Below are positions 1 to 44,990 of a stretch of 44,990 nt of DNA, one piece after another (position 1 is the stretch's first letter; the number at the start of each line of letters is the position of its first letter). Made by a program: the position numbers and the translations under genes. Source of the stretch: a candidate division FCPU426 bacterium (GTDB taxonomy: Bacteria > Oederibacteriota > Muellerivitia > Muellerivitales > Muellerivitaceae); the NCBI GenBank assembly GCA_003152075.1, contig PLZG01000055.1, positions 1 through 44,990 of the forward strand, in the 5' to 3' direction. Below the pieces are notes generated by a model, which was not told the DNA's origin, made no database searches, and saw only the letters and a program-made list of their open reading frames with translations.

Positions 1-377
1 CCCAATAGTTCCAAACTGATAAGGGTAAGGGTATGGGTTCCTAAAGCGATCCATGCCCTCTCGTGGGCCTGGGAGTCGGAGGACCATAAAAGCTCGGTAA
101 CCGGGTAAACCGTCTTCGCGATTCCCGCCAGGTTCACGAAAAACAAGCCCGAATAATCGTGCGTGGTCACGATCAATCCCCAACCTAACGCGTCCACTCC
201 GGCGGTCGACCAGCCGTAGATATCCGAATGGTCCTGGAACATTTCAGTGTAAGCCCAAACATAGTAATCTCCCACGATGATGGGCACGGCGATGAGCTCA
301 TTTTTCGCCGGGGCCTCCCTAGGGAAAATCGCCAAAAACAATAAGACCATTAACAATCCTTTTATAACTTCCTTCAT
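1..377 (-). CDS. Secreted protein of unknown function, 3' part cut off by the window
   Basis: The reverse strand is open from an ATG at 377 to the window edge, about 125 codons with no stop. The first ~25 residues form a signal peptide: MKEVIKG, then a hydrophobic run of Leu/Val/Phe/Ile, ending in a probable APA/KN cleavage site. The mature part begins with NELIAVPIIVGDYYVWAY and is rich in Tyr, Trp, Thr and Gly, as in an exported beta-rich protein. The ATG overlaps the stop of the upstream lipoprotein gene as ATGA, so translation is probably coupled. I do not recognise a family. The coding call is firm because of the signal peptide and overlap; the function is unknown. Confidence 0.75.
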   Translation of the reverse strand, partial: MKEVIKGLLMVLLFLAIFPREAPAKNELIAVPIIVGDYYVWAYTEMFQDHSDIYGWSTAGVDALGWGLIVTTHDYSGLFFVNLAGIAKTVYPVTELLWSSDSQAHERAWIALGTHTLTLISLELL

Positions 378-1045
378 TCATCCTCGCTTTCAGGGGTGGC
401 GGTGGGTGTTGGTGTTAATGTAGCCGTTGGTTTGAGCGTGGGCATAAGGCTTGGAGTCGCCGTTGGAGTGGGATAAACCCATAGAACGTTCATCGGCAAG
501 CTTATTTTGGAATAAATATAAATGAAGACCGGGTAATAAAGCGGGGGTCCGCAATCGGTCCCTTCCAAATATCGGTAAAGCGGAATGGTGATGGTGTAGC
601 AGTCCGTGTTCATTTCATCGCCGAAAGGCAGCGTCTTTTGGCAATTGCTATCAATGGGCACCACCAGGAAATAAGCCATATCCGAATCCCAATTAATGAT
701 GGGTTTTTGGGTGAGGGAGGAAGTGGTGACGTTACCCATATCCACGGAAGAAAGATAATTCCACATCCCGTCAAAATCCACTTGATTTCCAATAAGTTGA
801 GGCCCGTTTTGGCCCAGCGGCGAAGTTTCTCCGATGAGGGCGGTAATCAAGCGGTGAGGATTGGTATGTTGGGGGCATTTATCCACAACATTGTGGGCGT
901 AGGGATCGACTTCCCCCGGATGTTGGACCTGGACCCGGGTATCGTTAATATCGACGCAACCCGAAAACCAAGCGGGGGCCAAAATCAAGCCGCTGACAAG
1001 GACTAACTTTTTCAAATGAGTAAAAGTATTTTGGATTCGAATCAT
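374..1045 (-). CDS. Lipoprotein with Pro/Thr-rich C-terminal tail (paralog of the next gene)
   Basis: A 223-residue predicted lipoprotein. The signal sequence runs to a lipobox FSGC at about residues 27-30, so the mature protein should be lipid-anchored at Cys30, followed by VDINDTRVQVQ. The body has scattered Cys residues and a Tyr-rich stretch (CYTITIPLYRYLEGTDCG). The last ~30 residues are a PTPTATP-type tail capped by ESEDE. It is a clear paralog of the 1042-1725 gene: both share the lipobox context, the VDIND start of the mature protein, the CYTIT motif and the acidic cap. Start and stop overlap both neighbours by 4 bases (ATGA). No enzyme motif is visible and the function is unknown. 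Confidence 0.85.
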   Translation of the reverse strand: MIRIQNTFTHLKKLVLVSGLILAPAWFSGCVDINDTRVQVQHPGEVDPYAHNVVDKCPQHTNPHRLITALIGETSPLGQNGPQLIGNQVDFDGMWNYLSSVDMGNVTTSSLTQKPIINWDSDMAYFLVVPIDSNCQKTLPFGDEMNTDCYTITIPLYRYLEGTDCGPPLYYPVFIYIYSKISLPMNVLWVYPTPTATPSLMPTLKPTATLTPTPTATPESEDE

Positions 1046-1725
1046 TCATTCTCGCTTTCGGGCGTAGGCGTGGCTTTCTCTAAGCTTGTCGGACGGGGCG
1101 TGGCAGTGGGTGTAGCCGTCGGTAGGAGCGTGGCTGTAGGAATCGGCGTGGGATAAACCCATTGACCTATCACCGGTAAATTGACCTTTGGATAAATATA
1201 AATGAAAACTTGGAATGCGCTCGGGGATCCGCAATTGGTCCCTTCCAGATACCGGTAAATGGGCATCGTAATGGTATAACAATCCGTGGTCATTTCATCC
1301 CCGTAGGGTTTAGTTTTTTCGCATGAATTACTTGCCGGTATCACATTAAAAAAGGCCACCTGCTGGCTCCAATCAACAATCGGTACCTGGGAAAGGGCGG
1401 AAGTTTGTGTCCTCCCGTCATCCAAAACGGAAACATAAACCCACCATTTTTCAAATTCGGCCTGGGAGTCCATTTCATGACTCCCTAATTGAACCAGTGG
1501 AGAGGCGTTTCCTGTTTGTCCCAGGATTAAACGGTGGGGATAGGCTTGCGGCGTGCATTTATCAATAACGTTCCTGGAATAGTTTTCGATCTGGCTCGGC
1601 GCCTGCACCTGAACTTTAGCGTCATTGATGTCCACGCAGCCCGTGAACCAGGCAAGGGATGAAACCAAGCCGCAAACAAGTGAAGTTTTTTTCAAACGAA
1701 TAAAGGAATTTGGGATTCGAGCCAT
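1042..1725 (-). CDS. Lipoprotein with Pro/Thr-rich C-terminal tail (paralog)
   Basis: A 227-residue predicted lipoprotein and paralog of its downstream neighbour. I place the start at the ATG at 1725 (MARIPNSFIRLKK) because it aligns with MIRIQNTFTHLKK of the paralog; an in-frame ATG at 1740 and a longer ORF to 1794 are less likely. The lipobox is FTGC near residue 30, followed by VDINDAKVQVQ. The C-terminus is a TPTATPTATP-type tail ending ESENE. The gene follows the PAP2-fusion gene by about 75 bases and overlaps the next gene by ATGA. The function is unknown; tandem duplication of the gene is evident. Confidence 0.85.
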   Translation of the reverse strand: MARIPNSFIRLKKTSLVCGLVSSLAWFTGCVDINDAKVQVQAPSQIENYSRNVIDKCTPQAYPHRLILGQTGNASPLVQLGSHEMDSQAEFEKWWVYVSVLDDGRTQTSALSQVPIVDWSQQVAFFNVIPASNSCEKTKPYGDEMTTDCYTITMPIYRYLEGTNCGSPSAFQVFIYIYPKVNLPVIGQWVYPTPIPTATLLPTATPTATPRPTSLEKATPTPESENE

Positions 1726-1800
1726 TATTTCGCCGATCATGAAACTGAGGTGCGGGTGAAGATTTGGACGCTGCCCAGGGGGCCGGAGTGTCAACCCCAG

Positions 1801-3366
1801 TTACCGCGTTTCCCTTACGGGCCGACCGTCTAAAACATAGACCTTTCCCTCCGATAACACCCATTCCACCTCGGTGAATAAATTCCACCGGGCCGCCAAA
1901 TGACGGGTCAAGGTCACGATTTCAAACAGCTCAAAGCCCCTTAAAGGAAAGGATTTAGGGAAATAATTCCAAGGGGTGTCCAACAATCCCTTGAATAAAT
2001 TTTTATTGGGCGTCAGGCGCAAAATTAATTCTTCCCCCCTGGGCAAGGATGTCACGCGGATTTCAACGTCCGATAAATGAAACCCTCTTGGAGGAAATGT
2101 TCTGCAGACCCCTACCGCCGATACTTTGAGGGCTTTTTGGGCGATGAAATAGCGCTTGGCGGTGGTATTAAATACCGTTCGAATGATCTGCTCAAAGGAA
2201 AGTGGCTTTAAGGCCATCAGGGTGCTTCGCTTGGAACCCGAGGTCTCGGAGGGTCTCAACCAATATGGGCCTTCTCCCACATCGCCCAAGGCCTGGCGAA
2301 GAGGTTCCTCCCCACGGTTTCTCGGTACTCCGCCGCAGATAAGACCCGGTGAGGTCTCGGCCCCCAATAACACCAGCTCGCTTAGCCTTCCCGCCAGTTT
2401 GCCATAATAATCCCCATAGCCTTCGGTGAGGTTAAGAACCCAAACCCGGGGCGGGTGAAGAGATCGGCGGAAGGCCCCCGCCAACACTTCCAACCTTGGC
2501 GCCATGGCGGCGCTGATACCGGCCAAAACCCCGCCGCTGATCAAATCAGGAAAGTAATGGAAACCCAAGAATAGGGTGGAACACCAAATCCCCAGGGTGA
2601 GCGGAACTCCCCAGATCAGGGCCCGCCGGTCGTGATTCATCTGCCAGAAAAGTAGGTAGGCCGAAATGGCCCCGTGCAGGCTGGGGAAAACATCGAAACG
2701 GGCACTCAGTTGGTTGATGAAAATTTCGGAGATTTTGAAGATCACTCCCCCCTGAAGCCAGGTCCACTCCTGGGGGTAAGCGAAGCGAGGGCCGATGGCG
2801 GGATAAATGAGATAGCCCATGAAGCCGCCGATATATAGAAGAATGAGGCCTAGCATGAACCTTTGGTAAAGCCCCCTGCGCAAATAACTGTGATAAACCA
2901 AAAGCCCCACCAGCCAAACGAAGAGAGCCAAGTATAAAAGGATAAAAAAGTCCGTTAACTGGGGATGGCCCACCAAAACCTTCTCCCATAGGGAAGGGCC
3001 CTTTCCCAGCAAATGATAGTCCAGGCTGTGCAAAGCGGCGTCATAAAGCTGGGGATGCAGGACTGGAACCAGGGGCTTCATCAAGCTGTAACACAGCACC
3101 AACCCTAGCCAAGGGCCTAATCCCCGAAGAAGGCCTAACCATCCAAAGGGCGGGGGCCGCCGCAACGCGACGAAATACATCCAACCCAACCAAATCAGGC
3201 TAAAAAGGGAGGACAACCCAAAAGCGGTATCGGACCCCGGCCTCTCCGCGAAACAGGCACCCATGGCCAGGAAGAAAAAGATGAGGAAAAGGACTGAAGT
3301 CAACAATTCGGAGGGGGAAAAAACCCAAAGGTTTTTTCGAAAGGTTCGGGGCAAGGAAGAAAGCAA
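1801..3366 (-). CDS. PAP2-family membrane protein fused to a PEP-synthase-like C-terminal domain
   Basis: About 521 residues in two parts. Residues 1-310 are a multi-pass membrane domain with PAP2_3 (inositol-phosphorylceramide synthase-like) signatures: YPAIGPR, FPSLHGAISAY and GFHYFPDLISG, with the histidines expected for phosphotransfer or phosphatase chemistry. Residues ~310-521 are soluble and end in FTEVEWVLSEGKVYVLDGRP, resembling the 'DIEWA...G.LYILQARP' end of the PEP synthase/PPDK nucleotide-binding domain. The start is chosen at the TTG at 3366, which has AAGGAG six bases upstream; a TTG at 3381 would put that Shine-Dalgarno inside the gene. It leads the lipoprotein operon. The substrate is unknown; lipid head-group transfer or dephosphorylation is an inference from the PAP2 part. 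Confidence 0.8.
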   Translation of the reverse strand: MLSSLPRTFRKNLWVFSPSELLTSVLFLIFFFLAMGACFAERPGSDTAFGLSSLFSLIWLGWMYFVALRRPPPFGWLGLLRGLGPWLGLVLCYSLMKPLVPVLHPQLYDAALHSLDYHLLGKGPSLWEKVLVGHPQLTDFFILLYLALFVWLVGLLVYHSYLRRGLYQRFMLGLILLYIGGFMGYLIYPAIGPRFAYPQEWTWLQGGVIFKISEIFINQLSARFDVFPSLHGAISAYLLFWQMNHDRRALIWGVPLTLGIWCSTLFLGFHYFPDLISGGVLAGISAAMAPRLEVLAGAFRRSLHPPRVWVLNLTEGYGDYYGKLAGRLSELVLLGAETSPGLICGGVPRNRGEEPLRQALGDVGEGPYWLRPSETSGSKRSTLMALKPLSFEQIIRTVFNTTAKRYFIAQKALKVSAVGVCRTFPPRGFHLSDVEIRVTSLPRGEELILRLTPNKNLFKGLLDTPWNYFPKSFPLRGFELFEIVTLTRHLAARWNLFTEVEWVLSEGKVYVLDGRPVRETR

Positions 3367-3483
3367 GTAAGACTCCTTCAAGAGTTCAAGCGGCGCTTAT
3401 TTTAGCATAGCCAGGCGGTCTCAAAAGGTTCATCCGATCCCAAAAGCCGCTTATATCAGTAGGGTTAAATTACGGTTGGATGA

Positions 3484-3515
3484 TTGACATTTGGGCCCGG
3501 GGTTCTCAATATAAA
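3484..3515 (+). promoter_or_regulatory. Candidate sigma-70-type promoter for the Bax-inhibitor gene
   Basis: TTGACA at 3484-3489 and TATAAA at 3510-3515 precede the gene start at 3547. The 20-base spacer is longer than the usual 17, so this is suggestive only. Confidence 0.4.
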
Positions 3516-3546
3516 CACTGCCGATAACATTCCAAGGAGGAATTTC

Positions 3547-4242
3547 ATGGGGCTTTTAACCCAAGACCAACCAATCGCGTCGAGCGTCGTTTCCGAGGAC
3601 GGCCAAGCACGCCTTTCTTTCATTCAAAAAGTTTATTCACTTTTTCTGTTGGGACTCTTCACGGCTACCGGAGGCGCTTTTATCACTCTCAGCAACCAGG
3701 ATTTCGTCATAGCGGTCATATCGCATATTTGGATCGGCTTAATCGTTTATTTCGGCGTTTTCTTTGCCTGCATGGCTTTGCGTAAAACACCGGGGATCAA
3801 TGTCGTCGCCCTACTGGGCTTCACCTTCGTCAGCGGGGTATTTCTTTCCCCGGCCTTGTTGGCGGTCGCCGCGAGGGCGGGCGGGTCTTATGGGATTGTT
3901 TATGAAGCGGCCCTGATCACCGGGTCTATTTTTATTGGGTTAACGGCTTATACCTTCATCACCAAAAAAGACTTTTCCTTCCTGGGCGGGGTGGTCACCA
4001 TCGGTTTATTCGCGGTAATCGGAATCAGCCTCGTGCTTATGTTTTTTCCCAGCGAATCGGCCAATTTAGCTTTGGCATGGATCGGGTCGGTGCTTTTTTC
4101 CCTCTTCATTCTTTACGACACCTCCCGCATCATGCAAACGCATGAGAGCGATGAATATGTGAGCGGGGCGCTCTCACTTTACCTGGATTTTATCAACCTA
4201 TTCCTCATGATCTTGCGGATTCTTTCCAACCGTCGTAATTAA
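3547..4242 (+). CDS. Bax inhibitor-1 / YbhL family membrane protein
   Basis: A 231-residue protein with about seven hydrophobic segments. The family pattern is a short soluble N-terminus (MGLLTQDQPIASS...), RLSFIQKVYSLF before the first helix, and a C-terminal segment with the LYDTSRIM motif (the family's conserved Asp region) near residue 195. Bacterial BI-1 homologs (YccA, YbhL, BsYetJ) are inner-membrane proteins implicated in calcium leak or membrane-protease interaction; the role here is inferred from family only. The start is the ATG at 3547 behind AAGGAGG; an upstream in-frame start at 3484 coincides with the candidate promoter and is rejected. A hairpin terminator follows the stop. 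Confidence 0.93.
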   Translation: MGLLTQDQPIASSVVSEDGQARLSFIQKVYSLFLLGLFTATGGAFITLSNQDFVIAVISHIWIGLIVYFGVFFACMALRKTPGINVVALLGFTFVSGVFLSPALLAVAARAGGSYGIVYEAALITGSIFIGLTAYTFITKKDFSFLGGVVTIGLFAVIGISLVLMFFPSESANLALAWIGSVLFSLFILYDTSRIMQTHESDEYVSGALSLYLDFINLFLMILRILSNRRN

Positions 4243-4255
4243 TTTTCCCTTAAAA

Positions 4256-4290
4256 TAAAAAAGCCCCAGAGAATCTCCGGGGCTTTTTTC
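4256..4290. terminator. Bidirectional rho-independent terminator
   Basis: An A-run, then the stem AGCCCC-A-GAG, loop AAT, CTC-C-GGGGCT and a T-run. It lies between convergent genes (BI-1 on plus, SodC on minus) and can serve both. Confidence 0.85.
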
Positions 4291-4305
4291 GTTTTGAAGA
4301 GGTGG

Positions 4306-4851
4306 TTATTCTTCCTTCCGAAAATTCTTTTTGTTCACGATCACGCCACAGGCGATTCTCGCTCCCGCGTTACCCGTGGGTTGGGTCTTGTAATCATCCA
4401 CTTTCTCATGAATGATGACAGCCTTTCCCAGGATACTGTCTTCCCCGGTCATATGAATGGTTTTGTCGCTTCGCACATACTCCGCGACGCCTTTGGAGTT
4501 GGCGTTCAGGTTGCCCAAATCCCCCGCGTGACGCTCTTTGGCGCCGGGGCCTCCATGTTGGTGTTTTCCGGGGTTGAAATGGCCCTTAGCCGAGCTTCCA
4601 TCCGGCGCTGAGCAGTCGCCACATTCATGAATATGGAGCCCGTGCTTTCCGGGCGTCAAGCCTTCCACATGAGCCCAAACCATTACCGAATTCTTTTTTT
4701 TGGTGAACTTCACGAACCCCTTCACTTGATTGCCCTGGGTAGCCTTTAGCTGGCAAATGGCTTTCATGGATTCGGCTTCCACTACGGATAAAGGACCGCT
4801 TCCGAGTAAAACCGCGCCCGTCAAAACCATCTCACTCAAAATTCTAATCAT
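4306..4851 (-). CDS. sodC: Periplasmic Cu,Zn superoxide dismutase
   Basis: A 181-residue protein that dismutates superoxide in the periplasm. A short signal peptide ends near VVEAES. Metal-site motifs are intact: HGLHIHECGDC (copper ligands of the HxH type plus a disulfide Cys), GHFNPGKHQHG (bridging and zinc His), HAGDLGN (zinc Asp), AVIIHEKVDD (last copper His) and GNAGARIACGV (second disulfide Cys and active-site Arg). The ATG follows AAAGAGG with good spacing. It is the last gene of a long minus-strand run and ends at the bidirectional terminator. Identification is secure. Confidence 0.96.
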   Translation of the reverse strand: MIRILSEMVLTGAVLLGSGPLSVVEAESMKAICQLKATQGNQVKGFVKFTKKKNSVMVWAHVEGLTPGKHGLHIHECGDCSAPDGSSAKGHFNPGKHQHGGPGAKERHAGDLGNLNANSKGVAEYVRSDKTIHMTGEDSILGKAVIIHEKVDDYKTQPTGNAGARIACGVIVNKKNFRKEE

Positions 4852-4907
4852 TTTTTTACCTCTTTGATTTGTTTTGAGTTATTGCCTATAAACCGCCAAT
4901 GAACATT

Positions 4908-5345
4908 CTACTTTTCCGGGTTTGGCGACAAAAGATAGGAAAATTCCAGCAAGTTGCCGTCCGGATCCGAAATCACACAAAAATAACCCCTCAAGTGTCC
5001 GCCATAAGTCGCGGGTTCTACCAGGCAATTATCAGTTTTAGCCTTGGCGCTGATTTCCTCCACCGGTTTCAAATCGGGAAGCCGGAAGGCGAAGGATTGC
5101 AAGCTGGCGGTGAGGGGAACCGGATTCCTTTTCAAATGGGTGTCCTCCGCCAGCACAAAGAGGGGGGCATAGGGATTTTCAGCGAATCTCAACCAGACCC
5201 ATCGGTTTCCCTCGGTGTCCCTTTGGTCCTGGACCGCGGCCATTCCCAGGTATTCGCTGTAAAAACGGATCGAATTATCCGCGTCCCGAACCTTGAAAAG
5301 GACATGGTGCCATTCGGCAAAATGGGAAACAAATTCGAGAACCAA
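4908..5345 (-). CDS. VOC superfamily (glyoxalase / bleomycin-resistance / dioxygenase fold) protein
   Basis: A 145-residue single VOC module pair. WHHVLFKVRDADNSIRFYSEYLGM opens with the metal-site His region and the beta-alpha-beta-beta-beta pattern. The second half, with AFRLPDLKPV and YFCVISDPDGNLLEFSY, supplies the C-terminal Glu in the usual 'DPDGN.iE' motif. The substrate cannot be told; lactoylglutathione lyase-like, fosfomycin/bleomycin-resistance-like and extradiol dioxygenase-like proteins all share this fold. The start is a TTG at 5345 preceded by AGAGG. It lies 57 bases upstream of sodC in the same direction. Confidence 0.88.
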   Translation of the reverse strand: MVLEFVSHFAEWHHVLFKVRDADNSIRFYSEYLGMAAVQDQRDTEGNRWVWLRFAENPYAPLFVLAEDTHLKRNPVPLTASLQSFAFRLPDLKPVEEISAKAKTDNCLVEPATYGGHLRGYFCVISDPDGNLLEFSYLLSPNPEK

Positions 5346-5360
5346 AATAAACCTCTTTGG

Positions 5361-5446
5361 GAATTATCAATTATGAATTTCGGAGATTTTTAATCTTCGA
5401 TTAAAAATTATCAACAATTCAATATTTAAAATTCATAATTCAAAAT
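5361..5446. repeat. AT-rich nested inverted repeat between gpsA and the VOC gene
   Basis: The outer arms are AATTATGAATTT (5369-5380) and AAATTCATAATT (5428-5439). Inside lies a hairpin with ATTTTTAATC (5386-5395) and GATTAAAAAT (5399-5408) around a three-base loop. The motif ATTCATAATT next to TTCAAAATT recurs in rearranged order at 9993-10010. It has no obvious terminator T-run and looks like a small dispersed repeat. Confidence 0.6.
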
Positions 5447-5453
5447 TGTCTTT

Positions 5454-6440
5454 TCAGGAGCCGATTTTCCAAACCTCGTCCACGAACTTAGCCCGCGCGG
5501 CGGGCTGATGGATGCAGGTGTGGATCAGGCGGGCCAGGGGGGTTTCAACCGTGGCGCCGACTTTCTCCAGGATGACATCCAATGTCCTGACTCCCTCGGG
5601 GACCACCCCGCCTATTTGGGCGACAGCCTTGTTGTATTCCATGCCTTGGGCCAGAAGCTCGCCGAACTTTCGATTGTGGGAATCCGCCGAAAAACCCGTG
5701 GTAACCAGGTCGCCCAACCCCGCCAAACCTTCCAGGGTTTTCTCTTGGGCGCCCATCTGTCTGGTGATGTCCTTCATTTCTTTCAAGGCCATGGTGACGA
5801 AGGCCGCTTTTAAATTGGAACTTCCATGGTCCAAGCCGTCCAACAGCCCGAAACCCAGGGCGTAAATGTTCTTCACCACCCCTCCCAATTCCACCCCCGC
5901 CATATCCGGGGATGTTTCAACCCGAAAGTAAGGGTTGGAAAGAACGGTGAAGGTTTTTTGAAGCGCCGTATGGTTCGAGCAGGCTATCACAACCGCGGAT
6001 GGCTTTTTACGGGCGAAATCATTGGCGATGGAGGGGCCGGAAAGGGCCACGAAATGATCGGCGTCATGAAGGGCCACTTCAGCGTAGACTTGGCTCATGC
6101 GCTTGCCCGAACCGGATTCCAAGCCCTTGGCCGCGCCCACCACCACCGCCTGGGGCATGGCAAATGGTGAAAATTCCTTCACGATGTGCCGGAAATAAAG
6201 GGAAGGCACTGCCACGAAAATGATTTGGGCCTCGCGCACCACGTGGTTCAAGAGAAGGTCCGCCGTGACGGTTGAAGGAAGGATGATGCCGGGAAGGAAT
6301 TGTGTGTTTTGGTGGTTTTTGCGGATATCCTCCACCACTTCGGGGATGTGGTCCCAACAAACCACCGTATGACCATTGTCCGCCAATAGGTGCGCCAAAG
6401 CCGTTCCCATGTTGCCCGAACCGATGACCGCCGCTTTCAT
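5454..6440 (-). CDS. gpsA: NAD(P)-dependent glycerol-3-phosphate dehydrogenase
   Basis: A 328-residue cytosolic enzyme that reduces dihydroxyacetone phosphate to sn-glycerol-3-phosphate for phospholipid synthesis. The N-terminal Rossmann motif GSGNMGTALA is at residues 8-17. Family motifs follow in order: KGLESGSGKRMS, LSGPSIANDFARKKP, GVVKNIYALGFGLLDGL with the catalytic Lys region, NLKAAFVTMALKEM, and GLAGLGDLVTT...SHNRKFGELLAQG. Length and order match GpsA. The ATG start at 6440 is the only sensible one. It sits in a minus-strand run but is separated from both neighbours by over 100 bases, so it may have its own promoter. Confidence 0.96.
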   Translation of the reverse strand: MKAAVIGSGNMGTALAHLLADNGHTVVCWDHIPEVVEDIRKNHQNTQFLPGIILPSTVTADLLLNHVVREAQIIFVAVPSLYFRHIVKEFSPFAMPQAVVVGAAKGLESGSGKRMSQVYAEVALHDADHFVALSGPSIANDFARKKPSAVVIACSNHTALQKTFTVLSNPYFRVETSPDMAGVELGGVVKNIYALGFGLLDGLDHGSSNLKAAFVTMALKEMKDITRQMGAQEKTLEGLAGLGDLVTTGFSADSHNRKFGELLAQGMEYNKAVAQIGGVVPEGVRTLDVILEKVGATVETPLARLIHTCIHQPAARAKFVDEVWKIGS

Positions 6441-6586
6441 AATTAAAAGACCCTTCGCTAGTTAAATGGGGAAACCGCTATTGATTATAAACCATCCAGG
6501 TCTATCCCGATGGTTTAATCCTTTTTAATCGAAGGGGTGGCGAAATAAGAAAGGCCCAATTCGCCGGTGGGAACCTGGGGTTGGGA

Positions 6587-7420
6587 CTACCGGCTTAAGG
6601 TAAGTGAAAGGGTCTTGGCTTGGCCGTCCCGGACTAAAATCAAAATCACCGGCTCTCCCTGATGACGCCCGACGATGTCGAAAAACTGGTCCGGGGTCTG
6701 GATTTGCTCGTCCGCCAGGCTCATCAAAACATCCCCCTTCAAAACATCGGCCTCATAAGCGGGAGTACCCCGGATGACGACTTCGACCATCACACCCTTG
6801 TTGGTTTGGAGTTGTTTCCGCTGGTCATCGGTTAAGGGTTCCACGAGGACCCCTATGGGGGATGGCTTGGCCTTGGCCCAGAAGGTGGCCGAATATTCGT
6901 AATAATCCATATTGACCGGCACATAAGTGGTTTGAAATTGCCCCTGGACCGTCTGGACAGTTTGGTTTTGTAAAGTCACGGGAGGTTTGTTAGGGTCTCT
7001 CTGAATTTGGGCAGTCTGCTCGGTCACCGTCGTTTGGTCAGGTGTCCACTGGCTGAAGGGCACGCTTTCCGTCACCGTGTTGACATATTGGTGGGACACC
7101 AAAACCATCCATGCGCCCACGGCCTTCGCTTGTTCAAGAGCCTCGGACTCATCCAATTTGGGGTCCCGGAATTTCGCCCGGCCCAAGAGAACGTAGCCAT
7201 CTTCCAAAAGGCTATGGGAGTCGCTTTTCATGTTGTTGGAGGTTACCAATTTAGGCTCGTCCTCGGGTTTCAAAACACGACTCGCCACTCCCCCTGGCCA
7301 CTTCTGGATAGTGCTTAGGTAATTCTTATGGTAGGGATTCTCACAGCCCGAAGCGAAAAGGAGAATGAGGGCACACCAGGGACTAATTCTCAGGCTAGGA
7401 CGAATATCGGTAGTTTTCAT
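6587..7420 (-). CDS. Lipoprotein with C-terminal PDZ domain
   Basis: A 277-residue predicted lipoprotein. The start at 7420 (MKTTDIRPSLRIS) is preferred over 7450 because it has AAAGG upstream and gives a proper signal sequence ending in lipobox FASGC. Residues ~60-180 contain DGYVLLGRAKF and a stretch with many Gln/Thr/Val repeats (VTEQTAQIQ, QTVQTVQGQFQTTY). The last ~90 residues form a PDZ domain: LGVLVEPL-like start, VMVEVVIRGTPAYEADVLKGDVLMSLAD and VGRHQGEPVILILVRDG. No protease domain is present, so it may be a scaffold or binding protein at the membrane. The partner is unknown. Confidence 0.85.
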   Translation of the reverse strand: MKTTDIRPSLRISPWCALILLFASGCENPYHKNYLSTIQKWPGGVASRVLKPEDEPKLVTSNNMKSDSHSLLEDGYVLLGRAKFRDPKLDESEALEQAKAVGAWMVLVSHQYVNTVTESVPFSQWTPDQTTVTEQTAQIQRDPNKPPVTLQNQTVQTVQGQFQTTYVPVNMDYYEYSATFWAKAKPSPIGVLVEPLTDDQRKQLQTNKGVMVEVVIRGTPAYEADVLKGDVLMSLADEQIQTPDQFFDIVGRHQGEPVILILVRDGQAKTLSLTLSR

Positions 7421-7552
7421 AGTAAACGCCTTTCGATTGATTGAAGTCATTCAATCCTGTGGGCAAGCCATTGTCAACCCACGGGCTTAAAACAAGTGGC
7501 TTTCCTCTGTTTTGACGGACATCAACAGGGTTTTCAGCCGGAAGTTGGTTCA

Positions 7553-8077
7553 TTACCGCATTGATTTGAGAATTTCATTGGCGATTCTTTCCGCCGATTT
7601 GCGGGCCGTATCCACGGTGATATCGGCGTATCTTCGGAAGAGGGGCGCCCTTTCGCGGTGGAGGGCGGGCAAGTTGTTGCCACCCCGGCAGACCACTCCC
7701 CGGTTGGACCAGTCAGGCAAGCGCTTTTTTAATTCGGGCAAGGCCACCTTTAGGAAAATCCGAGGTCCCAGGCTCTTGAGATGTTTCATGCCCTGGGGAT
7801 AATAAACAGCGCTGCCCCCGGGCGAAATCACGCAATGCCGGTAATGAAGCTTTCGCAAGGTCTCATCCTCCATTCGCATGAATTTTTTCATTCCCAAATC
7901 ATCCAATACCTTTTGGAGGGGTTTCCGGAACTTGCCTTCAATCAAATGGTCCACGTCCACGAAGGTATAGCGTAATTTTTCAGCCAGGATCTTCCCCACC
8001 GTGCTCTTGCCGCTCCCGAACATGCCGATGAGCACTAAATTTTCCGGAAATTCTTTTCGTTGGATGATTTTTTTCAT
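7553..8077 (-). CDS. aroK: Shikimate kinase
   Basis: A 174-residue P-loop kinase that phosphorylates shikimate in chorismate synthesis. It shows Walker A GMFGSGKST (residues ~18-26), the shikimate-binding VDVDHLIE with the DxD pair, FMRMEDE (matching the 'FR..E' element), SPGGSAVYY in place of the usual GGG loop, and a lid/adenine-site region RERAPLFRRYADITVDT. The ATG at 8077 is preceded by AGAGGG and follows the barrel gene by 10 bases, so the two are probably co-transcribed. The family is clear; the altered GGG loop leaves a little room for a shikimate-kinase-like enzyme with another substrate. Confidence 0.88.
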   Translation of the reverse strand: MKKIIQRKEFPENLVLIGMFGSGKSTVGKILAEKLRYTFVDVDHLIEGKFRKPLQKVLDDLGMKKFMRMEDETLRKLHYRHCVISPGGSAVYYPQGMKHLKSLGPRIFLKVALPELKKRLPDWSNRGVVCRGGNNLPALHRERAPLFRRYADITVDTARKSAERIANEILKSMR

Positions 8078-8087
8078 TAAATTCCCT

Positions 8088-9209
8088 CTAAAAGGAATAG
8101 GTGATGGACAGGCCCAATCGGTTTGGCACCAGCGCCAAGGGCCCCGGCACGGTGCCGATCTTCAACTGGCCTTGAACATCCAGCTCCCAAGATTTCTCGA
8201 AGCCCCAGGAGGCTTTGGGCCAAAACAGGAATGGCCCTCCCTCGATTCCCTTCACCAAGGCCGGAGAAATTTTCCAGTCCCCGGGAAAAGTCTTTTCTAT
8301 CGAGGTATAAAAGTAGGTGGCGTTGACCGTACCGGCTGAAAAATCCCCTAAGACGCCTCCCGTCTCATCCCGATAAATCTCCACCGAATAGGCGATCCCC
8401 TGTCTCAGAGTGGAAACTCCCGCTACCCATTCGGCTCGGGCGGTTCCGTCGGGGAATAGCCAATCCACTCCTTCCACTCTCAATTGGAAATCAGGAAATG
8501 TTCCTGACAGCTCCACACCCATTCCGTTGCGTCCAAGCATGCTGACGAAGCTGGGCGTCACCGTGATACCAATGCCTTTGTTCACCAAACGCAAGACCCA
8601 TTCCCCGTTTCCCCCGTCCAATAAACGGCCCGCGCCTTCCAGGCTCAAATCGTCGAACAAAAAGAAAGTGGCGTCCAGGCCATCACTGGATTCGGGAGGG
8701 TCCTTCTGCCATTGCAAGGGTTGGATGGGAAAAAAATAATCCGTGGGTTTATAAAAATGGGAAGAGCCCCAGTTCGGCTTGAAAAGGCCGCCGGTGACAT
8801 CCAACCGTCCCGAGGTAAAATGAAGGCTCGCCTGGTAAAGCTCGAAGGAATAAAAGGGACCGTTGGAGTTGCTGATTTCTACCGGGATGAGGTTACCCAC
8901 TGGAAACTCAGGTTCTGGGGGAGGCGTGGTCGCGGTGGAGGCCTGCCATTTGGCGTCACCTTCCAAGGCCATGGTAAAGTTCGGCGCCACATCCAAATGA
9001 CTTTCCAATTCGAGGCGTGAAATTTGGTAAGCCGAAAGGTCTGTCCCGGGAGCCTGGAAGCTTCCTCCCTCAACTCTCAATTCGCCGGAAAATGCCTTTT
9101 CGTCCTCATCGGCCGCGCAAGGAATCCACGAAAAAAATATTGGGATTCCCACCCAAAACCAAAGTGAAATTAAAAAACATGCTGAGTGTTTTCTTTTAAT
9201 CGACTTCAT
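8088..9209 (-). CDS. Outer-membrane beta-barrel protein
   Basis: A 373-residue exported protein. A signal peptide (long hydrophobic FLISLWFWVGIPIFFSWIPCAA) is cleaved near CAA/DEDEK. The rest alternates hydrophobic and polar residues and is rich in aromatic and Gly residues, as in barrel strands. The final residues LGLSITYSF end in Phe, the usual barrel-assembly signal. The pattern FELYQASLHFTSGRLDVTGG resembles porin-like barrels of the 'outer membrane beta-barrel' hypothetical class. It overlaps the sirtuin gene by 14 bases and is followed 10 bases later by aroK. Substrate and role are unknown. Confidence 0.82.
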   Translation of the reverse strand: MKSIKRKHSACFLISLWFWVGIPIFFSWIPCAADEDEKAFSGELRVEGGSFQAPGTDLSAYQISRLELESHLDVAPNFTMALEGDAKWQASTATTPPPEPEFPVGNLIPVEISNSNGPFYSFELYQASLHFTSGRLDVTGGLFKPNWGSSHFYKPTDYFFPIQPLQWQKDPPESSDGLDATFFLFDDLSLEGAGRLLDGGNGEWVLRLVNKGIGITVTPSFVSMLGRNGMGVELSGTFPDFQLRVEGVDWLFPDGTARAEWVAGVSTLRQGIAYSVEIYRDETGGVLGDFSAGTVNATYFYTSIEKTFPGDWKISPALVKGIEGGPFLFWPKASWGFEKSWELDVQGQLKIGTVPGPLALVPNRLGLSITYSF

Positions 9210-9936
9210 TTTTTATTAGTTTCTCCCGCAGGGATTTTAACGCTTCTCCCGCCCCGGCGTGAATGGAAAGCGTGACTTGGCCTGAAAGGGGTGTTTCCTC
9301 TGGGTTAATCTCAATGACCAGCTTTCCCAACCTCATGGGTCCCTCAGGTAATGCGGCGGCGGGATAAACCAAAGCCGAAGTGCCGATTATCAAAAAAGCG
9401 TCGCAATTCCGGGCGGCTTTTTCGGCCTCAGCCCAGGGCTCGGGCGGAAGCCCTTCCCCAAACCATACTACCCCGGGCCGAAGAAGGGCCCCGCAATGGG
9501 GGCACTTAGGCGGCAAATTCACTAGTTCATGCCGGTCTTCCCACTCGCCACAGCCCCCCACGCACCGGACCATCCATATACTCCCATGCAGTTCAATGGG
9601 GTGGCGGCTCCCGGCCTTTTGGTGAAGCCGGTCCACGTTTTGGGTGACCAGCGTGACTTGGGGGAAAAATTCCTCCATCCAGGCCAGGATCTCATGCCCC
9701 GCATTAGGCTCGGCTAGGGCTAATTGCCTCCGCCTAGCTTCATACCATTCCCAAACAAATTTCGGGTCCTTAGCGAAAGACTCGGGGGTGGCCAACTTCA
9801 TGGGATCAACCTTCTCCCATTGGCCCCTAGCGCCGCGGAAAGTGGAAATGCCCGACTCGGCCGAGATTCCCGCGCCTGTCAACAAGACCACCTTCTCGTA
9901 CTTTTTAAGTTTTTGAATTATTTCATCCGGATACAA
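9196..9936 (-). CDS. cobB: NAD-dependent protein deacylase, sirtuin class III (CobB-like)
   Basis: A 246-residue sirtuin that removes acyl groups from lysine using NAD. It shows GAGISAESGIS, FRGARGQW, TQNVDRLHQKAG, the catalytic His in LHGS, a four-Cys zinc site (CVGGC...CPHC), the GTSALVYPAA loop and IEINPEETPL. The YEARRRQ motif matches the Tyr/Arg pair that lets CobB and SIRT5 bind succinyl or malonyl lysine, so desuccinylase activity is likely. The start is a TTG at 9936 with AGAGGAT just upstream. Its 3' end overlaps the barrel gene by 14 bases. Confidence 0.95.
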   Translation of the reverse strand: MYPDEIIQKLKKYEKVVLLTGAGISAESGISTFRGARGQWEKVDPMKLATPESFAKDPKFVWEWYEARRRQLALAEPNAGHEILAWMEEFFPQVTLVTQNVDRLHQKAGSRHPIELHGSIWMVRCVGGCGEWEDRHELVNLPPKCPHCGALLRPGVVWFGEGLPPEPWAEAEKAARNCDAFLIIGTSALVYPAAALPEGPMRLGKLVIEINPEETPLSGQVTLSIHAGAGEALKSLREKLIKNEVD

Positions 9937-9965
9937 GGAATCCTCTAATGGTTTTGAGATTTAGA

Positions 9966-9990
9966 TAATTAAAAAGCGAAGCTTTTCTCC
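9966..9990 (-). terminator. Weak hairpin between the propeller-like and sirtuin genes
   Basis: On the minus strand AAAAGC, loop TTC, GCTTTT is followed by TTAATT. The stem is short and AT-rich, so termination would be weak. Confidence 0.3.
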
Positions 9991-10017
9991 CTAATTCAAA
10001 ATTCATAATTTCTTTTC

Positions 10018-11010
10018 TTATTTGTGGCTATAGGTGGTTAAATCCGGCACCACTTTGTGAAAAGGCGGGTAGCCACCTTTATCGGTGTGCTCGCTCCAAT
10101 CCACCACCTTGCCTGTTTCCGCGTTCAAAAGATAAATGACATCCCGGGCTCCCGGCCCCCCCGGCCAGTGGACGGAGGCCATGATCAATCTCTTGCCGTT
10201 TTTCTTGTAAATGAAAAGCCCGATATCCTGAAAAGAGGAGCTTGGCGCGAAAGGCAGGTGGGTTTTCCAAACTTGTTTTTTACCCGGGTCGAAACAAATA
10301 ATAAGGCCATCCGCCCCCTCGGCAACGTAGGTTTGTCCCCAGGGACCCCTGACGGCGTCGCGCACGTCCTTAAGCCCGTCCTCCTTTCCGATGGACCACA
10401 CCACCTTGTCTTCCTGATAAAAAATTTCCTCAACCGTCGAGTCTTCGAGAACCGCCAAAAAATGGTTGCTGTCGGGGCAAACCCGGGCCGAAATCGGGGG
10501 TGAGGGAAGCTTGAACTCCCAGCGGATCTTGACTCCCTTGGATTTTCCCTCGGCCAGGAACAACCTTTGTTTCAAGGCGTCAGCGGCAAGGATGAGGTCC
10601 GGATCTCCGGTCTCGTTCCAGTCCACTCCAACCGCGCTTTGGATGGAAAGGGTGCCTAGCTCGCTCCAATCCCAAAGAATTTGGCCGCCTTTCCAAACCC
10701 TTCGAAGCAAAAGGACGTTTTTGGATCCCCCCGCCACTAGGTAATGGCCTGAGGGTTGGGGTTGAATATCCAAGGGGGGGCCGTCGAGAGTGTAATCCCA
10801 GTCCAGTTTTCCATGGGAATTCACATGGGCCAAAGCAGGGCGTTTTTTCTCGCAGATCAGAAGGGCCGGAAGGGGAAACTTGGCTTTGGGCTTCGGTGTT
10901 TGACTGTGGCCCATTCCCGGTAAAAAAAGGATTACCCCGAAAAGAATGAGGGTTCGCCGAAAAAGCCGTGGCTGCCAGCTGTCAACTGTCGACTGCCGAC
11001 TGTTGTTCAC
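10018..11010 (-). CDS. Secreted beta-propeller (PQQ/WD-like) protein
   Basis: About 330 residues. The GTG at 11010 overlaps the upstream stop as GTGA and is the most economical start; the open frame extends further upstream inside the previous gene. The n-region (NNSRQSTVDSWQP) is encoded by a heptanucleotide repeat array, followed by a signal peptide LFRRTLILFGVILFLPGMGHSQ. The mature part has repeated blades with Trp/Asp-Gly spacing, such as HGKLDWDYTLDGPP, GGQILWDW, KKQVWKTHLP and AETGKVVDWSEH, typical of PQQ-like or arylsulfotransferase-like propellers. No catalytic residues were identified. It is coupled to the cyclic-nucleotide-binding and AAA genes upstream. Confidence 0.75.
   Translation of the reverse strand: MNNSRQSTVDSWQPRLFRRTLILFGVILFLPGMGHSQTPKPKAKFPLPALLICEKKRPALAHVNSHGKLDWDYTLDGPPLDIQPQPSGHYLVAGGSKNVLLLRRVWKGGQILWDWSELGTLSIQSAVGVDWNETGDPDLILAADALKQRLFLAEGKSKGVKIRWEFKLPSPPISARVCPDSNHFLAVLEDSTVEEIFYQEDKVVWSIGKEDGLKDVRDAVRGPWGQTYVAEGADGLIICFDPGKKQVWKTHLPFAPSSSFQDIGLFIYKKNGKRLIMASVHWPGGPGARDVIYLLNAETGKVVDWSEHTDKGGYPPFHKVVPDLTTYSHK
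10972..11006. repeat. Heptanucleotide tandem repeat (consensus CTGTCGA)
   Basis: Five imperfect 7-base units read CTGCCAG, CTGTCAA, CTGTCGA, CTGCCGA, CTGTTGT. The array starts just inside the coding region of the propeller-like gene and abuts the stop codon of the cyclic-nucleotide-binding gene. A related array is at 29242-29276. Confidence 0.85.
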
Positions 11011-11483
11011 GTGCACCAAAACCGGATGATCTCGAAGCTCCGATTGACGGCCCGAATACGCGAGCAAAGCGTTACCACCAATAGGTCCTGAATTCGAAGG
11101 GCGGTGGCTGGCTGTTCCCTTTCCAGTTTTTCATAGTCGTCTTGGGCGAGGTGATAAAGGACCGAGTTTTCCTCCGCGATGGCGTCCGCGGAGCGCGGCG
11201 CCCCATCCACGAGCGCCATCTCGCCGAAAATGTTTCCCGCGGTGAGAACAGTCAAAAGATGCTCCTGGGGTGTCTTCTTTCCCTCTGGGACAACTTGCTT
11301 GCTGATCTTTATTTTCCCTGAACGGATGAAATAAAAACCGTTCCCCGGGTCGTTGTCCTTGAAAATAAAATCACCCATTTTTGCGGAGGACTCCTGGAGG
11401 ACTTCGGAAAGAAGCTTCCAATCTGCTTCCTTGAAGGCTCGGTAGGGCGCCGCGTCCTTGAAAACCGTCAAATCAACGGGCAT
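11007..11483 (-). CDS. Cyclic-nucleotide-binding domain protein
   Basis: A 158-residue stand-alone cNMP-binding domain. The cupin-like core shows GDFIFKDNDPGNGFYFIRSGKIKISK, then the phosphate-binding cassette FGEMALVDGAPRSADAIAEE, where GEMALV and the Arg in PRSA are the usual cyclic-nucleotide contacts, followed by a C-terminal helix. There is no DNA-binding helix-turn-helix, so it is not a CRP-type regulator on its own. The ATG at 11483 shares one base with the TAA of the upstream AAA gene (TAATG), behind AAGGG; its own stop overlaps the downstream GTG. It is likely the sensor part of a three-gene unit; the ligand (cAMP, cGMP or none) is unknown. Confidence 0.9.
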   Translation of the reverse strand: MPVDLTVFKDAAPYRAFKEADWKLLSEVLQESSAKMGDFIFKDNDPGNGFYFIRSGKIKISKQVVPEGKKTPQEHLLTVLTAGNIFGEMALVDGAPRSADAIAEENSVLYHLAQDDYEKLEREQPATALRIQDLLVVTLCSRIRAVNRSFEIIRFWCT

Positions 11484-12868
11484 TAAAATTTCCCTTTTAA
11501 ATCGTTGATGAATTGCCGGGCGGTGCGGCCTGAACGGACATTGTTGGACTTTTCCCACCGGAGGGCCCGGACATGCAATTCCTGGGCGGGCATCCGGATT
11601 CCTTCATGCTTGGCCCAACTCTCTACTATCTTAAGATAAGTGTCCTGGTCCGGCGTGTAAAAAGAAACCACCAGCCCGAAGCGGTCGGAAAGGGAAAGTT
11701 TTTCCTCCACCGTGTCCTGGCCGTGGACTTCCCCGTCCTGATGGATCCCCCCTACCCTCTCGGCAAAAAACTCCTTGATTAAATGCCTCCGGTTGGAGGT
11801 TGCGATCAGGATGACATTCGAGGGCGTTGCTTCCACCGTCCCCTCCAAAAGAGCCTTCAATCCCTTATAAGAGGTTTCGTTCTCCTCGAAGGACAGATCG
11901 TCCACGAAAAGGATGAACCTTTCCCGGCGGCCCCTCAAAGGTTTCAGAATTTCAGGATAATCCTTTAATTGATCCGGATGCACTTCCACCACCCTCAACC
12001 CCTTGTCCCCATAAGCGTTTAAAAGCGCCTTCACATGGGAAGACTTACCCGTCCCCCTTTCCCCATAGAGAAGGACGTTGTTGGCGGGTTTGCCCGCGAC
12101 AAAGCCTTCAATATTCTCAATAAGAGGCTGGCGGATCTCATCGTAGCCCACCAGGTTTTCCAGCCGGACCGGGTCTATCGCTTGAATCCCTTCCAAATTC
12201 CCCAAACCTTCCGGGGAGTTCGCCCAACGGAAAGCCCGGCTGCTTCCGAACAGCCCAAATCCATTTTGGTAAAAATAATTCCCGATTTCGGAAACCAACT
12301 GAGTGTCATTGATCCTGTCCGAAAGTATTTTTTTCTTCATTCCCGCCCGGGCTGGCGTGGTTTTGGAGGCTTCCAATTGAGCGTTTTCTTCCAAAGAAGG
12401 TAAGGCCGACCCTTTGACCGAACCCAGGGCCTTTTTCACTTCTCCCTCCCAATCGGTTTTCAGGATGCTTCGAAAGACCGCCAATTCCCTCTGGTAAGCC
12501 TTTTGAAGGGAGAAGCTAATTTGAGGGAGGGGGACCAACTCCGCCTTGCGGTGAAAGGGATTGGGGTCTTCCAAAAGGCGCTCCAACCAATAGTCCTGCA
12601 GGTCATTGCCCACGATCACCGAACCTGGAGTTTTAGGGGCTTCCATCACCTCCCGCCAGAGCTGTCCATAGCGCTTTTGGCCCTTTGAGGCTTCCATCTC
12701 CCCATCCTTGAAAAGCCATTTCAAGAGGCGCACAAAAGCCTCCCCTACGGGATCCAAGAAGAATTGCGAGAAAAGAACCAGAGATTCCATGGATTCCAAG
12801 GTCCGCGCCGCGGCCTGAAATGGTTCACTTGATTTCTTTTTGTTATTTTGAGTTTTCGATTTTTTCAT
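11483..12868 (-). CDS. DUF815-type AAA ATPase
   Basis: A 461-residue cytosolic ATPase. The N-terminal ~190 residues are variable and helical. Residues ~235-461 form the DUF815 domain: LVGYDEIRQPLIENIEGF, Walker A GERGTGKSS, Walker B FILFVDDLSFE, sensor region NVILIATSNRRHL, SLSDRFGLVVSFYTP with an arginine-finger-like Arg, and a C-terminal SGRTARQFINDL sensor-2-like helix. The function of this family is not established; it is widespread and often annotated only as an ATP-binding protein. It heads a translationally coupled unit with the cNMP-binding and propeller-like genes. The start is an ATG at 12868 after GGGGA. Confidence 0.92.
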   Translation of the reverse strand: MKKSKTQNNKKKSSEPFQAAARTLESMESLVLFSQFFLDPVGEAFVRLLKWLFKDGEMEASKGQKRYGQLWREVMEAPKTPGSVIVGNDLQDYWLERLLEDPNPFHRKAELVPLPQISFSLQKAYQRELAVFRSILKTDWEGEVKKALGSVKGSALPSLEENAQLEASKTTPARAGMKKKILSDRINDTQLVSEIGNYFYQNGFGLFGSSRAFRWANSPEGLGNLEGIQAIDPVRLENLVGYDEIRQPLIENIEGFVAGKPANNVLLYGERGTGKSSHVKALLNAYGDKGLRVVEVHPDQLKDYPEILKPLRGRRERFILFVDDLSFEENETSYKGLKALLEGTVEATPSNVILIATSNRRHLIKEFFAERVGGIHQDGEVHGQDTVEEKLSLSDRFGLVVSFYTPDQDTYLKIVESWAKHEGIRMPAQELHVRALRWEKSNNVRSGRTARQFINDLKGKF

Positions 12869-12973
12869 TCGTTCCCCGTGAAAAAGAAGTTTATTTTACG
12901 TCTTTTCCGTCCCATTCCCCACCTGTTTTTCCCGACAAAGGGTGCCTACAATAAGCGTTGAAAGAAGGTTGTG

Positions 12974-14128
12974 ATGTCTCCCACCCTTACCCTTGAACAA
13001 TTGCTTACCAAACGCACCGTCGAAGGCGTTCTCTTCGAAAAGCTCCCGGATCACCGGGTGAAATGTTACGCCTGCGCCCACCGTTGCCTGATTCCCGAGG
13101 GTAAAAAAGGAATCTGCAAGGTCCGTTATAACGAGGGGGGATTGCTCCAGGTGCCTCGCGATTACGCGGGGGCTCTCCAGGTAGATCCCATCGAGAAGAA
13201 ACCTTTTTTTCACGCCCTTCCCGGCACCCGAGCCTTCTCATTCGGCATGTTGGGTTGTGATTACCACTGCCGCTATTGCCAGAACTGGATCACCAGCCAG
13301 GCACTGAACGACCCCGCCTCCGAGGAAGCGGGGGCGCGGCCCCAGGATGTGACGGCTTCCGAGCTGGTCAAGATGGCCCTTCAAAATAAATGCCAGACCA
13401 TCACCTCCACGTATAACGAACCGCTGATCACCAGCGAATGGGCCGTGGAAATTTTCAAGGAAGCCCGCCAAAAAGGATTGCTGACCTCCTATGTCTCCAA
13501 TGGCAATGCCACAAAGGAAGTTCTCGAATTCATTCGCCCCTGGGTGGATCTTTACAAAGTTGATTTGAAGGGCTTCAACGACAAACACTACCGGCAGACC
13601 ATGGGAGGGACCCTAAAGCCGGTGCTCGAAACTGTCGAGCGGTTGAAAACCATGGGCTTCTGGCTGGAAATCGTGACCCTAGTGATCCCCGGTTTTAACG
13701 ACAGCGAGGAGGAACTGCGGGGGATCGCCAAGTTCATCGCTTCGGTCGACCGGGATATCCCCTGGCATGTCACCGCTTTTCATTCGGATTACAAGATGAT
13801 GGACACTCCCGACACCGAATCCGAACAATTGAACCGGGGTTTCCAAATCGGCAAGGAAGCGGGGTTGCGATATGTTTATTCGGGCAATCGGCCCGGTGAG
13901 GTCGGAACCACTGAGAATACCTACTGTCCTTCTTGCAACGAGCTTTTGATTGAACGCTACGGTTTTCAAGTGATGCGGAACGTTTTAGGTTCCAACGGCA
14001 AATGCCCCAAGTGCTCCACAACCATTCCCGGGGTCTGGAAAATCCCATCCCGTGAAACCAACCGGGTGACCATCGTGGAGAAAACACTCAAGGCGGAAGA
14101 AGCCCTTTCCCAACTTCAAAAATCATAA
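12974..14128 (+). CDS. amrS: AmmeMemoRadiSam-type radical SAM enzyme (AmrS)
   Basis: A 384-residue radical SAM protein related to pyruvate formate-lyase activating enzyme. The cluster motif is C95-DYH-C99-RY-C102. An N-terminal Cys set (CYACAHRCLIPEGKKGICKVR) and a C-terminal zinc-ribbon-like pair (CPSC...CPKC) are family features. TYNEPLITSEWAVE and YKVDLKGFNDKHYR match the family core. The start is the ATG at 12974 with GAAGG upstream; the GTG just before it is less well placed. The usual partners AMMECR1 and MEMO1 are not adjacent. The biochemical role of the family is unsettled. Confidence 0.93.
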   Translation: MSPTLTLEQLLTKRTVEGVLFEKLPDHRVKCYACAHRCLIPEGKKGICKVRYNEGGLLQVPRDYAGALQVDPIEKKPFFHALPGTRAFSFGMLGCDYHCRYCQNWITSQALNDPASEEAGARPQDVTASELVKMALQNKCQTITSTYNEPLITSEWAVEIFKEARQKGLLTSYVSNGNATKEVLEFIRPWVDLYKVDLKGFNDKHYRQTMGGTLKPVLETVERLKTMGFWLEIVTLVIPGFNDSEEELRGIAKFIASVDRDIPWHVTAFHSDYKMMDTPDTESEQLNRGFQIGKEAGLRYVYSGNRPGEVGTTENTYCPSCNELLIERYGFQVMRNVLGSNGKCPKCSTTIPGVWKIPSRETNRVTIVEKTLKAEEALSQLQKS

Positions 14129-14182
14129 AAAAAAGAATAAGATAGCCGCCGCCTCACGAACCCTTTTTCCGAAGGATTTCCT

Positions 14183-14878
14183 TTGTTCATCACTTTTGTG
14201 GAAGACACCCCCGCGTCTAAGAAAATCCCTTGGGCCAACACGGCCATGATCATTCTGAACGTGGTCATCGCCTTCAATACCCTGGGTCGTCCGGATTTTC
14301 CTTCCATTCTAGGCCAATATGGGTTTATTCCCGCCAGGCATTTGGGGCTGAATGTCTTGACCGCTCCCTTCCTGCACAGTAGCTGGACCCAGCTGGTGGC
14401 CAACATGACCTTCCTTTTCATGTTCGGCAAGGGGATGGAGCAAAGCTTTGGAAAGTCCAGATACCTGATGGCTTATTTCCTTTGCGCCTGGGCTGGGGAG
14501 TGGGCCCATTGGTATTACCACCCCCATAGCACCCTGGCCCTCATTGGCGCTTCCCGGGTCGTGACCGGCCTGGGGATCATTTACCTTTTGCTCTTTCCCT
14601 GGGGCAGGATGAAATGGATCATGTCCTTTTTCGGGGCCCCCCTCTTGGAGTTCCCCTCCCGGACTGCCTACGTGATGGGGCTTTGGGCGGCGGTTCAGGC
14701 GGCCCTGGCCTTCCTACCCTGGGCCAGGTTGGCCGCCACGATCAAAGCCTTCTCCAAGCTGGGCGGGACGGTTTTTACTGTCAACCCAACGGCTGGCACG
14801 GCCTGGGATGCCCACCTGGCGGCTCTAATCATGGGTTCAATTCTGTTCCTCATCATGCCCAAGAAAAAGAAAGCCTAA
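14183..14878 (+). CDS. Rhomboid-family membrane protein with an altered GxSG motif
   Basis: A 231-residue six-helix rhomboid-like protein. Family marks: N-terminal IPWANTAMIILNVVIAF, GFIPARH, the L1-loop/TM2 element FLHSSWTQLVANMTFLFMFG with the conserved His/Asn, the serine region LIGASRVVTGLG, and a C-terminal His in WDAHLAALIMG. The catalytic Ser motif is GASR, not GASG, so activity is uncertain; it may be a pseudoprotease. It begins at a TTG (14183) behind GAAGGA and ends 3 bases before a second rhomboid gene, so the two are likely expressed together. Confidence 0.85.
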   Translation: MFITFVEDTPASKKIPWANTAMIILNVVIAFNTLGRPDFPSILGQYGFIPARHLGLNVLTAPFLHSSWTQLVANMTFLFMFGKGMEQSFGKSRYLMAYFLCAWAGEWAHWYYHPHSTLALIGASRVVTGLGIIYLLLFPWGRMKWIMSFFGAPLLEFPSRTAYVMGLWAAVQAALAFLPWARLAATIKAFSKLGGTVFTVNPTAGTAWDAHLAALIMGSILFLIMPKKKKA

Positions 14879-14881
14879 GCC

Positions 14882-15526
14882 ATGTTCTTCGTTCTCCCCT
14901 TCGAAGAGGGAAATCCTCCCAAAAAAATCCCCTTCATGAACATCCTTCTCATCGGCTTGAATATCTACGTCTTCTTTAAAACAGCCATGCGGGTCAACTT
15001 CGAGCAAATTGTCCTTCACAACGGATTTATCCCGGCCCACCCTCATTTACAAGACGTGGTGGTTTCCATGTTTTTGCACGCGGGGCTACTCCACTTAATT
15101 GGCAATATGTACTTCCTTTATGTCTTCGGGGACAAGGTGGAGGAAAAATTAGGGGGGATGACTTACCTTTGCGCTTATTTCGCAAGCGGCTTCGGGGCCG
15201 CCTATCTGCAATATTCGGTGGACCCCCACTCCATGCTTCCCATGATCGGCGCCTCGGGCGCTATTTCGGGGATTTGCGCCCTCTATATGCTGAGTTTCCC
15301 CTGGCAAAAAATGCGCCTGCAATTTTTCTTTATTATTTTCCCCATTTTTTCCATCGGGGCCCGGGCTTTATTCGTGGTGGGTTTCTGGTTTCTGGAACAG
15401 TACTTCATGGCTTCCCTATCGCCGGTGCATATGGGAGGGGTGGCCTTCTGGGCTCATGTGGGCGGCTTCCTGACAGGAATCGCGATGTTTCCTTTTATTT
15501 ATTCGAGTAAGAAAAGAGCCGCCTAA
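14882..15526 (+). CDS. Rhomboid family intramembrane serine protease
   Basis: A 214-residue protein with the canonical rhomboid elements: IPFMNILLIGLNIYVFF first helix, NGFIPAHPHLQD, MFLHAGLLHLIGNMYFLYVFG (His and Asn stabilising the oxyanion), the catalytic serine motif MIGASGAISGICALYML, and the catalytic His in FWAHVGGFLTG. The catalytic Ser/His dyad is intact, so this one should cleave transmembrane substrates. It follows the altered rhomboid after 3 bases. The last residues are basic (SSKKRAA). Confidence 0.94.
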   Translation: MFFVLPFEEGNPPKKIPFMNILLIGLNIYVFFKTAMRVNFEQIVLHNGFIPAHPHLQDVVVSMFLHAGLLHLIGNMYFLYVFGDKVEEKLGGMTYLCAYFASGFGAAYLQYSVDPHSMLPMIGASGAISGICALYMLSFPWQKMRLQFFFIIFPIFSIGARALFVVGFWFLEQYFMASLSPVHMGGVAFWAHVGGFLTGIAMFPFIYSSKKRAA

Positions 15527-15628
15527 GGCGGGCCGATTCATGGAAGCGCTTTCCTGGAATGGCCGCTTGTTATTCCTTCCTTTCCCACCTAGCATTTCAC
15601 TTTCAAAACCAAACCGGAGGAAACCACT

Positions 15629-16681
15629 ATGCTGTCCGCCAAAGCCTACGCCGCCCATAAAGCCAAGGAAGCCTTGAAGCCCTTCACCTTCGATCGCCGG
15701 GACCCCGGACCCTACGATGTGGTCATCGACATTCTTTTTTGCGGTGTCTGCCACTCCGACCTGCACCAGGTCCGGGACGAATGGGGTTTTGACAACGCCT
15801 ATCCCATGGTGCCAGGCCACGAGATTGTGGGTCGGGTGGAGGCCGTGGGATCCTCAGTGAAAAAATTCAAGGCGGGTGACATGGCGGGGGTCGGCGTATT
15901 GGTGGACACCTGCCGGACTTGCGGGTCCTGCCAGGAAGGCCTGGAACAGTATTGCGAAGGGGTCATTATCTGGACCTACGGCGGGGTGGAGAAACAAACG
16001 GGCAAGCCCACTTACGGCGGCTATTCCACCAAGATCGTGGTGGATGAGAACTATACCTTAAAAATTTCCCCCAAGCTTAAACCCCAAGAGGCGGCTCCGC
16101 TTTTATGCGCCGGGATTACCACTTACTCCCCCTTGAAACATTGGGGCGCGGGGCCCGGCAAGAAGGTGGGCATCCTGGGCCTGGGCGGGTTGGGCCACAT
16201 GGGCGTCAAGTTGGCCGCGGCCTTGGGGACTGAAGTGACGGTGTTAAGCTCCTCCTCCAAGAAAAAGGAGGATGCCCAGCGCCTGTGGGCCCATAAGTTC
16301 GCCGACATGTCGGACCCGAAAAGCTTCCAGGAATACGCGGGATACTTCCACCTGATCATCGACACCGTTTCAGCCCAGCACGACTTCACCAAGTACATGG
16401 ACCTTTTGAAACGGGACGGGACCTTGGTCCTAGTGGGCCTTCCCGCCACGCCCCCCTCTATCGTTCCCTTCGCCTTGACCGGCAGGCGCCGAGCCATCGC
16501 GGGCTCCCAGGTCGGCGGCATCAAGGAAACCCAGGAGATGCTCGATTTCTGCGCGGAAAAAGGTTTCGGAGCCGACGTGGAAGTCATCCCTATGGGGAAG
16601 GTTAACGAGGCTTTTGAGCGGATGCTGAAAAACGACGTGCGTTACAGGTTCGTGATTGACATGGCGAGCTTGAAGGGCTGA
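15629..16681 (+). CDS. Zinc-dependent NADP(H) alcohol dehydrogenase, cinnamyl/YahK type
   Basis: A 350-residue medium-chain dehydrogenase/reductase interconverting aldehydes and alcohols. Catalytic zinc ligands are in CGVCHSD and GHEIVGRVE; the structural zinc Cys set is CRTCGSCQEGLEQYC. The Rossmann motif is GLGGLGHMGVK, followed by LSSSSKKKEDA, where the Ser/Lys run after the second strand indicates NADP preference. The overall sequence fits the NAD(P)-dependent cinnamyl-alcohol-dehydrogenase-like group (YahK/AdhA). The ATG is well placed behind GGAGG. Alone between the rhomboid pair and a convergent aldo/keto reductase; the natural substrate is not evident. Confidence 0.94.
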   Translation: MLSAKAYAAHKAKEALKPFTFDRRDPGPYDVVIDILFCGVCHSDLHQVRDEWGFDNAYPMVPGHEIVGRVEAVGSSVKKFKAGDMAGVGVLVDTCRTCGSCQEGLEQYCEGVIIWTYGGVEKQTGKPTYGGYSTKIVVDENYTLKISPKLKPQEAAPLLCAGITTYSPLKHWGAGPGKKVGILGLGGLGHMGVKLAAALGTEVTVLSSSSKKKEDAQRLWAHKFADMSDPKSFQEYAGYFHLIIDTVSAQHDFTKYMDLLKRDGTLVLVGLPATPPSIVPFALTGRRRAIAGSQVGGIKETQEMLDFCAEKGFGADVEVIPMGKVNEAFERMLKNDVRYRFVIDMASLKG

Positions 16682-16699
16682 ATGGGTTAAAAATTTTTT

Positions 16700-17803
16700 T
16701 CAGCTGAACAAACTTCCAACCTTGGCTGCTGACTCAGGCGGAACCGCAGCCACTTTCAAGTTTTCCTCCACGTGTTCTTTCTTTTTCATTCCCACCAAGG
16801 CCGCCGTTACCCCGGGTGTGGAACGGACGAATTGAATGGCTCTTTGGGCGTCGGTTTGAAGGCCGGTGAAGGTTTGGGCCACCACCGGAGGAAGGTTTTT
16901 CGAGAGCTTGGACTGAAGGATAGAGGCGCTGGTGAAAACCGAGATGCCATTGGCCTTCGCGGCCTGCAAAAAAGGGACGGTTTGGGAACCTAACACCTGG
17001 TTGGCAAAACCGAAAGCCTCCGCCATGCCAATGTTATAAGGTAACTGAACGGCCTTAAAATGGTGCGCGCTTCCGCCCGCCTTTTCGGCGGTCTTCAAGA
17101 TATCGGAAAGCGACAGGTACTCCTGGGAATGGGAATCAACCCGATACCCGTTCCAAGTCGCGGTGCCATAAGCCCCTATCTTCCCTTCCTTCACCAGCTT
17201 TTCCAATTCCTCGAAGGCCCTTTCCAGCCGGAAAATAAATTCATCCCTCGGAACCTCGTCCAACTGCATTTCAGGGTTGTGGAGGTAGTAAAGGTCGATA
17301 CAAGCCAATCCCAAGTTGTGGAGGGAACGCTCCACCTGGTTGCGGATAAAGGATGGCGCCATGCAGTGGCACCCCGCGACGATCTCCTTGGCCTTACAAA
17401 TTCCAGTCTTGAGGTATTCCTCCTCAAAGTACTTGGAAGGATTTGCCGGAGGCGCTCCGTCAAAGGGGATGAATCCGCCTTTGGTACAGACCACCACTTC
17501 CTCCCGCCCGATTTTCCCCTGGGTGATAAGCTTCCCCAAACCCTCCCAAATATTGCGCTCGCTCCGCATGCAACGGTAATTGATGGCCGAATCGATAAGG
17601 TTGCATCCCGAAAGCAGGGCGGCTTGGATGGCTTCTATATAAAGTTTATCGTCTTGTTCGTTCTGATTGCCCAAGTAGGTCCCCAGGCCCAGGGAGGAAA
17701 CTTTTAACCCCATGAAATCCCGGTAATGCCCGGCCTTCTCAAACTCGGGATATTTTTGGGCGTACGACCGGGTACCTTCCAGCGTGGCGGATTGGCTTGT
17801 CAT
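16700..17803 (-). CDS. Aldo/keto reductase
   Basis: A 367-residue AKR. The catalytic tetrad is visible as Asp in LIDSAINYR, Tyr four residues later, Lys in VVVCTKGGF and His in YYLHNPE. There is an insertion of ~50 residues after the Lys strand containing CHCMAPSFIRNQVE, which makes it longer than the ~320 of common AKRs. C-terminal STPGVTAALVGMKKKEHVEENL is the NADPH-binding part. The GNAT stop overlaps the start as ATGATGA; I prefer the second ATG (17803) because GAGGAG is then six bases away. The pair is probably translationally coupled. Substrate unknown. Confidence 0.92.
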   Translation of the reverse strand: MTSQSATLEGTRSYAQKYPEFEKAGHYRDFMGLKVSSLGLGTYLGNQNEQDDKLYIEAIQAALLSGCNLIDSAINYRCMRSERNIWEGLGKLITQGKIGREEVVVCTKGGFIPFDGAPPANPSKYFEEEYLKTGICKAKEIVAGCHCMAPSFIRNQVERSLHNLGLACIDLYYLHNPEMQLDEVPRDEFIFRLERAFEELEKLVKEGKIGAYGTATWNGYRVDSHSQEYLSLSDILKTAEKAGGSAHHFKAVQLPYNIGMAEAFGFANQVLGSQTVPFLQAAKANGISVFTSASILQSKLSKNLPPVVAQTFTGLQTDAQRAIQFVRSTPGVTAALVGMKKKEHVEENLKVAAVPPESAAKVGSLFS

Positions 17804-18348
17804 CATTCTCTCCTCGAATTGTTTCTTAAATCGGTCCAACGATAGGGAACCAGGCGGATCTGTTGGTCAACCACATCCAGCCGCTTGATACCCGGTTCCA
17901 ATTTCCCGCCCATTGACTCATAAAATTTCCGGTAAGGGCTTTGTTCCAGGACCCAAACGATCATGTTGGTCATGCCCGACCGGATGAGGCTGTCCACCGC
18001 CGCCTTAAAAAGATCCCGGCCAATGCCCAGGCCTTGGAATTCCTTGAGAAGATAGATAGCGTAAAGCTCGGCCATTCCACTTTCCGGATGGCTGCGCTCC
18101 TTGCCGCCGTCCGCGAAACCGACGATACGGCCTCCTGGCGCCTCAGCTACGTGAAGGAAATAGGAATACTGGTTAGGTTGAAGGCTGTCGGTAAATATCT
18201 TAATGGCGGCCTCGACAGTCATGCCCCTCACGAAAAGGTCCGGCACCAACCCCTCATAGGTGGTTCTCCAGGACTCGGCATAAGCCTTTGAGATGGCCGG
18301 CACATCGGCAAGAACACCAGGCCTGATTTTGAAATTTTCATTGTTCAT
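17803..18348 (-). CDS. GNAT-family N-acetyltransferase
   Basis: A 181-residue acetyltransferase. It starts with KIRPGVLADVPAISKAYAESW and has the acetyl-CoA signature LKEFQGLGIGRDLFKAAVDSL (the Q-x-x-G-x-G/A loop) after the beta-4 strand AELYAIYLL. VLEQSPYRKFYESMGG is the typical C-terminal motif B. The substrate is unknown. It overlaps the downstream aldo/keto reductase gene. The ATG at 18348 lacks a strong ribosome-binding site. Confidence 0.92.
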   Translation of the reverse strand: MNNENFKIRPGVLADVPAISKAYAESWRTTYEGLVPDLFVRGMTVEAAIKIFTDSLQPNQYSYFLHVAEAPGGRIVGFADGGKERSHPESGMAELYAIYLLKEFQGLGIGRDLFKAAVDSLIRSGMTNMIVWVLEQSPYRKFYESMGGKLEPGIKRLDVVDQQIRLVPYRWTDLRNNSRRE

Positions 18349-18400
18349 ATTTGTTCAATCCCAATACCTTCAAAAATATACAGCGGATTTCGAGTCTCCA

Positions 18401-18491
18401 CCTTCTTCCTTGCAGGGAGAAGGATGGGATGAGGGTGGTTTAAAAAAAATTGCACCCCTCACCCTACCCTCTCCCTCAAGGGGCGAGGGTA
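18401..18491. repeat. Intergenic inverted-repeat element (CCCTCACCCT / GGGATGAGGGTGG type)
   Basis: The left arm at 18408-18438 (CCTTGCAGGGAGAAGG, then GGGATGAGGGTGG) and right arm at 18453-18483 (CACCCCTCACCC, then CTCTCCCTCAAGGGG) are imperfect inverted copies around an A-rich centre. The right end also folds on itself (CCCTCTCCC, TCAA, GGGGCGAGGG). It resembles dispersed palindromic repeats seen in many bacterial genomes. It lies 3' of the GT-C gene. Confidence 0.75.
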
Positions 18492-18525
18492 ATTTTTATG
18501 CGTTAACCCCAGGGGGTTACTTATT

Positions 18526-20667
18526 TCAATGTTCCAGCACCCCTTGTTTTTCGATTTCATCGGCCATTTGGATAGCTTCCTTGGACAGGGTGAGGTTCAA
18601 AGAGGCCGCTTGTGCCTTATAAAGATTCTGGCGGGCCTTCCCCATTTCATTCTTCCGCAATTGAATGCTCCCCAGTTTGTAATAAAGATGAGCGGCAGGA
18701 TAGCCCTCCGTGATGGCTTTCTCAAGGGAAGCCACGTCCGCCGGGTAATTCCTGTCCCGGTATAGGATACCCTCCACCTTTTCCCAATAGCAGGCTTCCA
18801 ACAAGGGGTCCCCGGCCAGCAGTGGCTTTACCCGGGCGAAGTCGGCCAGAAAAGGCTCACCCTTCACCCCATCGGCCAGGTTAAGCCAGTGCCAGTCCAA
18901 CTCCCGGAAAAAAGGATAGACCCGGACCCAATTCTCAAATTCGGTCTGGTTGCCAGCATTTATGGGGATAATCCCCAACATCAATCCTCCATCCGGCAGG
19001 TTCTTGTCCTGGTCCAGGTAAAACCATTGGGCATCGGGAAATCTTTTTTCAAGGAAGGGTTTTTCATTAACGTTCAGCATCAAGGCTGCCCACTTGACCT
19101 CCTCATTCCTCCGTTTTGGATTAATCAATGCGTTGAAGCCATAGGTCCCCACCGTCAAGGTCTGGTCATAGGGCGAGGGAGTAAAGTCCGAAAAAAAGAG
19201 CCCAGGTCCTTGGGTTGATTGCTTGAGCAAGATTTGGAAGGCAAGGTAGCTGTTCAAGGGTTTCGCCGGATGGGCCCCCAACAAAACGCCCTGGGAAAAA
19301 TCGATCGGATGGGGCCTTAAGCGGTTGAGGTTGCTCCAATCCAATCCTAAAGAAACAAGCATGAAGACTGATAAAACCAGGACCCGGTGTTTGGAAGGCA
19401 ATTCCATCAACAACCGGTGAGCCCCTAGCGCCGCTCCCGCCAGCAAAAACGGGAGAATGAGGATGACCCTGTAAAGTTCCACATTCAGGGTTAAAAATCC
19501 TGGGGCTAGGCATAAAAGCCCTCCCACCCAAGCCCACCTGACTACCCCACGTGACCGGTTCAAGTAACTTTCCAAGGCCCCGATAAAAAACGCCCCCGTC
19601 AGCAGGGGATTCAGCATTCCTCCCCAGAGGGCGGTATAGGCGGGTGCATCCTCAAAACAACCCCAGAAAGGCGTGGTTAAATAAGAGAACCAAGCCGTGA
19701 TTTGGCCGGACACCGGGACATATCCTCTCGCCGCCGAAACACCCCAGATATGGTGGCCAAATCCTTCCTGGAATATCGCCCAAAGAAACGGAACGTTTGT
19801 AAGGAAAAAAACGGTTCCGAACCAAAGGAAAGGCCCCCAACTCTTGGATCGCTGGAAGAACCCTTCAGAAAATATCAGGATGAAAACCCAAAGCGCGAAA
19901 ACCGGCCAAGGGGTGAAGGTAAAGGAGCCCAACCCAGTTGCGACCCCCAACACAACCGCCGAAGTGGTCTTGCCCCGGACATCCTTGGCCTTGAGAAAGG
20001 AGCCTAGCTTCCATAACACCAGGCAGGCCCAGAGGGGAAGCAGAACCCCCTCGTGGCAGAACCGACCGTAGTAAAGGGGCCAAAAGGACAATGCCCAAAA
20101 TAAAAAGAAGATAAAGGACATGGACTTTGAAAAATAAGACCGGGCCGCTTGGTAGCTAAGAAGTACGGCGAGGAAGGAAAACCCGGCGGGAACCAGCCAT
20201 AAACCCGTCAGGGGATTTTCAGTATTTGGAACAATAAAGGATAGAACCCAGATTAAAAGGGGCGGCACCTGGCCAAAGGTGTAAAGGAAGTGCCAGTTCC
20301 AATGGCGGGCCAAGTCCAGCGCGAACCAGCCGTTTATTCCCTCGTCGGTGTTAAGCCATAGCGCCAAATCGGTTAAGTTGTAGAACCGGAGGATAAAAGC
20401 CGCGAGCGCCACCAACCCAAAAACCCATAAAGCGGGTCGAGGTATTAATTCTTTTTCATAAAGGGGAATGACGGATTTAGGGGATAGCCGAGCCACCCAG
20501 AAGGCCAGTAAAAAAGGAAGCGCCAGTCCGAATAAGCCGATAAAAAGTTTGGAAGCGATCGAAAGCGGGGTATAGGAAAGGACCGCGCTGACTAGGGCGA
20601 AGAGGAAAAAAGTGGGCCATGGCCGGTAAGAAATCCGGATTTCAGAGTCACCCTTGGCCTTTTTCAA
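18526..20667 (-). CDS. GT-C fold membrane glycosyltransferase-like protein with C-terminal TPR region
   Basis: About 713 residues with roughly a dozen membrane helices in the first 430, then a soluble part. An early acidic motif LWLNTDEGINGWFALDLA sits in the first periplasmic loop, the usual place for the catalytic Asp/Glu of GT39/GT83-type enzymes using polyprenyl-phosphate sugars. The C-terminal ~130 residues read as two TPR-like helix pairs (YWEKVEGILYRDRNY..., YYKLGSIQLRKNEMGKARQNLYKA). It is a full-length paralog of 33065-35170. The start is probably TTG at 20667, six bases after AGGA; GTG at 20673 is the alternative. Sugar and acceptor are unknown. Confidence 0.85.
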   Translation of the reverse strand: MKKAKGDSEIRISYRPWPTFFLFALVSAVLSYTPLSIASKLFIGLFGLALPFLLAFWVARLSPKSVIPLYEKELIPRPALWVFGLVALAAFILRFYNLTDLALWLNTDEGINGWFALDLARHWNWHFLYTFGQVPPLLIWVLSFIVPNTENPLTGLWLVPAGFSFLAVLLSYQAARSYFSKSMSFIFFLFWALSFWPLYYGRFCHEGVLLPLWACLVLWKLGSFLKAKDVRGKTTSAVVLGVATGLGSFTFTPWPVFALWVFILIFSEGFFQRSKSWGPFLWFGTVFFLTNVPFLWAIFQEGFGHHIWGVSAARGYVPVSGQITAWFSYLTTPFWGCFEDAPAYTALWGGMLNPLLTGAFFIGALESYLNRSRGVVRWAWVGGLLCLAPGFLTLNVELYRVILILPFLLAGAALGAHRLLMELPSKHRVLVLSVFMLVSLGLDWSNLNRLRPHPIDFSQGVLLGAHPAKPLNSYLAFQILLKQSTQGPGLFFSDFTPSPYDQTLTVGTYGFNALINPKRRNEEVKWAALMLNVNEKPFLEKRFPDAQWFYLDQDKNLPDGGLMLGIIPINAGNQTEFENWVRVYPFFRELDWHWLNLADGVKGEPFLADFARVKPLLAGDPLLEACYWEKVEGILYRDRNYPADVASLEKAITEGYPAAHLYYKLGSIQLRKNEMGKARQNLYKAQAASLNLTLSKEAIQMADEIEKQGVLEH

Positions 20668-20689
20668 ACCCACTTCCTAACAGGCGTTC

Positions 20690-22585
20690 TTATTTTTTCT
20701 TTCCCTTAAAACCAAGGCCGTCATCGACCATGATTCCCTTTTCCAGCCACTCATAGCCCTTTTCCATGGCCTTGGCGGCGACCTTGCCGTCTTTCAGGTC
20801 CGTGTTCCAGCAAACCCCGCAGAAATAATTGTAAACACGGATGCGGGACTGGCGGCAAAAAAGGTCGGCCAATTCGCGGGGGCCGGAATCACCCGGGTTT
20901 GGTTTTTCCAACGAAGTAACCTTGGTGCAGGCCGTTGCCATGGCAAAGAGTTCGGTGCCTATTTCCACTAAACGGCCCAAAATCATCTGACGGCGTTCCA
21001 GCTTGGGCCCGAATTTGATCATCTGGTGAAAGAGAGTACGGGCCAGCTTGCGGGAAGATCGTTCGATGAAGCGCATATGTTTACCTAGGGAACCATAACC
21101 CGCGTACCTCGGCCAAAGGCCGGTGGGCAGCCACATCCTGACGTACCAAAAGGGATAAAAGAGGAGGCTATTCACCAAGGCGCTCATCTTTTTACCCAAG
21201 GGTGCCTTGGGATTCAGCAAATCCCCCGCCAGGCTCATATGCTTGTCCAGGGCCTCACGGGCGATGAAGAGATGCTGTATTTCCGATGTGCCCTCGATGA
21301 TGCGGTTGATGCGCGAATCCCTCATCATACGCTCCACCGCGTAACCCTTTTCGCCTCGGGTCCGCAAGGATTGGGCGGTCTCGTAACCCCGGCCACCTCG
21401 CAATTGCATCAGGTCATCCACAATTTTCCAAGAGGCCTCACTGCAAAAAAGCTTGGCCATGGCGGCTTCCAGGCGGATGTCGGCCCCGCCCTTGTCCACT
21501 AGAGCAGACGTGTAGTAAGTCATGGATTCTTGGGCGAAGGTGGAAGCGGCCATGTTGGCGATCTTCACGGCTCCCGGCTCATGCTTGCCAACGGGCTGGC
21601 CCCACTGCACCCTTTCCTTGCCCCAGTTGCGGGCGATCTGCAAGGCTTGCTTGCTCATTCCCGAGGAAGCGGCGGGCAGAGTCAGCCTTCCCGTGTTCAG
21701 CGTGATCAAGGCCAGTTTTAACCCTAGCCCCTCTCCCCAGAGAATATTTTCCGAGGGGACGACCACGTTCTTGAAATTGATGACCCCGTTCTGGATGGCG
21801 CGGATGCCCATGAAGTCACAGCGGCTCGCGTACTCGATGCCCTTGGTTCCCTTTTCCACGATGAAGGCGGTGATTTGTTTTTTCTCTTTGCCGTTCACCA
21901 TCTTGGGAGGCGTGCGGGCCATGACGGCCATGACATCGGCCACGAGGCCGTTGGTACACCAAAGCTTGGAACCGTTAATCGTCCAGGTCTTGCCGTCGGA
22001 GGAGGGTTCGGCGGTCGTGGTCATTTGCGCTGGGTCGCTCCCGACGCCCGCTTCGGTCAAGGCGAAAGCCGAAATGGCTCCCTTAGCGAACATAGGGAAG
22101 TATTTTTTCTTTTGGGCGTCGGTGCCGAAAAGCTTCAGGGGTTGGGGCACGCCAATGGATTGGTGGGCTGAAAGCCAGACGGCCGTGGAACCGCAGTAGG
22201 AAGCCACCAAAGCCACGGCCCGGTTGTAATTGACCTGGGACAACCCCAGACCGCCGTATTCCTTCGGGATCTTCATCCCCCAGCAGCCCAGCTTGGCCAA
22301 GCCGTCGATGACTATCTTGGGCAAATCCCCGGTCTTATCCACCTCATCCGGATCTAAATTATCTTTCAAAAAGGCTTCCAACCGCCCCATGAACTCATCG
22401 CCGATAGCCTTGTCCTCGGGGGATTGCTCGGGATAGGGGGAAATCAGGTCCGTCCGGAACTTGCCCATGAAAAGCTGGGCCACAAAGCTGGGCTGGGTCC
22501 ATTCGGTTTCACGGGCCCCCTCTGCCACATCCAGGGAATCTTTTTCCTTCTCGGTCAGGTGTTTTGCGGTATCGGTGACGCTCAT
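20690..22585 (-). CDS. Acyl-CoA dehydrogenase with C-terminal extension
   Basis: A 631-residue flavoprotein for the first oxidation step of fatty-acyl-CoA beta-oxidation. Core motifs: GMKIPKEYGGLGLSQ, FALTEAGVGSDPA (FAD/substrate binding), KLWCTNG, QLRGGRGYETA, and RDSRINRIIEGTSEIQ with the catalytic Glu of the EGT motif. The ~170-residue C-terminal extension and N-terminal lead resemble the very-long-chain (VLCAD/ACAD9) arrangement rather than the 380-residue short-chain enzymes. The ATG at 22585 is preceded by GAGG. No electron-transfer flavoprotein or other beta-oxidation gene lies nearby. Confidence 0.94.
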   Translation of the reverse strand: MSVTDTAKHLTEKEKDSLDVAEGARETEWTQPSFVAQLFMGKFRTDLISPYPEQSPEDKAIGDEFMGRLEAFLKDNLDPDEVDKTGDLPKIVIDGLAKLGCWGMKIPKEYGGLGLSQVNYNRAVALVASYCGSTAVWLSAHQSIGVPQPLKLFGTDAQKKKYFPMFAKGAISAFALTEAGVGSDPAQMTTTAEPSSDGKTWTINGSKLWCTNGLVADVMAVMARTPPKMVNGKEKKQITAFIVEKGTKGIEYASRCDFMGIRAIQNGVINFKNVVVPSENILWGEGLGLKLALITLNTGRLTLPAASSGMSKQALQIARNWGKERVQWGQPVGKHEPGAVKIANMAASTFAQESMTYYTSALVDKGGADIRLEAAMAKLFCSEASWKIVDDLMQLRGGRGYETAQSLRTRGEKGYAVERMMRDSRINRIIEGTSEIQHLFIAREALDKHMSLAGDLLNPKAPLGKKMSALVNSLLFYPFWYVRMWLPTGLWPRYAGYGSLGKHMRFIERSSRKLARTLFHQMIKFGPKLERRQMILGRLVEIGTELFAMATACTKVTSLEKPNPGDSGPRELADLFCRQSRIRVYNYFCGVCWNTDLKDGKVAAKAMEKGYEWLEKGIMVDDGLGFKGKKK

Positions 22586-22760
22586 GAGGGCCTCTTTTTA
22601 TTTAGATTTCGGCAAAACCAAAATAACTTCATTTTTAGCCTAAACCCTGTTTACCTAGAGGAATATGACCCAAATCCTAATTCCCAGACTCTATTTTAGA
22701 CCTTTCTATATAAAGATTAAAAGGTTCCCAAAAAGATATTCAGAAGGTTAAAATACACAC

Positions 22761-22991
22761 ATGAACCCATTCGCCAAAGAAGAGGAAACCAGCCCCTATT
22801 CCTGGCCGGAATTTCCAAAGCCGGAATCGGAAATCACCGAGTACACCAATATGGAAGGCGTTCAGGCTTTCAGCCTGAAGGGCTTCAATCCGGGCGACCC
22901 CGCTTATAACCCCGCTGAGGACGCCGTCCCCGTCGTCCAATTGGCCATTTTCCAGGATTTCAAGGAAGTCTTCGCTGCCACCCAAGGCTAA
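22761..22991 (+). CDS. Small acidic protein of unknown function
   Basis: A 76-residue ORF beginning MNPFAKEEETSPYSW and ending EVFAATQG. The composition (Glu, Pro, Phe, Tyr rich, few Arg/Ser) looks like a real soluble protein rather than a shadow, and no other gene covers this stretch. There is no Shine-Dalgarno; TAAAAT at 22749-22754 lies where a -10 element would place the transcript start on the ATG, so a leaderless message is possible. No family recognised. Confidence 0.55.
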   Translation: MNPFAKEEETSPYSWPEFPKPESEITEYTNMEGVQAFSLKGFNPGDPAYNPAEDAVPVVQLAIFQDFKEVFAATQG

Positions 22992-23086
22992 AGCTTTTTT
23001 TCTCTAGCAGGCAATCACCAGCCAAATAACCCCATTCTTTTTAGAGCTTAGGCCCCAAATTCAATCCTTATAATCAGGAGTCGATA

Positions 23087-25204
23087 GTGACCAGATTTAT
23101 GGGGTGTTTGGTTTTATTCTCTTTAACCGGATTTTGTTTTTCACTCGAGGTATTTGCCGATGAAGCAACCCACCCCAATAACATGATTCCCCTTCCCGCT
23201 GAAATCATTTGGCAAGAGGGCAAACTACCACTCAATGCTTTCTTACAACTGACCCTAACCGGAGTTAAGGAACCTCGGGTTGAAGTCGCAACCAATCGCT
23301 TTACGGACCGCCTTGCCAAAAGAACGGGTAATCTTGCAGGCTCAACTGAAGGACCAACTCTAACAATCGATTGCAAAGCAAAAGGTCTGCCCATTCAATC
23401 AGTTCGGGAGGACGAGTCCTATAACCTAACCGTGACCCCTAAAGGAGGTTTCCTTTCGGCGGCCAATCCCCTTGGCACCCTTCATGGTTTGGAAACTCTG
23501 CTTCAATTAGTGGAGAAGGGGGATCAGGGCTACTCCATTCCCTGCGTGACCATTCACGACAAGCCCCGATTCCTTTGGCGAGGGCTATTGATCGACGCCT
23601 GCCGCCATTGGATGCCCATTGAAGTCATCAAGCGAAACCTAGACGGCATGGCCGAAGCCAAGATGAACGTGTTCCATTGGCACCTCTCGGAGAACCAAGG
23701 CTTCCGGGTGGAGAGCAAACTCTACCCCAAGCTTCAGGAAATGGGTTCGGACGGAAACTTCTACACCCAAGAACAGATCAAGGAAATCATCACCTATGCC
23801 CGCGACCGGGGCATTCGGGTCATTCCCGAATTCGACATTCCGGGCCATACCACCGCCTGGTTCGTGGGTTACCCTGAATTGGCCGCCGCCCCCGGATCCT
23901 ACCAGATTGAGCGCAAGTTCGGCGTCTTCGACCCCGCCATGGACCCCAGTAAGGAGGAAGTTTATAAGTTTCTCGACGGCTTCATCGGTGAGATGGCCGG
24001 GCTGTTCCCCGACGAGTATTTCCATATCGGCGGCGATGAGGTCAACGGCAAGCAATGGAACCAGAACCCCGAAATCCAGCGGTTCATGGCCAAGCAAGGT
24101 CTGAAAACCAATGAGGATTTGCAGGCTTACTTCAACAAGCGCCTGGAAAAGATACTGGCCAAACACCACAAAAAAATGATGGGGTGGGACGAGGTTCTGA
24201 ACTCCGACCTTCCCAAGGACGTTCTGGTGCAGTCCTGGAGGGGGATCGACGGCTTGGCCGACGCCGCGAAGAAGGGCTATGACACCATCCTCTCCAACGG
24301 TTACTACCTGGACCTGGCCCTACCCGCTTCCATTCATTATGCCGCAGACCCGCTGCCCGCCAAAAGTGACCTCACACCCGATCAAAGGGCCCATGTTCTG
24401 GGCGGCGAGGCCTGTATGTGGAGCGAGTTCGTCAACCCCGAGACGGTGGATTCTCGCGTTTGGCCCCGCACCTTGGCAGTGGCCGAGCGGCTTTGGTCCC
24501 CCGCTTCCGTCCAGAACTTGGATGATTTCTACAACCGGATGGAAGTGGAAGGCCCGCGTTTGGAGGAGTTGGGCTTGACCCACCGCTCCAACTACCTGCC
24601 GATGCTGAAAAGGCTGGCGGGCAACACGGACGTGAACCCGTTGAAGGTTCTGGCGGACGTGGTCGAACCCCTCAAGAATTACCAGCGCCACCGCTGGGGG
24701 GCCTATAACAGCGATTATCCCTTGGACCGGCTGGCCGACGCGGCCCGCCCCGAAAGCGATAGTGCCCATCTCTTCCGTAAATCGGTGAACTCTTATTTAA
24801 AGGAGGCCCCTGCCTTCGGTGATCTCAAAGATTTAATTGCCCCGCTTGAAAACTGGAAGGAAAACCACCAAGCCCTGAAACCCTTGCTCGAAATGTCCGA
24901 CCTGTTAGTGGACGTCCTGCCCCAATCCCAAGACCTTTCTTCCGCTGCCCAGGTGGGCTTGGAGGCGATCCACTATCTTAAGTCCGGCCAACCGGCCCCC
25001 GCTTCCTGGCAGGAAAAGGCGAAACAAATATTGGACCGGGCCCAGGAGTACCATGCGGAAGTCCAGATCGCGGTCATCCCCGCGATCCGCAAATTGGTCT
25101 TGGCGGCGGGGCAGTTGGACAAACTCAAGGGAATGTCTGTAACGGATTGGAACAAGTCCCTCGACGATCAGGTCCAAGCCGCAAAACCCAAGGAATGGGA
25201 TTAG
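23087..25204 (+). CDS. Beta-N-acetylhexosaminidase, GH20
   Basis: A 705-residue secreted glycoside hydrolase that removes terminal beta-linked GlcNAc/GalNAc. A signal peptide ends around VFADEA. Residues ~30-150 form the GH20b domain (PLPAEIIWQEGKLPL). The catalytic (beta/alpha)8 domain starts at RFLWRGLLIDACRHW, includes FHWHLSENQGFR, and carries the catalytic pair D317-E318 in HIGGDE. The last ~180 residues are a helical C-terminal region, without recognisable binding domain. The start is a GTG at 23087 behind CAGGAG. It precedes an acetylesterase-like gene; together they suggest degradation of acetylated, hexosamine-containing glycans. Confidence 0.94.
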   Translation: MTRFMGCLVLFSLTGFCFSLEVFADEATHPNNMIPLPAEIIWQEGKLPLNAFLQLTLTGVKEPRVEVATNRFTDRLAKRTGNLAGSTEGPTLTIDCKAKGLPIQSVREDESYNLTVTPKGGFLSAANPLGTLHGLETLLQLVEKGDQGYSIPCVTIHDKPRFLWRGLLIDACRHWMPIEVIKRNLDGMAEAKMNVFHWHLSENQGFRVESKLYPKLQEMGSDGNFYTQEQIKEIITYARDRGIRVIPEFDIPGHTTAWFVGYPELAAAPGSYQIERKFGVFDPAMDPSKEEVYKFLDGFIGEMAGLFPDEYFHIGGDEVNGKQWNQNPEIQRFMAKQGLKTNEDLQAYFNKRLEKILAKHHKKMMGWDEVLNSDLPKDVLVQSWRGIDGLADAAKKGYDTILSNGYYLDLALPASIHYAADPLPAKSDLTPDQRAHVLGGEACMWSEFVNPETVDSRVWPRTLAVAERLWSPASVQNLDDFYNRMEVEGPRLEELGLTHRSNYLPMLKRLAGNTDVNPLKVLADVVEPLKNYQRHRWGAYNSDYPLDRLADAARPESDSAHLFRKSVNSYLKEAPAFGDLKDLIAPLENWKENHQALKPLLEMSDLLVDVLPQSQDLSSAAQVGLEAIHYLKSGQPAPASWQEKAKQILDRAQEYHAEVQIAVIPAIRKLVLAAGQLDKLKGMSVTDWNKSLDDQVQAAKPKEWD

Positions 25205-25280
25205 GTCTTTTATACGGCTTTTCTGGCCTTTTCTATTTTCACCTCCCCAGTTAGTATGTGAACCGCTTTCATTCATCGCA

Positions 25281-25410
25281 GTCATTGCGAGTTGATGCTC
25301 CAATCGGCGCGGTTATCAACGTAGCAATCTCAGTTAGAGATTAAAAGTCATAAAAACCTGAGATTCCCACGTCGCCAATCGCCCCTATCGGGCCTGCTCC
25401 TCGGAATGAC
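25281..25410. repeat. Palindromic 'TCATTGCGAG' element
   Basis: The outer ends GTCATTGCGAG (25281-25291) and CTCGGAATGAC (25400-25410) are inverted copies with one mismatch. Inner arms CGTAGCAATCTCAG (25320-25333) and CTGAGATTCCCACG (25358-25371) also pair. This is the pattern of the widespread non-coding palindromic repeat whose ends read TCATTGCGAG...GCAATCTC. It ends 4 bases before the ribosome-binding site of the next gene. Confidence 0.85.
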
Positions 25411-25426
25411 ACCTAAGGAGATTATC

Positions 25427-27934
25427 TTGAAAACACGAATTCTATTCCTGGTCCTCAGTCTCTTCGCTCTGGCGCCAACCGCCTACGCCAAGCTTCAACT
25501 GCCCGCCATTATCGGCGACAACATGGTTCTCCAGCAAAAAACTCCAGTGGCCATTTGGGGTTGGTCCGATCCGGGGCAAGTCATTAATGTTTCCCTGGCT
25601 GGTAAATCCGCTACAGCTACCGCCGACACTGACGGCAAGTGGAAAGCTATCTTCCCCCTTTTGAAAACTGGCGGGCCCTACGAGATGGTAGTAACCGGCT
25701 CTGAGTCCGTTACCGTAAAAGACATACTCGTGGGCGAGGTCTGGATCGGATCGGGCCAATCCAACATGGAACTGGCCATGCGGGTCACCCATGACGCCGC
25801 TACCGAAATTCCCGCCGCCAATTACCCCAATATCCGCCTCTTCACCCTGGAGCGCTCCGCCTCCCACTCCCCGAAAGAGGATGTGGTGGGCAGTTGGAAA
25901 GTTTGCACCCCTGATACCGCCAAGGATTTTTCGGCCGTGGCTTACCACTTCGGCAAGGAAATCCATAAGGCCCTTAAGGTTCCCGTTGGCTTGATCGTGG
26001 CCAGCTGGGGTGGGGCTCCAGGGGAAGACTTCGTTCCCCGTCCAGCGTTGGATAAAAACCCCGCCTTTACTTCCCTCCTGGATCGGATGGACCACGACCC
26101 CTCCCAAGTGAATACCTGGACCAAGGGATATGATTTCGAGTTCGTGGTTTCGGACCTTCATTTCGTCACCAAGGACGGCGGAAAACCCGTCCCGATAAAT
26201 TTATCGAAGGGGCAAAAGGGCTTCGGCGGCGAATGGGCAACCTCGGCCAAGCCTGGCTCGGCGGTCACCTTCACGGCGGGCGGCAAATCTTTTTCAGGTT
26301 CCGGCACAGCCGCTTCATTCACGGGGCTCATGGAAGGCGGCTCCTGGGGTTCGGTTATGACCAATTTGGATTCCAAACCCGCTGACCTCACCCCCTATGA
26401 GGCCATTGAGTTTTATGTGAAGGGTCACGGAAAATTTCAGATGAACGTGGGTCAAGCCTCGATCTCTGACTACGATTTCTACAACTCAGGACAGTTTGAC
26501 CTTTCAGCCGATTGGAAACTGATGCGCTTCCCCATCAAATCCCTGAAACAAGGCGGTTGGGGCTCTCCCAAGCCATTCACCCCGGACCAGATCCAATCCC
26601 TCTCCTTTTCAGTCCAGCCCCCCTATTGGCCCGAGGTTCCGGCACTCATCTACAACGGCATGATCGCCCCGCTGACCCCTTATAAAATGCGCGGGGTCCT
26701 TTGGTACCAAGGTGAATCCAATGTGGGCCGGGCCAACCAATACCACGAGGTACTTTCCACCTTGATCAAGAGCTGGCGTGAGGCTTGGGACGAGAAGGAT
26801 TTTCCGTTCCTCATCATCCAGCTTCCCAATTACATGCAAACCCTTCCCGACCCCAGCGAGAGCGGCTGGGCGGAGTTGCGGGAAGCCCAGTTGAAGACGC
26901 TGGATGTTCCCCACACGGGCCTGGTGATTACTATCGATTTGGGCGAGGCCGGGAACATCCACCCGAAAAACAAAACTGACGTGGGGAAAAGGGCGGAATT
27001 AGAGGCCCTGGCCGTGGCCTATCACAAACCGGTAGTGGGATCGGGGCCTCTCTTCACTTCCGCCTCGGTGAAAGGAAACAAGATGGTGGTGAAGTTTACG
27101 CAAGTAGGCCGGGGATTGATGACCAAGGATGGCGGCCCGGTCACCGGCTTCGCCCTGGCGGGCAGCGACCACAAGTTCCATTGGGCTCAAGCCGAAATCG
27201 GAAAGGCCGGCACGGTGTTCGTTTCCAACGACCAGGTCCCCGAACCGGTGGAAGTGCGTTATGCCTGGGCTGACAACCCTGTTTGCAACCTTTACAACAA
27301 AGCGGGTCTGCCCGCCTCGCCTTTCCGATTCAGCACCCAACCCGTGAAGGAAACCCAAGCGGCACCTTTAGCCAAGGGCAAGGCCCTGACCGCCACCGAT
27401 GGCAAGGTCCTGGTGGACGATTTCGAGTCGGGTAAACCTCAGAATCTCTTGGGAGGGCCCTGGCAAGTGCAATTGGACAATGGCGGGTTGGGAACCTTGG
27501 TGAAGAACAAGGACCAATTTCTCGTGAAGGACGGAGCCAACGGCTCCAAGTTCTGCGCCAGGATTTTCGGACACTTTGGAAAGATGGTGGCTCCCTGGCC
27601 CTACGCCACCCTCTACACTTCCCTGACCAATGAGGAACCTATGGACATGAGCGAATTCAAGGCCATTGAGTTTTGGGCCAAGGGTGACGGTAAAAATTAC
27701 GATGTCATGGTCTATCCGTCCCAGGTCACCGATTACGCCCAATTCCGGCACGCTTTCACCGCGCCCAAAGCCTGGGCCAAGGTCCACATGGACCTGGCTA
27801 CCTTTTCCCAACCCGATTGGGGCGCCAAGGTTCCCCAGGACTTTTCCTCGGTGAAGGAAATTCAATTCGCCCCCTCGGCCATGAACGACGAGGATTTTGA
27901 CCTTTCCATTGATGACGTAACATTGGTGAAATGA
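25427..27934 (+). CDS. Sialate O-acetylesterase-like (SASA) enzyme with inserted and C-terminal CIA30-like domains
   Basis: About 835 residues, secreted (MKTRILFLVLSLFALAPTAYA). The start is the TTG at 25427, six bases after AAGGAG; the ATG at 25406 lies inside the upstream repeat. The esterase domain has LPAIIGDNMVLQQ, the nucleophile GQSNMEL (Ser112), VGLIVASWGGAPGE, WYQGESN near residue 427 and DLGEAGNIHPKNK with the catalytic Asp/His region. Residues ~240-405 are an inserted domain (EAIEFYVKGHGKFQ, SDYDFYNSGQF) and residues ~660-835 a second copy (KAIEFWAKGDGK, TDYAQFRHAF), both CIA30/CBM11-like jelly rolls. It should deacetylate carbohydrate; the insert may bind glycan. Confidence 0.92.
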   Translation: MKTRILFLVLSLFALAPTAYAKLQLPAIIGDNMVLQQKTPVAIWGWSDPGQVINVSLAGKSATATADTDGKWKAIFPLLKTGGPYEMVVTGSESVTVKDILVGEVWIGSGQSNMELAMRVTHDAATEIPAANYPNIRLFTLERSASHSPKEDVVGSWKVCTPDTAKDFSAVAYHFGKEIHKALKVPVGLIVASWGGAPGEDFVPRPALDKNPAFTSLLDRMDHDPSQVNTWTKGYDFEFVVSDLHFVTKDGGKPVPINLSKGQKGFGGEWATSAKPGSAVTFTAGGKSFSGSGTAASFTGLMEGGSWGSVMTNLDSKPADLTPYEAIEFYVKGHGKFQMNVGQASISDYDFYNSGQFDLSADWKLMRFPIKSLKQGGWGSPKPFTPDQIQSLSFSVQPPYWPEVPALIYNGMIAPLTPYKMRGVLWYQGESNVGRANQYHEVLSTLIKSWREAWDEKDFPFLIIQLPNYMQTLPDPSESGWAELREAQLKTLDVPHTGLVITIDLGEAGNIHPKNKTDVGKRAELEALAVAYHKPVVGSGPLFTSASVKGNKMVVKFTQVGRGLMTKDGGPVTGFALAGSDHKFHWAQAEIGKAGTVFVSNDQVPEPVEVRYAWADNPVCNLYNKAGLPASPFRFSTQPVKETQAAPLAKGKALTATDGKVLVDDFESGKPQNLLGGPWQVQLDNGGLGTLVKNKDQFLVKDGANGSKFCARIFGHFGKMVAPWPYATLYTSLTNEEPMDMSEFKAIEFWAKGDGKNYDVMVYPSQVTDYAQFRHAFTAPKAWAKVHMDLATFSQPDWGAKVPQDFSSVKEIQFAPSAMNDEDFDLSIDDVTLVK

Positions 27935-28157
27935 AAGCGGTTTCACGGTTGGGTTGATGGGCGGTTTGACTCCACAGGTCCACTAATCCTAATTAGGGGG
28001 CCGTTTTCCCTGAACCAACTTTTCAAAATTCTTTTAAAAAAATTCTCCTCCGGGGAGGTTAGGACTCTCGATTTCCCAAAAAACCGTTGTTTTGCTGACC
28101 GCTTAAACACTTTAGCCTATATATTGTCTTCGTCGCGGGGCTGAAATCCTGAATTGA

Positions 28158-28541
28158 ATGGAACCAATGGAAAACATTTCGATCGAGATTGCCCATCATC
28201 TTCACCATCCGGAAGTCGCCACACTTAAACTTAAAGGTTTCCTTTACGCCAACACCCTCCCCGAATTCGATAAGACCTTGCGGTCGGTCATCGACCTCGC
28301 CAAAAAGAAACTGATCTTCGACCTAAGCGAAACCACCTATATTAGTAGTGGCGGTTGGAGCATGTTTCTGGTCAGCCTAAAGCGGATGAAGGATTTGGGC
28401 GGCGATCTTATCCTGTCGGGAATGACACCCGAGGTTCGTGACGCTTTCGAGCTTTTGGAATACGACAAGGTCTTTAAACTGTTCCCCTCGGTGGACGAGG
28501 CCTTGAAACAAGGTTTTGCCGCCGCCGTTTCACCCGCTTAA
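28158..28541 (+). CDS. STAS-domain anti-sigma-factor antagonist
   Basis: A 127-residue single STAS domain. It shows ATLKLKGFLYANTLPEFDKTL, FDLSETTYISSGGWSMFLVSLKRM with Ser in the position normally phosphorylated by an anti-sigma kinase, and GGDLILSGMTPEVRDAFELLEYDKVFKLF, closely matching SpoIIAA/RsbV-like proteins. It probably acts in a partner-switching pathway, but no kinase or phosphatase gene is adjacent. ATG at 28158 is used; a second ATG three codons on is possible. No clear Shine-Dalgarno. Confidence 0.93.
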   Translation: MEPMENISIEIAHHLHHPEVATLKLKGFLYANTLPEFDKTLRSVIDLAKKKLIFDLSETTYISSGGWSMFLVSLKRMKDLGGDLILSGMTPEVRDAFELLEYDKVFKLFPSVDEALKQGFAAAVSPA

Positions 28542-28641
28542 CTTCTTCTCGAAATTTCCTTAAAATCAAGTTGTTCTCTTTTTTTATTCCTCGATGTAAC
28601 CAAAAACCCTATTCGGGGTATATTCTTTTTAGGGAGGCCTT

Positions 28642-29238
28642 ATGACCCAATCCAACAAAGTTATTCTTTTCCTTCTAATCTCTCTTTTTTTTGTTACTAA
28701 CCCCGCCTTGGCCAAAATCAATACCGCGACCTTTGCGGGGGGATGTTTCTGGTGCATGACGCCGCCCTTTGAGAAGCTGGAAGGGGTATTGAAAGTAACC
28801 GCCGGATATACCGACGGCACGGGACCAAGCCCCACCTATGACGATTACGGCGACAAGGGCTATACCGAGGGCGTTCAAATCACTTTCGACCCCACGAAGA
28901 TCTCTTATAAACAGCTGGTGGAGGTCTTCTGGAAACAAATCAACCCCACCGATCCCAATGGTCAATTCGTGGATAGAGGCCCCCATTATCGGGCCGCGAT
29001 TTTTTTCCATAATAAGACCCAGAAAGAGGTCGCCGAAAAATCACGGGATAACTTGAACAAATCCGGGCGTTACGACAAGCCCATCGTGGTGCCCATTAAG
29101 AAATATGATAATTTCTTCCCCGCGGAGGAATATCACCAAGACTTCTATAATAAGAACCAAGTCCATTACGAGATGTATCATTCCAATTCGGGCAGGGATG
29201 AGTATCTGGACAAGATCTGGGGCAAGGGAAACCACTAG
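28642..29238 (+). CDS. msrA: Exported peptide-methionine (S)-S-oxide reductase
   Basis: A 198-residue MsrA that repairs methionine-S-sulfoxide in proteins. A signal peptide (VILFLLISLFFVTNPALA) indicates periplasmic action. The catalytic motif is GCFWCMTPPFEKLEGV, followed by AGYTDG, SYKQLVEVFW, DRGPHYRAAIFFHN and QVHYEMYHSNSG. The second Cys of the GCFWC motif may serve for recycling, since there is no C-terminal Cys. The ATG follows AGGGAGG. It fits with secreted SodC and glutathione peroxidase elsewhere in the window. Confidence 0.96.
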   Translation: MTQSNKVILFLLISLFFVTNPALAKINTATFAGGCFWCMTPPFEKLEGVLKVTAGYTDGTGPSPTYDDYGDKGYTEGVQITFDPTKISYKQLVEVFWKQINPTDPNGQFVDRGPHYRAAIFFHNKTQKEVAEKSRDNLNKSGRYDKPIVVPIKKYDNFFPAEEYHQDFYNKNQVHYEMYHSNSGRDEYLDKIWGKGNH

Positions 29239-29241
29239 AGG

Positions 29242-29276
29242 CAGTTGACAGCTCACAGTCCACAGTCGACAGTTAA
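29242..29276. repeat. Heptanucleotide tandem repeat (consensus CAGTCGA)
   Basis: Five 7-base units read CAGTTGA, CAGCTCA, CAGTCCA, CAGTCGA, CAGTTAA, starting 3 bases after the msrA stop. On the opposite strand they match the CTGTCGA units at 10972-11006. Confidence 0.85.
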
Positions 29277-29382
29277 GCCTCCAAAAACCAAGGAAATACC
29301 CTTAATTCAAATCAAGACTTGCGTCATATTGGAAAAATGATTTTTTTGGTAACGTTTTGGTCAGGAGAATCGTCTAAAAGGC

Positions 29383-30636
29383 ATGAACAAACTACTCGCT
29401 ATTTTGGGACTTTCACTTTTGCTTATATCCCCTCCCATTCTCTGGGCCGCCGGGGCCCAGGACTATAAAGAGGGGGGCATGGCTTTATTTCGCGCCGGCC
29501 AATATGGCAAGGCCCTGGTCTATTTCCAAAACGCCGTTCAAGCCGACTCCAACGACGCCGAAGCCTATGAGGACTTGGGAAATACCTACGCCAAATTGAA
29601 CGATATCCCCAACGCGCGGAATGCCTACGAAAAAAGCCTTCAGATCAATCCCAATAATTCCACCCTAAGGGTCCTGCTGGACAACCTCGGCTCCGCCAAT
29701 CCTCCACCTTCTTCCCCCGCTCACCTGGAGGATTCCAATTACACCGCCCCGGCGCCAGCCAACCCTCCCCCATCCACGAAAAAATTCGATGAGGATGGTC
29801 CTATAACTAATAACACCCCCTCACAAAAACAACTGGGGGGTATCAACCGGATTGACAAAGCCAAGCTTTGGATCAAGCTTGAAGGCGCATTGAATTATTC
29901 GGTACAGGCAGACTTAGTCAACAGCGCCACTGCCCAGAATCAATTTATCAAAGCCTCCCCAGGAGCGACCGGCTCAGCCCTGGCCGATCCCCTTGGCGGA
30001 ATGGCCGGAGCGGAAATGGGCCTTCTCATCAATCCCAACAGCGGTATCGCGATTGGGTTGAGGGGAATCCGAACCACTGATTACTCGAGCAACTTGAATC
30101 TGCAGAATGGCCCCGCGACGGTGGCGGGCACGGTTTACGATTCCGACTTTGAGAACGAGACCTTTACCCCTTCCGTTTATCCGCTAACCTTGGATTACTA
30201 CTTATTCCTTCCAGACGCGGGCGGCCGTTTCTTCATCAGCGGCGGCGTGGGTTATTACTACGGGCTGGTGCACGTGGAGGATAATTACAGCTATGTCATT
30301 TACAACAATGATCCGAATGTTTCCGATACCTTCTCGGGAGACCTGACCTCCGGCAACGTAGGCTTCCAAGTCAGCATCGGAAGGGATTTCGCGGTGGGCC
30401 GGGACTTAGCCCTCTCGATTTTCGCGCGGGGCCGTTACGCTAGGCTTACCAATTTCCGCGGAACGATTTATAACCCCAATACCGGCGGCAGCGCCAATGA
30501 CGGGCTTGCTGTTTACTCGGATGGCTCGGTTCATTCCACGGATGTTTCCAATATCGGAAATAATGGCGTTACTTACGCCAACATCGACTTCTCGGGGTTT
30601 GACCTGGGTGTGGCCCTAACTTTCTTCTCCTACTAA
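29383..30636 (+). CDS. TPR-containing outer-membrane beta-barrel-like protein
   Basis: A 417-residue exported protein. The signal peptide ends near LWAAG/AQDYK. Residues ~25-100 are two to three TPR units (GGMALFRAGQYGKALVYFQNAVQ, AYEDLGNTYAKLNDIPNARNAYEKSLQ). A Pro-rich linker of ~50 residues follows. Residues ~165-417 look like an outer-membrane barrel: alternating strands with Gly/Tyr-rich turns (GRFFISGGVGYYYGL, FGVGRDLALSIFARGRYARL-like pattern) and a final FDLGVALTFFSY with terminal aromatic residue. ATG at 29383 with AAAAGG close by. Role unknown; a hairpin terminator follows. Confidence 0.82.
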   Translation: MNKLLAILGLSLLLISPPILWAAGAQDYKEGGMALFRAGQYGKALVYFQNAVQADSNDAEAYEDLGNTYAKLNDIPNARNAYEKSLQINPNNSTLRVLLDNLGSANPPPSSPAHLEDSNYTAPAPANPPPSTKKFDEDGPITNNTPSQKQLGGINRIDKAKLWIKLEGALNYSVQADLVNSATAQNQFIKASPGATGSALADPLGGMAGAEMGLLINPNSGIAIGLRGIRTTDYSSNLNLQNGPATVAGTVYDSDFENETFTPSVYPLTLDYYLFLPDAGGRFFISGGVGYYYGLVHVEDNYSYVIYNNDPNVSDTFSGDLTSGNVGFQVSIGRDFAVGRDLALSIFARGRYARLTNFRGTIYNPNTGGSANDGLAVYSDGSVHSTDVSNIGNNGVTYANIDFSGFDLGVALTFFSY

Positions 30637-30654
30637 ACCAACAACCTCTTAGAA

Positions 30655-30693
30655 TAAAAAAGCCGGGGATCATTAATATCCTCGGCTTTTTTG
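30655..30693. terminator. Bidirectional rho-independent terminator
   Basis: A-run, stem GCCGGGGAT, loop CATTAAT, ATCCTCGGC, T-run, between the convergent TPR/barrel and cupredoxin genes. Confidence 0.9.
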
Positions 30694-30712
30694 TTTAACT
30701 TCCCGTTTTATA

Positions 30713-31225
30713 TTATTGAACGATGAGAGTTACGGCCATGCCCGTACAGTTTGTATTAGGACAAACCGTATTACTTGCGCCCAGGTTGCATGAGCCATGG
30801 TTGCCGCAATGGAAGTGATAGGTCCCAATACCCAACACTTGGGTTGTGGGAAAGGAGAGGTTCCCCGCAAGGAGACAACTTGACGTTCCATTGTCGAGGT
30901 AGAGCGGGTGGATACCCGCGTTGGAACTGTCCCAAACGGCGGACGTGCCGACACTGATCGTGACAGGAGCGCTTACGGTGACCCCAGTAACGGCGTAATG
31001 ATAACTTGGGGAAGAAAAAATCACTCCAAAGGTAACCCCAACCGGCACAGGTGTGTTCGTCGGCGTCGCGGTGGGACTGTTGGTGGCTGTGGGTGAGCCG
31101 GTAGGAGTGAAAGTAGGGGTAAACGTAGGGGTGGAATTCGGACTCGGGGTTGAAGGGTTGCTGCTACAAGCCAAAGGAATACCTGCCAAGACAAATAAAG
31201 CCAAAAGCGCGAAAGATAATTTCAT
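30713..31225 (-). CDS. Cupredoxin-like lipoprotein on a PT-rich stalk
   Basis: A 170-residue predicted lipoprotein. The signal sequence ends in a lipobox-like ACSS (Cys20). A stalk of Thr/Pro/Ser (TPTFTPTFTPTGSPT...) spans residues ~24-60. The globular domain resembles plastocyanin/pseudoazurin folds: VGTSAVWDSSNAGIHPLY with the first His, YHFHCGNHG with Cys and second His, and CTGMAV with the axial Met, the His-Cys-His-Met set of a type-1 copper site. Two more Cys pairs may form disulfides. It could carry electrons at the cell surface. The ATG follows GAGGT. Paralog of the next gene. Confidence 0.85.
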   Translation of the reverse strand: MKLSFALLALFVLAGIPLACSSNPSTPSPNSTPTFTPTFTPTGSPTATNSPTATPTNTPVPVGVTFGVIFSSPSYHYAVTGVTVSAPVTISVGTSAVWDSSNAGIHPLYLDNGTSSCLLAGNLSFPTTQVLGIGTYHFHCGNHGSCNLGASNTVCPNTNCTGMAVTLIVQ

Positions 31226-31304
31226 GGTTTACCTCACAGTCGATTTACTAAAAAGAAGAAAATCCCGCCTGCCAAGTCATGCATTGGAAAATGAATACAT
31301 TGTT

Positions 31305-32108
31305 TTATTGGACGACAAGGGTCGCCGCCAGGCCTGTACAGGATCCGTTTACGCAAGTAGTAGCTGGCGGACTTGAACAGACGCCATGAAAGCCGCAATG
31401 AAACCGATAGGTCCCGACTCCCAAAATTACCGTCGTGGGAAAACCCGTTCCCTGGTTATTGATCACACAAGAGGAAGAATTATCCAAGTAAAGAGGATGA
31501 ATGCCCCCATTGGAATTATCCCAAACAACGGACGTAGTAACGCTAATTGTTATGGGGGCGCTAACCGCCGGGCCACTGGTTCCAGTGGTGCTGTAACGGT
31601 AGACACCGAGGCTTGGGCTATAAACACTGAAGATAACCCCAACCGGTAATGGTGTGTTGGTGACGGTGGGAGTCGGGCTATTGGATGCCGTTGAGGAAGG
31701 GGTAAGAGTTGAAGTTACCGTGGGACTATTGGTTGGGGTAGAAGTTGGCGTGGTCGTGGGGCTATCGGTAGCAGTGGGTGAAATGGTAGGAGTCGGAGAA
31801 TCGGTTGGTGTTTGTGTGGGAGTGGAAGAAGGAGTCATGGTTGGGGAATTGGTTGTCGTGGAGGAATGGGTGGGCGTTGGGGTTTGGGTTGGCGAGGAGC
31901 TGGGGGTTCTCGTGGGCGTTTGCGTGGGGCTGTTGGACGCGGTTGGGGTGATGGAACCCGTGGGAGTTTTAGAAGGGGTCGAGGTAGGAATCGGGGTAAA
32001 GGTGGAAGTGGAATAAGAAGTTGGATTCGTAGTGTAGGAGTTGCTTCCGCAGGCCCATGGCAGGGCGCAAAGGATTAAAAAAAGCGAGATAAGAACAAAA
32101 GGTTTCAT
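31305..32108 (-). CDS. Cupredoxin-like lipoprotein on a long PT-rich stalk, axial Met replaced by Leu
   Basis: About 267 residues. The start at 32108 (MKPFVLISLFLILC) is chosen because it begins a signal sequence ending in WACGS; the longer frame to 32228 adds non-signal residues. A PT/S stalk of ~120 residues (TPTRTPSSSPTQTPT and similar) joins the lipid anchor to the cupredoxin-like domain: VVWDNSNGGIHPLY, YRFHCGFHG and CTGLAATLVV. The Met of the paralog's CTGMAV is Leu here, so a three-ligand copper site is predicted. Otherwise closely related to 30713-31225. Confidence 0.84.
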   Translation of the reverse strand: MKPFVLISLFLILCALPWACGSNSYTTNPTSYSTSTFTPIPTSTPSKTPTGSITPTASNSPTQTPTRTPSSSPTQTPTPTHSSTTTNSPTMTPSSTPTQTPTDSPTPTISPTATDSPTTTPTSTPTNSPTVTSTLTPSSTASNSPTPTVTNTPLPVGVIFSVYSPSLGVYRYSTTGTSGPAVSAPITISVTTSVVWDNSNGGIHPLYLDNSSSCVINNQGTGFPTTVILGVGTYRFHCGFHGVCSSPPATTCVNGSCTGLAATLVVQ

Positions 32109-32279
32109 TTTTTCTAACTCCAGGTTGGGGTTAATTGAAAGGCGGCTAACTTGCCTCCCAAGCATGCATACGCACTTAACTAAGTAGCCCGTTAGGGGGC
32201 TAAAAGTTACTAAAGCTAGGATATACATGTTTTTAGGGATAAAGAAAGCCGGTTGCCCGAGGTTTAATAAACCTTCGGT

Positions 32280-32792
32280 TTACTGTTTCCCCAGGTTTTG
32301 CGCTTGGGGCGGGGGCATTTGGAAAGCCCCAGCAGGGGCAAAGGGCATGGTCTGTTTCCCAGCCTTGGAAAGGTCCGGCTTTATTCCGTTGCCCAAGGCC
32401 GCTTGCATTTTGGTCACGTGTTCCTTCCAGTAGGGGCAATTGGGGTCCTTGACAATGCATTCGGCGACCGACATTTTGCAGTTACAGGCGCAGGTTTCGG
32501 TATTGAAGGCCGAAATAACCTCAGCCTTTTTGGTGTCCGAGACGCTTTTGAAGTTGATCATGGTAAAACCGGACTCGGGAACCGGAATCGGCGTGCCCAT
32601 AGGGACCGGAGTGGGTAATTGGGAATAGGGTGTTGGTTTCCCGGTATTCATTTGGACCGAATAGCGGCCACCCACGAATGACGCCGCTATCAGGATGATG
32701 ATGCCAGTGGCGTACAGGATTTTTTTCTGGGCCTCGGGCGGCAGGACTTTTTCTTTGGGTTCAATCTCGCCTGGCGGGTTATCGTCGATCAT
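32280..32792 (-). CDS. Membrane-anchored protein with a Cys-rich CxCxC motif
   Basis: A 170-residue protein with a cytosolic Lys/Glu/Pro-rich start, one membrane helix (ILYATGIIILIAASFVGG), then a short Pro/Thr linker and a periplasmic part. The motif CACNCKMSVAECIVKDPNCP contains five Cys in a CxCxC...C...C pattern like that found at the start of some DsbA/thioredoxin-type and metal-binding envelope proteins, but no thioredoxin domain follows. It is Gln/Pro/Met-rich at the C-terminus. It lies upstream of and parallel to the cupredoxin genes, so a role in copper or thiol handling is possible. ATG at 32792 behind GAGGG. Confidence 0.8.
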   Translation of the reverse strand: MIDDNPPGEIEPKEKVLPPEAQKKILYATGIIILIAASFVGGRYSVQMNTGKPTPYSQLPTPVPMGTPIPVPESGFTMINFKSVSDTKKAEVISAFNTETCACNCKMSVAECIVKDPNCPYWKEHVTKMQAALGNGIKPDLSKAGKQTMPFAPAGAFQMPPPQAQNLGKQ

Positions 32793-33064
32793 ACTTCCCT
32801 CTCTTGAGCTCTGATTAGCGGCTTAGCAGGGAGATGATACCTAATTAGGGCCAAAATCGAAGGGTTTTGTGATCTTTTTTATTAGGAGACCCAATAAACA
32901 ATAGAAAGTCGGGGAAACCGAAATAAAGTGTTTTCAATTATCCGGCGATGAAACAAGCGCGCTCCCACCAAGCCATTCTCCCGATATAATGAGCCACCCT
33001 TTACCCAGCTGCCTTTGTCGGAAATCTCGATTAAACGTCTTTAAACCTGGAGGCTTTTGAACAA

Positions 33065-35170
33065 TTGGCTATCCCTTTAACTTTTTCCTATGGTTACAAA
33101 AATAACCGTTTTATTTATTTTTTAGTTTTCGTCGTTACGAACGGGTTAATCTCTTTTCTTAATCTTCCAGCTTATGTCCAATTGGGTTTAGGGTTAATCG
33201 GATTGGTTTTGCCTTTTTATTTCGCCATTCGAACGAACAAGCCGTTTCAGCCCGGCCACCCACCTATTTACGCTCAAGAACTATTTGGAAGTTTTCCCTT
33301 AATCATCTTGGTTTTATGTTTTTCAATTTTTGGATTTTTGAGATTTTACAAATTAGAATCACTGTTTGTTTGGCCAACTGGGGACGAGGGTTGGTTTGGC
33401 ACCATGGCTATCGAATTAAGCCAGCACTGGGTTTGGAAGTTCTTTTATTCATCCGGCCAGTTACCACCTTTGTCGACCTGGGCGGCGGCGGGCTTATTGA
33501 AGCTGGGTTATTCCCCCCTTTTCTGCCTTTGGTTCCCCTCGGCTTTTGTTTCATTAATGACGGTAGTGGTGGGGTATTTTGCCGCGCGCCAATTTTTCTC
33601 AAAGTCTTTTTCCTTGATGGTGGCGGGCCTTCTGGGTTTCAGCTTTTGGCCCCTTTTTCTTGGACGTTTGTGCCAGCCGGGAACCTGGCTTCCCCTTTGG
33701 GAATGTGGCTGTTTTTTATTTTTGGGTCGTTTTCTTAAAACCAATTCCACCAAAAACCAGGCGAAAAAGGCGTCTCTTTTAGGATTCGTTACGGGTTTGG
33801 GTTCTTGGACCTTCACTTCCTGGCCGGTAGTCGCTTTATTAATGATCTTGACCGTAATCAAAAAGACCCTTTTTTCCACCGAAAAAAACATTAAAGCCTT
33901 CTTACTTTTCTCATTCTTCCTCTCCCTTTCCCTCGGTCCATTTTTGATGGCCATTACCTCGGAGGGTTTTGGAGATCACGCTTCGTCGGTCGCGGCTTGG
34001 AGCGGATGGTTTCCTTGGAGGCATCAAATACCGGTCGTAATCCATTACCTGACTTCGCCCTTTTGGGGGACTTTTGACGCTAGCGCGGCCTACACCCCGC
34101 CCTTCTGGGGGTTTTTAAACCCACTCTTGTGTTCCTTTTTTTTCCTCGGCCTGTTGGAAATCCTTCCCTATCGCAACGCGCCCCTAATTCGTTGGTTTTT
34201 TTTCGCTCTTCCTGTTTTTTTTCTCCCCGGTCTTCTGACGATGAACATTGAGGGCTTTCGCATAGTCCAAATTTTTCCGTTACTGATTTTTATGGCGGCC
34301 GTGGGTTTTGCGTCTTTTCTTTCTTTATTTTCCCCTTCGCGGAGGTATCTTTTTCTTCTGGCCGTTCTTTTGTTTTCAACCACCCTTGACCTTTACCAAC
34401 TCACCCAGCCGTTCACAAGTTACGAGGGTCACCCTGAAAATTTACGGGACGGAAGGTCTTTGGAAAGTTTTAAGGCCTACCAAATTCTTTTGTCCATGAG
34501 TCAACAGAACGGCCCCGGTTTAATTTTTACCGATTTCGATTACGATTGTCCGAACAATACGACGCTTTCGGTCATTACCTATCCCTTTAACGCGGCCCGG
34601 AATCCCCGCCTTGATGCTTCCCAGGTAAAATGGGCGGCTCTTTTTATTAACGTCAATTACCGGCCCTATCTCCAAAAACGCTTTCCGGATTCCCGGTGGG
34701 AGTGGGTGGCCGAGGATCTCAACGTTAATGACGGAGGGTACGCCGTGGTTATCATCCCCATTTCCGCGGAAAATCGCGGAGTGATCGACCAATGGACTAA
34801 GGCACATTCCCTCATGCAAGAAACCAATTTGTTGTGGTATTCCCAAAGCCGCTTAAATTGGCCCGCGATTTTTCAATCGTTTCAAAGCGCCTATCCCCTG
34901 TCGCAAACCGATCCCTTTTTGGAAAGTATCTATTGGGAAAAAATGGCGGCCTATTATTATAAAAAAGTTGATTTCAAGAATTGTATCAACGCTTATCTTC
35001 AGGCGATCAATCGAGGTTATCCGACTGCGGGATTATGTTTTAAACTGGGGGACTTACTTTTGGCGCTAAAGCTTCCCTCAGACGCGGTTAATGTTTTTCA
35101 AAAAGCCACTCAGGCGCCGCTGGATTTGACGAAGGCTTCCGCCGGCCTGTTTCAGTTGCAACACCGCTAA
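33065..35170 (+). CDS. GT-C fold membrane glycosyltransferase-like protein with C-terminal TPR region (paralog)
   Basis: A 701-residue paralog of the 18526-20667 protein over its whole length. Matching points: first-loop acidic motif FVWPTGDEGWFGTMAIELSQHW, helix FLRFYKLESL, the HQIPVVIHYLTSPFWGTFDASAAYTPPFWG region and the C-terminal TPR-like helices (YWEKMAAYYYKKVDF, LCFKLGDLLLAL). The reading frame opens at a TTG (33065), 11 bases after GGAGG, so the start is uncertain. The DNA is visibly richer in A/T than its paralog, with many TTT and TTA codons. Substrate unknown. Confidence 0.83.
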   Translation: MAIPLTFSYGYKNNRFIYFLVFVVTNGLISFLNLPAYVQLGLGLIGLVLPFYFAIRTNKPFQPGHPPIYAQELFGSFPLIILVLCFSIFGFLRFYKLESLFVWPTGDEGWFGTMAIELSQHWVWKFFYSSGQLPPLSTWAAAGLLKLGYSPLFCLWFPSAFVSLMTVVVGYFAARQFFSKSFSLMVAGLLGFSFWPLFLGRLCQPGTWLPLWECGCFLFLGRFLKTNSTKNQAKKASLLGFVTGLGSWTFTSWPVVALLMILTVIKKTLFSTEKNIKAFLLFSFFLSLSLGPFLMAITSEGFGDHASSVAAWSGWFPWRHQIPVVIHYLTSPFWGTFDASAAYTPPFWGFLNPLLCSFFFLGLLEILPYRNAPLIRWFFFALPVFFLPGLLTMNIEGFRIVQIFPLLIFMAAVGFASFLSLFSPSRRYLFLLAVLLFSTTLDLYQLTQPFTSYEGHPENLRDGRSLESFKAYQILLSMSQQNGPGLIFTDFDYDCPNNTTLSVITYPFNAARNPRLDASQVKWAALFINVNYRPYLQKRFPDSRWEWVAEDLNVNDGGYAVVIIPISAENRGVIDQWTKAHSLMQETNLLWYSQSRLNWPAIFQSFQSAYPLSQTDPFLESIYWEKMAAYYYKKVDFKNCINAYLQAINRGYPTAGLCFKLGDLLLALKLPSDAVNVFQKATQAPLDLTKASAGLFQLQHR

Positions 35171-35389
35171 ACTCCCTCAACTCTTTCAGAAACCAAGTTG
35201 GTATTTAACGGGAATGAGTCATATCGTCTATATTATTAAAGGGATTTCTCTTGGGATAATTTCGGCCAAACCAAAAGGTAAAAATGTTTTGTTTGGGGTA
35301 AACTGTAAAAAGAAATTTCAAATCATGTGCGAATATGATGGTTTCCGCTTTCTTATCCAAGGCCATAGGTTCTACAGGTAACTAATTTA

Positions 35390-38300
35390 ATGAAACTCAA
35401 TCAACGTCAAAAACTCACCTCCTTCGCGCTTTTGGGCATGACTTTTTTATTTTTCCCAATGGTTTCATTCTCCCAAACCTCGACATTTACGCCCACCCCA
35501 ACCCCCACGAATTGCGGGGCGGGGACAGCTTTAACCCTGAGCTGGAGTACCATGGCCCCCATGCCTACCGCTCGCAGAAATTTAGCGGTGGGCGTGATTA
35601 ACGGAATCATGTACGCGGTGGGGGGTAATACCGGATCTACATTTTTAAATACCTTGGAATCTTATAATCCTTCTACCAACAGTTGGACCACGGGATTGGC
35701 CAACATGCCCACCGCCCGCGATGAGTTATCCGCCGGGGTGGATGGTATTTTGTATACATTAGGCGGCTACAACGGTTCGGATTTGAGCGTGGTGGAAGCC
35801 TATGACCCTTCCACGAATACCTGGACAACCAAAGCGTCTATGGCGATGGCTCGGCACGGCTTTACGGCGGGTGTGGTAAACGGAGTTATTTACACAATAG
35901 CGGGCTACGCTGGTGGCTATACGGCTCAAGTGGAAGCTTATAATGTCGCGACCAATACCTGGACCACCAAAGCCCCCTTTCCTCACCCTAGTAGTGAAAT
36001 AGCCGCGGGAGTAGTAAACGGAATTATTTATGTGTTCGGCGGGTATGACGGGACTTATTTGAATACCGTGTATGCCTATGATCCCTCAACAAATATTTGG
36101 ACAGCCAAGGCTTCCATGCCGACCCCTCGACGAAGCGCGTCAGTCGCGGTGATAAACGGAATAATGTATGTCGTGGGGGGTTATAACAATTCCGGGGAAT
36201 TGAATACGGTGGAATCCTATGATCCTTCCACCAATACATGGAAAACAGGTTTCCCACCCATGCCGACCGCCCGGGATAACTTGTCAGTAGGAGTGATCAA
36301 TGGGGTAATGTATGAGGTAGGAGGCGGCGGTACCTCTGGAACCAGTATTCTCAGCAACAATGAGGCGGCGTCATTTTTTTGCGCGTCCTTCACCCAAACC
36401 GGAACCCTGACCCCCAGCAACACCCCGACCATTACTCTCACGCTTACCAATACATTCACCAAGACCTTTACGCCGACCTTAACCCCGATTAATACAATGA
36501 CGTCGACCATTGATCCAACGCCAATCCTCACCAACACACCGACGCTTACAGCCACCAAGAGCCCGACCAATAGTCCTACCAATTCACCGACAAGTAATTC
36601 CACGCCCGCTTCCAACTGCTGCCAGGTAGCGGTAACCACTTCTGCCGGTCCCGGGGGCAACCTTAGTGCGGTTGGAGACCTCACTATAAACGGCTCAACC
36701 TTATTTGTGGCGGATTTTGGAAATAATCAGATTCAAGAGTTCCAATTGCCCAGTCTGGCACCCTTGCCGGGAGGAGTCATTTCAACCCTTCCCAACCCCT
36801 ACTCGGTAACGACTGACTCACTCGGAAATTTATACGTGGGGTCTTTCGGCATTAACGCGGTGCAAAAATTCAACAGCGCCGGAGGACCCATCACGACACT
36901 GACAACAGCGGGCTTGGCCATGGGCGTGGCGGTGGATGCAAATGGGGACGTTTATGTATCAGAACAATCACCAGGGGAGGTACAGATATTCCCGTGGACC
37001 GGGGGCGGTTATGGGCCGGTACAAACGATTACATCATCAGTTTTTGGTCCATCGTTAAGGGGTACTTTGAAAGTGGGAAATAGGCTTTATGTGTCGGATT
37101 TGAACAACAGCCAGATCTTTGAGCTGGACGAGACAACACCCTATATCTTCAGCGCGCCCCAGACTGTGATAAATGCCGGATATCTTCTTAATCCTACCGA
37201 ACTTATAACGGACACCTCGGGAAATCTTTACATAGCTTCGGCGAATAATAACTTGGTGGTGGAATATAACGTCCAAGGGGCAGCGGATACACCGTTTACT
37301 TTAAACCATGCCTGCACCGTGACGGTAAATGAACCTCAGGGGGTAGCCGTAGATTCACTAGGGTATGTTTACGTGGCATCTTCGATCCCACCCTATAAAA
37401 TCGCCCAAATCGCCCCTTGTAGTGGAACCGCAACTCCAACCTTAGCCTCCACGAAGACACCCACCAACACACCTTACCCCACCCTCACCAACAGCCCTAC
37501 CAATAGCCCGACCCTTACTTATACCCGGACCGCAACCAATAGTCCTACCCCTACGGGAACCCCGCCGCCCACCAATACGACCACCAACAGTCCCACTCAA
37601 ACCCCGACCAATAGCCCCACGAACAGCGCCACCCCAACCCCCACCATCACCCCTTCTTTCACCGCGACCAACTCCCCGACACAAACAACTACCAATACCT
37701 CAACGAATTCCCCGACCATCACCTCCACTGTTACCCCAACCAACAGTCCTTCCCAAACCCCGACGAATACCCTTTCTAATACCGCGACCAACTCATCCAC
37801 CCCAACGGCCACCTGCACCCCGACCAATTCGCCAACTGTCACATCCACCAAAACCCCGACCAATACTCCGACCCAAACCTTTACACCAACCTTTACCCGG
37901 ACCGCGACCAATTCACCCACCAACACGCCGACGAAGACTCCGACCAACACTCCCACTTGGACCTACACTTTCACGGTAACCAACACCCCCACCAATAGCT
38001 TTACCCCGACCGACAGTTTCACGCCGACCTGGACACCAACGCCCACTTACACCTTCACTATCACCTGGACGCCGACGAAGACCTTCACCCCCACGATCAC
38101 TTTCACGCCGACCATCACTTTCACCCCCACCAACACCCAAACTTTCCCCACGGATTGCGACACCTTTTATGTCTCGAAAAACCTTTTCAACCCTAACCAA
38201 GGGCCAGTTTCCATTTACGTGGTCTATTGCAGTGAAATTGGCGGGAATTTTTCCTTGAACGTTTACAACTCGGCTGGTGAACATATCCGCACGCTGGACT

Positions 38301-38446
38301 CACGCCCTACCAACGGTCCCTTTTATTCCTCATACCTATGGGACGGAATCAACAAGCGCGGGGAACCCTGCGCCAGCGGGATTTACATCCTCCAAGAGGT
38401 GAATCCCTTCAAAGCCAAAACCAGAAGGGTCCTTTTGGTCCGCTGA
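35390..38446 (+). CDS. Giant secreted Kelch / NHL / PT-stalk protein with FlgD-like C-terminus
   Basis: A 1018-residue exported protein. The signal peptide ends near MVSFSQ. Residues ~50-330 are six Kelch repeats (INGIMYAVGG ... YNPSTNSWTT ... MPTARD, and repeats). A first PT linker (~340-405) follows, then a second propeller of NHL-like repeats (~410-680; VADFGNNQIQEFQ, NLYVGSFGINAVQKF, GVAVDANGDVYVSE). A long PT/N/S stalk covers ~685-920. The last ~95 residues form an Ig-like FlgD/type-IX-sorting-like domain (SLNVYNSAGEHIRTLDS, YLWDGINKRGEPCASGIYI). It is probably a surface adhesin or binding protein; the ligand is unknown. Confidence 0.88.
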   Translation: MKLNQRQKLTSFALLGMTFLFFPMVSFSQTSTFTPTPTPTNCGAGTALTLSWSTMAPMPTARRNLAVGVINGIMYAVGGNTGSTFLNTLESYNPSTNSWTTGLANMPTARDELSAGVDGILYTLGGYNGSDLSVVEAYDPSTNTWTTKASMAMARHGFTAGVVNGVIYTIAGYAGGYTAQVEAYNVATNTWTTKAPFPHPSSEIAAGVVNGIIYVFGGYDGTYLNTVYAYDPSTNIWTAKASMPTPRRSASVAVINGIMYVVGGYNNSGELNTVESYDPSTNTWKTGFPPMPTARDNLSVGVINGVMYEVGGGGTSGTSILSNNEAASFFCASFTQTGTLTPSNTPTITLTLTNTFTKTFTPTLTPINTMTSTIDPTPILTNTPTLTATKSPTNSPTNSPTSNSTPASNCCQVAVTTSAGPGGNLSAVGDLTINGSTLFVADFGNNQIQEFQLPSLAPLPGGVISTLPNPYSVTTDSLGNLYVGSFGINAVQKFNSAGGPITTLTTAGLAMGVAVDANGDVYVSEQSPGEVQIFPWTGGGYGPVQTITSSVFGPSLRGTLKVGNRLYVSDLNNSQIFELDETTPYIFSAPQTVINAGYLLNPTELITDTSGNLYIASANNNLVVEYNVQGAADTPFTLNHACTVTVNEPQGVAVDSLGYVYVASSIPPYKIAQIAPCSGTATPTLASTKTPTNTPYPTLTNSPTNSPTLTYTRTATNSPTPTGTPPPTNTTTNSPTQTPTNSPTNSATPTPTITPSFTATNSPTQTTTNTSTNSPTITSTVTPTNSPSQTPTNTLSNTATNSSTPTATCTPTNSPTVTSTKTPTNTPTQTFTPTFTRTATNSPTNTPTKTPTNTPTWTYTFTVTNTPTNSFTPTDSFTPTWTPTPTYTFTITWTPTKTFTPTITFTPTITFTPTNTQTFPTDCDTFYVSKNLFNPNQGPVSIYVVYCSEIGGNFSLNVYNSAGEHIRTLDSRPTNGPFYSSYLWDGINKRGEPCASGIYILQEVNPFKAKTRRVLLVR
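37437..38150 (+). repeat. Low-complexity Thr/Pro-coding region of the Kelch/NHL protein
   Basis: Codons for TPT, NSPT and FTPT units repeat for over 700 bases, using varied synonymous codons (ACC CCG, ACT CCA, ACG CCG). The mirrored GV-rich frame on the minus strand is a by-product. Confidence 0.85.
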
Positions 38447-38652
38447 GTTCTTTTTTTGACATGCTGTTCAAGAACTGTTAAACGTCTTAACCCCTGTAAT
38501 TTAACGGTTTGATTTTTCCGCAGAAAATCTGACTTGAAATGGGGTTTCACGCCCGGGAAAAGACCTGTATCTTATCTTTTCTCGAAGTCTGGTCCTTGAA
38601 GGGACCTGATAACAATTTAAACCACGCCTTTTTTGAAGAAGGGGCATTCCCG

Positions 38653-41649
38653 ATGTTTTGCCGTTTAATAAATCTGAGGCTCGGGCAAGTGGCTTTTTTA
38701 AGCCTCCTTTGCCTGTCGCCCGCCCAGGCGGGTCTTTCGACCACCAGCGATTCGGACACCTATGTCCCGGGGGAAATCCTGGTGCAGTGGCAATCCGGCG
38801 CTACGGCGACCGACCAGGCCCGTGTGGGTTCAACCCTGGGAAATTTCCAAAAACTCCACCACCGCCCTGACATTTCCCACTTCAAAAAACTATCCACCCT
38901 CTCGGTGGAAGAAGCCATCCGCCGGGCCCAATTGGACCCTTCCGTGAAATGGGCCCAACCCAATTACCGCTATCACGCACATATTTGCTCCGCCCCCACT
39001 TCCTTGACGGACCCTTATTTCACCAGTGCCACCCTCACCCGAAGCTGTGGTACCAACCTGGTTAACCCCAATTGGCCCTTCACCCAAATCAATGCGCCCC
39101 AGGCCTGGGCCGCCCTGTCTTTTGCCTGCCCTCCCAGCCAAACCGTGACCGTAGCGGTGCTGGACACGGGTATCGCTTCCAGCGTTTCCATCACCCACCA
39201 TCCCGACCTTCCCTCTTCCATGTTTCTCCCGGGATTTAATGAAATCGCCGGTAACACCAATACCATTGACGACTATGGCCATGGCACCTGGGTGGCCGGG
39301 ATTATCGCGGCCCAATGGAACAACGCGGGGGGCACCAACGCCTGTACAAGTGGAACCGTACCGGCTGGGAATTTCAACGGAGGCATGGCGGGGGTCGCGG
39401 GTTACCCGGGGCTGGTGAAAATCCTGCCCGTCAAAGTGCTGGATAACACCGGCTCGGGCACCACGGCGGACGTTATCAACGGCACCGCTTTCGCCGTTGC
39501 CAACGGCGCGAGGATACTGAACTTCTCCCTTGGGGCAGCGGCCTCCGACCCCCTGGAACAACAGGCCATCGAGGCCGCCATTTCCGCCGGATGTGTTGTC
39601 ATCGCTTCCGCGGGAAACGAAAGCACCACCCGCCGTCAGCACGCGCTGGACTTTCCGGCCGGATATCCTGGCGTCATCTCGGTGGGGGCCGTCAACGTCA
39701 ACAAAACCATCTCGTTTTATTCCAACGGCGGAACCGGATTAAGCTTGGTGGCGCCTGGCGGGGCGGCCAGCGCCGGATTCGACCCGGCCAACGATATCTT
39801 CGCCTCCATGCTCAATTGTCCCTCGCCGGGCACGGCCGCCGCCAACGGCTTCAACATCGATCCTTGCGACAACAACTACGGCTCAGCCGCGGGCACCTCG
39901 GCCGCGGCCCCCTTCGTGACCGGCGCGGCGGCCTTGCTTTTGGCTGAGAACCCTTTACTCACCAACGGCGACGTCACTTCCATCCTGACCAAGACCGCCA
40001 CCGACCTGGGAACAGCGGGTTGGGACGGAACCTTTGGGTGGGGACTCTTGAACCTTCAGGCCGCCCTTTCCACCGCCGTGACTTGGGTTTCCACCCCGGG
40101 CACCGCCACCCCTTCCCCAACCGGGACCCTTTCCTCGAAATCCACCGTCACCTCTACCGCGACCCGGACGCCAACCCGGACCCCGACCGCGACAGCCTCC
40201 TTCTCACCCACTACCAGCCCAACCCTAACAGGAACCAACACGCCCACCAATGCCCCAACTAAAACTCCCACTATGACTTCCACCGTTATTCCGAGTAGCA
40301 CCCCCACCAACACGCCAACAGTCACTTTCAGCCCAACTCCCACGCCCTCTCCAACGAATACCCCGACCCTAACCGGGACTAATACCCCCACAACTACTCC
40401 TTCCAACAGCCCGACCAATAGTCCCACAAACTCACCCTCAAATAGCCCAACCTTTACCTCGAGTAAGACCCCAACTAACTCACCCACCCAATCACCGACT
40501 CCAACCCCTTCCAACTCACCCACGAATTCCCCAATCCTAACGGGAACTAATACCCCCACAACTACTCCCACCAACAGTTTGACCAACAGTCCCACGAAGA
40601 CACCCTCAAATAGTCCTACCTCCACCCCAAGCGATACACCAACCAACTCGCCCACACAATCGCCAACCCCAACCCCTTCCAACTCACCCACGAATTCCCC
40701 AACCCTAACGGAAACTAATAACCCCACAACTACTCCCACCAACAGTTTGACCAACAGTCCCACGAAGACACCCTCGAATAGTCCTACCTCCACCCCAAGC
40801 GACACACCAACCAACTCGCCCACACAATCACCAACCCCAACCCCTTCCAACTCCCCGACGAAAACGCCAACCCCAACAGGAACGAATAGCCCTACGCTGA
40901 CGACCACCAACACACCCAGCGCGACAGCCTCCCCGACTCCAACGAATACTTTAACTTTTACGGGGACTAACTCCCCCACAAGCACCGCGACTTTTACGCT
41001 GACGTCCACCCCAACGAGTACTCATTCAAACACACTGACGAATACTCCAACGCGGACCCCGAGCAACAGCCCAACCACAACCCCTACTAACTCCTCAACC
41101 CTTACTCCCACCTTAATCCCGACGGAAACAGCCACACCCTCTCCCACAAATACCGCCACCCTTAGTCCATCCACCACCTATACGGTAACTTTCACCCCTT
41201 CTTTTACTTTTACGTCCACTAAAACACCCACTAACTCTCCAACAAACACCCCTCAGAATACTTTGACATTCACACCTTCAAACATTTCCACCTTCACACC
41301 AACCTTAACGCCAACCATTTCCCCCACATGGACTTCAACTCCCAACTCCTCTCCTCTAACTCCTCTCTTTATTATTTCAAACGCCTATCCCAACCCTTCC
41401 CATGGAACCCCAATCCAGTGGGACGTCCAGGCAACCGGGACCTGGACCGTGAACATGGGGGTCTTTACCTCGAGTATCCGAAAAATCCGTCAGGAAACCT
41501 TAACCATCAACGGAAACACGAGTTTGGCTTGGGATTTAAGGGACAATCAGGGAAACTTGGTGGCGAATGGGATTTACTTCGTCCGGATGAAGGCAGTTAA
41601 CGGCGCGGAAATTGTCACCAAAATCTTCAAGGTGATCGTGGCGCTTTAA
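38653..41649 (+). CDS. Secreted subtilisin-like (S8) protease with long PT stalk and FlgD/T9SS-like C-terminal domain
   Basis: A 998-residue exported protease. I choose the ATG at 38653 ([12 protein letters not shown]), which begins a signal peptide ending AQAG and has AAGGGG upstream; the frame stays open to 38539. A propeptide (~25-110; [11 protein letters not shown]) precedes the S8 domain with the catalytic triad D171 (VAVLDTGI), H210 (GHGTWVAG) and S416 (GTSAAAPF), plus oxyanion Asn322 (SAGNES). A PT/S/N stalk of ~390 residues with triplicated units follows. The end is a beta domain ([28 protein letters not shown]) of the kind used for surface attachment or sorting. Confidence 0.93.
40371..40874 (+). 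repeat. Three tandem 168-bp units in the protease stalk
   Basis: AAC-CGGGACTAA-type unit starts recur at 40371, 40539, 40707 (and a diverged one at 40875), exactly 168 bases (56 codons) apart. Copies two and three are nearly identical; copy one is diverged. Confidence 0.9.
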
Positions 41650-41662
41650 AAGGCTGATTGGT

Positions 41663-41700
41663 AAAGCCAGAGTAAATGGGGGGATTACCCCAATGGCTTG
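41663..41700. terminator. Possible hairpin between convergent genes
   Basis: Outer arms AAGCC and GGCTT enclose an inner stem TGGGG...CCCCA. There is no T-run, so its role as terminator is doubtful. Confidence 0.3.
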
Positions 41701-41709
41701 TTGAAATGA

Positions 41710-42282
41710 TTAAGGCTTCAATTGGCTTTGGATATCAGCTTCGATTTGCTCAGGTTCAACTTTAGTGTCGAAACGCTTGACCGGCTCCCCATTGCGGTTG
41801 ATAAGAAACTTAGTGAAGTTCCAGCCAATGTCTCCCTTGCCTGATTCGCCCGGCAAGGCTTTTTTCAAGTAACGATATAGCGGATGGGTATGGGCCCCGT
41901 TGACCTCGATCTTCCCGAACAAAGGGAACTTAACGCCATACTTGGTGTCGCAAAAGGCCTTGATTTCCTTTTCCGTCCCGGGTTCCTGGCCCATGAACTG
42001 GTTGCAGGGAAATCCCAGGATGAGGAACCCCTTGTCCTTGTATTTCTCGTAAAGCTTTTCAAGCCCCGCGTACTGGGGTGTGTGACCGCACTTGCTGGCC
42101 ACGTTCACGATGAGCAGGGTCTTTCCCTTGTATTCGGAAAGTGAGGCCTTCTTTCCATCGATCGTCAGGGCTTTGAATTGATAGAGGGGAGCTTCTTTTT
42201 CTTTGGAATCCGCCGCCAGGGTTAACCCTGCCGTCAAAACAGCCGCTCCCAATCCTAAAATCAGCCCCATTGATTTCTTCAT
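41710..42282 (-). CDS. Exported glutathione peroxidase family protein
   Basis: A 190-residue thiol peroxidase that reduces hydroperoxides. The signal peptide (GLILGLGAAVLTAGLTLAA) directs it out of the cytosol. Motifs: LIVNVASKCGHTPQY with the peroxidatic Cys (not selenocysteine), GFPCNQFMGQEPG with second Cys and the Gln of the catalytic tetrad, and WNFTKFLI with Trp and Asn. In the periplasm it probably works with thioredoxin-like reductants rather than glutathione. ATG at 42282 with a purine-rich AAGGGGG upstream. Confidence 0.95.
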   Translation of the reverse strand: MKKSMGLILGLGAAVLTAGLTLAADSKEKEAPLYQFKALTIDGKKASLSEYKGKTLLIVNVASKCGHTPQYAGLEKLYEKYKDKGFLILGFPCNQFMGQEPGTEKEIKAFCDTKYGVKFPLFGKIEVNGAHTHPLYRYLKKALPGESGKGDIGWNFTKFLINRNGEPVKRFDTKVEPEQIEADIQSQLKP

Positions 42283-42311
42283 GTCAGCCCCCTTTTAAAT
42301 GTCTCCGCGTT

Positions 42312-42548
42312 CTAAGCTAACTTGAAGCGAGCGAAGGAATCAATAGCTCTCCAAGTATTCCGTGCGTTTTTCACATCATCAATTTCCAGTCGTGTTACCC
42401 CGGGGCCCGCCCCGTCCCTCACTATGGCTAGCCCCATGATCTCCGCCATGACGTCCTCCAAGGCCTCTAGAATGTCCGAATCCGCCAGCGGATGCGAAAT
42501 CCCCTTGGAAGGGGCCAGGGCCGCTAACAATCGCGCCGGGTCTTTCAC
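42312..42548 (-). CDS. Small helical protein of unknown function, possibly the 3' end of the broken gene upstream
   Basis: A 78-residue frame from a GTG at 42548 (KDPARLLAALAP...) to ARFKLA. It has a balanced, helix-like composition (DSDILEALEDVMAEIMG, VTRLEIDDVKNARNTW) that looks truly coding, unlike the Gly/Arg-rich alternative frame over the same bases. GGCGGA is a possible ribosome-binding site. It could be an independent gene or the last part of the adjacent frame-disrupted gene. No family recognised. Confidence 0.5.
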   Translation of the reverse strand: MKDPARLLAALAPSKGISHPLADSDILEALEDVMAEIMGLAIVRDGAGPGVTRLEIDDVKNARNTWRAIDSFARFKLA

Positions 42549-43115
42549 CTAAATCCGCCGATGCGATTGCGCCATTAGCTTCGTAGGGATAATAACTCCC
42601 ATCCAGGTATAACCGGACCTGACGGGGCGATTGTTCATCTTCCCACCACCATCGCCCCCGCGCCTGGTACAACCACCGGCCCGCGTAGGAATCGTTCCAC
42701 CAAAACCTGTCAGCTTTATAAAGAACCCAATGGAACCGGCGCAGGTCCACCCAACCAAACCAATGATTTCCCTCAAAGTCCCGGTAATGGCAGAAATGCC
42801 CTCCCGGCGAGGTGTGCCAGTAAAACTTTTTGAGCTAACGTTCCTCGTGGTTCAATTTTTCGATATTAGAAATGGGGGCGTTCGCCAAGTACCCTAAAAT
42901 CTCACCCCCCGGCGCCGCGATGTCATCGGTGACATCCAAGAATTTTCCATCGGCTCCCAGCGCGGGAGGATCAGGAACGACCAAACCGTTCAATTGAGGA
43001 AATGTTTTTTTTCTCCCTGGGAAAAAGAAGCCAGGGAATTTTGAGCGGGTTGGGCCATGGCGCCGCAAACGCCTAATAAAACCGCAGCAATACTTAAGAC
43101 GGGTATTTTTTTCAT
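42549..43115 (-). pseudogene. Disrupted secreted-protein gene (frameshift plus in-frame stop)
   Basis: From the ATG at 43115 (GAGG six bases upstream) a signal peptide is read: MKKIPVLSIAAVLLG... to AMAQPAQ. At an A8 tract (43005-43012) the frame ends after a few codons, but one added base would continue into TFPQLNGLVVPDPPALGADG... to LNHEER, which ends at a TAG (42835-42837). Beyond that TAG the same frame continues with strongly protein-like sequence: FYWHTSPGGHFCHYRDF, HWFGWVD, RFWWNDSYAGRWLY, WWWEDEQ, YYPYEANG. No start codon lies between the stop and this Trp/Tyr-rich part, so it is a decayed gene, or an assembly error combined with a genuine stop. The last frame stays open to 42379. 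Confidence 0.7.
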
Positions 43116-43208
43116 CTTCAACCTCATGGTGTTCACCACCTGATGAAGTTTAGACGTTCACATGGGCGGGCTTGTGTTAAAGTGGAAATTCATGAAAACA
43201 ATGGCTTT

Positions 43209-43577
43209 TTAGTTTCGTGGGTCCTGGTAAAGAGTCGTGTAGTGCTTCTTCTGCCCGGCGGGCCAAAGGGTCACGGGTTGGCCATTCTTATCCACTAGCA
43301 AGTTTTTCCCCTGGGCCGGCGAGAGTTTGACGGCCCCTTGATTCGAAACAGATTTTTTATCGTTCGAAGAGTTGTTCAAATTTTTTATTTTCCCCGCCCT
43401 TTTCGAAGGCATGGTCTTGCGGAGTTGTTTACTCGGTAGTAGTCCCAGTTCACGTTGGGTTTTATCCTTGGGATAAACCAGGAGCTTACTTGGGTAATTT
43501 GGCGAATCCTGAGCCAGGGCAAAACTAATAATGCCCATCCACAAAAAAGCTACCATTCCTAAAAAGCGCTTCTTCAT
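43209..43577 (-). CDS. Small secreted basic protein of unknown function
   Basis: A 122-residue protein. The start at 43577 gives a clean signal peptide (MKKRFLGMVAFLWMGIISFALAQ); the frame to 43685 adds a non-signal leader. The mature part is Lys/Ser/Asn-rich (PSKLLVYPKDKTQRELG, KRAGKIKNLNN) and ends with LLVDKNGQPVTLWPAGQKKHYTTLYQDPRN, which looks like a small conserved periplasmic domain. No family recognised. It is preceded by the 43642-43935 gene in the same direction. Confidence 0.72.
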   Translation of the reverse strand: MKKRFLGMVAFLWMGIISFALAQDSPNYPSKLLVYPKDKTQRELGLLPSKQLRKTMPSKRAGKIKNLNNSSNDKKSVSNQGAVKLSPAQGKNLLVDKNGQPVTLWPAGQKKHYTTLYQDPRN

Positions 43578-43641
43578 TTCATGACCACCTTTTATCTTTT
43601 TAACCAACGTAGGGATTACGAGTTTCAAAGCGAGGGGATTT

Positions 43642-43935
43642 TCACATGGCCTTCGGATTGTCCCGGGTTGTGATTTCAATTTCATAGGTATGAGTCTTCA
43701 GGCTGATGTGGGCGTAAATGATCAGGGGGTGCCCAAAACCCCATGCGTCTTTAAGTTCATCGGATTCTTTTTTCATTTCATCGATGTAATCATCCAGTCT
43801 TTTCTGGGCATATTTCTTGACCTCCTCCAACCCCTTTTGGGTGGGCCGCCCATGCCCAAAATGGTCCGTGACGTCTTTTTGGATGACGGTCTTTAATTTT
43901 ACGATAATCTTTAAAGGTTTATAGTTGTCGTCCAT
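43642..43935 (-). CDS. Small cytosolic protein of unknown function
   Basis: A 97-residue protein without signal peptide. A start at the ATG at 43935 with GAGGGA just upstream. It reads as a beta strand (YKPLKIIVKLKTVI), two helices rich in Lys/Glu (EEVKKYAQKRLDDYIDEMKKESDEL) and two strands (LIIYAHISLKTHTYEIEIT). The fold outline recalls small ribosome- or RNA-associated alpha/beta proteins, but no motif settles it. Confidence 0.75.
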   Translation of the reverse strand: MDDNYKPLKIIVKLKTVIQKDVTDHFGHGRPTQKGLEEVKKYAQKRLDDYIDEMKKESDELKDAWGFGHPLIIYAHISLKTHTYEIEITTRDNPKAM

Positions 43936-44109
43936 GGATCCCTCAATTGGTTAAATGACGGAAATAGGATAACCTACCTCTCCCCTTCAAAAAAGGCCCC
44001 GGCTTTATCAATTTCCCCCTTACCTAGGTGTAACGCCTTTTCAGAAAGCAAACCTTCCCTTTTTATTAAAAACCCTTATCTTGTGGTGTAACTTTTGAGG
44101 AGTTTACCC

Positions 44110-44943
44110 ATGGCAAGGCAAGCGCAGGAAGTAAAAGAGTATAAGGAACTGGGTTCCCTGATGCCCGTGGGATTTGTGGGCCATGGCGCCCCCACCCTGG
44201 GGTTGGAAAAGGAAGGCCCCACCGTGGAGGCTTGGAAGGAATGGGGCCAATCTATCCCCCGCCCCAAGGCCATCCTGGTGGTGTCGGCCCATTGGCTTCA
44301 AAGCCCGCCGCGCTTGGGGCCAATTAATTCCGTTCCCCTGACCTACGACTTTTCCGGATTTCCCGACGAGCTCTACCAGGTCCACTATCCCGCCCCGCCG
44401 GCGCCGCTCTTGTCCAAGGAAGTTCTCCACCTATTGACCAAGATGGGAATAAAGCCGGGGACCTCCTCCGACCGGGGCCTGGACCATGGGGCTTGGGTAC
44501 CCTTGATGCATATGTTCCCCAAGGCCGACATTCCCGTTTTGCAGATTTCCATCGGGACGAATGTGCCCATGAGCGAGCACTTGAACTTAGGCCGCATTTT
44601 GGCGCCCCTTCGCTCCAAGGGAATTTTTATCCTCGCCAGCGGCAACATGACCCACAACCTGAGGATCTTTAAATTCGAGGACCGGTTCGGGGAGCCGGAA
44701 AGTTGGGCAAAGGATTTCGACACTTGGTGCGCCGGTAAGCTGGATAAGTTTGAGTTGGATGCCTTAGCGGATTATCAAAAGCAAGCGCCTGAACCGCGCC
44801 TGGCCCATCCCACCGACGACCATTTCACGCCCCTGCTGGTGGCCGCCGCCGCCTCAGGCAAAGAAGGCAAACCCCAGATGCGCTATCCCCACACGGGTTT
44901 TGAGTACGGAACCCTTTCCATGCGCTGCGTGGAGTTTCAGTAA
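44110..44943 (+). CDS. ygiD: LigB-family extradiol dioxygenase, YgiD type
   Basis: A 277-residue non-haem iron/zinc enzyme of the class III extradiol dioxygenase family (4,5-DOPA dioxygenase extradiol-like). Metal ligand positions are seen in FVGHGAPTL, VVSAHWLQS and LDHGAWVPLMHMFP, and the acid/base His in AHPTDDHFTPLLVA. FILASGNMTHNLR is a further family hallmark. E. coli YgiD cleaves L-DOPA in vitro; the natural substrate here is unknown. The start is the ATG at 44110 behind GAGGAG; an in-frame TTG at 44095 is less likely. Confidence 0.93.
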   Translation: MARQAQEVKEYKELGSLMPVGFVGHGAPTLGLEKEGPTVEAWKEWGQSIPRPKAILVVSAHWLQSPPRLGPINSVPLTYDFSGFPDELYQVHYPAPPAPLLSKEVLHLLTKMGIKPGTSSDRGLDHGAWVPLMHMFPKADIPVLQISIGTNVPMSEHLNLGRILAPLRSKGIFILASGNMTHNLRIFKFEDRFGEPESWAKDFDTWCAGKLDKFELDALADYQKQAPEPRLAHPTDDHFTPLLVAAAASGKEGKPQMRYPHTGFEYGTLSMRCVEFQ

Positions 44944-44990
44944 AGTCCAATAAAGCATTTTTATCCCTTCCCCAGTTCAATAACGAAGTG

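Follow-up and report, generated by a model that had tools for sequence, protein, structure and literature searches.

The window analysed here, a stretch of 44,990 nucleotides that forms one contig of a 4.1 Mb genome from the candidate phylum FCPU426, encodes two neighbouring proteins in which a Pro/Thr-rich stalk lies between an apparent anchor and a small domain with copper-site motifs. The first-pass annotation described them as a pair of lipid-anchored cupredoxins, one with the axial Met replaced by Leu, and suggested that they serve as an extracellular electron relay or a copper-sensing system. The locus raises the question of whether these domains are type-1 copper proteins and, if so, what the Met/Leu difference and the stalks contribute.

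Two tandem genes and their predicted copper site

Genes A and B were tandem paralogs, both on the minus strand, with 79 bp between them (Table 1). The mechanical open reading frame of gene B extended to 32228, while the ATG retained here was preceded by GGAG and opened a normal signal peptide. Each protein displayed a signal peptide with a terminal lipobox-like Cys, then a Pro/Thr stalk and, at the C terminus, a domain of some 110 aa. The anchor region, the stalk and the IHPLY and FHCG-H motifs were present in both paralogs, as had been described. The copper domains shared 60% identity (E=2.8e-31), a resemblance that is thus not due to chance, with IHPLYLDN and FHCG.H common to both. Their C-terminal ends (CTGMAVTLIVQ in A and CTGLAATLVVQ in B) agreed with the CTGMAV described for the shorter protein and the CTGLAATL described for the longer one.

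Table 1. Positions of the two genes, their predicted functional elements and the two ligandless relatives.
Feature	Position	Strand	Basis
Gene A, stalked cupredoxin, axial Met, 170 aa	30713..31225	-	family profile
Gene B, stalked cupredoxin, axial Leu, 267 aa	31305..32108	-	ATG at 32108, GGAG upstream
A signal peptide	31169-31225	-	sequence
A lipobox-like Cys20 (IPLA|C), predicted lipid attachment	31166..31168	-	sequence; lipidation inferred
A Pro/Thr stalk, residues 21-59 (39 aa)	31049..31165	-	P/T/S score
A His1 (IHPLY), predicted Cu ligand	30908..30910	-	invariant in 21 copies; aligns with plastocyanin/amicyanin His
A Cys, His1 +11 residues, predicted structural disulfide Cys	30875..30877	-	10-15 residues after His1 in 21/21 ligand-bearing copies
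A Cys-x2-His (CGNH), predicted Cu ligands 2 and 3	30797..30808	-	invariant; aligns with plastocyanin C-x2-H
A Cys-rich insertion from last His to axial Met, 3 Cys in 19 residues	30740..30796	-	conservation and deletion test
A axial Met (CTGM)	30737..30739	-	aligns with plastocyanin axial Met once loop removed
B lipobox-like Cys (LPWA|C)	32049..32051	-	sequence; lipidation inferred
B Pro/Thr stalk, about 128 aa	31650..32033	-	P/T/S score
B His1 (IHPLY), predicted Cu ligand	31497..31499	-	family alignment
B Cys-x2-His (CGFH), predicted Cu ligands	31386..31397	-	family alignment
B Cys-rich insertion, 18 residues, 3 Cys	31332..31385	-	loop conservation
B axial position Leu (CTGL)	31329..31331	-	family alignment
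Ligandless cupredoxin-like copy C70b, adjoins ligand-bearing copy	L007 935-1369 (G000:C70)		
Ligandless cupredoxin-like copy, adjoins ligand-bearing copy, all four structural Cys kept	L039 1171-1815 (G004:C76)		

Taken singly, A and B were not recognised as cupredoxins by Pfam or NCBIfam; A alone had no Pfam cupredoxin match with its loop intact or removed, and no PDB match by phmmer. A profile built from the sequences of 20 relatives (A2) matched plastocyanin 1pcs in the PDB (E=4.5e-9), as well as amicyanins and nitrite reductases. His1 and the Cys-x2-His pair fell on the known ligands of plastocyanin and amicyanin, where the alignment ended. When the insertion was removed, leaving four residues ahead of Met/Leu (a spacer fixed in advance), the de-looped profile A7 matched 1pcs at E=6.4e-12 and 49.0 bits, with an alignment passing through the axial Met and the last strand. 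The control profile A8, made from the same sequences with the tail reversed, reached 34.1 bits and its alignment ended at the His. Matches to PF00127 rose likewise from 9 of 20 members intact to 17 of 21 de-looped.

The gain in alignment, together with the negative reversed-tail control, places Met/Leu at the axial position to the extent that sequence can tell, and the Cys-rich insertion accounts for the family having escaped annotation by Pfam. The cupredoxin identity, and the exchange of axial Met for Leu in one paralog, were therefore borne out by profile and alignment, and a His-Cys-His-Met/Leu site is well supported by the sequences. The long His-Met loop could change the geometry of this site, which makes extrapolations of both the axial assignment and the shift of 0.1 V given below. 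AlphaFold models from four sequences were poor (pLDDT 54.5 and 55.0), and Foldseek returned noise, with no cupredoxin among the matches. Comparing profiles with the ordinary cupredoxin-like proteins that these genomes encode, which have a short loop (L050-L054; C-x2-H-x2-M), gave no informative match (probability 0.9%). A CuA site was rejected, the motif C-x3-C-x3-H-x2-M being absent, as was a fragment of a multicopper oxidase, since the domains are small, occur singly and each come with a signal peptide.

In each of the 21 ligand-bearing copies of the family, a loop of 12 to 23 residues, exactly three of them Cys, lay between the last His and Met/Leu, unlike in known cupredoxins, whose ligand loops are short. 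The same 21 copies kept the standard Cys-x2-His spacing and a fourth Cys 10 to 15 residues (mostly 11) after His1. The three conserved loop Cys had been absent from the first description of the locus. In the simplest predicted pairing, the Cys after His1 would form a disulfide with a single Cys of the loop, leaving the remaining two to bond with each other.

A family of one order with a switching axial residue

Searches with the 20-sequence profile retrieved 23 family copies: eight in the window genome, five in G001, four each in G004 and G006, and one each in G005 and G008. A and B are a tandem pair as had been stated, but within a set of eight in their genome, and the underlying family is of more interest than the pair. 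Copies were found in six of the nine genomes of the order to which the window genome belongs, and the profile search, run on 36 further genomes of the phylum, detected none there. Two narrow patterns, which distant relatives elsewhere could escape, were scanned against 84,980 species genomes and returned only two loci, both from this order (L044 and L045). The protein of L044, from an FCPU426 metagenome-assembled genome, was the same as that of G005, and L045 matched the locus of G006. The L045 record, JAJPJW010000086.1, is titled 'Proteobacteria bacterium Centralia_MAG_561', a title that looks wrong, as G006 belongs to the same FCPU426 family of genomes as the window. No relative was found in viral or plasmid collections, nor was any family with such a Cys-rich loop described in the limited set of literature searched. 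As judged from sequence, this is a lineage-specific family, missed by standard databases, of predicted envelope-tethered type-1 copper proteins.

The ligands His, Cys and His occurred in this order, without variation, in 21 of the 23 copies. The exceptions were C70b of the window genome and a copy next to G4_C76, which lacked all three and had also lost the axial Met (replaced by Phe and Pro). As the ligandless copies lost Met/Leu and one of them kept the four Cys, Met/Leu tracks copper and the extra Cys track the fold. Some members may work without copper.

Among the 21 ligand-bearing copies, the axial residue was Met in 16 and Leu in five (B, C20 and C37a in the window genome, and G6_C1 and G6_C135). 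On a tree built without the axial column, this distribution needed five changes, at least three of them forced by well-supported branches, so several Met-to-Leu changes occurred and B is not unique. A and B were sisters (99/97). The Leu-type C37a and the Met-type G6_C21 were near neighbours in the tree and lay in matching gene neighbourhoods, with shared genes that were named by eye as PASTA-type, radical-SAM methyltransferase-like, HisG-like, TPR and epimerase-like. Repeated natural switches of this kind, in closely related pairs (A with B, and C37a with the copy at the syntenic locus of G006), make both the effect and the evolution of the exchange directly testable.

Exchange of axial Met and Leu is a textbook route to tune blue-copper proteins, and few natural single-domain cupredoxins with an axial Leu are known. 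The earlier statement that loss of the axial Met raises the potential of type-1 copper proteins agrees with published work: the M121L change in azurin raised the potential by 86-115 mV (PMC5698706), the reverse change L499M in a laccase lowered it by 140 mV (PMC4220974), and an axial Leu is linked with high potential in ceruloplasmin (PMC4059628). By analogy, Met-to-Leu would raise the potential by about 0.1 V here, its application to B being an extrapolation. The electron affinity of the family thus seems to have been retuned repeatedly by a single amino-acid change.

Tethers, gene neighbourhoods and the likely role

The lipoboxes of A (...AGIPLA-C-SS) and B (...ALPWA-C-GS) carried Ala at -1 and a non-canonical Pro at -3 relative to the standard [LVI]-x-[GAS]-C. 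The lipid anchor claimed for them stood in part: the lipobox-like Cys follows the signal peptide, but with this Pro, lipidation is likely only. Most members displayed a Cys after a hydrophobic stretch, with Ala, Gly or Ser at -1 and often Pro or another residue at -3. The usual architecture (N-terminal anchor, stalk, copper domain) was reversed in C37a and G6_C21, where the signal peptide was followed by the copper domain, the stalk and a C-terminal FlgD-Ig/T9SS-tail-like domain (FlgD_ig, E=4.4e-12 and 5.5e-9). G1_C219 started in the same way, with the copper domain first, and no end domain was seen in it. In both predicted architectures, the copper domain sits at the free end. TIGR04183 tails were frequent across the order, with 22 of them in the window genome. 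The copper domain would face the periplasm or the outside, surface exposure being uncertain; the lipid-modified azurin Laz faces the periplasm in gonococcus and was reported as surface-exposed in meningococcus (PMC6277709).

Family copies were solitary in unrelated neighbourhoods (purine biosynthesis for C70, housekeeping genes for C20, chromate-resistance genes near C84), and neither a redox partner nor an operon recurred across the neighbourhoods examined. General-purpose carriers therefore fit better than a dedicated relay or sensor. Beside C20 lay genes for an exported protein rich in Met and His and for a small one rich in Met, His and Cys, and the Met-type C84 lay near YceI-like, DUF1259, ChrB and chromate transporter genes (L059 140-5200, G000:C84). 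In the window, genes around A and B included those for MsrA, a TPR protein, a kelch protein, a subtilase and a glutathione peroxidase.

Several other genes drew attention. Directly upstream of B (32280-32792, minus strand) lay a gene whose membrane-anchored product is rich in Cys (CACNC...CPYW), includes a Pro-rich linker and has no Pfam match. Relatives of this protein were found only in G002 and G006, the latter about 4.6 kb from the Leu-type G6_C135 on the same contig. It was considered as a partner of B and rejected, being also present in G002, which has no family member. Two large membrane proteins without Pfam match (18526-20673, minus strand, and 33065-35170, plus strand) were alike in size and N-termini, and a 700-aa open reading frame near a Leu-type copy of G006 (L066 3691-5793) was similar. 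At 374-1794 (minus strand), two putative lipoproteins (...SGCVDIND... and ...TGCVDIND...) were tandem paralogs.

COX1 was present in all nine genomes of the order and in 4 of the 36 others of the phylum. Six of 13 COX1-positive genomes carried the family, vs none of 32 COX1-negative ones (Fisher p=2e-4), an association confounded by ancestry, as the family-bearing genomes form one clade, and to be taken as a hint only. The family marks an oxidase-bearing branch of this candidate phylum; G002 (98% complete) possessed COX1 and no family copy. COX2 with the CuA motif was also present in the order. A link with Cu nitrite reductase was rejected, since no match in the order exceeded the curated cut-off; one protein from the second family of the order (L073, G008:C33:10962-11855) fell slightly under it (289 vs 296 bits).

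The reading that we favour, with a probability of about 0.6, is that of tethered envelope type-1 copper electron carriers tuned at the axial position. What the sequences show directly is the family itself, its conserved ligands, loop, architecture and distribution, and the switching at the axial position; copper binding, disulfide formation, lipidation, cellular location, electron transfer and its partners are predictions. The signal peptide would export the protein, and the tether would be the lipobox-like Cys or, in some long relatives, the C-terminal FlgD-Ig/T9SS-tail-like domain. A Pro/Thr stalk of very variable length would hold the copper domain at its free end. Copper would be bound by His-Cys-His and an axial Met or Leu, and the Cys-rich segment that separates the last His from the axial position, with predicted disulfides closing it, would lie at the copper site. 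The most likely task of the proteins would be to carry single electrons towards CuA-type oxidases or other redox enzymes, either in the periplasm or on the outer surface of the order's aerobic members. One genome such as that of the window would then hold carriers of two potential classes.

An unlikely rival is envelope copper acquisition, buffering or detoxification, in which copper would be held or handed over and the stalks would extend the reach. It would suit copies untied to any respiratory operon, as well as the neighbours of C20 and C84, but the one-copper type-1 arrangement (His, Cys, His, Met/Leu) was kept, the recurrent Met-to-Leu change alters potential without an obvious use in storage, and no Cu exporter or regulator was noticed near most copies. 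We consider it a little less probable still that the domains are disulfide-braced beta-sandwiches mounted on stalks for surface scaffolding or recognition, with copper optional, like early nodulin-like phytocyanins. The two ligandless copies (one with all four extra Cys), the wide spread of stalk lengths, which a simple P/T/S score puts between 3 and more than 500 residues, and the large expansion within one lineage speak for such modules; against this, 21 of 23 copies keep the four ligand positions despite only 29-61% identity to A across 20 aligned domains, which points to selection for copper. A dedicated two-step relay outside the cell, or a copper sensor, made up of A and B with stalk-matched potentials, as the tandem arrangement on one strand and the combination of one Met with one Leu had suggested, is very improbable: stalk length and axial residue were unrelated over 21 copies (Mann-Whitney p=0.68), sister positions in the tree make A and B local duplicates, Leu arose repeatedly and the other Leu copies are solitary, no dedicated partner was found and neither a sensor nor a multiheme cytochrome adjoins the pair, and no sensing component was present in the neighbourhoods examined.

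Comparison with known systems

The family members resembled plastocyanin and amicyanin (PF00127) in profile, in the ligand order His...Cys-x2-His...Met and in the GMxGxVxV end, and these were the best matches among solved structures. They differed in the spacing from His to axial Met (4 in plastocyanin, 12-23 with three Cys in the family), and in adding a Cys after His1, a lipobox-like Cys and a Pro/Thr stalk. The respiratory cupredoxin AcoP of Acidithiobacillus ferrooxidans also has an unusually long C-terminal ligand loop, but it is the Cys-to-His segment that is lengthened there (6 residues), whereas the family lengthens the His-to-Met segment and makes it Cys-rich (PMC4059628). The type-1 sites of fungal laccase and ceruloplasmin share a natural axial Leu linked to higher potential, but belong to multidomain oxidases, while the family consists of single small domains.

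The closest systems in design are the plant phytocyanins and the Laz protein of Neisseria. Laz has an N-terminal low-complexity stalk and an azurin-type domain that is not known to carry a Cys-rich loop or an axial Leu. It is a bacterial lipid-anchored cupredoxin (PMC6277709), as the family members would be, but with the azurin-type Cys-x4-His instead of the Cys-x2-His seen in all 21 ligand-bearing copies. Azurin was not among the PDB matches listed for the family profiles, intact and de-looped.

The Cys of phytocyanins are arranged around the ligand His in a different way from those of the family. Uclacyanins, stellacyanins and early nodulin-like proteins nevertheless offer a similar overall design, with an anchored P/A/S/T-rich stalk, conserved disulfide Cys, a variable axial residue and members without copper ligands (PMC3184959, PMC4499708). 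In rice, the four ligands are retained in 38 of 62 phytocyanins and key ligands are missing from 24, the disulfide Cys are conserved, most are predicted to be GPI-anchored and 38 bear glycomodules in the P/A/S/T-rich region (PMC3184959, PMC4499708). Unlike the family, with its predicted lipoprotein-type anchor and Met/Leu, they use a GPI anchor and axial Met/Gln. Since no phytocyanin was among the PDB matches listed for the intact and de-looped profiles, only a likeness in design is claimed, and it is probably convergent. More tentatively, and less probably than not, the family might represent a phytocyanin counterpart in one FCPU426 order, expanded, stalk-mounted and braced by a disulfide-closed loop, whose recurrent Met/Leu flips would tune the envelope carriers of each cell over about 0.1 V for extracellular or trans-envelope electron transfer.
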